Shown here piece by piece: positions 1-40,942 of a stretch of 40,942 bases of DNA. How positions within the stretch are numbered: the first letter of the stretch is position 1; each line of letters opens with the position of its first letter. The stretch is from a virus: IMG/VR virus record IMGVR_UViG_3300044966_000686, positions 1 to 40,942 of that record. The stretch is one strand, 5' to 3'. A program made the translations under genes and the position numbers. Below the pieces are notes generated by a model that was not told the DNA's origin, ran no database searches, and worked only from the letters and a program-made list of their open reading frames with translations.

Positions 1-155
1 CACCAGCCACCAGCCACCAGCCACCAGCCACCAGCCACCAGCCACCAGCCACCAGCCACCAGCCACCAGCCACCAGCCACCAGCCACCAGCCACCAGCCA
101 CCAGCCACCAGCCACCAGCCACCAGCCACCAGCCACCAGCCACCAGCCACCAGCC
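1..155. repeat. 7-bp tandem repeat array, left part
   Basis: About 22 uninterrupted copies of the 7-bp unit CCACCAG fill the left end and stop directly before the ATG of the lipoprotein gene. The same unit fills the right end of the window, so the molecule was probably circular or permuted and the assembly broke inside the array. The complementary strand reads CTGGTGG repeatedly, giving closely spaced GG pairs that could form weak two-tier quadruplexes. Direct joining of the two ends adds one extra C, so the true copy number is unknown. It is not a CRISPR: the unit is far too short and there are no spacers. Confidence 0.95.
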
Positions 156-156
156 C

Positions 157-558
157 ATGAAACCATTTCTCGCCCTGCTCGCCCTCCTCCTCGCCGGATG
201 CGCCAGCCCGCAGCCCCGCGAGACCTACGCCCCGCGAGCCCTGCCCGTGGCACAGCCCATGGAAATTCTCATCGAAACAAGCCCGCCCGGCGGAATTGTT
301 GATTGGAACGGCAACGTTCTCGGCGCTGCCCCCGTCACCCTAAAAATCCGGCCAGACCTCACCGCAAGCGGCCGCCCACGCTGGCCCGAGACCGGAGCCA
401 ACGCCCACATTTTCCGCGCCCGCTGGCGCAACGGCGACCGCGCCGCCGAGATGTTCATGGCCGACGAAATGCCCCCGCAAAGGATCGCAATTATTTCCCC
501 CGTCCAAGAAATTTACTGGGGCTACGAAAAGAAAAAACCGCTGGCGAAATTCCCATAG
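157..558 (+). CDS. Lipoprotein with PEGA-like segment
   Basis: A 133-residue protein with a short basic start, a hydrophobic stretch and a lipobox (LLLAGC, lipidated Cys15), so it should be exported and anchored to a membrane by lipid. Residues about 36-65 (ILIETSPPGG..VDWNG..LG..PVTLKI) resemble a PEGA domain, a surface-associated beta module. No catalytic motif is visible. The start codon abuts the 7-bp array and has no Shine-Dalgarno sequence. In a phage such a lipoprotein could alter the lysogen surface (superinfection exclusion) or take part in lysis; the position in the rightward, integrase-bearing arm favours a function in the lysogen. Function is not established. Confidence 0.75.
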   Translation: MKPFLALLALLLAGCASPQPRETYAPRALPVAQPMEILIETSPPGGIVDWNGNVLGAAPVTLKIRPDLTASGRPRWPETGANAHIFRARWRNGDRAAEMFMADEMPPQRIAIISPVQEIYWGYEKKKPLAKFP

Positions 559-657
559 CCACCCGCCAAGCCTGATTTTATCAGCCTCCGCCGCTGTCAA
601 GCGTTTTATAAAAATATATTTTCAAAAAAAATAAAAATAATTCTTGCGCTCCTTTTT

Positions 658-673
658 GAACCTCCGTAGGTTC
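658..673. promoter_or_regulatory. Small inverted repeat, possible operator
   Basis: GAACCT-CCGT-AGGTTC is a perfect 6-bp inverted repeat in the 200-bp gap between the lipoprotein and the next gene. It follows an AT-rich patch (about 600-650) that could hold a promoter, although no convincing -35/-10 pair is seen. Operator or short hairpin are both possible. Confidence 0.3.
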
Positions 674-703
674 ATCAACGCAGGCCACCAACGGCCCGCC
701 CGA

Positions 704-720
704 GTCGGTCGGCAACCGGC
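704..720 (+). promoter_or_regulatory. CGGNA-loop hairpin, copy 1
   Basis: A 6-bp stem (GTCGGT/ACCGGC, one G-T wobble) closes a CGGCA loop and is followed by AC. It is the first of two such hairpins in tandem before the gene at 760. The stem sequence differs from the other copies while pairing, loop pattern and trailing AC are kept, as expected of a structured RNA element. Confidence 0.45.
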
Positions 721-734
721 ACAATAAAAACCGA

Positions 735-751
735 GCCAGACGGTATCTGGC
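735..751 (+). promoter_or_regulatory. CGGNA-loop hairpin, copy 2
   Basis: A perfect 6-bp stem GCCAGA/TCTGGC closes a CGGTA loop, followed by AC and then, 8 nt after the stem, the ATG at 760. Its position in the leader just before the start codon suggests a translational control element. It is the same motif as at 704-720 and 3600-3616. Confidence 0.5.
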
Positions 752-759
752 ACAGAAAA

Positions 760-927
760 ATGAAAACAAAAAACATCCTCGCGGTAGCACTCGCAACCGC
801 CTCATGCAGCAGCCTCGCCATTGGCGTCGCCTTCACCCTCACCCACGGCCCCGCCGCATTCCTCACCGGCACCGCCGCATTTATCGGCTTGGCCATCACC
901 GCCGCCACCATCAACCCCACCATCTAA
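760..927 (+). CDS. Small membrane protein
   Basis: A 55-residue protein starting MKTKNILAVALATASCSS, with two hydrophobic segments (about 5-26 and 32-50) separated by THGPAA. It should be an inner-membrane protein with two helices. LATASC is only a weak lipobox, so lipidation is unlikely. The gene starts 8 nt after a CGGNA hairpin. Its stop codon lies within the strong ribosome binding site of the next gene, so the two are probably co-transcribed and translationally coupled. I do not recognise a family; a holin-like or superinfection-exclusion role is possible but unproven. Confidence 0.6.
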   Translation: MKTKNILAVALATASCSSLAIGVAFTLTHGPAAFLTGTAAFIGLAITAATINPTI

Positions 928-932
928 GGAGG
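926..932 (+). promoter_or_regulatory. Strong ribosome binding site
   Basis: AAGGAGG lies 8 nt before the ATG at 941. It is one of very few clear Shine-Dalgarno sequences in the window and decides the start of the downstream gene against an in-frame upstream ATG at 821. Confidence 0.8.
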
Positions 933-940
933 ACAAGATC

Positions 941-1537
941 ATGGGCGAATACGCAAAATACAACGGTCAAGAAATCAAAATTGGAACTTGCGAGGATATG
1001 TATTATCTCCGTTTCCAGCAACGTCACGAAGTCGAAACCCTTCCTAACAGCGTCGATCTCAGCGATTCCGCAGTGCTCAAAGAGCTCCGCTTTCGTTTCC
1101 CCTTCCCCGAGGAAGACAGCATCGAGCCAGGCGGTTTTGAATCCCATGAAAAAAGCGCCCGAGTCCCCGACGCCTTTCAACCTGGAGACATCGAGCACGG
1201 CAGCGTTCAATTCAGCGCCCGCAACGGCTACCTCGTAAGCCTGCCCTGTCCAGAATCCGAGGAAGGCAAATCCTTCCCCCATAAAATCCACAGAAACGGC
1301 CACGGCGGATCCGTCCACCTCGTCGCTCAAAAACTCGTAGGATCCGAACTCTGGGCCGTCTGCCGCTGCGGCGGCTGCGGTGCCATGTGGAGACTCCCCA
1401 AAGAAGACGGCATCGAATTAGCGCAAGCTTTCACCGATGCAGCCCAGGCCAACACCTGGGACCGTCCAGAGCATAGCACCTACCAGCTCACCATAGCCCG
1501 CCGAATCCTCGACGGCTACACCAAGCCCGCCATCTAA
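941..1537 (+). CDS. Hypothetical protein with CxCxxC motif
   Basis: A 198-residue soluble protein beginning MGEYAKYNGQEIKIGTCED. Residues about 140-150 contain CRCGGCGAMWR, a cysteine-rich patch that could bind zinc or iron. The start at 941 is fixed by the AAGGAGG site; the open frame extends further upstream but would overlap the small membrane gene. I recall similar hypothetical proteins (a GEYAKYNGQ..KIGTCE..YYLR start) on mobile elements, without a known function. It sits in the accessory arm, so a host-interaction or anti-defence role would be reasonable, but nothing in the sequence proves it. Confidence 0.8.
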   Translation: MGEYAKYNGQEIKIGTCEDMYYLRFQQRHEVETLPNSVDLSDSAVLKELRFRFPFPEEDSIEPGGFESHEKSARVPDAFQPGDIEHGSVQFSARNGYLVSLPCPESEEGKSFPHKIHRNGHGGSVHLVAQKLVGSELWAVCRCGGCGAMWRLPKEDGIELAQAFTDAAQANTWDRPEHSTYQLTIARRILDGYTKPAI

Positions 1538-1580
1538 CCCCAACCCGGCGAAGGTCCGAACCCCTCGCCAATCCAACACC

Positions 1581-1775
1581 ATGAGCACCACAGCACTGAA
1601 AACTCTGAGATTTAAGAACTGGACCGGTTTGACGTTGGCCCAACTCATCGAGGCCGGCCGCGTCACATGTCCCCAGGTCATTCTGGAATTTGTTAAAGCC
1701 GCCAACCCGCCAGCAAAAATCGCCGACCTCAAAACAAACAAAGATGCAGCCCGCGAAATCTCCGCAAACCTATGA
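1581..1775 (+). CDS. Small hypothetical protein
   Basis: A 64-residue protein (MSTTALKTLRFKNWTGLTLA...) of mixed helical character with no recognised motif. No Shine-Dalgarno sequence is seen before the ATG. Its stop overlaps the start of the next gene by ATGA, which supports it as a real, coupled member of the accessory operon that continues to 4038. Confidence 0.6.
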   Translation: MSTTALKTLRFKNWTGLTLAQLIEAGRVTCPQVILEFVKAANPPAKIADLKTNKDAAREISANL

Positions 1776-2113
1776 GCACACAACCCACACCCGGCCCTTG
1801 GCGCGTTTACTTTGAATCGGATGCATTTGACTCTGCGCAAAGCATCCTCCGAATAATTGACCCAAGGGGAGACGCCCACCCGCAAGGGCCCCTTGCAATC
1901 GCAAACATTAATGTTGTGGCCCACGCCCCACATTTAGAGGAACCACTTGCAAACGCCCGCTTGATTGCCTCCGCTCCCGATTTGCTGGAAGCGCTGGAAA
2001 CATGCGTGAGCGAATTAAACCAGCTCGCTTTCTTGGCTAACGACAAGCTTGCAAATGCAGCGATTGAAAAAGGCATCGAAGCTATTCGTAAAGCCAAGGG
2101 GGGCGCAAAATGA
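1772..2113 (+). CDS. Phage accessory protein, TPGPW / NARLIA..PDLLEAL type
   Basis: A 113-residue protein with an N-terminal TPGPWRV motif and the segment ANARLIASAPDLLEALE at about 61-77, a combination common in small proteins of many temperate phages in accessory regions. The family has no assigned biochemical role. The gene overlaps its neighbours at both ends by ATGA and has the same high-GC codon use as the genes around it. Confidence 0.75.
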   Translation: MSTQPTPGPWRVYFESDAFDSAQSILRIIDPRGDAHPQGPLAIANINVVAHAPHLEEPLANARLIASAPDLLEALETCVSELNQLAFLANDKLANAAIEKGIEAIRKAKGGAK

Positions 2114-2442
2114 GCACCGAACTATTCACCGCCGACGAAATGCCATTTAACCTTATTTCTGAAACCATCGCGGCACCCGTCAAAATCCTCTCCCCACGGG
2201 AAGAGGAAGCCTCCCGCGCCGCCACCGTGCGTGCGGGCGGTTACGAAAACACCCCGTCAATCATCAGCGCCGCCAAAGGCGTGCTGCAGCACAACTCCTA
2301 CTATGACTACTCCCGGCTGCAGGCCGCCCTAGCCGCCGCCGAGGACGAAGAGAGAGCCGACTACCAATCCAAGCTCTTTTGGCCCTTGCAGGCCCGCCAA
2401 ATAAACGTCACAAAAAACCAAATCAACCCAAACCAAAAATAG
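2110..2442 (+). CDS. Hypothetical protein
   Basis: A 110-residue, slightly acidic protein (MSTELFTADEMPFNLISET...). A central SIISAAKGVLQHNSYYDYSRLQAALAA.. region is probably helical, and the last 15 residues are lysine/asparagine-rich and likely disordered. No motif is recognised. ATGA overlap with the preceding gene supports the start. The tail may be unimportant to function because the reading frame drifts into AT-rich sequence before the stop. Confidence 0.6.
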   Translation: MSTELFTADEMPFNLISETIAAPVKILSPREEEASRAATVRAGGYENTPSIISAAKGVLQHNSYYDYSRLQAALAAAEDEERADYQSKLFWPLQARQINVTKNQINPNQK

Positions 2443-2453
2443 AAAATCAAAAA

Positions 2454-2969
2454 ATGAACACTGACTATTGCCCCGCCGAAGACATCATCGCCGCGCTCCG
2501 CGCTAACAACGTCGAGCCCCGCGCCACCCACACCGCATCCCCAGGCCGAGACTGGGGATTTGTCGCCGCCTATCTGGCGGACGATAACGAAACCTACGCC
2601 ATCGAATACGGCGACAACGGCGCCACCAACTACGAAATGACAACCGACATCGACGACCTCGCGAGCTGGCTTATCACCGACGATGCCGATACCGTCGCCC
2701 GTTGCAACGCTCGCGACGAGGAGCCAGACAACGTCGCCGACGACTACACCGGAGCGTGCTACATTATCAGCGCCCGAGATTTTAACGGCCCAACCCGCGT
2801 ATACAATTGGATCACAGACCAAGACGTAGACCAGGACGACTGCCAAGAAATTCACGAGTTTGAAACAAAAGCGGACGCGCAGGAGTGGATCGAAACCACC
2901 GAGAGCGAAACCTACCACCTCGCTCACAACGAATCCGGCCGACCCGATTATTTCATCGTTGCAATCTAA
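2454..2969 (+). CDS. Highly acidic hypothetical protein, possible DNA mimic
   Basis: A 171-residue protein with 39 Asp/Glu against about 9 Lys/Arg, spread along the chain. Such charge is typical of DNA-mimic anti-restriction proteins (for example ArdA or Ocr), but no specific family signature is seen. The start at 2454 follows an A-rich leader; an in-frame upstream ATG at 2379 would run through the end of the preceding gene and is less likely. Position in the accessory arm fits an anti-defence function. Other possibilities are an inhibitor of a host DNA-binding protein or simply a small regulator. Confidence 0.65.
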   Translation: MNTDYCPAEDIIAALRANNVEPRATHTASPGRDWGFVAAYLADDNETYAIEYGDNGATNYEMTTDIDDLASWLITDDADTVARCNARDEEPDNVADDYTGACYIISARDFNGPTRVYNWITDQDVDQDDCQEIHEFETKADAQEWIETTESETYHLAHNESGRPDYFIVAI

Positions 2970-2993
2970 AATCTGCCGGACCAACACACAAAA

Positions 2994-3371
2994 ATGAAAA
3001 CCGAAATAAAATTCCAAACCATAGGCGACCGAGCCGTTTTATCAAAAAACATCACAGCGGCACAAGCCGCCGAGATATTACAAGCCAACCCAACTATCAC
3101 CCAAGTAGACACGCCAACTTGTTATTATCCCCAACCTAATTATTTGGTGATAGATTGCGAGGGTTCGATCATGGGTTTTGGCAGCACGGAGATGCACGCC
3201 ATTGAAGACGCTGCAAAAACGCTTCAATTGGAAATTGCCAACATCGAGGAGCAACTCGAAAAATCAAAAAACGGTTACCAGGGAGACGATGAAACTCTGC
3301 TTCTTCGCACGCGGCAGGATTGGGAAGAAACTTCCGGCATGACCGTTGAAGAATACCTTGGCGCTGTATGA
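2994..3371 (+). CDS. Hypothetical protein
   Basis: A 125-residue protein (MKTEIKFQTIGDRAVLSKN...). The N-terminal half has alternating beta and helix character. The C-terminal half, from about residue 60, is strongly helical (AIEDAAKTLQLEIANIEEQLEKS) and may form a coiled coil. The start follows the preceding stop by 24 nt with no Shine-Dalgarno sequence. The stop overlaps the next start by ATGA. No function can be given. Confidence 0.65.
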   Translation: MKTEIKFQTIGDRAVLSKNITAAQAAEILQANPTITQVDTPTCYYPQPNYLVIDCEGSIMGFGSTEMHAIEDAAKTLQLEIANIEEQLEKSKNGYQGDDETLLLRTRQDWEETSGMTVEEYLGAV

Positions 3372-3586
3372 CCAACGAGCAACTCACCCGCGCCGCCTCC
3401 TCGATGGAGGCGGCGCTTGCCCGTCTCGACATCGAGCCCGGCCACACCACCGAGGCCGAACTTGCCCAGGAAGACGCCGAAATCCTGCCCGCCCTGGTGA
3501 ACGGCCGGCCGGTAATTACCCCCGCGCCTGCCTTCGGCATGTCGGATGGGCGCGAAATTCAAACCCAAACCAACCCCACCCCATAA
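3368..3586 (+). CDS. Small hypothetical protein
   Basis: A 72-residue protein (MTNEQLTRAASSMEAALARL...), with a helical first half and a proline-rich, probably disordered end. It is coupled to the upstream gene by ATGA overlap. It is followed by the third CGGNA hairpin. No family is recognised. Confidence 0.55.
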   Translation: MTNEQLTRAASSMEAALARLDIEPGHTTEAELAQEDAEILPALVNGRPVITPAPAFGMSDGREIQTQTNPTP

Positions 3587-3599
3587 AAACTCAACCCGC

Positions 3600-3616
3600 G
3601 CCGGACGGAATCCGGC
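3600..3616 (+). promoter_or_regulatory. CGGNA-loop hairpin, copy 3
   Basis: A perfect 6-bp stem GCCGGA/TCCGGC closes a CGGAA loop, is followed by AC, and stands 9 nt before the ATG at 3626. Placement and trailing bases match copy 2 before the gene at 760, while the stem sequence differs by compensating changes. Confidence 0.5.
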
Positions 3617-3625
3617 ACCCAACCC

Positions 3626-3799
3626 ATGGAAACCCTCAAACTCTACAACGCCCTCGCTCTCATTACCGACACCGCCAAACTCATATTGCGCGACATAGAA
3701 AACCCCTCCACCCTCGCAGCTAACCTGCACTACCTTGCCCAAGCCATAGCCAGCGCCGAGAAAATCCTTTTACAACATCCCATCCCGATAAACCAATGA
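3626..3799 (+). CDS. Small helical protein
   Basis: A 57-residue, almost wholly helical protein (METLKLYNALALITDTAKLI...). It is led by a CGGNA hairpin and coupled to the next gene by an ATGA overlap at its stop. There is no predicted membrane span and no recognised motif. The covarying hairpin in front and the coupling behind are the best evidence that it is translated. Confidence 0.55.
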   Translation: METLKLYNALALITDTAKLILRDIENPSTLAANLHYLAQAIASAEKILLQHPIPINQ

Positions 3800-4038
3800 C
3801 ACCCGACCTAAACGAGCCACACGGCAACAGCAACAACCGCCACAACGCCCGCGACCCCGAGTCCGCCGAAAACATGACCGCCAAAATCCAATTCTTCGCC
3901 TACCCCGAAGAAAAAAGCGCATGGATCCGCGCCGCCCACCCCCAACGCCTCAGCGCCTGGATCCGCCACCAACTCAACACCGCCACCGGCCGCCCCGAAC
4001 GCCCCGACCCCGAAGAATGGCGTCAAATCCGCAAGTAG
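3796..4038 (+). CDS. Putative ribbon-helix-helix-like protein next to attP
   Basis: An 80-residue protein. After a polar, asparagine-rich N-terminus, residues about 27-65 read TAKIQFFAYPEEKSAWIR...LSAWIRHQLN, a strand followed by two helices as in RHH/MobC-like DNA-binding proteins. A second start at Met27 (position 3874) would give just that domain. It lies directly before the attP region and integrase, so a role as a recombination accessory factor or regulator is an attractive guess. The start overlaps the upstream stop by ATGA. Confidence 0.55.
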   Translation: MTPDLNEPHGNSNNRHNARDPESAENMTAKIQFFAYPEEKSAWIRAAHPQRLSAWIRHQLNTATGRPERPDPEEWRQIRK

Positions 4039-4039
4039 C

Positions 4040-4063
4040 AAGTGGCATACAAAGTGGTGACCC
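4040..4063 (+). repeat. Integrase arm-type repeats, left pair
   Basis: Two direct copies of an AAGTGGYRWCC-like unit (AAGTGGCATAC and AAAGTGGTGACC) lie 40-60 bp left of the tRNA fragment. With the copies at 4161 and 4269 they flank the probable attP core, as arm-type integrase sites do in lambda-like systems. Confidence 0.5.
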
Positions 4064-4102
4064 TAAACACAACTTACTAATAATGAACGCACCATCCACA
4101 AA

Positions 4103-4144
4103 CTACGGATCAGAAGGTTTGTGGTTCGACTCCACATGGCTGCA
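4103..4144 (+). other. attP: attP core: 3' half of tRNA-Arg(ACG)
   Basis: These 42 nt match a tRNA from the anticodon loop to the discriminator base: anticodon loop CTACGGA (ACG), 3' anticodon stem TCAGA, variable AGGTT, T stem TGTGG/CCACA around loop TTCGACT, acceptor strand TGGCTGC and discriminator A, with no encoded CCA. The 5' half is missing: the bases to the left do not form the other half of the anticodon stem. A phage-borne 3' tRNA piece next to a tyrosine integrase is the usual attP core and restores the host tRNA after integration. The host attB should therefore be the tRNA-Arg(ACG) gene. Confidence 0.8.
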
Positions 4145-4160
4145 CTCCCCCTCTTCCCTT

Positions 4161-4172
4161 AAAGTGGCATCC
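4161..4172 (+). repeat. Integrase arm-type repeat, middle copy
   Basis: AAAGTGGCATCC lies 17 bp right of the tRNA fragment, in the same orientation as the other copies. Confidence 0.4.
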
Positions 4173-4268
4173 TTGCGCCTTTTTCCCTCTGTAGCACTCA
4201 GAAGATTGGTGTTTACTGGATTTTCGGGGGCTTGCAATGCTTGCGTGAATTGCTTTGTTTTTCAGGCC

Positions 4269-4304
4269 AAAGTGGTGTCCAAAGTGGTGTCCCGAGTGGT
4301 GACC
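4269..4304 (+). repeat. Integrase arm-type repeats, right triple
   Basis: Three back-to-back 12-bp units (AAAGTGGTGTCC twice, then a CGAGTGGTGACC variant) lie directly before the integrase gene. The 12-bp phase places them close to one helical turn apart. Besides attP binding they could mediate integrase autoregulation, because they lie 30-65 bp before its start codon. Confidence 0.55.
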
Positions 4305-4333
4305 TTTACAAACTCTGACGGAGAAAAAAAATT

Positions 4334-5458
4334 ATGAGAAAACATGGCGAGATTTCGGTCGATTGGATTGCGGCTAAAAATACCTGGTATTTCCGAGTCC
4401 AGGTAAATGGCGAGCGGGTGAGCAAGAGCACAGGGGTGCATGTGCATTCCGCCGCAGGGAAGGCGGCGGCGCTGGGGAAGGCCAAGGCTATTGCCCTGGC
4501 GCTGGCGACGGCGGATGAGCACAAGATTGCGGCGGTCGTCAAGCGGCCGGGCTACGCTAAGTGTGGGGAGGTGGCGGTGATTTACAAGGACCATGGGCCG
4601 CAGAAGTCGGTGACGAAGAGCTTGAGCCGGTTTGCGGATTTTGTGCGCGAGGTGACGGGGCGTCAGGATTGGGAGGAACAGAGCACACACTTGGTGTTGA
4701 CGGCCTCGGCGCTGCGGGGGTGGATCGAGGTGCAGAAAAAGACAAAGAAAAAGAAAAACGGAATAGAAGGTGCCATGCGCTCGGAGAGCGGGATCCACAC
4801 GGATGTTCAAACGATCAAGAGCATCGTGGCTCGGAAAAGATTTTATTTGTTCAAGGACCTCAAGCTGCCGGACCTGGAGGAGTTTTGGAGTGTCTCGGGC
4901 GTTGCCGCTCAAGACCAGGCTTATGATCCACTGGGCCGAGAGGTGATGCGTGCCATGGATCAGGCGGCGAGGATCCCGCTGCGCAAGGCCAACCCGCGCG
5001 TGTGGGCGATTTACTGGCTCATGCGCAAGGCCGGGCTTCGGAATAGCGAGGTGCAGAAGCTGGAATGGAAATGGATTGAGATTAAAGAGGACAAGTCGGT
5101 TGAGATTGCCATGCTGCGGCGGGAGAATTGGAAGTCGAAGAATGGAAAGTATGGCCGCGTGCCGTTTAATCCCCGGCTCATGCGTTTGATTCGTGCTGTG
5201 CTCGGCGATGAGGGGGACCATGTGATCCCCAGGACAAGCGAGACGGACGCCTACAACCTCACGCATTACGACATCAATGAATTTGTGCGGCGGTTTATTC
5301 CCGACGGCAGCAAGGGGGCTTACAACCTACGGAAAGAATTTGGATCTGCGATTGTCGAGCGCAATGGAATTGAAACAGCCGCCAAGCTCCTGCGGGATAG
5401 CATCGCCGTGGTGGAGGCCCACTACTTCGGCCTGCTGGACCGCCCGAAGCCGCTGTAA
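4334..5458 (+). CDS. int: Tyrosine-family integrase
   Basis: A 374-residue site-specific recombinase that should integrate the phage at the tRNA-Arg gene. An N-terminal arm-binding part (about 1-60) and a core-binding part (about 90-190) precede the catalytic domain (about 205-370). Catalytic features visible are Arg in GLRNSEVQKLEW, Arg in YNLRKEFGS and the nucleophile Tyr in AHYFGLL. The usual HxxR is YNLR here, and the second His/Trp of box II appears to be Asp, as in some divergent members. A GGAG sequence stands 10-11 nt before the start. It is the last gene of the rightward arm, next to attP and its repeats. Confidence 0.92.
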   Translation: MRKHGEISVDWIAAKNTWYFRVQVNGERVSKSTGVHVHSAAGKAAALGKAKAIALALATADEHKIAAVVKRPGYAKCGEVAVIYKDHGPQKSVTKSLSRFADFVREVTGRQDWEEQSTHLVLTASALRGWIEVQKKTKKKKNGIEGAMRSESGIHTDVQTIKSIVARKRFYLFKDLKLPDLEEFWSVSGVAAQDQAYDPLGREVMRAMDQAARIPLRKANPRVWAIYWLMRKAGLRNSEVQKLEWKWIEIKEDKSVEIAMLRRENWKSKNGKYGRVPFNPRLMRLIRAVLGDEGDHVIPRTSETDAYNLTHYDINEFVRRFIPDGSKGAYNLRKEFGSAIVERNGIETAAKLLRDSIAVVEAHYFGLLDRPKPL

Positions 5459-5486
5459 TTACCTGCGGGCTTGTTTGGATTCACTG

Positions 5487-5516
5487 GCGGGGGTGGCTTG
5501 AAAAGGCTGCCCCCGC
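5487..5516. terminator. Bidirectional terminator between int and the polyvalent gene
   Basis: An 11-bp stem (GCGGGGG plus four further pairs, two of them G-T) closes an 8-nt A-rich loop and is followed by CTTTGCTT on the + side. It sits in the 63-bp gap between two convergent genes and should stop both the rightward and the long leftward transcripts. Confidence 0.7.
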
Positions 5517-5521
5517 TTTGC

Positions 5522-8500
5522 TTATTCCATGAGGGCTTGTTGTTGGTCGCGGGCGGCGCGGAGGTCGAGGAACTCTTGCTTGGCTCGGGCGGTGAGGTCG
5601 GGGCGGGCGAGGAGGATGCGGTATTTGGCGGCAGTGGCGGCTTTCTCCAGGGCGCGGGTGAAGGCTTTGGCTTTGGTGTCCCAGGTGGCTTTAGCGTAGC
5701 GCGGGTCTTCGAGGACGAATTTCTCTACGGCGGCAACGCTGAGGGCTCCCATGTCTTTCTGCATGGCGCTGATCTCTTCGTCGGTGAGGCGGACTTTGAC
5801 GCCTTCGAGGGTGAACTCGGGCTTGACCTGGTTGGCCACGGCGCGGCCGTCGGCGGTGCGGCGGTAGATCTCACCCATTTCGGTGAGCACAGGGCTGCCT
5901 TTGATGTAGGTGACCATGCCGGGGTTGAACATGACATTGAAGATGGTGTTGCTGTCCTGCGCCCAGCGTTCCACGGGTTGCCCGGCGATGTCGTATTTTT
6001 GCGGAAGGGTTTTGCTCAGGCCAGGGAGTTGAGATTTGAGTTGGTTGACATACTGGCGGAAGGGCGAGCTGTCGCGGGTCTCTCGGCCGGCGTTGTCGTC
6101 GAGCTGCATCCACTGGCGGGCGCTGGTGGGAACGAAGCTGCCAGGGATGTCGGCGGCGGTCTGCACCACGGCTCCAATAAGGCCGTCGTAGCCTGCGTTG
6201 CGCATGAAGGAATTAATTCCGCTGAGGAGAGGTTGCTCGACGAGAGAGTTCATGGCTCCGGTAGCGGCTCCTGCTCCGTAGGCAAGCCAGTTCATACTGG
6301 TGGCGAGGAGGCTTTGGCGCTTGCCGCGTAGGATGTCTTCGCGAACGGCATCTTGGTTTTCCCTGGCGTAGGCTCCCATGGCGAGGCCGATGGAAAGGGG
6401 CTGTGCCCAATCGTAGCCCACTACCATGTCGCCTTTTTGTTGAGGTTGGCGGGTCCAGAAGTTGCCGGTCATGAGGGCGCGCTTGAGGGCATCCACATTA
6501 ACTTTGTAGTTTCCCCAGCCTCGGGCTTTGTCGAGGTTGCGCTTGTCTTCATCTTTGGCATCGCTCCCGGCGGAGATGATGCCGAGTTGCGCGAGCCAGT
6601 AGCCGGTGGCGACAAGGCCGGTCGTGCCGACGAGGGCGCGGGTGAAGGAATCCACAAACGCCTTTTGGTCAAATTCCTTGTTCTTGCTGAGGAGCGGGGC
6701 GATGCCTTCGTAGGCGTTGCCGATGAAGCCGAGCGGGGAAAACTCGATAGCCCGCGTGAGGATGGAGCCGGGCACTTGGGTGAATTTGAAAAGCATGGAG
6801 CCGAGGCCCCAGCGTTGGTTGGCATTGAGCACACGGCGGATGCCGCCGAGCGTGCGGCTGGCGGCATTGTCATCTTGGTATATGGCGCGGGAGGCGGCCA
6901 TGCGGGCGGAGGTAATCATGTCCGCATCGGGCGCAAGCATAGGGGTGCCGTTGGCTCGGGCTGCCTTCATGCTATTGTCGAGGCTGGCGCGGAAGGCGCT
7001 CTCGTAGAATCCCCGGTCGGCTATGGAGAGCACTGCGCCGAGGGTGGATTCGAGGTGGCGGAGGACGGGAGCGGTGAATGTGCCGCCGCTGTAGGCGCTG
7101 ATCTGCTGCGAGTCATACTTGCCGCTGGATTGCAGGCGGCCGAGGCGGACGAGGGTATCGACTCCTTCGGCGAGGCTTGGCAGCACGCCTTTGCCTTCGG
7201 AGCGGGCGAAGCGGTAGCCTGCCTGCACATCGCCCACGCCTGCGCCGAGGCCGACGAGGCGTTCACCGAGCGAGAGCCCAGTGCGTGTGCGCTCGCCGGT
7301 GCCGAGGCCCATGAGGGCATCCATAGGCACGGCGGCGGTGTCGGCAGCGAGGTCGCCTGCAAACATGAGCGTGTTGCCCAGCACATTTCGAGTCACCGTT
7401 TTGGTGTTGAGCAGCATCGAGAGCGTCTGGAAGGTGTCGATCTTGGCGAGCAGGCCGGGCGGCATGAACTCACGGTAAACGACGTCGAGCGCTTCGGCGG
7501 CCTTGACGAGCTTGATACGGGGATCGGTGGCGCGGTCGCGCTGGGCGAGGATGCGTTGCACCTTGGCGCTTTGGCCTGCGCCCCAATGCGGGATGCCCAG
7601 CATCTTGGCCATGCCTGCGTGTAGGCTGGTATCGGTGAGCTTGCCCTCGCGGTTGAGGCGCATGAGCCCGCCGAGTTTAGATTTATCCAGGCGGCGGTCG
7701 TTCTCGGCGGCAGCTTGCAGGTCTTGAAGGACTTTGGCGCGGGCGTCTCGCGAGGTTTTGAGGAAATCTTTGACGATGCTTTTGCTGATGCGCACGGCCC
7801 CTTTATCCGAGAGCCCTTCGGCGGTCAGGATGGTATGGGTGGCGGCCTCGGCGGCGAGCGGTGAGGGAGAGCCTATGATGGCGTCGCGGATGGCGATGTT
7901 CACTTTCACAGGGTCCACTCCGGCGGGGAGCTCGCTTTTGATGATGTCTTTATTGCCGACGATGGCTGCGGTGGCGGCCCCGTGGCGCACTTTGCCTACT
8001 TCGCCGCGCAGCTGGTCGGCCTCGTTGATCTTGCCTTGGATGGCCGTGCGCTGCTTCTCCGTCTTGCCCGAGGTGGCGGCTTGCGTGAGTTGCCGCTGGG
8101 CGAAGACTTCGATGCCTTGCGGCCCGAGGCGGGAGATCATAGAGAGGGCTTGAATGGCGCGGCCTTGGTCGGTGGCGCGGTTGGCCATCATGTTGGCAAT
8201 GGCTCCGGCATCCTCATGGCGTCCCCGGTTTTGGAGTTGCGACATGAGCTCCATGCCGGTGGCGTAGTCCACGGCGCTGGGTTGCCAATCTGTTACGGCG
8301 GTCTTGCCCATGAGGCCGGTGAATGCGGCGTCGATGCTGCCTGCGGCATCTATGCCCGCACGGGCGGAGGCCACGGTCTCGGCATTGCTGACCGGATCGT
8401 ATTCAAAAGAGTTGAGCTGCGCTTTAACCTCCGGCATGACGCCTTCGGCGGCTTGCACAGATTGGGTGAACTTGCGGGGCTTGGGCTCGGCGGCGGCAGA

Positions 8501-11500
8501 GATATTGCCATCAACATTTTTGTTGACGGGTCGCCGAAGCGACATAGCGTATTCAACAGAATACTTACCTGGAAGAGACTCTAGCGGGGGATTCGGCTCT
8601 ACATTCCCCTGAGCGGTTGGTCCAGGTGCTCTCGCCGATTGAGCAAAGGCGGCTCTGCGACCGTCAAGTATTCGCACCCCAGCTGGTTTCCAGCTGGGGT
8701 TCTTATTTGGGAACCCTGTAACTACCGAGTAATATCCTCCCTTATCCTCCCGCAACTCGATAATTGAAACAATGGTTGGCCTTCTTGAAAGTAAAGTCAG
8801 GCGACCATTTGGCTGCAAGTAAACTTCATTAAAATCCAACAACAACCGGTGAAGCACATTTTCCAAAGGTTCCTGGAAGGCTGCGAAATCTTGCTCATGT
8901 TCCGCACGGATGTGTTCAATTCCATATCCTTTGTTGGGACCAAAATGTTTTCCTTTTAAGATGCGAATCGGAAGAGATTTTAATTTCCCTTTTGAGCGAG
9001 CCTCGTCCAAATCGGTGAACACTCCCCAATCTTGGTGGCCAGCGGGAGAAAGGATGATGTCCGTGGGCTTGTAGCGGTCTTCGGCGGCGAAGCTGATGGA
9101 TGGAATGACGGCGGGTGCGGGATCAGGTTGCGAGCCTTCTTGAGCAAAAGCGATTTCACGGGAGACGGGCTGGCCGTTTTCGGCTTTGATCTTGATGAGG
9201 TTTTCGTCGAAGGCGACATAGTTGTATGTGCCTTGCCGTTCAGAACGACTTCCCCCATCGAGATAGCGGATGCCTTTGATGCCTGCGGCCAGCAGTTTCT
9301 CACTTGCTACTTTGGCATTCCCGGAGAAGCCTCTTGGAATGCGAGAGTAAATCATTTGCCCCTGTTCGTTGGCATCGTATTCGTCACTATCTGGACGATA
9401 ATCCGGATTCATTGCAGCAAGTGCTGCCTGCACTTTCTCACTCTGCTCAGAAAGTGGCTTGTCCCAGTCGAGCAAGTCTTCCGGCTCCGAATCGAGTTCG
9501 ACGGTGTAGAGGTTGCCGCTTCCTTCTTTGATGTCCTGAGGTGATGCGGACTTCAATAGTTCCAAAGAATTTGAAACGACCTGCATTTTAACTCCACCTT
9601 GATTGATACGGCGCTCAATACGGTCGGCTACCAGTCCAGCATTTAGAGAGTCTTTAGACTTAACCAACTCAGCCATCAAATTGATGTCTTGAAATGCATT
9701 GAGAAGATCAACATCAGACGCCTCAGAACTTCTCATAAGAGGGCGATTATTCACCTCATAGTAAGAAGATAATGCATTACGATACTCCTCCCCAACACTT
9801 CTTTCCTGCGCAAAATACAACCCCCACCCATAAGCCTGCGCCCCCTCGCCTGTGCCGATCTTCTCGGTGCTGAAACGGTCCACTTTATGAGGCGTCCCGT
9901 GGTAGGCTTCGATGGCGAGGTCGATGAGTCCAGGCTGATTGGTGATTTGCGCGTTTCCAAATGACTTGGTTGGCGGGCGCAAGGCGGGGGCGATGGTCTT
10001 GGCCAGGTCGCGGCGGAGAGCAGCGAGGTCGGTGGCAAATTGCGGAGTTCCAAAGGTGGATTGCGATTGGCGGTTGAGAAGCGAGTCCACCCACTCGTTG
10101 AAGGAGGTCCAGAGTTTTTGGACGAGGGGCTTGTTCTCATTGCGCACGGACTGCCAGAAAGACGGGTCGAGGAAGGCGTCGCCGAGTGTGTTGTTCGTGA
10201 GTTCGGCGGCTTGGGTGCGGGCACGCTGGGAGGCCGAGCCGGAGCGGTAGATGGGTGAGGCGGCAGACTCGCGGGCGCGGGCGCGGTAGTTATCGGTGTA
10301 GGTGGCTACGACACGGCGGAGGTCTTTGTAGAGCGCGGGCTGGGTGTATTGGAGCGAGTGCCCCCATTCATGGCCGATGAGGGCGGCGACGGGGCGCTGG
10401 CTCTCGGCATTGAGGAAAATGGTCTTGGCGTCGTCGCTGCGCACGGCTCCGCCAAAGATGGTGGGGTCGCTGGGTTTTACAAACTGGATGCGGGTCTCAG
10501 TGAGTTGGGAGAAGGTGTCGATGAAATCGGAAAGCCCGGCTCCGGCGTCCACTCGATCCAGGTTGACGGGTGTGAGCGTGAGGCTGGATCCGGAGTCGAT
10601 AACGCCCTGGGTGCCGAGTTGGCTTGTGAGTCGGGTGGAGAAATCTGCGGCAAGTGCGGTTTGCTCAGGGGTGATGGCATCGGTGGAGAAGGAGTAAGCT
10701 GGACGGGGCGGTGCGCCATCCGGCGTGGCGGTATCAATAGAGTTCCAATCGGAAACAGATGCCCCCTCCCCGGCGATCACTTCGGGTGAGCCTGTTGGTT
10801 CAGGCGCTGTGAGTGTGCTTGCTACGGGAGCAGAGGCCGTTGGCAGGGTAGTGTTCACCGGAGCAGGCGCAGGGTTAACCTGTGGGTTAACTGCGGCAGG
10901 CGGGGCGAAGGTATCATTTGATACCTCGGGCGGCGGGGCGAAGGTCGATCCGAAGGCTTCATCGAGGGCGGTCTGGTCGATGGGGATTTCGGGGGCGCGG
11001 ACTTGGCCGAGGGTGCGCGGGGCTTGGCCGGTGGGGGCGGATGGTGCCGGGGAGGAAATAGGAGTGAAGTTTTGCGGGACTTCGGCGGGGGCTGCGGCTT
11101 GGCGTCCGGCGGCGATCTCGATGGCGGCGGGTCCGACTTCGCCGATGACTTCTCCGAAGACGGCCTTGGGGTTTACTGGGTCTCCGGCTGCGACGGATCC
11201 GGCTACCTCGCCTGCTCCTCCAAGCCCTCCTTGGATGACTCCTTCTGTGACGGCCAGGCGGACAGGGGTCTTGGCGGCGGCGCGGAAGACTGAGCCGACT
11301 CGCCCGGCGATGCCTGCGGAGAGGGCGTCGAAGGCGGCAACGGGAACGCCTCGCTTGAGGGCGGCGTCTTTGGCTTCGGCCATGAGCGTTTCGTTGCTGA
11401 AAAATTTGGCGATGCTCTCGGGGTTTTTAGGATTCATCCCGGCGGTCTGCAACTCTTCGAGGATTTTGCTGCCGTATTCTGTGGCAAAGGAACCGGCGGC

Positions 11501-12565
11501 TGTGCCTCCGACCATGCCTGCGGTGAACCCACCGCCTGCGCCGATGACATTACCCACGCCTGGCACAACCGATCCAGCGGCACCGGTCGCAAGCGCAGTA
11601 GTGGCACCTGTGGCGAGGCCGCTTGCGAGGGCGGGCCAGCTTCCGGCGAGTCCTTCGGTGATGATATTTGCCGTAACCTCAAAAGGATTTTTGGCAAAGG
11701 CTTTGGCGGCATCCCAGCCTTCGGCTTGCTGGTAGGCGGCGTAGCCTGGGGCCACACGGCGGGCGGCTTTGTTGTATTCGATGCGGGCGATCTGCGAGGC
11801 GTCGTTCTCATCGAGACCATCGGTGGCCATGAGGGCTTGGCGGGCGGAGTCGAAAGCATTCTGCGCGGCGTTGGCTATGCCTTGGAGGGTGCCGACTTCT
11901 TTGGGAGATTCTTCGACGAGCATCTCGCCAGCGGCCATCGTCTGCATATTTGCAAGCTGCTTGGCAGCGGCGGCATTGGCTTCGGGGGAGACGGCTTGGG
12001 CGCGGCGGATGGTGACGGTGCCATCGGCGTTCACGGGGGCGGCTCCGAGTTGGACTTTCTCGTATTCGGGGAGGCCGAGGATCTCGCCCATGGCAGTGGC
12101 TTGCTGGCGGCGCTGGCCTTCCTCGGGGTCGCGGTAATCGAGCACGCCGAGGGCATTGGCGAGGTCGGACTTGAGGACGGGGAGATTCTCGGTGGGCGTG
12201 GTGGCCTCGGCGACGGCTTGCTGGGTGGCGGCTTGTTGAGGGTCGCCGTATTTGCGGGTCAGGAAATCCAGCGCGGCGTTGAATGTGTCTCCTTGCTCCA
12301 CCCGCGAGACTCGCGGCGGGGCGTAATCTTGGGCTGGCTCCTCATCTTGCAGCGGAACCATGGTTTGATCCTGCTCAGGCGGCATATCCACGGCACCGGC
12401 AGCAGGGTCCATCTCCGGCAGTGGGGTTTCAAAATCTATAATCTGAGCGCCTTCCATTGGAGTCGGAGCGGCAGAGGGGTCTATCCCGACATCGCCTGCG
12501 GGCGGTTGGGAGGGGTTGCCGTATTTGCGTTCCAGAAAATCGAGAGCGGCGTTAAATGAGGCCAT
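5522..12565 (-). CDS. Giant polyvalent internal virion protein (metallopeptidase, ART-like, nuclease-like)
   Basis: A 2347-residue protein, probably packaged and injected with the DNA, like other polyvalent proteins. The motif FNAALDFLxRKYGxP occurs twice near the N-terminus (about 4 and 96). Glycine/alanine-rich membrane-like stretches lie at about 310-480. A zinc metallopeptidase motif HEWGH is at 732-736. At about 885-1125 an ADP-ribosyltransferase-like module starts AYHGTPHK, contains GWGLYFAQE and ends NYVAFDENLIKI. At about 1176-1305 is a segment with GYGIEHIRAEHE resembling the barnase-EndoU-ColE5-RelE-like nucleases of polyvalent proteins. The remaining kilobase-scale C-terminus is helical and conserved-looking (NVLGNTLMFAGDL and similar). 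It is the last gene of the leftward unit, behind three other internal proteins. A leaderless-type promoter lies just before the start. Confidence 0.85.
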   Translation of the reverse strand: MASFNAALDFLERKYGNPSQPPAGDVGIDPSAAPTPMEGAQIIDFETPLPEMDPAAGAVDMPPEQDQTMVPLQDEEPAQDYAPPRVSRVEQGDTFNAALDFLTRKYGDPQQAATQQAVAEATTPTENLPVLKSDLANALGVLDYRDPEEGQRRQQATAMGEILGLPEYEKVQLGAAPVNADGTVTIRRAQAVSPEANAAAAKQLANMQTMAAGEMLVEESPKEVGTLQGIANAAQNAFDSARQALMATDGLDENDASQIARIEYNKAARRVAPGYAAYQQAEGWDAAKAFAKNPFEVTANIITEGLAGSWPALASGLATGATTALATGAAGSVVPGVGNVIGAGGGFTAGMVGGTAAGSFATEYGSKILEELQTAGMNPKNPESIAKFFSNETLMAEAKDAALKRGVPVAAFDALSAGIAGRVGSVFRAAAKTPVRLAVTEGVIQGGLGGAGEVAGSVAAGDPVNPKAVFGEVIGEVGPAAIEIAAGRQAAAPAEVPQNFTPISSPAPSAPTGQAPRTLGQVRAPEIPIDQTALDEAFGSTFAPPPEVSNDTFAPPAAVNPQVNPAPAPVNTTLPTASAPVASTLTAPEPTGSPEVIAGEGASVSDWNSIDTATPDGAPPRPAYSFSTDAITPEQTALAADFSTRLTSQLGTQGVIDSGSSLTLTPVNLDRVDAGAGLSDFIDTFSQLTETRIQFVKPSDPTIFGGAVRSDDAKTIFLNAESQRPVAALIGHEWGHSLQYTQPALYKDLRRVVATYTDNYRARARESAASPIYRSGSASQRARTQAAELTNNTLGDAFLDPSFWQSVRNENKPLVQKLWTSFNEWVDSLLNRQSQSTFGTPQFATDLAALRRDLAKTIAPALRPPTKSFGNAQITNQPGLIDLAIEAYHGTPHKVDRFSTEKIGTGEGAQAYGWGLYFAQERSVGEEYRNALSSYYEVNNRPLMRSSEASDVDLLNAFQDINLMAELVKSKDSLNAGLVADRIERRINQGGVKMQVVSNSLELLKSASPQDIKEGSGNLYTVELDSEPEDLLDWDKPLSEQSEKVQAALAAMNPDYRPDSDEYDANEQGQMIYSRIPRGFSGNAKVASEKLLAAGIKGIRYLDGGSRSERQGTYNYVAFDENLIKIKAENGQPVSREIAFAQEGSQPDPAPAVIPSISFAAEDRYKPTDIILSPAGHQDWGVFTDLDEARSKGKLKSLPIRILKGKHFGPNKGYGIEHIRAEHEQDFAAFQEPLENVLHRLLLDFNEVYLQPNGRLTLLSRRPTIVSIIELREDKGGYYSVVTGFPNKNPSWKPAGVRILDGRRAAFAQSARAPGPTAQGNVEPNPPLESLPGKYSVEYAMSLRRPVNKNVDGNISAAAEPKPRKFTQSVQAAEGVMPEVKAQLNSFEYDPVSNAETVASARAGIDAAGSIDAAFTGLMGKTAVTDWQPSAVDYATGMELMSQLQNRGRHEDAGAIANMMANRATDQGRAIQALSMISRLGPQGIEVFAQRQLTQAATSGKTEKQRTAIQGKINEADQLRGEVGKVRHGAATAAIVGNKDIIKSELPAGVDPVKVNIAIRDAIIGSPSPLAAEAATHTILTAEGLSDKGAVRISKSIVKDFLKTSRDARAKVLQDLQAAAENDRRLDKSKLGGLMRLNREGKLTDTSLHAGMAKMLGIPHWGAGQSAKVQRILAQRDRATDPRIKLVKAAEALDVVYREFMPPGLLAKIDTFQTLSMLLNTKTVTRNVLGNTLMFAGDLAADTAAVPMDALMGLGTGERTRTGLSLGERLVGLGAGVGDVQAGYRFARSEGKGVLPSLAEGVDTLVRLGRLQSSGKYDSQQISAYSGGTFTAPVLRHLESTLGAVLSIADRGFYESAFRASLDNSMKAARANGTPMLAPDADMITSARMAASRAIYQDDNAASRTLGGIRRVLNANQRWGLGSMLFKFTQVPGSILTRAIEFSPLGFIGNAYEGIAPLLSKNKEFDQKAFVDSFTRALVGTTGLVATGYWLAQLGIISAGSDAKDEDKRNLDKARGWGNYKVNVDALKRALMTGNFWTRQPQQKGDMVVGYDWAQPLSIGLAMGAYARENQDAVREDILRGKRQSLLATSMNWLAYGAGAATGAMNSLVEQPLLSGINSFMRNAGYDGLIGAVVQTAADIPGSFVPTSARQWMQLDDNAGRETRDSSPFRQYVNQLKSQLPGLSKTLPQKYDIAGQPVERWAQDSNTIFNVMFNPGMVTYIKGSPVLTEMGEIYRRTADGRAVANQVKPEFTLEGVKVRLTDEEISAMQKDMGALSVAAVEKFVLEDPRYAKATWDTKAKAFTRALEKAATAAKYRILLARPDLTARAKQEFLDLRAARDQQQALME
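8676..8700. repeat. Perfect hairpin inside the polyvalent gene
   Basis: An 11-bp perfect inverted repeat (ACCCCAGCTGG and its complement) separated by TTT lies within codons for the end of the nuclease-like module. There is no T-run, so it is not a standard terminator. Confidence 0.6.
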
Positions 12566-12570
12566 GCTGA

Positions 12571-12590
12571 ATTATAGCGAGGGGTAGCAA
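12571..12590 (-). promoter_or_regulatory. Short-spaced promoter-like site before the polyvalent gene
   Basis: Read on the - strand: TTGCTA, 8 bp (CCCCTCGC), TATAAT, then 5 nt to the ATG. The -10 box this close to the start predicts an almost leaderless transcript. The same arrangement occurs before the genes starting at 19716, 24209 and 31751. Confidence 0.5.
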
Positions 12591-12603
12591 GCGGGGCGGG
12601 AGG

Positions 12604-13221
12604 TTAGGGATTACTTCCCCAAAAGGAGTTTGATTCTGGACGGTTAATGTATTGGACGCCCCAGTTCATGCCGCCTGCATTCATTCCCTCGATGGCTTGT
12701 TCGTGAGTGTAGTTGCGTGATCGGAGGGACTGGTAGGCTTGCCTGGCGTAGTTGGCGTCGAGCTTGGGTTCTTTGGCAGCAGCGGTTTCAGCGGCAGTTT
12801 CAACTTTCATTGCAGCAAGGTCTTTATTGTTGGCCGCGTAGATGTCTGCGATCTGCTTGGACTTATTGAGCTCGACAAGCGCGTTGGCTGTTGGCACGTG
12901 CATGGCGATGTAGCCTGAGGTTTTATCCTGGTTGCCGGACATTTTATTCAAGCCATCACGGAAGGATTGGCGTTGTTCCGGCGAGCCGTAAGTTCCGTAG
13001 ATGCTGTCGAGAGCTTCTGCTGTGCCTAAGTTTGTGTCGGCCTTAGCGGCGTTTTCCCTGGCTTGAGCGTTTCTCTTATAAAACGCATCACCGAGTGAGT
13101 CGCCCATGGCGGCGATAGAGTTGCCAAAAGATTGCATCCCGGCGAATTGGATTTCGGCGGCTTGGTTGTTGGCGCGGCTGAGGATTTCCGCAGAGTTGTC
13201 TGGTGTGGGGTTGTATGCCAT
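12604..13221 (-). CDS. Putative internal virion protein
   Basis: A 205-residue, helix-rich protein (MAYNPTPDNSAEILSRANNQ...) with repeated alanine/asparagine segments and a C-terminal YTHEQAIEGMNAGGMNWG segment. No catalytic motif is seen. It lies between a glycine-rich protein and the giant polyvalent protein, in the place where short-tailed phages encode ejection proteins, so a virion role is inferred from context. An AT-rich AATAATAAAATC sequence precedes the ATG without a Shine-Dalgarno site. Confidence 0.6.
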   Translation of the reverse strand: MAYNPTPDNSAEILSRANNQAAEIQFAGMQSFGNSIAAMGDSLGDAFYKRNAQARENAAKADTNLGTAEALDSIYGTYGSPEQRQSFRDGLNKMSGNQDKTSGYIAMHVPTANALVELNKSKQIADIYAANNKDLAAMKVETAAETAAAKEPKLDANYARQAYQSLRSRNYTHEQAIEGMNAGGMNWGVQYINRPESNSFWGSNP

Positions 13222-13228
13222 GATTTTA

Positions 13229-13783
13229 TTATTTAACTAATTTGCTGAATGGTCCGAGGAGAGCGCCTAACGCGAGTTCGCCGCCGGAATATTTGCCACT
13301 GGAAACGGTGCCGAGCGGGTCCATCATAAGGGCTCCGCCTGCGCCGCCCCAGGAGTCGCCGAATTTGATAAGGGCGCGTGTGGTTGGTTCCATAAATGGG
13401 TGTGACGCGGCAACGGCAGGCCCAGCGAATGCCCCAAGTCCGTAGTAGCCCATCACGCCTCCGGCTACGGCTCCGCCGACTTCGGCGCGGGAGTCGCGCC
13501 AGTGTTTGCCGAAACCGTCTTTGCCGTTGTGCATGTCGGGATCGTTTTGGGAGGCTTGATGCCCGGCCATGGCTCCGCTGATGGCTCCGCCTGGCACTCC
13601 TGCCCAACTGCCGCCAAATCCTCCGCTGGCTCCTGCCCCTCCGCTGCTTCCTCCGGTGGCATATTTCATGCCGATGCCGGTGGCGGCTCCCATCATTGGA
13701 TTAGATTGGGAGGATTGCTGGGCGGGCTGGGATTGCTTGGAGGCAACATAAGCCCATGCAGGAGTATTGAAGGAGTTATACAT
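13229..13783 (-). CDS. Glycine-rich putative internal virion protein
   Basis: A 184-residue protein starting MYNSFNTPAWAYV. It has glycine/alanine-rich stretches with glycine-zipper spacing (about 30-75 and 95-125), typical of membrane-interacting ejection or pore proteins. The start is supported by AGGAAGG at a good distance before the ATG, one of the few real Shine-Dalgarno sites; a longer frame would overlap the upstream gene. Context between two internal-protein candidates suggests it helps form the DNA-translocation channel at infection, though this is inference. Confidence 0.65.
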   Translation of the reverse strand: MYNSFNTPAWAYVASKQSQPAQQSSQSNPMMGAATGIGMKYATGGSSGGAGASGGFGGSWAGVPGGAISGAMAGHQASQNDPDMHNGKDGFGKHWRDSRAEVGGAVAGGVMGYYGLGAFAGPAVAASHPFMEPTTRALIKFGDSWGGAGGALMMDPLGTVSSGKYSGGELALGALLGPFSKLVK

Positions 13784-13784
13784 T

Positions 13785-16049
13785 TTACCTTCCTGCAAGA
13801 TAACCTCCACCGAGCGCACCTGCGCCTTGCGCCATGCCTCCCATCATTGCCATCCAGCCTGCATTACTGCTCGCTCCGCCGGTGATCTGCGCGGCTTTGA
13901 GAGCGGCTTGGTTGGTGTTGTAGGTGTTGTAGATGCTGGCCCCCATGTTGAGGTTGGTGTTGTTAAGGTCGCTGCCGTAGCCCATCGTGTTAGTGAAGCT
14001 CTGGCCGATCATGTTGGCGGAGTTGCCTTGGCTGGCGATAGGGATGTTGCTGCCGAGGGCGCGTTGATAGGGGTCGAGGGCGACGTTGGCCTGGGCGAGG
14101 CCGAGGTTGTTGGCGTATTGGTTTTGCGCGATGCCTGCTTGCTGGCCGTAGAGGGAGCCGAGCATGCCTTGCTGTCCTTGGAATTGGCTGAAGTTCTGGC
14201 TCGAAACGCCTTGGAGGAAATTTTGATTCGCGTAGTTGGCGTTGTAGTTTGCCGATTGGTTGGCGCTTTGGGCGGCAAGGTTTTGGCTGCTGTTGTATTG
14301 CGCGGCGTTGAGGTTGGCCTGTTGGTTGGCGAGCCCTGCTTGCTGGGCGTAGCCTGCGTTGGCCATGGCGGATTGTTGGGAGGCTTCGTAGGAGGTGGCG
14401 TTGGCCTGCTGCTGGAGTTGCGCGTTGGTGAGGCCGAGTTGGAGGCCGGTCTGCTGATTGGCGAGCGAGGCTTGGAGCCCACCTTGTTGCTGGAACTCAG
14501 CGGCGCGGGCGTTGGCGGATTGGTTGAGCTGACCTGCCTGGAGCCCTGCGGATTGGTTGGCGAGGGCGGCTTGCTGTTGAAATTGCGCGTTGGTCTGGCC
14601 GAGTTGGAGGGCGGTCGATTGATTGGCGAGGCCCGCTTGCTGGGCGAACTGCGCGTTCTGGAGGTTGGTCGCCTGGCGGTTCGCGGCGTTGAATTGGTTG
14701 GTGCCGTAGGCGGTTTGCTGGTTGGCGAGAGCTGCTTGTTGGGCAAGCTGGGCATCCTGCGAACCTGAGCGGAAGCTGAAGTCTTGGTTACTCAACCCGG
14801 CTTGTTGGGAGAACTGCGCGTTCTGCATGGCGCGGGCTTGGGCCACGCCTTGGTTGGCGCTGTCGGCTTGCAGGGTGCGGTTCGCGTTGGCGTCCATGCG
14901 GCCCATATAGGCTTGGTTGGCTGCGGTGCGGATGCCTACGCCTTGCTGGGCGACATTGCTGGCAAATCCTCGGCGCTCATTTTCACGCTGGGTGGCGTAG
15001 CGGTCGCGGTTGAGGAGCTCGGCGGCCATGGCGGATTGGCCGAGGCCGAGGCCACGGGCGGTGGATCCAGCGCGGGCGGCTTGGGTGGCGTCTCGTTGTT
15101 GCTCGGCGGAGAGTGAGCGCCCGAGGGCGAGGTCGTTGCTGGCTTGGCTTTCCAGTTGGCCGAGGAGTCCATTGCCACGGGCTTCTTGCATGAGGCCACG
15201 CTCGGCAGCGCTGGCGCGAATGTCGTTGGTCCCGATCTCTTGCACCCGGCGGACGCGGGCGGCTTGCATGGGATCGACCCCGCCGACTTGCACGCCGCCG
15301 ACTCGCTCGATGCCGCCAACGCTGGCGGCTTGCACATCAGCGACTTGGCGCATGCGGGCTGCGTTGGCACTGGCGGCTTGCATGTCGCCGACTGGGCCGA
15401 CTTGTGCGCCGGAGACGGATTGGGAGGAAACTTGATCAGGGCGGTAGCCTGCGGGGCCTTGGACATTGGCAGGCCCGTTGGCTTGGGCGGCTTGCATGCG
15501 GCCGACATCGGCGACGCGGGCACCTTGCGCCTGGTCGGCGGAGACTGATTGAGAAGAAAGTTGGTCGGGGCGGTAGAGTTGGCCGAGGGCCATCTCGTTG
15601 AGCCGGGTTTGGGCGGGGTCGTTGTAGGCCGCTACGCGGTCGGCAGTCTGGCCGACTTGGGTGTAGCTCTGGCCAAGCTGGGTGGCGGAGGTTCCGGCGT
15701 CGCGGACATTTTGGTTAGCCGCTGCGGTGTAGGTGCTGTCTTCGAGCTTCTTGGCGATGTCGCCGGTGCTGTCGATCGCTTGGTCGCTGAGGCGGCCTGC
15801 GGTGTCCACGGTGATGTCCGCCTGCGATTGGGCGTTTGCAGAGGCGTAGCCGGATATGGCTCCCATTTCCTCCGCAAAATTGCGCGGTTGCGGGGCTGGC
15901 GGGGCGCTCATGCCGCCCATGCCCATGCCGCCGCCGGACATAGCTGCACTCATCGCTGGGGCTGCGCTCATCGCGCCACCGCCGCCCCCTCCTCCACCGG
16001 ACATTCCTCCTCCTCCTCCTCCGCCGCCGCTGTTCATGTTCATTGCCAT
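13785..16049 (-). CDS. Large repetitive Q/A/N-rich internal virion protein
   Basis: A 754-residue protein. The first 50 residues are almost only glycine, methionine, serine and alanine. Residues about 60-160 are helical. The rest carries two kinds of degenerate repeat: V-x-x-MQAA segments at about 165-270 and A-Q-x-x-QQA-x-LANQ units from about 410 to 620. The composition suits an extended coiled or fibrous internal (ejection) protein. No enzyme motif is visible. It is flanked by other virion genes. The alternative of a tail fibre is less likely because receptor-binding candidates lie elsewhere. Confidence 0.7.
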   Translation of the reverse strand: MAMNMNSGGGGGGGGMSGGGGGGGGAMSAAPAMSAAMSGGGMGMGGMSAPPAPQPRNFAEEMGAISGYASANAQSQADITVDTAGRLSDQAIDSTGDIAKKLEDSTYTAAANQNVRDAGTSATQLGQSYTQVGQTADRVAAYNDPAQTRLNEMALGQLYRPDQLSSQSVSADQAQGARVADVGRMQAAQANGPANVQGPAGYRPDQVSSQSVSGAQVGPVGDMQAASANAARMRQVADVQAASVGGIERVGGVQVGGVDPMQAARVRRVQEIGTNDIRASAAERGLMQEARGNGLLGQLESQASNDLALGRSLSAEQQRDATQAARAGSTARGLGLGQSAMAAELLNRDRYATQRENERRGFASNVAQQGVGIRTAANQAYMGRMDANANRTLQADSANQGVAQARAMQNAQFSQQAGLSNQDFSFRSGSQDAQLAQQAALANQQTAYGTNQFNAANRQATNLQNAQFAQQAGLANQSTALQLGQTNAQFQQQAALANQSAGLQAGQLNQSANARAAEFQQQGGLQASLANQQTGLQLGLTNAQLQQQANATSYEASQQSAMANAGYAQQAGLANQQANLNAAQYNSSQNLAAQSANQSANYNANYANQNFLQGVSSQNFSQFQGQQGMLGSLYGQQAGIAQNQYANNLGLAQANVALDPYQRALGSNIPIASQGNSANMIGQSFTNTMGYGSDLNNTNLNMGASIYNTYNTNQAALKAAQITGGASSNAGWMAMMGGMAQGAGALGGGYLAGR

Positions 16050-16054
16050 AGTAT

Positions 16055-16450
16055 TTAGTCTTTCTGGAAGGATGCGGCGTTTTCTTCGCCGTAGTTGAGG
16101 GTGATCTCCTCACCGGCTGCGATGGCGCGGGTGGAGTAGTGGCGCATGACCTCGTTCAGTTTGTCGAGTTGGTGGTCTGCGTTGGGGGTGGTTGCGTGGT
16201 TGTAGAGCCCGGCGAGGCCGAGGCCGACGACGCTCCAGGATTCGTCAAAGTAATAAGTGTATGGCTCGCACGCGGGGGCTTTCTTGAGCTCGCGCTTTTC
16301 GATGTAGAAAAAGGGCGACTCTTCAAGGAGTTCATGTGCGGCAATAGGCTGCACGGCAAAGACTCCCCAGCGATGCACAGGGCTCCGCCGCACCGCGAGC
16401 TTCGGGCTGCGGTAGAGGTCTTGCTTGAGCATGGAGGGGGGGTTATCCAT
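16055..16450 (-). CDS. SET-domain protein, putative protein-lysine methyltransferase
   Basis: A 131-residue protein that is little more than a SET domain. SPVHRWGVFAVQPIAAHELL (about 23-42) matches the N-terminal SET segment (GxGVFA...I..GE). GLYNHATTPNA (81-91) contains the NHxxxPN core that binds the methyl donor. AIAAGEEITLNYG (109-121) is the C-terminal GEEI.xNYG motif with the catalytic tyrosine. The family moves methyl groups from S-adenosylmethionine to lysines. The start at 16450 overlaps the adhesin gene by 8 bp; a Met at 16432 is an alternative. In a tail-gene operon it could modify a virion protein or a host protein after infection. Confidence 0.8.
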   Translation of the reverse strand: MDNPPSMLKQDLYRSPKLAVRRSPVHRWGVFAVQPIAAHELLEESPFFYIEKRELKKAPACEPYTYYFDESWSVVGLGLAGLYNHATTPNADHQLDKLNEVMRHYSTRAIAAGEEITLNYGEENAASFQKD

Positions 16451-17390
16451 TTGCGTAGGCGGCTTGGTTGGAGTCATAGGCGACCGCAACAAATTTTCCG
16501 TTTCCATAGGTGAGGGAGCGCCAATTTTGATCTGGGAGATTCAAAGCTGTCCAAGTAATGCCGTCAGCGCTGTAAGCTGCTGTGGTGCCGTAGGCAACAG
16601 CAACGAACTTGCCGTTTCCGTAGGTGACGGATTGCCAACTTGCCGAAGAAGGCAGGGTTGAAGATGCCCAAGTAATTCCATCTGTGCTGTAAAGGGATTT
16701 ATTTGATCCGAGATCAACAACAACAAACTTGCCGTTGCCGTAAGTTATGGAACTCCATGCTCCCAAAAAAGGCAGAGTAAAATATGTCCAAGTAATACCA
16801 CTTGCGCTGTAGGCGGCGTTGTTAGAACCAACAGATTGAGAACCAGAAACAGCAACAAACTTGCCGTTTCCGTAGGCGACGGATTGCCAATCTTCCGCAA
16901 TGGGCAGAGTCGAAGATGTCCAATTAATTCCATCTGTGCTGTAGAGGGCGTTGTCGCTAAGACGAGAAATAGCAACAAATTTTCCGTTCCCGTAGGTAAC
17001 GGATTTCCAAGCTTGTGAAGTCGCTGAAGAAGGCAGAGCTGAAGATGCCCAAGTAATTCCATCTGTGCTGTAGAAACAGGATTTAAGAGCCGTGTAAGTT
17101 AAAGCAACAAATTTTCCATTGCCGTATGTGATGCAAAAAAAACTATTCAAAGCTCCAATGCTTCTTTCTTGCCAATCAGTTCCGTTAGTGCTGTAAAAAA
17201 CTCCAATTGAACTAAAACCAATAGCAACAAATTTTCCGTTCCCGTAGGCAACGGAAGTTAGAAGCTTTGCAAAAGGCATAGTTGAAACTAAAAACTGAAA
17301 GCTCGGCCATATCTTTGTCGAGCCATACCAAACCTCAGGCGCGGCTTGGCTGCCTATGCGTATTTCGCTCGCTGTGGATATATCAGACAT
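16443..17390 (-). CDS. Propeller-like adhesin with seven YGNGKFV repeats
   Basis: A 315-residue protein with seven repeats of about 36-44 residues, each with W/F-x-S-(V/I)-x-YGNGKFVA, and most followed by a LYSTDGITW-type strand. Seven sequential units of this kind suggest a seven-bladed beta-propeller related to BNR/sialidase-type repeats, but no catalytic residues are seen. A likely role is receptor or glycan binding at the tail tip. The DNA is clearly more AT-rich than the neighbours, a sign of exchange. The start overlaps the upstream fibre gene stop (TAATG), so the two are probably made together. Confidence 0.75.
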   Translation of the reverse strand: MSDISTASEIRIGSQAAPEVWYGSTKIWPSFQFLVSTMPFAKLLTSVAYGNGKFVAIGFSSIGVFYSTNGTDWQERSIGALNSFFCITYGNGKFVALTYTALKSCFYSTDGITWASSALPSSATSQAWKSVTYGNGKFVAISRLSDNALYSTDGINWTSSTLPIAEDWQSVAYGNGKFVAVSGSQSVGSNNAAYSASGITWTYFTLPFLGAWSSITYGNGKFVVVDLGSNKSLYSTDGITWASSTLPSSASWQSVTYGNGKFVAVAYGTTAAYSADGITWTALNLPDQNWRSLTYGNGKFVAVAYDSNQAAYANG

Positions 17391-17791
17391 TAAGGGATAA
17401 CGATATAAAGAGTGTTCGCGGCAGGTGTGGCTGGCATGGCCGTAACGCGCTGGATTGAAGAAACATTGCCGCCGTTGGTGACATAGCTCCCAGAGGCTTG
17501 CTTGCCTGCCAACAGAGTATTCATCTCCGACTCGGTGTAGTAGCGATCATCGTGCGTGTGCGAAGAGGCGGCTTTCCCAGCAAGGTCGGTCGTAAGATTG
17601 GCTACGGCGGATTGTGCCACTTTGTTGGCCGTGGTGATCTGCGCGAGCTTCGTGTCCACAATAGCCGCACCGGCGGCGATGTCGGCATTCACGATGCCGC
17701 TGATGGTCGCCGCATCGACGAGCTGGTGGATGGTGGCAGGGGTGACGAGTTCGCCGTTGGTGAAGGTTTTGCCTTTAATGAGAGTTGCCAT
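17390..17791 (-). CDS. Tail fibre / fibre-base protein
   Basis: A 133-residue protein with ITTANKVAQSAV and SSHTHDDRYYTESEMNTLL motifs at about 52-92, both typical of phage tail fibre shafts. The N-terminus (MATLIKGKTFTNGELVTPATIHQLVDAA) resembles tail-attachment parts. It is likely to connect the seven-repeat adhesin encoded next to it to the tail. It lies 3 bp after the 640-residue nozzle-like gene. Confidence 0.7.
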   Translation of the reverse strand: MATLIKGKTFTNGELVTPATIHQLVDAATISGIVNADIAAGAAIVDTKLAQITTANKVAQSAVANLTTDLAGKAASSHTHDDRYYTESEMNTLLAGKQASGSYVTNGGNVSSIQRVTAMPATPAANTLYIVIP

Positions 17792-17793
17792 GG

Positions 17794-19716
17794 TTAGTTG
17801 AGTGTGCGGGTTTCGGTCTGGTCCATGCTGGAGCGGGCGGCTTCGAGCATGAGGGTGCGGAGGCTGGGGCGGCCGGCGGTGGTGCGCCAGCGGATGTCGA
17901 TTGCGGTGGCCTTGCAGCGCAGCGGGGCCTTGAGCGTGTAGGTCTCCTCCTCCTCGGTGGTGTTGGCGAGGGAGGCGATCTGGAAATCGTTGTCGTAGTC
18001 GGTCGTTACGGCATCCATCGCGCAGGCGGCATCCGGCGGCAGGAGCACGCTGGCCTTGGCGCGGAGGAGGCGCTTGGAGTTGAGCGACTGAAAACCAAAG
18101 CGCCGGGTCTCGAGCACCGCTTCCACATCGGTATAGAGGTCCTCGGTATTTGCAAAAGGCACATCGTCGCCGTATTCGTTTTCGTCCAAGAGGAAGAGCG
18201 AGCCCGTGCGGGCGGCCGTGAAGAGGCGGCGCTGGCTCTCGTAGCCTGCTATGAGGAGCTCATCGAGCGAGACGGCATAGGTGTCGCGGCTCTCCCAGGC
18301 TTGGTTGAGCGCATTCCAGATAAACAGGGCGTTATTCGACTCCGTGGTATCGCCGAGCGGCACGGCGAGGTAGTAGCGGTTGTTCCACCATTTTCCTACT
18401 GCTGCGTAGGCGTAGTCGGTATTGATCTCGTCGAGCTGGTCGGCGATGGCATCCGACAACGGCTGGGTATTGGCGCGGAGCTTGAGGTCGAGCTGGGTGT
18501 CGAGGCGGTAAACCCCGGCATCCGAAAGGAAAAAGACAAACTGCCCGGCCGTCACCACCGAGCGCCGCGCTACGCAGCCGATCTCGTCGGTGAGCAGGGT
18601 GAGGCGGGAAACGGCGGAGTCCACCGTGAAGGTGTCGCCCGTCGCGTTGCTGGTGTCGGTGAGGTTTGCCAGCCAGATCGAGTTGCGCAGGAAGACCAGC
18701 GCTTGGCCCTCCACCCATGGGTGAATCGCCACCAGGTAGTCATTCGAGCCCTGGTTGGCGCGGAAGCTTTGGAAAAAGGGGTCGAACAAGTCGGGATCCA
18801 GCACATCCGAGATCGCCACCGTGTCGCGGCCATCGGGGATCCAGAGGCGGTTGCCAATATAGGCCGCCCACGCGCAAGAGCGCAGGCGCTTGTAGGTGAC
18901 GCCCTCCGCAGGCACGCCCGCCTCGGCGCGGAGGAACTCCCCCGTCGAGCCATCCCACCACAGCGGCGGCTTCACCCGGCGGATAGCGATGCCTGCCGCG
19001 ATGTCGCTGGCCGTGCCCGCAGGGTTTTCTAATGTCGGCGCAGGCACCTCGATGGTGAAAGAATTTGTCGAGGCCGAGAGGATGTCGAACTCATGCCCCT
19101 GGAATGCCGCCTCGTTACCCTCCTCGATCCGCACGCGCTGTCCGGCCGCGAGGCCATGTGCGGGCACGAAGACCGTGGCCGTGCTTCCAGAGACCGCGAT
19201 GCCACCGGAGCTGGTGAGCTTCCAGCCCCACCCTGGCAACGAAGCATCCGCCTCGCGCAGCAGGTAAAATCGGTTGAAAGCCTGGATGCAGGAGACATCA
19301 TCCGTCGGCTCCAATACCTCGTCCGAGGCCGTGCCATTTTCGGGATAATAAATCTCCTCGATAGCCGCACCCTGACGGTAGAGAAAAGCCGAGGTCGGCC
19401 CGCACAGCACGATGTATTCATTCGCATCGTCGTAGTTCGGTGAGGAGAAGACGCCACTGGCCAAGATGCCGCCGCTGTAAACCGTGCGGATGATCGCCGT
19501 GCTATTGAGAGCAAACGGCATGGTGAGAGGTTGCGTGCCCGAGCTTATGCCATCACCCAGTCGCTTCGCGCCCTTGCGGGTCTGCGCCACGCCACGGTCG
19601 AGGCGCATGTTTTCAACATACTGGACCATGCCCGGCTGGAGCTGGAGGGGATTGAGACGCGAGGCCATGCCGAGAAACCCGGCGTCGCCTTCTGTGATGG
19701 TCTGGTCGTCTGGCAT
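17794..19716 (-). CDS. Tail nozzle-like protein (T7 gp12-type)
   Basis: A 640-residue, beta-rich protein. The N-terminus (GFLGMASRLNPLQLQPGMVQYVENMRLDRGVAQTRKG, about 14-50) is the classic start of podovirus tail tubular B/nozzle proteins. The middle has many W-D-G/W-I-P-D-G and YYLAVP segments as in propeller modules. In T7-like virions this hexamer forms the distal tail tube and guides DNA out. Order here (lysis genes upstream, fibres downstream) and size support the call. A short-spaced promoter-like site with TATAAT 8 nt from the ATG precedes it. Confidence 0.75.
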   Translation of the reverse strand: MPDDQTITEGDAGFLGMASRLNPLQLQPGMVQYVENMRLDRGVAQTRKGAKRLGDGISSGTQPLTMPFALNSTAIIRTVYSGGILASGVFSSPNYDDANEYIVLCGPTSAFLYRQGAAIEEIYYPENGTASDEVLEPTDDVSCIQAFNRFYLLREADASLPGWGWKLTSSGGIAVSGSTATVFVPAHGLAAGQRVRIEEGNEAAFQGHEFDILSASTNSFTIEVPAPTLENPAGTASDIAAGIAIRRVKPPLWWDGSTGEFLRAEAGVPAEGVTYKRLRSCAWAAYIGNRLWIPDGRDTVAISDVLDPDLFDPFFQSFRANQGSNDYLVAIHPWVEGQALVFLRNSIWLANLTDTSNATGDTFTVDSAVSRLTLLTDEIGCVARRSVVTAGQFVFFLSDAGVYRLDTQLDLKLRANTQPLSDAIADQLDEINTDYAYAAVGKWWNNRYYLAVPLGDTTESNNALFIWNALNQAWESRDTYAVSLDELLIAGYESQRRLFTAARTGSLFLLDENEYGDDVPFANTEDLYTDVEAVLETRRFGFQSLNSKRLLRAKASVLLPPDAACAMDAVTTDYDNDFQIASLANTTEEEETYTLKAPLRCKATAIDIRWRTTAGRPSLRTLMLEAARSSMDQTETRTLN

Positions 19717-19724
19717 CTCCTTTT

Positions 19725-19745
19725 ATTATAGGGAGACCTTGTCAA
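19725..19745 (-). promoter_or_regulatory. Short-spaced promoter-like site before the nozzle gene
   Basis: Read on the - strand: TTGACA, 9 bp (AGGTCTCCC), TATAAT, then AAAAGGAG and ATG. The AGGAG touches the start codon, too close for normal pairing, so a leaderless start is more likely. Confidence 0.55.
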
Positions 19746-19760
19746 GGGGGTCCGGCTTGC

Positions 19761-20213
19761 TCATGCGAAGATGTCTTTGCCTGCGGCGACTCGCTGGCGC
19801 ATTTGAGCGAGGGTGAGGCCGGTGGGCACTTCGTAGTGCGGGGTGTCGCGGAAGGATTTGAAATCCCCTCCCCATGTCAGGCCGAGGCTGCGGGCGGCTT
19901 GGCCGATCTCGGTGTAGATGGGCGAGTCGGTGAGGTAGGATTTGCCCTTGAAGAGGCCGATGTCCCAGGCGGTGCCGAAGTTGTGATTGGAAAATCCGGC
20001 GCGGGCGTTGGTCACTTTCGGGCCTGCGGTGGTGCGGCCTTTGGCGTAGAGGGCAGATTGCTCGGCGTAGCTACGCAGACCGCTGATGATGCGGACTACC
20101 ACGCCGTGCTTGGCTGCGAGGTCGAGCGCGAGCCGCATGAACTCTCGCGCTCTCGGCTGGGCGGCCGGGTGCAGCGTCGAGATATTCCGCTCAGTGCGCT
20201 CGTCGACGCTCAT
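19761..20213 (-). CDS. M15-family peptidase endolysin
   Basis: A 150-residue peptidoglycan peptidase of the VanY/L-alanyl-D-glutamate type that should cut peptide stems for lysis. Motifs: SGLRSYAEQ (44-52), the zinc ligands His77 and Asp84 in SNHNFGTAWD, and His126 in HYE. No signal peptide is present, so release depends on a holin. It forms a lysis cassette with the three small genes upstream, overlapping the lipoprotein by ATGA. Confidence 0.9.
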   Translation of the reverse strand: MSVDERTERNISTLHPAAQPRAREFMRLALDLAAKHGVVVRIISGLRSYAEQSALYAKGRTTAGPKVTNARAGFSNHNFGTAWDIGLFKGKSYLTDSPIYTEIGQAARSLGLTWGGDFKSFRDTPHYEVPTGLTLAQMRQRVAAGKDIFA

Positions 20214-20386
20214 TTGCTCGAGGTCGTCTTAGGCAGCTCGGGGAGTTGGTAGCAGAAATTGCCGTAGTCCGTCTTGAGGCAGAGCTGCGGCGAGCCCATG
20301 CTGGCGCACCCACCGAGGAGCAGGAGCGCTCCTACAGAAAAGGCGGTGGCGAGGAGGCCGAGGACGATCTGGGCGGGGTGGATCAT
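20210..20386 (-). CDS. Small lipoprotein, possible outer-membrane spanin subunit
   Basis: A 58-residue protein with a hydrophobic N-terminus and lipobox LLGGC (Cys27). The mature part is about 30 residues and contains two more cysteines (LCLKTDYGNFCYQLPELP). Size and position between holin and endolysin resemble Rz1-type o-spanins, which join outer and inner membrane during Gram-negative lysis. No inner-membrane partner is recognised nearby, so the role is inferred. It overlaps the genes on both sides by ATGA. Confidence 0.65.
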   Translation of the reverse strand: MIHPAQIVLGLLATAFSVGALLLLGGCASMGSPQLCLKTDYGNFCYQLPELPKTTSSK

Positions 20387-20550
20387 TTGGATTCCTTGCG
20401 GAAAACTTCGTAGAGGCCAACGAGGGAGATTAGGATCGTGCTGGCATGGCCAAACAAGGAGGGGTCGATGACAAGGCCGAATGCGCTGAGGAGGGCGGCA
20501 AGGCCAGCGTAGGTGGATTTTTCTTTGAGGCGGGAGAGGATGTTATTCAT
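20383..20550 (-). CDS. Putative holin
   Basis: A 55-residue protein (MNNILSRLKEKSTYAGLAAL...) with a charged N-terminus and two hydrophobic segments (about 14-28 and 36-50), ending in RKESK. The KEKSTYAGLAALL pattern followed by a second helix is typical of small phage holins. Next to the endolysin it is the best holin candidate: it would make holes in the inner membrane so the endolysin can reach the wall. The stop overlaps the next gene by ATGA. Confidence 0.75.
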   Translation of the reverse strand: MNNILSRLKEKSTYAGLAALLSAFGLVIDPSLFGHASTILISLVGLYEVFRKESK

Positions 20551-20565
20551 AGGGGATCATGGGGG

Positions 20566-20745
20566 TTATTGGGGGTGTTTTCTGTTGCGGAGGATGGCGT
20601 AGAGCGAGGCGAGGCCGACGAGGCAGCCGATGACGAGCGAGGCCACACGCAACCACGCCTCGAGCTCCGGCAGCATGGAGACCGTGAGCCCCGTCGCTGT
20701 AGCGAGCAGGCCGGTGAACGAGGCTGTGGCTTGGTGCGTGTCCAT
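20566..20745 (-). CDS. Small membrane protein, second holin/antiholin candidate
   Basis: A 59-residue protein with two hydrophobic segments (about 9-25 and 32-52) and a basic tail RNRKHPQ. The start overlaps the stop of the upstream tail protein (TAATG). It lies 15 bp before the other holin candidate. The pair may be holin and antiholin, or one may be a tail-associated membrane protein; the sequence cannot decide. Confidence 0.65.
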   Translation of the reverse strand: MDTHQATASFTGLLATATGLTVSMLPELEAWLRVASLVIGCLVGLASLYAILRNRKHPQ

Positions 20746-22130
20746 TAGCTGAGGGCGGCTGCGAGTTGGGCTCCGGTGGTCGAGACCGTCGAGACCTGCG
20801 CCAGGCGGTCGGTGACGAGGGCGTCGGTTTTCGCTTTGATGGCGGTGACATCCGAGGCAAGCGTGCCGGAGGCTGCGCGACTTCCCACATTTGTGTCGAG
20901 GCGAGCGAGTTCGGTGGTTAGCTCCGATCTCACCTGTGTGGCGATGGCGGCTGCGGTTGGGACGGTAGGGGCGTTGGTGAGGGTGGTGACGGTTGCCAGC
21001 GTGCCGCTTGGCGCGAGGCGGCTTGAAACGGTGGTGTCGAGGTTTGCGAGCTTGGTGCTGTTGCTGTCCATCTCCTGCCGAATTTGAACGGCAGTCGGGC
21101 CGCTGGATGTGGTGAGCGTGCGCGTGGCCGCGCCCCACACGGCCTCTGGCGTCAGGACTGCCGTGCCGGTGGTTGCATCGACTGGCACGCCCAGCGCCAC
21201 CGACCCTGCGGCTGGGACTGCACATGTGCCGGTGAGATTGCCATCAGCATAGACGGTGCCGCTGCGGACATCGGCGGGGGCGGCTTGCGTCAAGCCGTTG
21301 TCGGCGGTAAACATGTCCGCATAGGTGCTGGTTCCATTGAGGGCGTAGCGGGTTTTGGCCATTGTTGGCGTGGTATTCAGTATCATTTTTATGGCTGCCA
21401 CTGCCATTGTCCCATCAGCCGCACAAATGAATGATCCAGAGGCTCGAACGAGGCTTGAGGTGTTGGTTGATCGGACTGCATTGCCGCCTCCATTTGAGGC
21501 GGTCATGGTTCCAACAATGGTAACTTGACCAACGCCATTATTATTTACTGCTGATACGCCGTTTGATGTGCAATACCCATTGAGTGTCGTGTTCCCGCCA
21601 GCGTCTTGGTAAATTGCAACAGAGCTTGCACTGCTAATTACTCCTCCGTTTATTATTAACGATCCGCCGACTTGGTTGCGAAATGTTCCACCACCCGAGC
21701 CTGTTGCTTCGGTAAATCCTGTGAAATTTAATGTTCCAGAGCTGGTGTTTACAACAGAGTAAGAAAAACTAGGGTTTCCAGTAATATTCCCAACAAAAGA
21801 CGCTGAATTTGTGCCGGATAGAGTGAGAAAATTTGCTCCTACCGTCGTAAGCGAGGCCGTGGTGGCTGTCAATGTGACGCCGTTGGCGAGCACGAATCCC
21901 CCTCCTGCGGCGGCTGTAGTTGTCGCGCCGTCTTTCCACACTCGCGAAGTCGCTGATGTGTTCGTGATAGAAATTACAGTTGGCGAATTATCAACAGTGA
22001 TTGTAAACCCATTGGTGTAAACATCGTCGGACGAATTGGGCGCATAGAGAACGCCGCCAGTAGCCCAAGGCGATGTGGTTGTATTAGTGTCTGACCAGTT
22101 GCCAGCTCGGAATGCGCGAACATTTGCCAT
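20745..22130 (-). CDS. Tail spike/fibre-like protein with beta-repeat middle
   Basis: A 461-residue protein in three parts. An N-terminal region (1-35) has GNWSDTNTTTSPWATGG. The middle (about 36-245) is rich in Ser, Thr, Gly and Asn with short strand repeats typical of beta-helix adhesins. The C-terminal part (about 340-461) has heptad-like segments (IRQEMDSNSTKLANLDTTV, TQVRSELTTELARLDTNV) that suggest a trimeric coiled coil. The middle is distinctly AT-rich compared with both ends, as when host-range modules are exchanged. An AAAGGA sequence lies before the ATG. It probably contributes to receptor binding. Confidence 0.65.
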   Translation of the reverse strand: MANVRAFRAGNWSDTNTTTSPWATGGVLYAPNSSDDVYTNGFTITVDNSPTVISITNTSATSRVWKDGATTTAAAGGGFVLANGVTLTATTASLTTVGANFLTLSGTNSASFVGNITGNPSFSYSVVNTSSGTLNFTGFTEATGSGGGTFRNQVGGSLIINGGVISSASSVAIYQDAGGNTTLNGYCTSNGVSAVNNNGVGQVTIVGTMTASNGGGNAVRSTNTSSLVRASGSFICAADGTMAVAAIKMILNTTPTMAKTRYALNGTSTYADMFTADNGLTQAAPADVRSGTVYADGNLTGTCAVPAAGSVALGVPVDATTGTAVLTPEAVWGAATRTLTTSSGPTAVQIRQEMDSNSTKLANLDTTVSSRLAPSGTLATVTTLTNAPTVPTAAAIATQVRSELTTELARLDTNVGSRAASGTLASDVTAIKAKTDALVTDRLAQVSTVSTTGAQLAAALS

Positions 22131-22133
22131 GGC

Positions 22134-22415
22134 TTAGAGTCCTTTCGCGGTGATGTAGGTTTGGAGCGCGGTTTGGATCGCGCCGACGGCTTGCTGGGTT
22201 GCCTCGTCTGCACCTGTGAGTGAACCAAGCGCGATGCCGATGGCGGCTTCGTCAGCGGTGATGACCTCGCCGTTTTCGATGGCCGTCGGAACGAGGCGCA
22301 TGGCGACCTGCGCGTCTGAAGAGTTATCGCCCAGATACCGGCCCGTTATGGCCAAGTTGAGCGAGTATTTCGGGTATTGTTTGCCGTCGATTTCGATGGG
22401 GTTGGTAGCGTTCAT
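22134..22415 (-). CDS. Small hypothetical virion protein
   Basis: A 93-residue protein (MNATNPIEIDGKQYPKYSLNL...) with a beta-like start and a helical C-terminal half rich in alanine. No motif is recognised. It lies between two fibre-type genes in the structural operon, so it may be a fibre chaperone or minor tail component. No Shine-Dalgarno site is seen. Confidence 0.6.
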   Translation of the reverse strand: MNATNPIEIDGKQYPKYSLNLAITGRYLGDNSSDAQVAMRLVPTAIENGEVITADEAAIGIALGSLTGADEATQQAVGAIQTALQTYITAKGL

Positions 22416-22433
22416 GGTGTTTGGATTTTTGGG

Positions 22434-22802
22434 TTAAGAAAATTGGAGATTGGTTTTGTTCGACCACGCGCCGGTGGCCGATTGCTCCGAGAGAACATCC
22501 CCGGCGCTGTTGGTGGTAATTTTGTAAATTGTCCAGGCGATGGAGTCCTCGGCGGGGCCTGAGGCGGGGTAGTCTGCCCAGGCGAGGCGGCCGAGGTAGA
22601 GGTGGTCGCCGTCTACGGCGTGGAGGAGCTGGTAGTCGGAGGGGTCGCGGGGGCGGGCGAGGCGGAAAACTTCGTTGGTGTGGTCTTTGCTGTAGAGGCG
22701 GCGGTCGGCGAGGTTGAGGGCGAGGGAGCCCTGGGCCACTTGCGCGGCGGTGGGCACTCGGCCTGGAACCGTGGTGCGAAGGAGCTTGAGGACCGTGGCC
22801 AT
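22434..22802 (-). CDS. Tail fibre N-terminal-type protein
   Basis: A 122-residue protein whose first 40 residues (LKLLRTTVPGRVPTAAQVAQ, then GSLALNLADRRLYSKD) match the pattern at the base of many tail fibres: a short strand, G-x-x-P, then G-x-L-A-x-N-x-A-D-x-x-LY. The gene starting at 23601 has the same design (GEQAYNKVDGILYIGDG), so both are likely to dock to the same tail site. The remainder is beta-rich (LYLGRLAWADYP) and ends in TNLQFS. Confidence 0.65.
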   Translation of the reverse strand: MATVLKLLRTTVPGRVPTAAQVAQGSLALNLADRRLYSKDHTNEVFRLARPRDPSDYQLLHAVDGDHLYLGRLAWADYPASGPAEDSIAWTIYKITTNSAGDVLSEQSATGAWSNKTNLQFS

Positions 22803-22853
22803 TTGGGAAGTTTTGAGTTTTAAGGATTAAGTTTTAAGAAAGGGGCCCCGTGG

Positions 22854-22885
22854 AGCGATGGCGCGGGATGAACCGCGCCACCGCT
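22854..22885. terminator. Strong GC hairpin between two fibre genes
   Basis: TGGCGCGG/CCGCGCCA closes a GATGAA loop and is extended by AGCG/CGCT after one mismatch. On the - strand it is followed by CACGGGGCCCCTTTCTT. It could be an internal terminator or a processing/stability hairpin within the tail operon. An AT-rich spacer with three near-copies of TTTTAAG follows. Confidence 0.5.
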
Positions 22886-22902
22886 GTGGGGAGGGAGGGA
22901 GC

Positions 22903-23601
22903 TTAGAAGCTGCCGCCGTCGATTTCTGCCTCGAGCGCGGAAACGCGGGTCGAGATGGAGCTCTCGGCTGCTGTGGCGCGGCTGATCTCGCTGTTCAGCG
23001 AGCTGGTCACTGCGGACACTGCTGCGGCACGATCCGTGATCTCAGTTGCGAGATTTGCGGCGACGACGCCTTCGGCTGCTGTGGCACGGGCGATCTCTGA
23101 GGAGAGATTGTTGGTGAGGGTCGTGTCGGCTGCTGCGCGTGTCGTCAGCTCTGTCGCGAGATTCGCGGCGATGACGCCTTCGGCTGCGGTGGCGCGGTTG
23201 ACTTCTGCTGTCAGGGCGCTGGAAGCGCTGGCTGCGAGGGAGCTGATGGCACCGTTGAGGGTGCTGTCTGCCGATTGGAAGGCCGAGACAACCTCTGTGA
23301 GGGAGTCGAGGGCTGCACCGTCCACATTGCTGAGGACATTGTCGATGCGAGTGCCGAGAGCGAGCTCTGCGGCGACTGCACGGGAATTCTCCGAGGAGAT
23401 TGCCGATGTGCGGTTGCTGGTCTCTGTAGCGAGGGCTGCTGCGGTCGCGTAGTGGCTTCCGCCTACTGGCACGACTGCGGAGCCGTCGCCGATGTAGAGG
23501 ATTCCGTCAACTTTGTTGTAGGCTTGCTCACCTGAGAGGAGACTTGCAGGAGCTCCGGCTGCACCGGTCAACCGGCGTTTGATGCGAATGTTTGAGGGCA
23601 T
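22903..23601 (-). CDS. Coiled-coil tail fibre
   Basis: A 232-residue protein. Residues 1-40 form a fibre-base motif (IRIKRRLTGAAGAPASLLS, then GEQAYNKVDGILYIGDG). From about 50 to the end it consists of heptad-rich repeats such as EVNRATAAEGVIAANLATEL and its near-copies, indicating a long trimeric coiled coil. It ends IDGGSF. It probably forms the shaft that carries the adjacent small proteins. Confidence 0.75.
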   Translation of the reverse strand: MPSNIRIKRRLTGAAGAPASLLSGEQAYNKVDGILYIGDGSAVVPVGGSHYATAAALATETSNRTSAISSENSRAVAAELALGTRIDNVLSNVDGAALDSLTEVVSAFQSADSTLNGAISSLAASASSALTAEVNRATAAEGVIAANLATELTTRAAADTTLTNNLSSEIARATAAEGVVAANLATEITDRAAAVSAVTSSLNSEISRATAAESSISTRVSALEAEIDGGSF

Positions 23602-23646
23602 GTTATTGGATGCTTTCTATGGGGGGTTGTTACTGCGGGGTTACTC

Positions 23647-23919
23647 CTAAAACTCACCGCCGTCCGAATCGGCGACGATGGGTATGTAGGAAAGTGTGGG
23701 CGGATCCCAACGGTGGGGAATGTTGGTATCTGCGGGAAAATAGATGCGGGCTACGACGCCTGTGGCGGGGAAGTCGCCCACAGAGTCGAACCTCTGCACA
23801 TCGTCGAAATCGTCCGGGATCATCGTGCCGGAGATTTGGCCCGAGGAGTCGAGCTGCGCCACCTGGGCGGTGGTCGAGATCATGTTTCCCGTGAGGGGAT
23901 CGAACGAAACTTGCGACAT
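23647..23919 (-). CDS. Small tail-associated protein
   Basis: A 90-residue, beta-rich protein (MSQVSFDPLTGNMISTTAQV...) ending DSDGGEF, a close echo of the IDGGSF end of the coiled-coil fibre encoded next to it. Its middle (GVVARIYFPADTNIPHRWD) resembles small capping domains of fibres. A virion role is inferred from context; function unknown. Confidence 0.6.
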   Translation of the reverse strand: MSQVSFDPLTGNMISTTAQVAQLDSSGQISGTMIPDDFDDVQRFDSVGDFPATGVVARIYFPADTNIPHRWDPPTLSYIPIVADSDGGEF

Positions 23920-23921
23920 GG

Positions 23922-24209
23922 TTACGCGAATGGGGGATACTGAACGAAGGAAGTTTTGAGCTGGGCGTTGTCAGTCGCGGGAACGCCACCGAAATAGGTC
24001 ATGCGGATGCGGGCGACTGCGGTTCCGGCGAAGGAGTATTCGGTGTAATCGGTGTTGTTCGTGGCACCGACTTTGAAGACTTCAAACTTGTCGTAGAGAG
24101 GAACTGGAAATCCGGTGGTGACTCGCAGAGCCCCATCTGATGTGGCTTGGACGGGCTGCACGATGCCAGCAGAGGAGCGGGCGGCGATCTGGACGGTGGG
24201 GTTACTCAT
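23922..24209 (-). CDS. Small hypothetical virion protein
   Basis: A 95-residue protein (MSNPTVQIAARSSAGIVQPV...) that looks all-beta (VQIAARSS, ALRVTTGFPVPLYDKFEVF). It is preceded by a short-spaced promoter-like site, so it may begin a separate transcript covering the fibre genes. No family is recognised; head-tail joining or decoration is possible. Confidence 0.55.
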   Translation of the reverse strand: MSNPTVQIAARSSAGIVQPVQATSDGALRVTTGFPVPLYDKFEVFKVGATNNTDYTEYSFAGTAVARIRMTYFGGVPATDNAQLKTSFVQYPPFA

Positions 24210-24221
24210 GTCGTTAATTTA

Positions 24222-24241
24222 ATTATGGTGAAGGGTGTCAA
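24222..24241 (-). promoter_or_regulatory. Short-spaced promoter-like site before the fibre genes
   Basis: Read on the - strand: TTGACA, 8 bp (CCCTTCAC), CATAAT, then 12 nt to the ATG at 24209. One mismatch to TATAAT; otherwise it matches the sites at 12571, 19725 and 31761. Confidence 0.5.
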
Positions 24242-24248
24242 GGGGTGA

Positions 24249-25193
24249 TTATTGGAAGCTGGCGGAGTAGCGGCGGACCTCGCCTCGGCGGAGCCACGCG
24301 TCGTCCATCGCTTTGAGGAGTTGCCCCTCGGCGCGGGCCGTGAGGTAGTTGGATTTGTTCTCCATGCCAGGCTCTTCGAGCATGATGGAGGCAAGGCCGC
24401 TGGTCTTAATGTAGTCTCCGAGAAAAAACGGAATGGCTTGCTTGGACCAGTAGCCGGTATTCGTTGGCGCATTGCCGGTGGTGGCGAGGGTGGCGCGGTA
24501 GCAGTCGCCGGTGGGGTTGTGGTAAACGAGGTCGCCGCTCGCATAGGCAGTCTGGGCCTCGTAGCTGGCAATAGTGAGTTCCGGCACTGGCTCGCAAAAG
24601 CTGATGTAAACCGTGCCGCCAGCGTAGGCGGTATCTGTAATGAGAAGCCGGTCGGCAGTGATGCTGAATTTCAGCGAATACGCGAGCGAGGTGTCGGGGT
24701 TTGACGCATACACGGCAGAGACTGAGCCAATGGGCGTGCGGCCCTCCGAATAAAGCAACACATACGGGATTTCAGTAGATGGCGAATTTTGGCTATCCTC
24801 GACATAGGTCGCGGTGAGTCGGTTGTTCCACGCCACATTCAGCGCGGTGTCGATGTTAAGGGCTGCACCGGCGGCATTGGTGGTGACGCGCTTGATGCGC
24901 CACACGGCTTGGTCAAAGGTGCTGCCCTCGATGGCGCGGCCAATGTAGGAGACCGTCCCGGCATAGTCGCTCTCATAGGTGTATCCGCCTTCGGCAAAGC
25001 CTGCACCCAAGACGATGCGCTCCTCGATATGGTTGATCTCGGGCCAATCGAAAAAGGTCCAAGCGTAGTTGACGGCCTCCTGCACATAGTCCATCACCAG
25101 AGCCCCGCGACGCGCATTCTCAGGCAGGTTGGGATCGATCCCTGCCCTGGCTGTAATACTGTCGAGGAGCTGCTGGAGGCGGACGGTTTTCAT
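24249..25193 (-). CDS. Head-tail adaptor-like protein with inserted carbohydrate-binding-like module
   Basis: A 314-residue paralogue of the protein starting at 26042: both begin M(R/K)TV..Q.(V/L)LD....R.GIDP-like and have similar helical ends. The layout fits adaptor (T7 gp11-type) proteins that sit below the portal. At about 205-255 it has an extra segment with ASGDLVYHNPTGDCYRA, then NTGYWSKQ: the pattern GDLV..., Y-x-A, W of type 5/12 carbohydrate-binding modules. The paralogue lacks this insert, so it may add a sugar-binding surface to the tail. Spacing to the upstream gene is 3 bp. Confidence 0.65.
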   Translation of the reverse strand: MKTVRLQQLLDSITARAGIDPNLPENARRGALVMDYVQEAVNYAWTFFDWPEINHIEERIVLGAGFAEGGYTYESDYAGTVSYIGRAIEGSTFDQAVWRIKRVTTNAAGAALNIDTALNVAWNNRLTATYVEDSQNSPSTEIPYVLLYSEGRTPIGSVSAVYASNPDTSLAYSLKFSITADRLLITDTAYAGGTVYISFCEPVPELTIASYEAQTAYASGDLVYHNPTGDCYRATLATTGNAPTNTGYWSKQAIPFFLGDYIKTSGLASIMLEEPGMENKSNYLTARAEGQLLKAMDDAWLRRGEVRRYSASFQ

Positions 25194-25196
25194 GCG

Positions 25197-26042
25197 TTAC
25201 TGGCGAACGGCTTTGTCGAGTGCGCTGGCGATGGGGCTGGAGGAGGTCCGCTGCATCGGAGTGCTTGGGAAGAGGTCGCGGCGGTTGCCCTGCAAGCGAG
25301 TCTGGCCCTGCTTGAGCTCGATGATGTCCATCTCCTTCTGGAGCGCATCAGCGGCCAAGCCATCCATGTAGGAGGCTTTGTCGAACTGCCCGTCTTCGCG
25401 CAGAGCGTCGGCAGCGGCCGAGAATTTGACATACTCGGAAATCACGCGAGGGAAGTCATCGTCGTTCGAGCTGGTGTTGAACATGGTCGGACGAATGGTG
25501 AACTCCACATACACCTCGTTCGGCGTTGCATTTGTGAACTGAGTCGGGCCTACGATGGCTCCCGAGTCTGTGACCCAAAAGTTCACTCGCTCGGCATAGC
25601 GCACCACACGAGGATCCTGGCGGTAAACATGCATCACCTCGCCAATCGGCGTCGCCGCCGTGGTGGCTGAGGTGGCCGTAAAGGTCTGGTCGAAATCAAT
25701 CGAGCGCACGAAATCGGTGAGAGTCGCGGCCGAGGTCCATGTCGCCGTGACGGTAGGCAGCACGCCAGCCAAGCCAGCAGCAATCTTGCGGTAGTATTGG
25801 CTAAGGTAAAAAACCTCTGCGCCGGTAGCGTAAACGACTGCCGCATCAAAAGTCGGGCGGAACTGCCGCTTCTCGATTGCCGAAAGCTCAGGCCACTTGT
25901 AAGCCTCCCACGCAAAGCGGGTGCGGGTGTTGATATATTCAGTGAGCGCAGACGCCGTGGATGGCTGGATAGTCTGCGTTGGGTCAAGCCCGATGCGGGC
26001 TGCGGCTCCGTCGAGGACGGATTGGAATGTTACGGTTCTCAT
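25197..26042 (-). CDS. Head-tail adaptor-like protein
   Basis: A 281-residue protein starting MRTVTFQSVLDGAAARIGLD. A helical N-terminus, a beta-rich middle (about 70-190) and a helical C-terminus (about 205-265, YVKFSAAADALREDGQFDKA) fit podovirus adaptor/tail tubular A proteins. It follows the portal gene directly, the usual place for this function. The gene has a paralogue next to it (24249-25193). The exact family is not certain from sequence reading alone. Confidence 0.65.
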   Translation of the reverse strand: MRTVTFQSVLDGAAARIGLDPTQTIQPSTASALTEYINTRTRFAWEAYKWPELSAIEKRQFRPTFDAAVVYATGAEVFYLSQYYRKIAAGLAGVLPTVTATWTSAATLTDFVRSIDFDQTFTATSATTAATPIGEVMHVYRQDPRVVRYAERVNFWVTDSGAIVGPTQFTNATPNEVYVEFTIRPTMFNTSSNDDDFPRVISEYVKFSAAADALREDGQFDKASYMDGLAADALQKEMDIIELKQGQTRLQGNRRDLFPSTPMQRTSSSPIASALDKAVRQ

Positions 26043-26048
26043 GGCGAT

Positions 26049-28166
26049 TTATTGGGGGGTGGGTTGTTGGGGGGTGGGTTGTTGGGGGGATTGTTGCAAC
26101 GCGGGCAGGGTGCCTTGGCGGCCGATCTGGGCGTTTTGTTGTTGCTGCATCTGGAAGTTGAAGCCCTTCATGCGGGCCTCGATCATCGAGCGGAAAATCT
26201 CGTCTTGCTGGAGGCGTTGTTGCAGGGCGGGGTTGGCTTGGATGATGCCTTGCAGAACTTGGGCGCGGAGCTGGTGGTTTTGGCCTTCGCCTGGGAGTTC
26301 GGGTTCGGTGCCTGCGGCGATCTTCGTGAAGGCAAGTTGCTCTTCGTTGGACTCGATGGCGGCGGCGGGGCCGGGGTCGCGGACCAAAATATCGGCGAGG
26401 TTTGGATCCACGGCAGCCATGATGAATTTCACGAGTCCGGCGCGGTCGATGACACCGGCGACATCCATAGGGACGATGGCTTGGGAGATATAGTTCAGCT
26501 TCACGCCGAGGGCTTCGGCATCGAGGTTCTTGGCGTCCCAATCAATGATGAGGTCGAACTTGCCTTGGATGCTTTCGCGGTCGGCCTGGAAGGGGAGAGC
26601 CTGCCCGCCGGAGACGCGGAGGATTTGCACCGGCAGCATGTATTGCTGCATGAGCTGGTAGGTCTGTGTGATAATCGCTTTAAAGTCGCGGAGCCAACGG
26701 TCCACCGTGTGCTGGGTGACAAGGGCGACATAGTTGGGATCGACTCCATCGCCCGACATCCCAAAATATTCGTTCACATCGCGGCGGACGGCACGTTCGA
26801 TCTCGATGGTTCCCTGGTCGGCCGGCGGCGGCGACATCCAGCCAAACTCATTCGGCCGGCGCTCGGGGATTTGCACGGCTGGGCCGAGGATAATGTCGAG
26901 CTTGCCGCGATTGGCTGGCACTCGCATGGGGGGCAGGAGGGCGATTCCGGCGCGGTCGGTGCGGTAGTCGCGCTGGGTCTTAATCTCGGACTGCATGGTC
27001 GAGACGATCTCGGGGATGCCACGGGCTTCGAGGATGCACCGGCTCACGCGCTCGCGGGCCAGCTCGATGAAGGGATACTCGCCGTGGGAGTAGGAGGAGA
27101 GCTCTTCCTTGGCAAAGATGTCCACATTGGGGTGCATGACACGGCACATGACCTTGGTGGCTCCGGTCTTCTCGTCAGTCTCCTTGCTATAAACATGCCA
27201 GATTTCCACCAGGTCGCGGTGATCTTGCCAGAGGATGTTGTCGCGGCGGTTTTGATTCTGCTGCGAATAGACGGGCCAGAGGCTTGCGCCCTTGTAGTTC
27301 TCTGCCTTCTCGTAAAATTCGTAGGGGTAGCCCTCGGTAAGTGTGCGCTCTTCCAGCTCCTCGCAAGTCACCATCTCGCGGCGGGCGATCCATGGGGCGC
27401 GTTGGAGGTCGTAGGTGGCGGTGGGGAAGATGACATCGTTGAAGGGCTCGAGGGCGGTCCACTCGGGCTTGCTCTCAAAAATATAGGGCACCGAGTATTC
27501 CACCGTGCCGCCTTCACGGAGCTTGCGGATATTGGCGGCGGTGCCGGTGCCGGGGGCATATTGCTCGGCGAGCTCGATGGCGACTTCCTCTTGGAGCGGG
27601 TCGAGGATGGCGCCGATGAGCATGGCAAAGGGCGAGTTCGGGTCGCCTTGCTCTTGGGCCATGAGGATGATGTCTTCGAGGCTGACGGATTTTTCCTCGA
27701 TGCGTGTCGTGGTTTTCCAGAACACGCCCATGATGGCGATGCCGTAGGTGGCGCGGATGTTGAGGGCGAGTTCGAGTTCGCGCCGGAGGTCGCTGGCGCA
27801 GTGGGTGAAGAGCATCCACTTCAACACGGCCTCGGCGGCCGTGCGGGAGAGGGCGTCGGAGGATTCGACCGGCATCATTTGCAAGCGGGCGGCAAAGGTG
27901 GCGGTGAGGCAAAGCTGGGCCTCGCGGTTGCAGACGAGATCGGCGAGGCGGATGCGGCTGTCGGCGGAGCCTTCCCAGGGGAAAACATTTTTGCCGTAGT
28001 TGCTGGCCCACTTGCGGCCATCGGAGGATTGGCCATCCCACAGAGCCATGCGGGTGTCGTAGTTCCGCGAGCGGACGGAGGAGAACCAGCCGCCATCGGT
28101 GGCGGCTTCGGTGAGCTGGCCGATCCAGTATTTTGTGTCGCGGTCTGGCTCGTCGGATTCAGTCAT
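26049..28166 (-). CDS. Portal protein
   Basis: A 705-residue protein at the expected place between capsid and adaptor genes. Features fit podovirus portals: N-terminal KYWIGQLTEAATDGGWFSS, long alternating helices and strands, and a C-terminal region (about 590-670) of helices. It should form the ring at one capsid vertex through which DNA enters and leaves. The last 35 residues are glutamine-rich, encoded by a short tandem repeat (26051-26090). The start at 28166 overlaps the upstream stop by ATGA; longer starts would overlap more. Confidence 0.8.
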   Translation of the reverse strand: MTESDEPDRDTKYWIGQLTEAATDGGWFSSVRSRNYDTRMALWDGQSSDGRKWASNYGKNVFPWEGSADSRIRLADLVCNREAQLCLTATFAARLQMMPVESSDALSRTAAEAVLKWMLFTHCASDLRRELELALNIRATYGIAIMGVFWKTTTRIEEKSVSLEDIILMAQEQGDPNSPFAMLIGAILDPLQEEVAIELAEQYAPGTGTAANIRKLREGGTVEYSVPYIFESKPEWTALEPFNDVIFPTATYDLQRAPWIARREMVTCEELEERTLTEGYPYEFYEKAENYKGASLWPVYSQQNQNRRDNILWQDHRDLVEIWHVYSKETDEKTGATKVMCRVMHPNVDIFAKEELSSYSHGEYPFIELARERVSRCILEARGIPEIVSTMQSEIKTQRDYRTDRAGIALLPPMRVPANRGKLDIILGPAVQIPERRPNEFGWMSPPPADQGTIEIERAVRRDVNEYFGMSGDGVDPNYVALVTQHTVDRWLRDFKAIITQTYQLMQQYMLPVQILRVSGGQALPFQADRESIQGKFDLIIDWDAKNLDAEALGVKLNYISQAIVPMDVAGVIDRAGLVKFIMAAVDPNLADILVRDPGPAAAIESNEEQLAFTKIAAGTEPELPGEGQNHQLRAQVLQGIIQANPALQQRLQQDEIFRSMIEARMKGFNFQMQQQQNAQIGRQGTLPALQQSPQQPTPQQPTPQ
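26051..26090. repeat. Short tandem repeat in the portal C-terminus
   Basis: Two and a half copies of a 16-18-bp G/T-rich unit (TTGGGGGGTGGGTTG) encode the last PTPQQPTPQ residues of the portal protein. Repeat slippage could change the tail length without breaking the frame only in steps of whole codons. Confidence 0.6.
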
Positions 28167-28510
28167 GCTGTTCGTAGGCCGGGCATGAGGATGGCGAACT
28201 TCCCTGTGCCGCCGCATTTCACGACGCATTGAGGGAAGTTGCGTTTGAACCAGGCGATGAAATCGGAATCACGCCAGCAGCCGGGGACTTTCCAATTCCA
28301 GAAGTGATAAATTTGGGGGTCAACGGAAAGGGTCAAAGCGCCCACACCTTCGATGGAGCGGAGGTCTTGCTTGGCGTGGTCGGCGGCGATGGCGTGCTGG
28401 CGGGCGTCGGCCTGCACGGCGCGGGAGTTCCACTGCTCGAAGAGTTCGCTTTTTGCTCCTTCGGCGAGGTCGCCGGGGAGGTCGCTGAGGGCTTCTTTGA
28501 GGATTTCCAT
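28163..28510 (-). CDS. Small hypothetical protein between capsid and portal
   Basis: A 115-residue protein (MEILKEALSDLPGDLAEGAK...). The first half is helical; the second half contains IYHFWNWKVPGCWRDSDFIAWFKRNF, aromatic-rich, then CVVKCGG. No family is recognised. It lies between the capsid and portal genes in the structural operon, so a minor capsid or head-completion function is likely. The start is at the ATG after TTGACA; an in-frame TTG two codons earlier is possible. Confidence 0.6.
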   Translation of the reverse strand: MEILKEALSDLPGDLAEGAKSELFEQWNSRAVQADARQHAIAADHAKQDLRSIEGVGALTLSVDPQIYHFWNWKVPGCWRDSDFIAWFKRNFPQCVVKCGGTGKFAILMPGLRTA

Positions 28511-28523
28511 TGTCAAAAAGGGG

Positions 28524-28574
28524 AGCCCGGTTGCCGGTGGCCTGTCCTGAGACGAGGGGCCACCGGCAAGGGCT
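28524..28574. terminator. Long perfect hairpin after the capsid gene
   Basis: TTGCCGGTGGCC (28531-28542) pairs perfectly with its complement at 28558-28569 around a 15-nt loop, and an outer AGCCC/GGGCT stem extends it past a 2-nt bulge. It stands 12 bp after the capsid stop on the - strand. There is no T-run, so partial termination or protection of capsid mRNA is more likely than full termination. Confidence 0.65.
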
Positions 28575-28585
28575 GGGGGGCGGAA

Positions 28586-29596
28586 TTAGGTCGTTGCGGC
28601 AAATTTGCCGAGAACCTGCGGGTTGCTGACCGCTACGCCGAAGATGGCGTCGCAGAAGCCACGGCGTCCACCGCCACGGTCTTCAAGCTCTTCCATTCTT
28701 GGTTTGCGATTGAACCCGATGGAAACGAGGTCCATGTCGAGCACATAGCCGCGAGCGGCTGAAACGGCGGCTGCCGCGCCATGAGCGAGGTAGGTCGAGA
28801 CATGCAGCGAGAGAACGCCGAAGTCGCCTTCGTAGATGTCGATGGTGTTTACGATCTTCTTGTCGGAAACATTGGCGTTGAAGGTGCGCACGGAGGACAT
28901 GACATTCGTGCTGCCCGCTTGGGTGCGGATGAAGTTTGTGAACGCACGCTTGAGAGCGACGCCGCAAACGAGGTCGTAGTTCCGGCGAGCGCGGCGCACG
29001 CCGTAGATGCTCTGAAGCACGTCGATGACATTGTTCTCTGTGAGAGAAGTGGTCGCGGTCGTGTTGATCGAAGCCGCTGGGGTGCGGAACGTGGTGTCCA
29101 CTGCGGTAGCCGTATCAGCCTGCGCTGTGGATTTGATCCACTCGCCGACGCCACGGGTCTTGTAGGGGTTTGCGCCAGATTGCACCTGGCTGTCATTGTC
29201 GGAGCCCATGATGGCTTCGATGTCGATCTTCAGCTCAACGAGAGCTTTGGCAGCGGACTTGTTGAACGCTTGCTTTTTGCCGACTCCTGCGAGGTCGGCG
29301 ACATTTTCAACGAGGTCGTCCACTTGGAACGCCCGGCGCACTTTCTGGATGCGGCCGCTGAGGAGGACGCGGTTAGCGTGCTGGTCGTCGAAGCTGGTGA
29401 CATCATCGGAAGCGAGGACGCCTGCTGTCTGCGGGTCGTTGTAGCGGTCGGCAGGCCACTGGAAGAGCACATTGGTTGGCTCCTTGGCCTTTTTGCACAT
29501 GGAGAAAAGCGGTGTATCGCCGGGTTCGATGAGGACCATTGCGTCGGAGAGATCCTCGCGTTGGCCTTTGACTGTCGTGATGGGTGTAGCTGCCAT
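28586..29596 (-). CDS. Major capsid protein (DUF5309/SU10-like)
   Basis: A 336-residue protein beginning MAATPITTVKGQREDLSDAM, then IEPGDTPLFSMCKK, the pattern of the DUF5309/SU10-type major capsid family with an HK97 fold. Further family-like segments are RVLLSGRIQKVRRAFQVDD and VLDMDLVSIGFNRKPRMEEL near the end. It should form the capsid shell. The scaffold gene lies 45 bp upstream, and a strong hairpin follows the stop, which may help keep its mRNA abundant. Length is normal for the family. Confidence 0.85.
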   Translation of the reverse strand: MAATPITTVKGQREDLSDAMVLIEPGDTPLFSMCKKAKEPTNVLFQWPADRYNDPQTAGVLASDDVTSFDDQHANRVLLSGRIQKVRRAFQVDDLVENVADLAGVGKKQAFNKSAAKALVELKIDIEAIMGSDNDSQVQSGANPYKTRGVGEWIKSTAQADTATAVDTTFRTPAASINTTATTSLTENNVIDVLQSIYGVRRARRNYDLVCGVALKRAFTNFIRTQAGSTNVMSSVRTFNANVSDKKIVNTIDIYEGDFGVLSLHVSTYLAHGAAAAVSAARGYVLDMDLVSIGFNRKPRMEELEDRGGGRRGFCDAIFGVAVSNPQVLGKFAATT

Positions 29597-29641
29597 AATA
29601 TTCTGGGGGTGGGGTTAGGTTTGGGGGGGCATTGGGGTTAG

Positions 29642-30745
29642 TTAGTTGAAAAGTGAGGCGACGAAGTTTTCGGCGGCATCACGGTTTCCAGATTTCTTCA
29701 GCGCTTCGAGCGGGTCGGATTTTGATTTGGTTTTGGGGGCGGCTGAGGGACTGACAACCTTGGGGGCCATGGCGGGCTTGGCTGCTGCGGATGCGGCAGG
29801 TTTGGCCTTGGCTGTGGCGGCTTTCTTTTGGAGAGCCTCGGCTTGCTGGAAGCGGAGGGCTTGGCCACGAATGGCGTCTCCAATGACGAGTTCGAGGTTC
29901 GGCAGCTTGGCGATGCCGGGATACGCTTGCAGCGTAGCCATCATCATCTGCCGGGCTTCGGATTTTTCCTGGAACAACTCGGGGTAAACCTGCCGGGCTT
30001 CGTGCTGGAAATTCTCTCGCTGGGCGAGATAGTTGCGGCGGGAAGGCTCGGCCTTGAGAATCTGGCGGGCGATTCGCAAGCGTTCTTGAAGCTCTTGCTT
30101 CGTGAACTTGCGGGTGCTGCCGTCTCCCATGGGCACTTCCACTTCGCCATCCATATCGGCTTGGGCGATGAGGTCGGGCACATTGTCGAGCACCGTATTC
30201 GCTGCGGCCAGTCGGTTCTCCAGGGCCTCGGTCGTAGTGACATCCGCCAATGGGTCGGCGGCATCTTGCACCACGATAGGCTGGGCGCGGGTGAGCGCAT
30301 CCTTGGTAGCGGTGAGTTCGGCTTGCAGGCTGGTGGCATGCTCCTCGGCGCTTTTGGCGCGGGCGGTGAGCTTGTCCACTCGCTTGGCGAGCTTCTTGAC
30401 GGCGGGGGCTTCGGCAGACTCGGGGTCTTCCTCGGCGGTGTCGTCCTCTTCCTCGGCGGGGTCTTCGGGTTGTTCAGAATCTTCCGTGGAGTCGTCGGCA
30501 TCCGTTTCCGGCGCGTCGGTTTCCTCGGGCTGATCCTCGGGGTTTATGTCAGTGGTGGTCTCATCCGCGTCTGTTTCCGGTGTGGCCTCTGCGGCTTCCG
30601 GTGTCTCATCGATAGTCGGGAGTGTGATTCCCAGCGTGTCGATAACGTCGCCGATGCTGAATGCTGTTTCTGTCTGGTCCATGGTTTGTTTTGCGTCCAA
30701 GTCGCGGGTATGTGTCAGAACTGAGGCTGCGTGCGGGTCCGACAT
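29642..30745 (-). CDS. Capsid scaffold protein
   Basis: A 367-residue protein. Residues about 30-120 are extremely acidic (long Glu/Asp/Thr stretches), followed by a predicted coiled coil (KKLAKRVDKLTARAKSAEEH, then ATSLQAELTATKDAL) and an alanine/lysine-rich C-terminal region (about 310-350). This is the usual composition of phage scaffolds, which direct shell assembly and then leave. Position directly before the capsid gene supports it. Start choice is uncertain: Met at 30745 is used here, Met at 30682 (MDQTETAFS) is equally plausible and begins closer to the acidic region. Confidence 0.8.
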   Translation of the reverse strand: MSDPHAASVLTHTRDLDAKQTMDQTETAFSIGDVIDTLGITLPTIDETPEAAEATPETDADETTTDINPEDQPEETDAPETDADDSTEDSEQPEDPAEEEDDTAEEDPESAEAPAVKKLAKRVDKLTARAKSAEEHATSLQAELTATKDALTRAQPIVVQDAADPLADVTTTEALENRLAAANTVLDNVPDLIAQADMDGEVEVPMGDGSTRKFTKQELQERLRIARQILKAEPSRRNYLAQRENFQHEARQVYPELFQEKSEARQMMMATLQAYPGIAKLPNLELVIGDAIRGQALRFQQAEALQKKAATAKAKPAASAAAKPAMAPKVVSPSAAPKTKSKSDPLEALKKSGNRDAAENFVASLFN

Positions 30746-30833
30746 TTTCACGGACTCGCGGCGAGCAGTTCAGCACTCGCCTTTGATTCGGAATCTGCCT
30801 GCTGATTTTCCGAAAGGGAATGGGCTGCTGGCG

Positions 30834-30877
30834 TAACGGGCACTAACGGGACTAAATGGGCGCTAACGGGCGCTAAA
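30834..30877. repeat. 10-bp tandem repeat TAACGGGCGC-type
   Basis: Four consecutive 10-bp units (TAACGGGCAC, TAACGGGACT, AAATGGGCGC, TAACGGGCGC) plus a partial fifth. Similar short tracts occur between genes of environmental bacteria, so this may have come from the host. Confidence 0.7.
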
Positions 30878-30881
30878 AAGA

Positions 30882-30913
30882 TTTCACCACGGAGGACACG
30901 GAGACCACGGAGG
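30882..30913. repeat. CACGGAG-type 9-bp repeat
   Basis: TTTCACCACGGAG is followed by two more CACGGAG units at 9-bp spacing. I recall near-identical strings in intergenic regions of many environmental genomes; their function is unknown. It starts with a TTTCACC matching the inverted repeats that follow. Confidence 0.6.
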
Positions 30914-30947
30914 AGGGGAAACTTGGCTTACCTATATTCTTTTTTGT

Positions 30948-30960
30948 TTCACCAGGTGAA
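30948..30960. promoter_or_regulatory. TTCACC-A-GGTGAA palindrome, possible operator
   Basis: A perfect 6-bp inverted repeat with a 1-bp centre. The same half-sites recur at 30971-30987 with a wider centre, and one half at 30883. Arrayed half-sites upstream of the virion operon suggest a late-gene regulator site. Confidence 0.45.
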
Positions 30961-30966
30961 CGCCAG

Positions 30967-30997
30967 AAAGGGTGAAAACTATTCACCCTTTTTTATT
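30967..30997 (+). terminator. Hairpin with T-run
   Basis: A 10-bp stem AAAGGGTGAA/TTCACCCTTT with loop AACTA, followed on the + strand by TTTTATTTT. It is a good rho-independent terminator for rightward transcripts; on the - strand it has only a short T-run. Rightward direction is opposite to all nearby genes. Confidence 0.6.
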
Positions 30998-31050
30998 TTG
31001 GCTTGCGCGAGGGTGAGCGGGTGTGCTAGGATTATTTCGTAGTTTATGTG

Positions 31051-31091
31051 ATCGGGCGCATTGCTTGGCGGCTTGCGCCCGATTCCTTTTT
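31051..31091 (+). terminator. Second hairpin with T-rich tail
   Basis: ATCGGGCGCA pairs perfectly with TGCGCCCGAT around a 13-nt loop, followed on the + strand by TCCTTTTT. Again it is oriented to stop rightward transcription. It stands 18 bp beyond the last codon of the gene ending at 31109. Confidence 0.6.
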
Positions 31092-31108
31092 AAGAAAACA
31101 AAGACGAC

Positions 31109-31345
31109 TTATTTCTTGGAATCGAATGCCTCGGCGCGTGTGCGCTCGATCTCTTCGCGCAAGGTGCGAAGGGCTTCCAAGCCGCCTGCGCTGTGGGCCA
31201 GCAGACCCGGGTTCTGCGCCGTTTGCGGCATGCAGGTAATGTCGGCGGCGTCTTCGATGGCGTCGGTTATTTTTGCCAAGACGGTGCGGAACCAGAGTTC
31301 CTCGGGCGGCACGCACCATGCGGCTTGTAGGTCTTCGGCGCTCAT
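31109..31345 (-). CDS. Small hypothetical protein
   Basis: A 78-residue protein (MSAEDLQAAWCVPPEELWFR...) with a helical C-terminal half (GGLEALRTLREEIERTRAEA). It is the last gene of the block that begins with the RHH protein and ends before the control region. The ATG shares one base with the preceding stop (TGATG), a coupled start. No family is recognised. Confidence 0.6.
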   Translation of the reverse strand: MSAEDLQAAWCVPPEELWFRTVLAKITDAIEDAADITCMPQTAQNPGLLAHSAGGLEALRTLREEIERTRAEAFDSKK

Positions 31346-31602
31346 CAAAAGGGAATGTCAGGAGACTCGGAGAGAGGCACGGCGATTTGCTCTGCGGCGG
31401 TCGCGGCCCACTCGCCTTTCTTTGGCTCAAAGTAGAGCTTGAAATACTTTTCCTTGGTGTCGCGGCTCTCGTTCACATACGCGCTGATCCAGTAGGGCAC
31501 GCCCTCGATGGTGCAGGAACCTTTATGCGAAGGCTGCGTTGGCTTTTCCTGTTTTTTGTTTCGGCTCAGTGAGCCATCAAATCGAATGCGTTCTTCGCTC
31601 AT
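31345..31602 (-). CDS. Small phage protein of the replication/packaging block
   Basis: An 85-residue protein (MSEERIRFDGSLSRNKKQ...). Its centre, GVPYWISAYVNESRDTKEKY, then FKLYFEPK, is a beta-rich pattern common in small phage and plasmid proteins near single-strand-binding functions, but no known motif is confirmed. It overlaps its upstream neighbour by ATGA. Confidence 0.6.
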   Translation of the reverse strand: MSEERIRFDGSLSRNKKQEKPTQPSHKGSCTIEGVPYWISAYVNESRDTKEKYFKLYFEPKKGEWAATAAEQIAVPLSESPDIPF

Positions 31603-31751
31603 GTTAATTTTTCCAGATCAGCGGCTCGATACCAGGCGCGGCAGCCACGCTTGAGGAGTGGGCGCAGGATGCCTGCATCGATGAGTTTGGTGACTTGCTT
31701 GGCGCTGACCCCAAGACGGGCCATGACATCGCGGCGACGGAGTAGTTTCAT
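31599..31751 (-). CDS. Small HTH (MerR/excisionase-like) protein
   Basis: A 50-residue protein: MKLLRRRDVMARLGVSAKQV, then TKLIDAGILRPLL, then AWYRAADLEKL. This is a minimal winged helix-turn-helix of the HTH_17 type used in excisionases and small regulators. A promoter-like site with TATAAT 9 nt before the ATG precedes it and overlaps the terminase stop. It could regulate the virion operon downstream or act with the other small HTH gene (39739-39963). Confidence 0.75.
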   Translation of the reverse strand: MKLLRRRDVMARLGVSAKQVTKLIDAGILRPLLKRGCRAWYRAADLEKLT

Positions 31752-31760
31752 GCGAATTTT

Positions 31761-31781
31761 ATTATAGGGTGAGGGTGTCAA
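31761..31781 (-). promoter_or_regulatory. Short-spaced promoter-like site after the terminase gene
   Basis: Read on the - strand: TTGACA, 9 bp (CCCTCACCC), TATAAT, then 9 nt to the ATG at 31751. Both boxes match consensus fully. The TGA in TTGACA is also the terminase stop codon. Confidence 0.6.
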
Positions 31782-33481
31782 TAGCAGCCTCCTGGTCGGG
31801 CTCGCAGCATGGCGGGGTCTTCGTAGCCCACGCCGGAAAGCGTGATGTAGCGGCAGATGTCGATCCAATCCTTGGTCGCTCCCTTTTTGCCATCCGCACC
31901 GGTCCAAGTTTTGAGCGCGTAGATGAGATTTTTGCAGCGGTCGGAAATGTAGAGTCGCGGTGAGTTGAGGGCATCGACCGGCGCGTCTTCGTTGTAGGCC
32001 AGCCAATCGTTGATGAGCGTGACGCCTTCCACAATGGCCTGCCCGCTGGTGGCGCGGAAGTCGAGCCCGATGCGGTCGCTGCATTGCTCGATGAGCGTGC
32101 GCACGCCTTCATGCGTCATGGTCGGCGTGTTGCCATAGCGGCTATCCATCCAACGCTCGGCGACTTCGGCGGAGTCGGCTTTCTCGGCGGCTTCGATGAT
32201 GCGCTTGTAGTCATCGAATCCAAAACCGGCACAGGCTTTTTGGGCAGGCCCAGGGCGGCCGTCTTGCAGCTTGCCATCCGCCTCGGCCCACGCGCCGGGA
32301 TAACCCACGCCTTCGATGTATTCAAGCTGGTCGGGCCACTCGCGGTAAATCCAGCACCGGCCATCCGGCGTGTAGCGGATCCACAACATGGCCCATGTCT
32401 TGCCCTCGCCGGGATCGACAAATTGGAAGACCGTGCCATCGCCCGGCACCTTGTCGGCAGGCACCACATGCACGCCTTCGCGGAATTTTGGAAACATCGA
32501 CATCTTGGCTTTTGTCGGCACGCCATAGGCACGCATCAAGATTCGCTCGCGGTTGCTGCCGCGCAGCTCCGTCTCCATGGCCTCGGGGTTTCCGTAGGGG
32601 TTGTCGCTGGTGTGGAAATAAACAACTCGGGCTTTCTCGCGGGTGCATTGCTGGATGCGCGGCACTTGCTCCAAGCCGATCAAGTTGCCCTCGCGGTAGC
32701 GCGGCAGGAGCGGGGCATCGACTTCTTCAATCGTCTTCGCGCCGTCGAGGTATTCTTTGACAGTCGTTGTGTAGCCTTCAATCGGCGTGAAGCCGATGCC
32801 CAGCTCGCCGTCGCGGGTGAGCAAACGGAAGCGCAGCGCCTCGATCCAATCCGGCGTCACCAATTCATCGGCCCATACGAAATCCAACTCACTGCCCTCG
32901 ATAGAGGTGACATCCATCGAGTAAAATTTGAACCAACACTGCGATCCATTCGGCAGCACCAGCGAGTTTTCGGTGAATCCCCCTTTCTGCGAGTAGGTGA
33001 TGTTTGCCACGCTGCCTTTTTTGAGTTTGCCACTTCCGGCCGGCCGCCATTCCTGCGGCAGATATTCCCAAATGTAGGGTTGCTGGCTCTGGATTGATGC
33101 GGCCTCCGTGCTTTGCAGGCACCACACCTTTGCGCCGGGTTTGTTGACGAGGTGTTGCATGGCCCGCCGCGCATAGTAGCGCGACTTGCCCGAGCGGTTT
33201 CCGCCGAGGATGAGAAGCTCTGTAACGCCTTTTGGAAATTTTTCCCGCAACTCCGAGAATGCGGCATCCGCCCGCGCCCAAGCGGGATTCTCCCACCCGT
33301 AGCGCCACGGATCCTCCACCATGCGGGCGATCTGCTCCTCGCGCTCGCGGTGGATGGCAAGCAACTGCGCCTCGGTGGCTCCCAGGCGTTGGCCACGATA
33401 CTGCACAACAAAGGTGCCGTCCGGTCGGCGGCCTTCGATGACGATCTCGGGGATGACTGGGCTTTTGGTTTGAGGAATCAT
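31778..33481 (-). CDS. terL: Terminase large subunit
   Basis: A 567-residue packaging motor and nuclease. The ATPase part shows Walker A in LILGGNRSGKSRY (about 90-102) and Walker B in LDFVWADEL (about 197-205). The C-terminal RNase H-like nuclease begins at VDPGEGKTWAML (about 354), where the Asp is the probable first metal ligand. It should cut and pump DNA into the prohead through the portal. The start at 33481 overlaps the preceding stop by ATGA; an in-frame start 20 codons earlier is less likely. The small subunit is not obvious nearby. Confidence 0.93.
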   Translation of the reverse strand: MIPQTKSPVIPEIVIEGRRPDGTFVVQYRGQRLGATEAQLLAIHREREEQIARMVEDPWRYGWENPAWARADAAFSELREKFPKGVTELLILGGNRSGKSRYYARRAMQHLVNKPGAKVWCLQSTEAASIQSQQPYIWEYLPQEWRPAGSGKLKKGSVANITYSQKGGFTENSLVLPNGSQCWFKFYSMDVTSIEGSELDFVWADELVTPDWIEALRFRLLTRDGELGIGFTPIEGYTTTVKEYLDGAKTIEEVDAPLLPRYREGNLIGLEQVPRIQQCTREKARVVYFHTSDNPYGNPEAMETELRGSNRERILMRAYGVPTKAKMSMFPKFREGVHVVPADKVPGDGTVFQFVDPGEGKTWAMLWIRYTPDGRCWIYREWPDQLEYIEGVGYPGAWAEADGKLQDGRPGPAQKACAGFGFDDYKRIIEAAEKADSAEVAERWMDSRYGNTPTMTHEGVRTLIEQCSDRIGLDFRATSGQAIVEGVTLINDWLAYNEDAPVDALNSPRLYISDRCKNLIYALKTWTGADGKKGATKDWIDICRYITLSGVGYEDPAMLRARPGGCY

Positions 33482-33660
33482 GGCCGCTTCAGAAGGGGTT
33501 GCAAAATTTTCGCCTTTGTTTTGTAGCCAAGCCGCACGCAAGTTTCGTGAGCTTCGCGCAGAACAGCGCTCTCAGGATAAACGCCCGTCATGCGGAAATA
33601 CCTGGTTTGAACCCGCAAATCATCAGCGGATGTATGCACCAGACAATCTACCTCTTTCAT
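33478..33660 (-). CDS. Small hypothetical protein upstream of terminase
   Basis: A 60-residue protein (MKEVDCLVHTSADDLRVQTR...). ATGA overlaps at both ends link it tightly to its neighbours. RVQTRYFRMTG, then PESAVLREAHETCVRLGYKT suggests a helical fold. No family is recognised. Confidence 0.55.
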   Translation of the reverse strand: MKEVDCLVHTSADDLRVQTRYFRMTGVYPESAVLREAHETCVRLGYKTKAKILQPLLKRP

Positions 33661-33839
33661 TTTGTAGCCCTTTTCAGTTCATCCTCATGCAGGCTTAACC
33701 AGGCGACGGCCTTGCCAGCGTCGCCGACATCATCGACCGTGACGCACAGGTCGGAGATGACTCCGGCGTCTTGGAGGAGGTTGAGCGCATGGATGGCATC
33801 GATGCGGCGGAGGGCGATGTAGTCGCGGAGGGAGTTCAT
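33657..33839 (-). CDS. Small hypothetical protein
   Basis: A 60-residue protein (MNSLRDYIALRRIDAIHALN...), helical throughout, with DLCVTVDDVGDAGKAVAWL in the middle. Start chosen at 33839 because it overlaps the upstream stop by ATGA. Function unknown. Confidence 0.55.
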   Translation of the reverse strand: MNSLRDYIALRRIDAIHALNLLQDAGVISDLCVTVDDVGDAGKAVAWLSLHEDELKRATK

Positions 33840-34183
33840 TTGGATTTCTTCCAACGCTTCAACGCAGCGGCAATTTTTATGGCAGTGTCATTCGATGCAA
33901 AGCTATGCGATCCGAGGCAGTGGGAGGCGATGGCGGCCAGATCGTCGGCAATGGCTTTTGCCTCTTTTGCCTCTTGGTAATAAAGCTCGACCGAATAAGC
34001 CGCGTTGCGTTTGGAATCTTCGGCCCATGCTTTGTATTTTTCTTGCTCCTCCCGCGCCTCGTCTCGCTCGCGCTCCAGCTCTTCAGCAAATTCAACCGGA
34101 ACAACGTGCGTCGGAACTGCATTCCCTCGAATCAGTCCTTCCCGTCGTTCGGCATCCGTCTCTGGTGTTGGTCGTCGGCTCAT
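33836..34183 (-). CDS. Coiled-coil protein
   Basis: A 115-residue protein with a basic N-terminus (MSRRPTPETDAERREGLIR) and a long charged coiled coil (EFAEELERERDEAREEQEKY and following, about 31-60). TPETDA near the start is a pattern often seen in small phage proteins of this size with coiled coils. It overlaps the upstream stop by ATGA. A role in replication or host takeover is possible, but unproven. Confidence 0.65.
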   Translation of the reverse strand: MSRRPTPETDAERREGLIRGNAVPTHVVPVEFAEELERERDEAREEQEKYKAWAEDSKRNAAYSVELYYQEAKEAKAIADDLAAIASHCLGSHSFASNDTAIKIAAALKRWKKSK

Positions 34184-34425
34184 AGCTCGCTTTCAAAAGT
34201 CCGCGCCTTCACGATCAAGCGCCTGGCGTTTTCCATGAGGTCGAAGAAAACCTCCTGTGCGCCGATGTCGCGGTTGTATTCCGGTGGGCGCGTATAGGTG
34301 AGGACGGCGCGGAGGTTGGCGGCCAGGTCGGTGGCGAGCTTGCAACAATGTGCGGCTCCAGGGTGGTCCTGCCACTCGCGGTGGCAGGCAGGGCAGGATA
34401 TGGCTGAATCTGAGATGATTGACAT
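34180..34425 (-). CDS. Small cysteine/histidine-containing protein
   Basis: An 81-residue protein starting MSIISDSAISCPACHREW. CPACHREW..H..AAHCC offers a possible zinc site (Cys/His at about 11-28), and the rest is helical (LATDLAANLRAVLTYTRPPE). An alternative start at 34614, overlapping the previous stop by ATGA, would add 63 residues with an odd composition. The shorter form is given because it begins at a clean domain edge. Confidence 0.55.
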   Translation of the reverse strand: MSIISDSAISCPACHREWQDHPGAAHCCKLATDLAANLRAVLTYTRPPEYNRDIGAQEVFFDLMENARRLIVKARTFESEL

Positions 34426-34610
34426 TTGTTTTATGGGTGGGTTGAAGGTTGTTGTGCGCGTATCCGCCGCGCCCCGGCTCTTTGTCCGTGGTTTGTGGAG
34501 ACCTGAAAGAGGGAGGTCATAATGATTTGAGCCATCCGCAAATTTTCCGTTCAGACTTCGGCCGCCTTGCGTGACTCTCACCGACTGGCACTCACGGCTT
34601 ACCGATTCTC

Positions 34611-34847
34611 TCATTTCAAAAGACCGAGCTCGATGCGGTGAATCTCGTTCTCGATCTCCGCCAGCATCGACCACTGCTCGCGGGTGTAGGTGCCTCGAAA
34701 CGGGAAATCGCACCGAGAAAATTTGCCGTTCTCAAAGGTAATCACCACTTTATCCAAAGTGTCCGGACACTTTGGGGAGGGCGTGTTTGCGTCAAGATCG
34801 AAGTGATATTCGGTAATATTGCGGGTGGATGTGTGGTGAATGGTCAT
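34611..34847 (-). CDS. Small hypothetical protein
   Basis: A 78-residue protein (MTIHHTSTRNITEYHFDLDA...), beta-rich then helical (YTREQWSMLAEIENEIHRIE). The 22-bp palindrome at 34754-34775 lies within its codons 25-32. No family is recognised. It is separated from the preceding gene by 3 bp. Confidence 0.6.
   Translation of the reverse strand: MTIHHTSTRNITEYHFDLDANTPSPKCPDTLDKVVITFENGKFSRCDFPFRGTYTREQWSMLAEIENEIHRIELGLLK
34754..34775. promoter_or_regulatory. Perfect 22-bp palindrome inside a coding region
   Basis: CCAAAGTGTCC is followed immediately by its exact complement, with no spacer. The half-site resembles the AAAGTGGTGTCC unit of the integrase repeats lacking two bases. It could be an operator for a dimeric regulator or a recombination-related site. 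Confidence 0.5.
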
Positions 34848-34850
34848 GTG

Positions 34851-35105
34851 TTATTTTATTGCTATCCAGCGGATTTTCTTCTCATCCCATTTAATGTTAA
34901 GCATTTTTGAAAAAGCCCTAATATAAATGGAGGGGGATTTGTCTTTTGGAAAAACACATAAGAATAAGTAACTTGGGATTTTATTTTTGTTTTTGCATTT
35001 TCTGATTGATTGAATTCGCTCTTCCACTACAGAGCCAATATGAAATTGACCTTGTTCTTTGCAGTAAGTAAGAACCATTAAGTTATCTAATTCGCTTTCA
35101 TTCAT
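34851..35105 (-). CDS. AT-rich hypothetical protein
   Basis: An 84-residue protein (MNESELDNLMVLTYCKEQGQ...), basic in its second half (CKNKNKIP, WDEKKIRWIAIK) with a hydrophobic YLFLCVF strand. Its base composition is far more AT-rich than every neighbour, pointing to late acquisition from another source. The start overlaps the DnaB stop region. It could be a moron gene; function unknown. Confidence 0.6.
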   Translation of the reverse strand: MNESELDNLMVLTYCKEQGQFHIGSVVEERIQSIRKCKNKNKIPSYLFLCVFPKDKSPSIYIRAFSKMLNIKWDEKKIRWIAIK

Positions 35106-36469
35106 TGTTTTTGCCTTTCGTTCTGGTTGTTGCTATAGAGTTTTTCAGTGACATTTCGGAAAATCGTATGTTCCCCCTTGAAATTGAGCTTAATGTCGCC
35201 GGATTTCCCGTTTCTTATTTTTGCCACAATCAGAAGCGTATTGTATTCAAGAGGCTCTTCTTCTTCATCGCGTTTTTTGTTTTTATCCAAGCGGTGGATT
35301 AAAAGCACAATATCGGCGTCCTGTTCGATGCTTCCGGATTCACGAAGGTTCGAGAGCTTAGGCTTGGCGCTTTCCTCAGCGTCACGGTTGAGCTGCGCCA
35401 AGGCTATGATAGGAATATCAAGTTCCTTGGCTGTCTGCTTAATTGCCCGGGAAATCTCAGAAACCTCAAGAGCACGGGAATCACCCGCTCGCTTGGACGA
35501 TCCTGCCATAAATTGCAAATAATCGACCACGATTAGCCCGATATTATGCTGGGCCTTAGCGCGACGCGCACGGGAGCGGAACTGCGCCACGGTAAGCCCC
35601 GGCGTGTCGTCGAGGTAGAGTGGCGTTTTTGTGAGTCGAGAGGCCGCAGCGGACACCGTATTCAAATCTCCGGACTTGAAAAAACCGTCGCGCACACGCT
35701 GAAGATCAACACACGCCTCCGAGCAAATAGCCCGAACCATCAATTCTTGGCTTGGCATTTCCACGCTAAAAACAAGAGTGGGAACGGCTTTTTCCATGGA
35801 ACTATGCAAGGCTACCTGCATGCCAAGAGCCGACTTGCCGCAGGCAGGGCGAGCTGCAATGACGATCATCTGCCCGCCAAGAAGCCCGCCTGTGGAGCGG
35901 TCCAGATCGTGGACGCCAGTCGTAAGCCCTACCGTTTCTCCTCTGTGGCGATGCACATTCTCGATATGCTCCACAGCGGCCAGCACGGCGTTTCGGCAGT
36001 GCGAGACGGGGTTTTCCCTTGTCGAGGTGTCTCGGAGGGCGTAGAGGGCCTGCTCGCAGCGTTCTTGGGCATCCTCTGTGGTGAGTGCAAAGTCGTTTGC
36101 CGCCTCGGCCATGGCGAGGGCCGCTTGGCGCATGGCCCGGCGTTTCCACACGTCGAGCACTTCGGCAGCGTAGTGCCGCCAGTTCATCGTGATGGCGAGT
36201 TCCTGCACAAGCTCAGTGAGATAGGCGTAGCCGCCGCACTCCTCAAGCTGGCCAGCCTTCTCCAACTCGGTCGTGACCAGGATGACATCCACCGGCCGGG
36301 CGCCCTGCCGCATGGCGGCGACGATGCCCATGATGCACTGGTGCGCGGGCAAGACAAATTGCTCAGGCGTGAGCGCTTCGAGCACGCTATCGGCCGTGCG
36401 GCCATCGCTGACCGCCGCGCCGACGACGGCTTTTTCGGCGATTTGATTTTCGGGAAGGGGGTTTTTCAT
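35102..36469 (-). CDS. dnaB: Replicative DNA helicase, DnaB type
   Basis: A 455-residue hexameric helicase that unwinds DNA at the phage fork. The N-terminal domain (about 1-110: PLPENQIAEKAVVGAAVSD) is of the DnaB-N type. The RecA-like C-terminal part has Walker A in AARPACGKSAL (about 200-210; the usual ARPSMGKT is ARPACGKS here), Walker B IGLIVVDYLQF (about 308-318), QLNRDAEES and the typical SGSIEQDADIVLLIHR. The start at 36469 overlaps the preceding stop by ATGA. The replication protein two genes upstream may load it. Confidence 0.94.
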   Translation of the reverse strand: MKNPLPENQIAEKAVVGAAVSDGRTADSVLEALTPEQFVLPAHQCIMGIVAAMRQGARPVDVILVTTELEKAGQLEECGGYAYLTELVQELAITMNWRHYAAEVLDVWKRRAMRQAALAMAEAANDFALTTEDAQERCEQALYALRDTSTRENPVSHCRNAVLAAVEHIENVHRHRGETVGLTTGVHDLDRSTGGLLGGQMIVIAARPACGKSALGMQVALHSSMEKAVPTLVFSVEMPSQELMVRAICSEACVDLQRVRDGFFKSGDLNTVSAAASRLTKTPLYLDDTPGLTVAQFRSRARRAKAQHNIGLIVVDYLQFMAGSSKRAGDSRALEVSEISRAIKQTAKELDIPIIALAQLNRDAEESAKPKLSNLRESGSIEQDADIVLLIHRLDKNKKRDEEEEPLEYNTLLIVAKIRNGKSGDIKLNFKGEHTIFRNVTEKLYSNNQNERQKQ

Positions 36470-36792
36470 TTTTTGATTCTCGAAGCAGCCATGGCGGTGG
36501 CCTTCCGGAGGTTCGATCCAAAGCCGAGAAGGTGGAAAACCTTGCAGCACACGGTCGGGTTCACCTCATGGCCGAGGAGGCGAAACATCTCCGTGCCGTC
36601 CGCGTTCACCATGGGCGAGCCATCGGCGTGCGTCATAGGGGCGTAGATAGGGTCATCCATGGGGCGGCTCTCATAGGTGCCGACCTGCCAGCAAAGGAAG
36701 TCATTGACACACTCCGCATTGTGTCGCGTCACGACACAGAATGCCTCCGTGTCGGTGGATTTAAGTTCAATCGTTTCGATTACGTTTATCAT
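36466..36792 (-). CDS. Hypothetical protein between replication genes
   Basis: A 108-residue protein (MINVIETIELKSTDTEAFCV...) with several cysteines and a basic C-terminus (NLRKATAMAASRIKK). It lies between the replication initiator/loader and DnaB and overlaps the latter by ATGA. Start at 36792 follows the upstream stop at a short distance; earlier starts would overlap it. A helper of replication is possible; no motif proves it. Confidence 0.6.
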   Translation of the reverse strand: MINVIETIELKSTDTEAFCVVTRHNAECVNDFLCWQVGTYESRPMDDPIYAPMTHADGSPMVNADGTEMFRLLGHEVNPTVCCKVFHLLGFGSNLRKATAMAASRIKK

Positions 36793-36808
36793 GTTGGTTT
36801 TTTTGTTT

Positions 36809-37711
36809 TTATGCTGCGGCTTGGGTGCGATGTTTTTCACGCACCCAAGCTTTCATGGAATCAGGGAGAAGCGACCAGGTAGAGAGGTTGCATTCGGGAA
36901 ATTCAGAGGTCACAAGGTCTTGCCAGCCTTCCGGTTCAGCGGAGACTGCGGGCGCTGCCGAGAGGCTCATGCCCGAGCGGCCTGCCCAATCGCGGGCACG
37001 GGTCACCTCGGCGAGGATGTTGTTGAGAAGCGTGGATAAATCCTTGCGGCGGAACTGCGCGGCCGCGCCTTCTTTTTGCCGGTAGGCCCACTCCAGGAAG
37101 CGCCAATCCTCTTCGCTCACGTCCGCCGCCGCCTTTTTATTTTTCTCCCAAGCACGGGTGGCGGATGAGTCGAGAGGTGTCTCGGCTCGAATGTGGAAGA
37201 GGTTTCGGAAGCGGGTGAGGACAGGATGCGGTGGTGCCGGTGTTGGTTCGCATTCCATGACCAACTCGATGTCCCCTTGGGGACTTATAGGGGTATTATC
37301 TATTCTATTCTTATCTAGGTCATCTACCCGTAATGCATCCGTCATACTGGGTGCATGACGGTCTGATGACGAACTTCTGTATCTTGATGACGCTTTAGCC
37401 ATCACAGCGCGTTTTTTTGCAGACGCTCCATTGTGCTCATCGAAGCGTGCAATCTCCACGCCGTCTTCATCTTCCAAAATCCACCCGACTTTTACCAAGG
37501 CCGCTCCGAGTCCTTTGAAACCCGTCTTGCGGTCGATGGCTCCGAGGGAGAGTCCTTCCAACCGTCCATCCGTGCTCTGCTCGTCGGCCATTGACCATAT
37601 CCAATACAGCCCGCCGATGACCTCGCGCTCGGGCTTGTTTGTGATGTCGCAAATCTTGGCGATACGAGTATCGTTCCAAAGGTTGCTGCGCATTTTTATC
37701 CAGTTTGACAT
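36809..37711 (-). CDS. Phage replication protein (DnaT/DnaD-like helicase loader type)
   Basis: A 300-residue protein. Residues 1-90 (MSNWIKMRSNLWNDTRIAKI, then EREVIGGLYWIWSMADE, then LEGLSLGAIDRKTGFKG and FDEHNGASAKKRAV) match the winged-helix N-terminal region common in temperate-phage replication proteins encoded just before DnaB. The middle is polar linker, and the C-terminal part (about 180-250) is helical and tryptophan-rich (EEDWRFLEWAYRQKEG), as in DnaD-type domains. It probably recognises the origin and loads DnaB. No catalytic motif. The start is 2 bp after the preceding stop. Confidence 0.8.
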   Translation of the reverse strand: MSNWIKMRSNLWNDTRIAKICDITNKPEREVIGGLYWIWSMADEQSTDGRLEGLSLGAIDRKTGFKGLGAALVKVGWILEDEDGVEIARFDEHNGASAKKRAVMAKASSRYRSSSSDRHAPSMTDALRVDDLDKNRIDNTPISPQGDIELVMECEPTPAPPHPVLTRFRNLFHIRAETPLDSSATRAWEKNKKAAADVSEEDWRFLEWAYRQKEGAAAQFRRKDLSTLLNNILAEVTRARDWAGRSGMSLSAAPAVSAEPEGWQDLVTSEFPECNLSTWSLLPDSMKAWVREKHRTQAAA

Positions 37712-37713
37712 AC

Positions 37714-37926
37714 TTATTTTTTCTTTCTTTTTTGAAGCTGCGAATCCCACCAAACGCTCCGAGTGCGAAGCCCCCTGGAGGCCAGCCACCGGTCGCAAGC
37801 CGCCGACATCTCCAGCGCATGTCGCATGGAAATACCGCCCACTCGGGCATCGCAGCCATGCAACGCCTTCATGGAACCATTGCAACTGACCAGTGCTCGA
37901 AACTCGGAGTAAGGGACCTCTCTCAT
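37714..37926 (-). CDS. Small basic hypothetical protein
   Basis: A 70-residue protein (MREVPYSEFRALVSCNGSMK...) ending in QLQKRKKK. Possible nucleic-acid binding through its basic tail. It overlaps the exonuclease stop by ATGA, which supports translation. No family is recognised. Confidence 0.55.
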   Translation of the reverse strand: MREVPYSEFRALVSCNGSMKALHGCDARVGGISMRHALEMSAACDRWLASRGLRTRSVWWDSQLQKRKKK

Positions 37927-38501
37927 GCAGTCACATTCTTAGGGGCCATCTCGACCAGCCGATGCAGGCGGTGGAAGCACGCCAGCGTCATCAGCGCATC
38001 CTCCAGGGCATTGTGAGTCTTCCCCGAGCGGGAGAAGCCCAGCGACGCCGCGATATGGTCCAGGTTTAACCGAGGCTGCCCATCCTTGCCCACCGGCAGG
38101 GGAAGCGCGTCCGCCTCGTAGGCCAGCCACGCAGCCGCTTGCAGGTCCACCAGCTTGCCCATAGGCCATGTCAGCTCATTCCGCGCAAACGCCGTGCGAA
38201 GGAAGTCACGGTCGAAAGCCACATTGCAGCCAGCCAGCACCGAGAACCGGCGCGTGCCCAGCCAGAGAGCCAAGTCCTGCATCACATCACGCTCCGGCCG
38301 CCCGTTTTTTTCCAGAAAATCCAGCGTAAAGCCATTCTTCGCCAGCGCCTCGGGCTCGCAAATCCACTCAGGATTCGGCTTAATAATTGCAGTAAACGCC
38401 TCTCCATCCATGGAATCCACTGCCGCCACGCTCAAGAGCGCGTTTGTCGAGGGGTCGAAGCCCCCCGTTTCCGTGTCGATGACAATCAATCGTGTTTTCA
38501 T
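37923..38501 (-). CDS. DEDDh 3'-5' exonuclease (DnaQ/RNase T-like)
   Basis: A 192-residue exonuclease. The acidic metal-binding residues are visible: Asp9 and Glu11 in IDTETGG (Exo I), Asp97 in NVAFDRDF (Exo II), His163 and Asp168 in HNALEDA (Exo III, Hx4D type). It should digest single-stranded 3' ends, for proofreading or recombination. It has no polymerase partner in the window, so host polymerase is probably used. Start at 38501 is the Met directly before the first motif; the frame runs further upstream without a clear need. Confidence 0.9.
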   Translation of the reverse strand: MKTRLIVIDTETGGFDPSTNALLSVAAVDSMDGEAFTAIIKPNPEWICEPEALAKNGFTLDFLEKNGRPERDVMQDLALWLGTRRFSVLAGCNVAFDRDFLRTAFARNELTWPMGKLVDLQAAAWLAYEADALPLPVGKDGQPRLNLDHIAASLGFSRSGKTHNALEDALMTLACFHRLHRLVEMAPKNVTA

Positions 38502-38589
38502 TTTTTCGGGGCTGTTTTTTTTTGCTCCAAGAAACGGCGATAAAGCGCAACGCTCACGACCGCATCTTGATACAGGGTTTTTGTTTTTT

Positions 38590-38877
38590 TCATAAAGATC
38601 CAATAGCAGGGGCAAAGCGTTGTTTGAGAGGCATCCAGATGTCCTGCTCCCCAGGCATCGCCGGAACCATCTCGCCAGGGCGGTAGAACCGGCTGTCCTT
38701 CACCCGCATCAGCGCCACACGCATCGTGCCCGCCTCGCCCGTAGGAATTTGCACCTGCATCAGGTAGCGGTTAGGAGTCGGGCGATACACCTTCACCTTC
38801 ACCGGTTGATCAGGCACCGCCTCCGGTGTCACAGCAGCGGCCACCGCCGCGTTTTTTTTATTTTTTGAGTCAGACAT
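38590..38877 (-). CDS. Hypothetical protein
   Basis: A 95-residue protein: a lysine/alanine-rich start (MSDSKNKKNAAVAAAVTPEA), then a beta-rich region (KVKVYRPTPNRYLMQVQIPT, TMRVALMRVKDSRFYRPGEM). The fold is not recognised. It lies 3 bp after the HTH protein gene and is probably expressed with it. Confidence 0.6.
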   Translation of the reverse strand: MSDSKNKKNAAVAAAVTPEAVPDQPVKVKVYRPTPNRYLMQVQIPTGEAGTMRVALMRVKDSRFYRPGEMVPAMPGEQDIWMPLKQRFAPAIGSL

Positions 38878-38880
38878 AGG

Positions 38881-39717
38881 TTAGTTAGTGGAAAGCTCCT
38901 CAGCGGCCTCCTGCGATACAGAGGCCCCTTTGCATAAAATTTTCTGCTCACCCAAATCAGTGCTATGTAATGGGGGGGTGTCCGAAAATCCGACCCCCTC
39001 CCCCCCCTCTTGATCGACCGCCACGGCCTCGACCTCGACCGGCTCGACGGCGCAAGTGGTGTCTAAAGTGGTGTCCCGCCTGCCGTCTGCGTAGTATAAC
39101 CCTTCTGATTCGGTATCAGAGACCAGCCCGGCCAGGCATCCCGACACGCTCCCGGCACCCACGCCAAGCAGCCCCTTTTGTGTGGACCCGCTCCCGCTTG
39201 GACCGGTTACCGGGACAACTTCGGCCTCGAGGAGCGGCAGGCTGGCCAGCATCTCGCTTAGTTTGTCCTGGGAAACCTCAACCTTCTCCACCCGGCTTGT
39301 CGCCTCACCCGATAACAACTGCAGCTTGTCCACCATCACAGCGGCCACAATGGCCGCATCCTTGGCGTTGTTAATAGTCGGCACCAACTCAACGACCCGC
39401 TCCACCGAAAGCCGCGCCGCAGTCCGCACATTCCGCAGCAACTCCTTTTTATGCTGCTCTATAGAAATTCCTTCTCGCTCTTGGACCGCCGCCACCGTGT
39501 TGCGGCTGACTCCCAAGGCTCGAGCCATGGCCGACATGCTCAGCCCCTCGGCGCTCATGCGGCAGATCGCCCGGTAAACCTCCGGCCGGCGGGCAAGCAA
39601 CCGCTCCCCGCTAAACTCTCCAGTAGCCTCGAGCTTCTCAGCCCCGATTTCCGCCTCCGCAAAAAGAAAAGGCGCGGCAGACTCCAAGGCGTCGGCTTTC
39701 ATCAAAGGGGATTCCAT
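38881..39717 (-). CDS. HTH DNA-binding protein, terminase small subunit candidate
   Basis: A 278-residue protein. Residues about 44-78 contain a helix-turn-helix (RAICRMSAEGLSMSAMARAL, then GVSRNTVAAVQ). Helices to about 150 include NNAKDAAIVAAVMVDKLQLL and a short LSGEAT segment, a layout seen in some terminase small subunits and phage regulators. The C-terminal 120 residues are low complexity and acidic. Two copies of the integrase-type repeat (39053-39076) and homopolymer tracts (38972-38978, 39000-39007) lie in its coding sequence. Terminase recognition, regulation or partition are all possible. Confidence 0.7.
   Translation of the reverse strand: MESPLMKADALESAAPFLFAEAEIGAEKLEATGEFSGERLLARRPEVYRAICRMSAEGLSMSAMARALGVSRNTVAAVQEREGISIEQHKKELLRNVRTAARLSVERVVELVPTINNAKDAAIVAAVMVDKLQLLSGEATSRVEKVEVSQDKLSEMLASLPLLEAEVVPVTGPSGSGSTQKGLLGVGAGSVSGCLAGLVSDTESEGLYYADGRRDTTLDTTCAVEPVEVEAVAVDQEGGEGVGFSDTPPLHSTDLGEQKILCKGASVSQEAAEELSTN
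38972..39007. repeat. G7 and C8 homopolymer tracts
   Basis: A G7 run (38972-38978) and a C8 run (39000-39007) lie in the 3' part of the HTH gene. Such tracts slip easily, so they could vary the protein's C-terminus or be sequencing errors. Confidence 0.6.
39053..39076 (+). repeat. Distal copies of the integrase arm-type repeat
   Basis: Two back-to-back 12-bp units (CAAGTGGTGTCT, AAAGTGGTGTCC) are nearly identical to the pair at 4269-4292, in the same orientation, but about 6 kb away across the circular junction. They lie inside the HTH protein gene. Confidence 0.5.
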
Positions 39718-39738
39718 AAAAACAAAAAACGGCGGCGG

Positions 39739-39963
39739 CTATGTGATCGACGCAACCCACGGTTTGCGACCAGGGCGGAGATAAACCGAGCCCCCAATGC
39801 GGCCCTCCTCGAGGACTCGCTTGATGCTGGATTCAGGGATGAGGATGCGATCCCCGAGGCGGACATGCGGGAAAGTCCCGTCATAAAGGCGCGACTGAAC
39901 TGCCGATCTCGAAAGGCTGAGGAGCTTGACGAGCTGCGCCGGTGAATAATGTTGCTCAATCAT
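39739..39963 (-). CDS. Excisionase-like HTH protein
   Basis: A 74-residue protein with a MerR-like winged helix-turn-helix: YSPAQLVKLLSLSRSAVQSR, then LYDGTFPHVRLGDRILIPES, then VLEEGRIGG. This is the standard pattern of the excisionase/HTH_17 family. The phage integrates, so it is a good candidate for the factor that directs excision, although small regulators share this fold. ATGA overlaps with the upstream gene fix the start at 39963. Confidence 0.75.
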   Translation of the reverse strand: MIEQHYSPAQLVKLLSLSRSAVQSRLYDGTFPHVRLGDRILIPESSIKRVLEEGRIGGSVYLRPGRKPWVASIT

Positions 39964-40067
39964 GTTCCGATCCTCCAGGCGATCAACGCCAGCGCCGCAG
40001 CCGGTCCGAGAGCGCAAAACGCCTCCCAGGTCCAAGTAATGTAGTGGATGGCATCAGGGGTGATCAT
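39960..40067 (-). CDS. Tiny single-span membrane protein
   Basis: A 35-residue protein (MITPDAIHYITWTWEAFCAL, then GPAAALALIAWRIGT) with one hydrophobic helix. It is bounded by ATGA overlaps at both ends, so it is very probably translated with its neighbours. Function unknown. Confidence 0.5.
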   Translation of the reverse strand: MITPDAIHYITWTWEAFCALGPAAALALIAWRIGT

Positions 40068-40210
40068 TTGTCCACCTCCACGGAAAACGGCCGCAATCCG
40101 AAAATTTCAAAAAAACGCGCCTGCGCAGCCTCCCGGCTCGAGGCGTCCACGTAGTCGCCAAACGGACCCCGAAACGGATCCACAGCCCGGCAATAAAAGC
40201 GACGGCTCAT
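40064..40210 (-). CDS. Small hypothetical protein
   Basis: A 48-residue protein (MSRRFYCRAVDPFRGPFGDY, then VDASSREAAQARFFEIFGLR). It is coupled to the RHH gene before it and the membrane protein after it by ATGA overlaps. Composition suggests a small globular domain; no family is recognised. Confidence 0.55.
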   Translation of the reverse strand: MSRRFYCRAVDPFRGPFGDYVDASSREAAQARFFEIFGLRPFSVEVDK

Positions 40211-40398
40211 AGTTGACCTCCATGATTCCCGACAACATCAGACTTTGTCTGACCGTCAGGGCGCAAAAAACGCAGCAACGCTAAACGCACCACATCAGAA
40301 TTGCTGCACAAACGCCGCTTGGCTTCGTCGGCCAGCAGCCCACCGAGCGTCTCAGGGAGTCGCGCAGAGAGTTTTATTTCTTTATTTGATGTTTTCAT
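40207..40398 (-). CDS. Ribbon-helix-helix regulator, head of the leftward unit
   Basis: A 63-residue CopG/Arc-type protein: KEIKLSARLPETLGGLLADE (strand and first helix), then NSDVVRLALLRFLRPDG (second helix). Such proteins bind DNA as dimers through the paired strand. It is the first gene of the leftward, mostly lytic unit and divides the switch region with the RHH gene at 40495, so a Cro-like role is likely. Two 13-bp operators lie upstream. A perfect TTGACA -35 (40430-40435) precedes it, but the -10 is poor. Confidence 0.8.
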   Translation of the reverse strand: MKTSNKEIKLSARLPETLGGLLADEAKRRLCSNSDVVRLALLRFLRPDGQTKSDVVGNHGGQL

Positions 40399-40413
40399 CT
40401 TTGCCGACCTTGT

Positions 40414-40426
40414 CCGACAATGTCGG
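40414..40426. promoter_or_regulatory. Switch operator 1
   Basis: CCGACA-A-TGTCGG, a perfect inverted repeat. It lies between the -35 and the expected -10 of the leftward promoter, so a bound protein would block RNA polymerase there. Confidence 0.7.
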
Positions 40427-40429
40427 GTA

Positions 40430-40435
40430 TGTCAA
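40430..40435 (-). promoter_or_regulatory. Candidate -35 box of the leftward unit
   Basis: TTGACA on the - strand, a full consensus match. The -10 at 17 bp (CAAGGT) is weak, which would suit a promoter that needs an activator or extended contacts. Confidence 0.45.
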
Positions 40436-40474
40436 GTAGGGAATAATACTTATTTGCAACCCGCCCTTTTGTGT

Positions 40475-40487
40475 CCGACACTGTCGG
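40475..40487. promoter_or_regulatory. Switch operator 2
   Basis: CCGACA-C-TGTCGG, identical arms to operator 1, centre 61 bp away (about six helical turns). It ends 8 bp before the ATG at 40495, so binding could block transcription or translation of that gene. Confidence 0.7.
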
Positions 40488-40494
40488 GGTGAAA

Positions 40495-40806
40495 ATGCTA
40501 AAAACTAAAAAAATCGATGTTCGTTTAGATCAAGAGCTTTTCGATTTGGTTGACAATTACGCAAAATCTTCGCGCCTCAGCCGTGCTCAAGTAGTAGAGC
40601 GGGCCTTATTACAATTATTTGGACGGCCTGTAATGGATAACCCAATTACCCAGGGAAACGCCGCGCCCCTCAAATCTTCGCAAAAATCATCAAGCAAACC
40701 GTCCAATGTCTCCCCTCCTGTTGGTGCCGAAATAGCGACTATCAACGAACCTTTAGACTCTGGGTCCGCGCCAGCGAGACGCCCGAGCTCCCGCCAGGCT
40801 GGTTAG
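40495..40806 (+). CDS. Ribbon-helix-helix regulator, head of the rightward unit
   Basis: A 103-residue protein. The first 42 residues (MLKTKKIDVRLDQELFDLVD, then NYAKSSRLSRAQVVERALLQ) are a clear RHH domain; the rest is polar and likely disordered. It begins the rightward unit that leads to attP and the integrase, so it is the likely lysogenic repressor, opposed by the RHH protein at 40207-40398. A GTG start at 40471 would include the operator sequence in the gene and is less likely; GGGGTG stands before the chosen ATG. Confidence 0.8.
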   Translation: MLKTKKIDVRLDQELFDLVDNYAKSSRLSRAQVVERALLQLFGRPVMDNPITQGNAAPLKSSQKSSSKPSNVSPPVGAEIATINEPLDSGSAPARRPSSRQAG

Positions 40807-40824
40807 CCGAGGTAATCCACATCG

Positions 40825-40942
40825 CCAGCCACCAGCCACCAGCCACCAGCCACCAGCCACCAGCCACCAGCCACCAGCCACCAGCCACCAGCCACCAGCC
40901 ACCAGCCACCAGCCACCAGCCACCAGCCACCAGCCACCAGCC
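40825..40942. repeat. 7-bp tandem repeat array, right part
   Basis: About 17 copies of CCACCAG fill the right end after the RHH gene stop and a short spacer. Joined to the left part they would form about 39 copies, with the phase off by one base at the join, so the real array is probably longer or the ends are trimmed. Confidence 0.95.

Follow-up and report, generated by a model that had tools for sequence, protein, structure and literature searches.

Positions 4103–4144 of the window (the whole 40,942-nucleotide stretch of viral DNA analyzed here) form, with a probability that we put at roughly 93% from sequence comparisons, the attP core of a temperate Verrucomicrobiota phage. The segment is the 3' part of a tRNA-Arg(ACG), running from the anticodon loop to the discriminator base (tRNA positions 32–73). 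The finding itself is correct and rather ordinary, the core being of the usual 3' type. In addition, we see about even odds that the coding tail of a helix-turn-helix (HTH) gene contains a dedicated second composite integrase site that co-evolves with both integrase specificities and regulates lysogeny or recombination, as an intragenic operator or a decoy att.

The attP core and its host tRNA gene

The window is an IMG/VR virus record (IMGVR_UViG_3300044966_000686) that encodes an SU10-type major capsid protein, a terminase, DnaB and a tyrosine integrase. The core (CTACGGA-TCAGA-AGGTT-TGTGG-TTCGACT-CCACA-TGGCTGC-A) comprises, in this order, the anticodon loop with the ACG anticodon, the 3' anticodon stem, the variable loop, a perfect T arm, the 3' acceptor strand and the discriminator. 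It lies between phage genes, 190 bp upstream of the tyrosine integrase ORF, which starts at 4334. A preliminary description of this DNA had identified the segment as an attP core made of the 3' part of tRNA-Arg(ACG), had listed the same loop, T arm, acceptor strand and discriminator, and had noted the missing 5' half and the adjoining integrase; the sequence and the intact host tRNA bear this out in every part. ARAGORN called no complete tRNA in the window. The next-best match to the 42-mer inside the window was 24/42, which excludes chance for the core. The run of identity with intact tRNAs spans 4102–4145 (genome G001) or 4102–4146 (genome G387), placing the limits first proposed within one or two bases of the mark. 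The features of the attP region are as follows.

4039–4062, + strand: tandem arm-type-like sites CAAGTGGCATAC / AAAGTGGTGACC, P arm; 40 bp lie between them and the overlap
4103–4144, + strand: attP core, tRNA-Arg(ACG) positions 32–73 (run identical to host tRNA, 4102–4145)
4103–4109, + strand: CTACGGA, anticodon loop, probable 7-bp strand-exchange overlap
4161–4172, + strand: arm-type-like site AAAGTGGCATCC, P' side
4198–4206, + strand: putative additional core-type half-site TCAGAAGAT, read off the sequences; counterpart in Lys-tRNA phages TCAACTGAC
4269–4304, + strand: three arm-type-like sites in tandem (12-bp period), closely preceding the integrase start
4334–5458, + strand: tyrosine integrase, 374 aa (Pfam PF00589 barely over the cut-off; PHROG integrase, 1.5e-10)

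An inverted repeat around the window core (CCACAAA...TTTGTGG) was dismissed as a chance feature; it is lost in relatives with a GAGG core.

The prediction that a host tRNA-Arg(ACG) with an identical end exists was confirmed. When 84,980 species genomes were scanned for exact copies, the 42-mer turned up in two, both Verrucomicrobiota MAGs (a Spartobacteria bacterium and a Verrucomicrobia bacterium), and our literature search found no papers naming either. In one of them (L003/G001) an intact tRNA-Arg(ACG) at L003:6101–6177 ends in the exact 42-mer; an intact tRNA-Arg(ACG) gene with the identical 3' end is also present in G387. In the other (L002/G002) the 42-mer follows an integrase gene and is itself followed by host-type downstream sequence, an attR-like arrangement. 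The same genome holds a GAGG end in a tRNA next to this attR-like GTGG end, which suggests exchange of the 3' half by integration; the alternative is a mixture of strains in the MAG. Two contigs of G002 (C146 and C218) contain an element with a 29%-identical integrase at the same tRNA-Arg, with two 3' ends, and C146 looks like the attR of this other element.

A GTGG or GAGG T-stem end was found by pattern search in 14/213 genomes of the order of G001, and a GAAAG...CTTTCCGGCTGCA variant in four genomes of its family. The exact window end occurs in 3 of the 26 genomes of one Verrucomicrobiota family, the others having sister variants. The related phages, for their part, show all three tRNA variants in their attP cores: GTGG in the window, L081, L082 and L083, GAGG in L005–L018, and GAAAG with CGGCTGC in L019. 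Because each core variant has a matching intact tRNA within one Verrucomicrobiota family, the core tracks the host family, not the species; the earlier claim that the core end identifies the host therefore holds at the family level and fails at the species level. Acceptor pair 7:66, which is split between the host and phage halves, matches in both combinations (GCAGCCA/TGGCTGC and GCAGCCG/CGGCTGC), with T66 in GCAGCCA hosts, C66 in GCAGCCG hosts, and the phages likewise. Two viral contigs with a full tRNA-Arg (L099 and L100) have no related integrase and were set aside. Hosts of uncultured phages have been assigned by attP–tRNA identity before (Mizuno et al., 2013; PMC3861242), with similar match lengths (42–46 bp) and including a marine Verrucomicrobia phage; in contrast to that work, three core variants here match three tRNA variants of one family.

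The window is best read, from its repeats, as a free circular genome cut at a 7-bp repeat, with attP unintegrated. A (CACCAGC)n tandem repeat occupies both contig ends (window 1–155 and 40825–40942), and in L010 an internal copy joins matches to window 40738–40942 and 29–943. The repeat is internal in L010, L013, L018 and L019 and varies in copy number. Integrases of more than 35% identity were absent from the genomes searched, and among these genomes we found neither a lysogen of close relatives (attL/attR at tRNA-Arg) nor a prophage carrying this integrase at another site. An integrated element of this general type does exist: in G193 an integrase of 28% identity adjoins a tRNA-Thr(TGT), and perfect 45-bp repeats from the tRNA-Thr anticodon loop lie at C3:92719 and C3:147229, 54.5 kb apart. 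Elsewhere in the window, a 2347-aa protein (5522–12565) has a weak ART-PolyVal match.

Probable crossover segment, arm-type-like sites and integrase

About 40 phages with related integrases have the same tRNA end as their core, which was present, always before the integrase, in every relative whose upstream region could be read. In all phages with the 3' half, identity between attP and host tRNA starts at C32, with which the anticodon loop begins. Phages of a sister group (L163, L172, L174, L176, L180, L182, L183, L191, L194, L211 and L212), whose integrases share ~40% identity with the query L132, have the complementary half instead; in them TCCGTAG precedes the 5' half of the tRNA in reverse complement, which runs to GGCTGC or GGCCGC. 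Here the tRNA identity ends at A38. Since CTACGGA is the only segment common to the 3'-half and 5'-half attP, we infer that crossover occurs within this 7-bp anticodon loop. The 5'-half phages would have to supply the tRNA promoter as well. In other relatives the core is the 3' half of a tRNA read as tRNA-Lys(CTT).

An overlap in the anticodon loop has been described for this sublocation class (Williams, 2002; PMC8371274). As in that class, the tRNA 3' part in attP begins with the anticodon loop, whose 7 bp probably form the overlap, and the tRNA gene would be restored. Unlike that class, a single integrase family here includes phages with the 3' half and phages with the 5' half of the same tRNA-Arg.

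Direct repeats of 12 bp flank the core on both sides (starting at 4039, 4051, 4161, 4269, 4281 and 4293). In L005–L009 the arm repeats are AAAGTTGTCCCC, replacing the window type; residues 1–60 of these integrases are ~40% identical to those of the window integrase, and the catalytic parts are up to 100% identical. The arm class thus appears to switch together with the integrase N-terminus, as an arm-binding N-terminal domain predicts. In the arm-binding (AB-domain) subgroup of integrases, arm repeats are contacted by an N-terminal three-stranded sheet and a helix; for the window integrase, a low-confidence model (mean pLDDT 49) places strands at residues 9–12, 17–24 and 27–32 and a helix at 40–59. 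In the attP of mycobacteriophage cluster K (PMC3203893), direct repeats flanking the core likewise serve as arm-type sites, and another site consensus accompanies changes in the integrase N-terminus. Arm sites directly upstream of the integrase gene and beside the core are also shared with KplE1, whose intS is autoregulated (PMC2951348).

Alignment of the catalytic pentad (canonically RKHRH) gave R236, K269, R333 and the nucleophile Y364, with both His replaced (Y330 and D355); the second pentad His is retained in the L010–L019 integrases. Over the last 50 residues, comparison with relatives showed 8–12 synonymous and zero non-synonymous codon differences, which points to strong purifying selection on the C-terminus despite the loss of His. 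By analogy, the G193 element suggests that enzymes of such a type may work. The integrases of G193 and G130 likewise have no second pentad His. Searches with the integrase returned no relevant match among PDB sequences and zero matches among 50,697 phage records.

Debris of tRNA genes can occur in phage genomes, and the genomes searched yielded no lysogen of the window phage, as would be expected if the core were a remnant of a tRNA, fossil or acquired by chance, that plays no part in integration. Such a remnant is nevertheless very improbable, because the core is kept at one place before the integrase, its variants match host tRNAs, arm-like repeats flank it, and in distant relatives other tRNAs occupy this position, in one case within an integrated prophage. 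For the attP reading we propose that the tyrosine integrase would recombine the core with the host tRNA-Arg(ACG) gene, strands being exchanged within CTACGGA. With the identical 3' half supplied by the phage, attL would contain a rebuilt tRNA gene, and the host's original 3' half would end up in attR. The 12-bp AAAGTGGTGTCC-like arm sites on both sides of the core would be bound by the integrase's N-terminal domain.

A second composite site in the HTH gene

A similar combination of elements recurs at 39053–39120, in the 3' part of the HTH gene. Its features are as follows.

38881–39717, − strand: gene for an HTH DNA-binding protein, 278 aa; the predicted disordered tail contains the second site
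39053–39076, + strand: second composite site, tandem arm-type-like sites CAAGTGGTGTCT / AAAGTGGTGTCC
39104–39120, + strand: second composite site, dyad TCTGA-TTCGGTA-TCAGA, similar to the anticodon stem of tRNA-Arg; it occurs once in the window

With its P-arm-like tandem and core dyad, this would be an attR-like composite in which both integrase specificities are met again. The spacing from arm to overlap is 32 bp in the class of the window and 41 bp in most classes; at the P arm of attP it is 39–41 bp. Among relatives with sequence extending to this locus, 28/30 3'-Arg phages, 5/5 Lys phages of one sub-clade and 8/8 5'-Arg phages have the site, which is absent from five Lys phages of another sub-clade (L154–L158) and from L159 and L162. 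In the 5'-half phages it is located on the opposite side of the integrase and on the opposite strand. A TCAGATG half-site matching the 5'-side stem occurs in 6/8 second sites of these phages.

Across ~40 phages, the second-site arms follow the phage's own integrase and the dyad follows its own tRNA (Arg or Lys), the Lys-phage dyad being TTGA-N7-TCAA, the pattern of their tRNA stem. Own attP arms matched own second-site arms at a mean of 11.2/12, the best of 10,000 between-phage shuffles giving 10.6, and within the 3'-Arg phages alone the own-arm fit was 11.5 and the best shuffle 11.1; the phages are related, so these shuffles carry no formal probability. One phage (L009/L121/L197) has second-site arms of another class. 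The central 7 bp mismatch the attP overlap and vary freely between phages, from which binding without productive recombination would follow. Codons are fixed in the HTH tail at S200, D201, S204 and T217, with TCT, GAT and TCA frozen at the site; elsewhere in the HTH gene, 1/36 six-codon residues is codon-fixed.

The dyad lies in frame within the coding region and Ser204 is invariant, as would be seen if a conserved peptide motif (SDxxSE) yielded the dyad by coincidence. We consider this hardly credible, because the Ser residues are always encoded by TCT and TCA (of 38 conserved six-codon residues three are codon-fixed, and two of the three are these) and because in Lys-tRNA phages the dyad takes the form matching their tRNA and the arms vary according to integrase class. 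An active recombination site acting between identical copies, for dimer resolution or the exchange of segments between co-infecting phages, would explain both the full core dyad with arms and the difference in the central 7 bp between phages, which would be free to diverge if recombination took place solely between like copies. It is an unlikely function, however: attP x attP could serve equally, in the 5'-half phages the site differs in both strand and side relative to the integrase, and an unsystematic look noticed no rearranged contigs joined at the overlap. We lean slightly towards a regulatory target or topological enhancer, at which bound integrase would control the HTH operon or attP with no recombination. 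This fits the spacing close to that of the attP P arm (41 bp, or 32 bp in the class of the window), the arms and dyad that follow the phage's own integrase specificity, the codons frozen in a predicted disordered tail, and the variable centre; regulation by an integrase has a precedent in autoregulation at att sites (PMC2951348). Against it, the site is dispensed with in two sub-clades. Integrase binding without recombination with attP is the simplest reading, which we favor: integrase at the second site would bind without productive recombination with attP or attB and may act as a regulator, roadblock or decoy.

Sites in cluster K (PMC3203893) were described at attP, whereas the second composite site lies ~5.9 kb away and is intragenic; compared with KplE1 intS (PMC2951348), too, it is intragenic and distant from the integrase gene. 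A literature search found no second integrase site away from attP, a weak piece of evidence.

The HTH tail has further repeats. A different inverted repeat, like GTTATCAACTTGATAAC, is present in L159, L162 and L089, where the second site is missing, and a conserved G-rich/C-rich inverted repeat lies just past the second site (window 38960–39010). Many related contigs end near the latter repeat, and two (L012 and L082) start inside the second-site arms, at the equivalents of window 39055 and 39059. We discarded the idea that these contig ends are recombination or packaging ends; the conserved poly-G hairpin nearby is a simpler cause. Assignment of the HTH protein as a small terminase subunit was also dropped, a fold search of a low-confidence model having given no significant match.

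Implications for the phage family

Through its tRNA core, an uncultured phage with a genome of 41 kb is tied to a family of Verrucomicrobiota. Members of a single integrase family use the same tRNA gene from either side. The relatives amount to a natural experiment in which arm sites switch with the N-terminal domain and core half-sites with the tRNA. Should the second site prove to be what it resembles, then integrases can possess a cis target of their own at a distance from attP, built into the genome, and integrase control of lysogeny would be testable by silent mutations in one gene.
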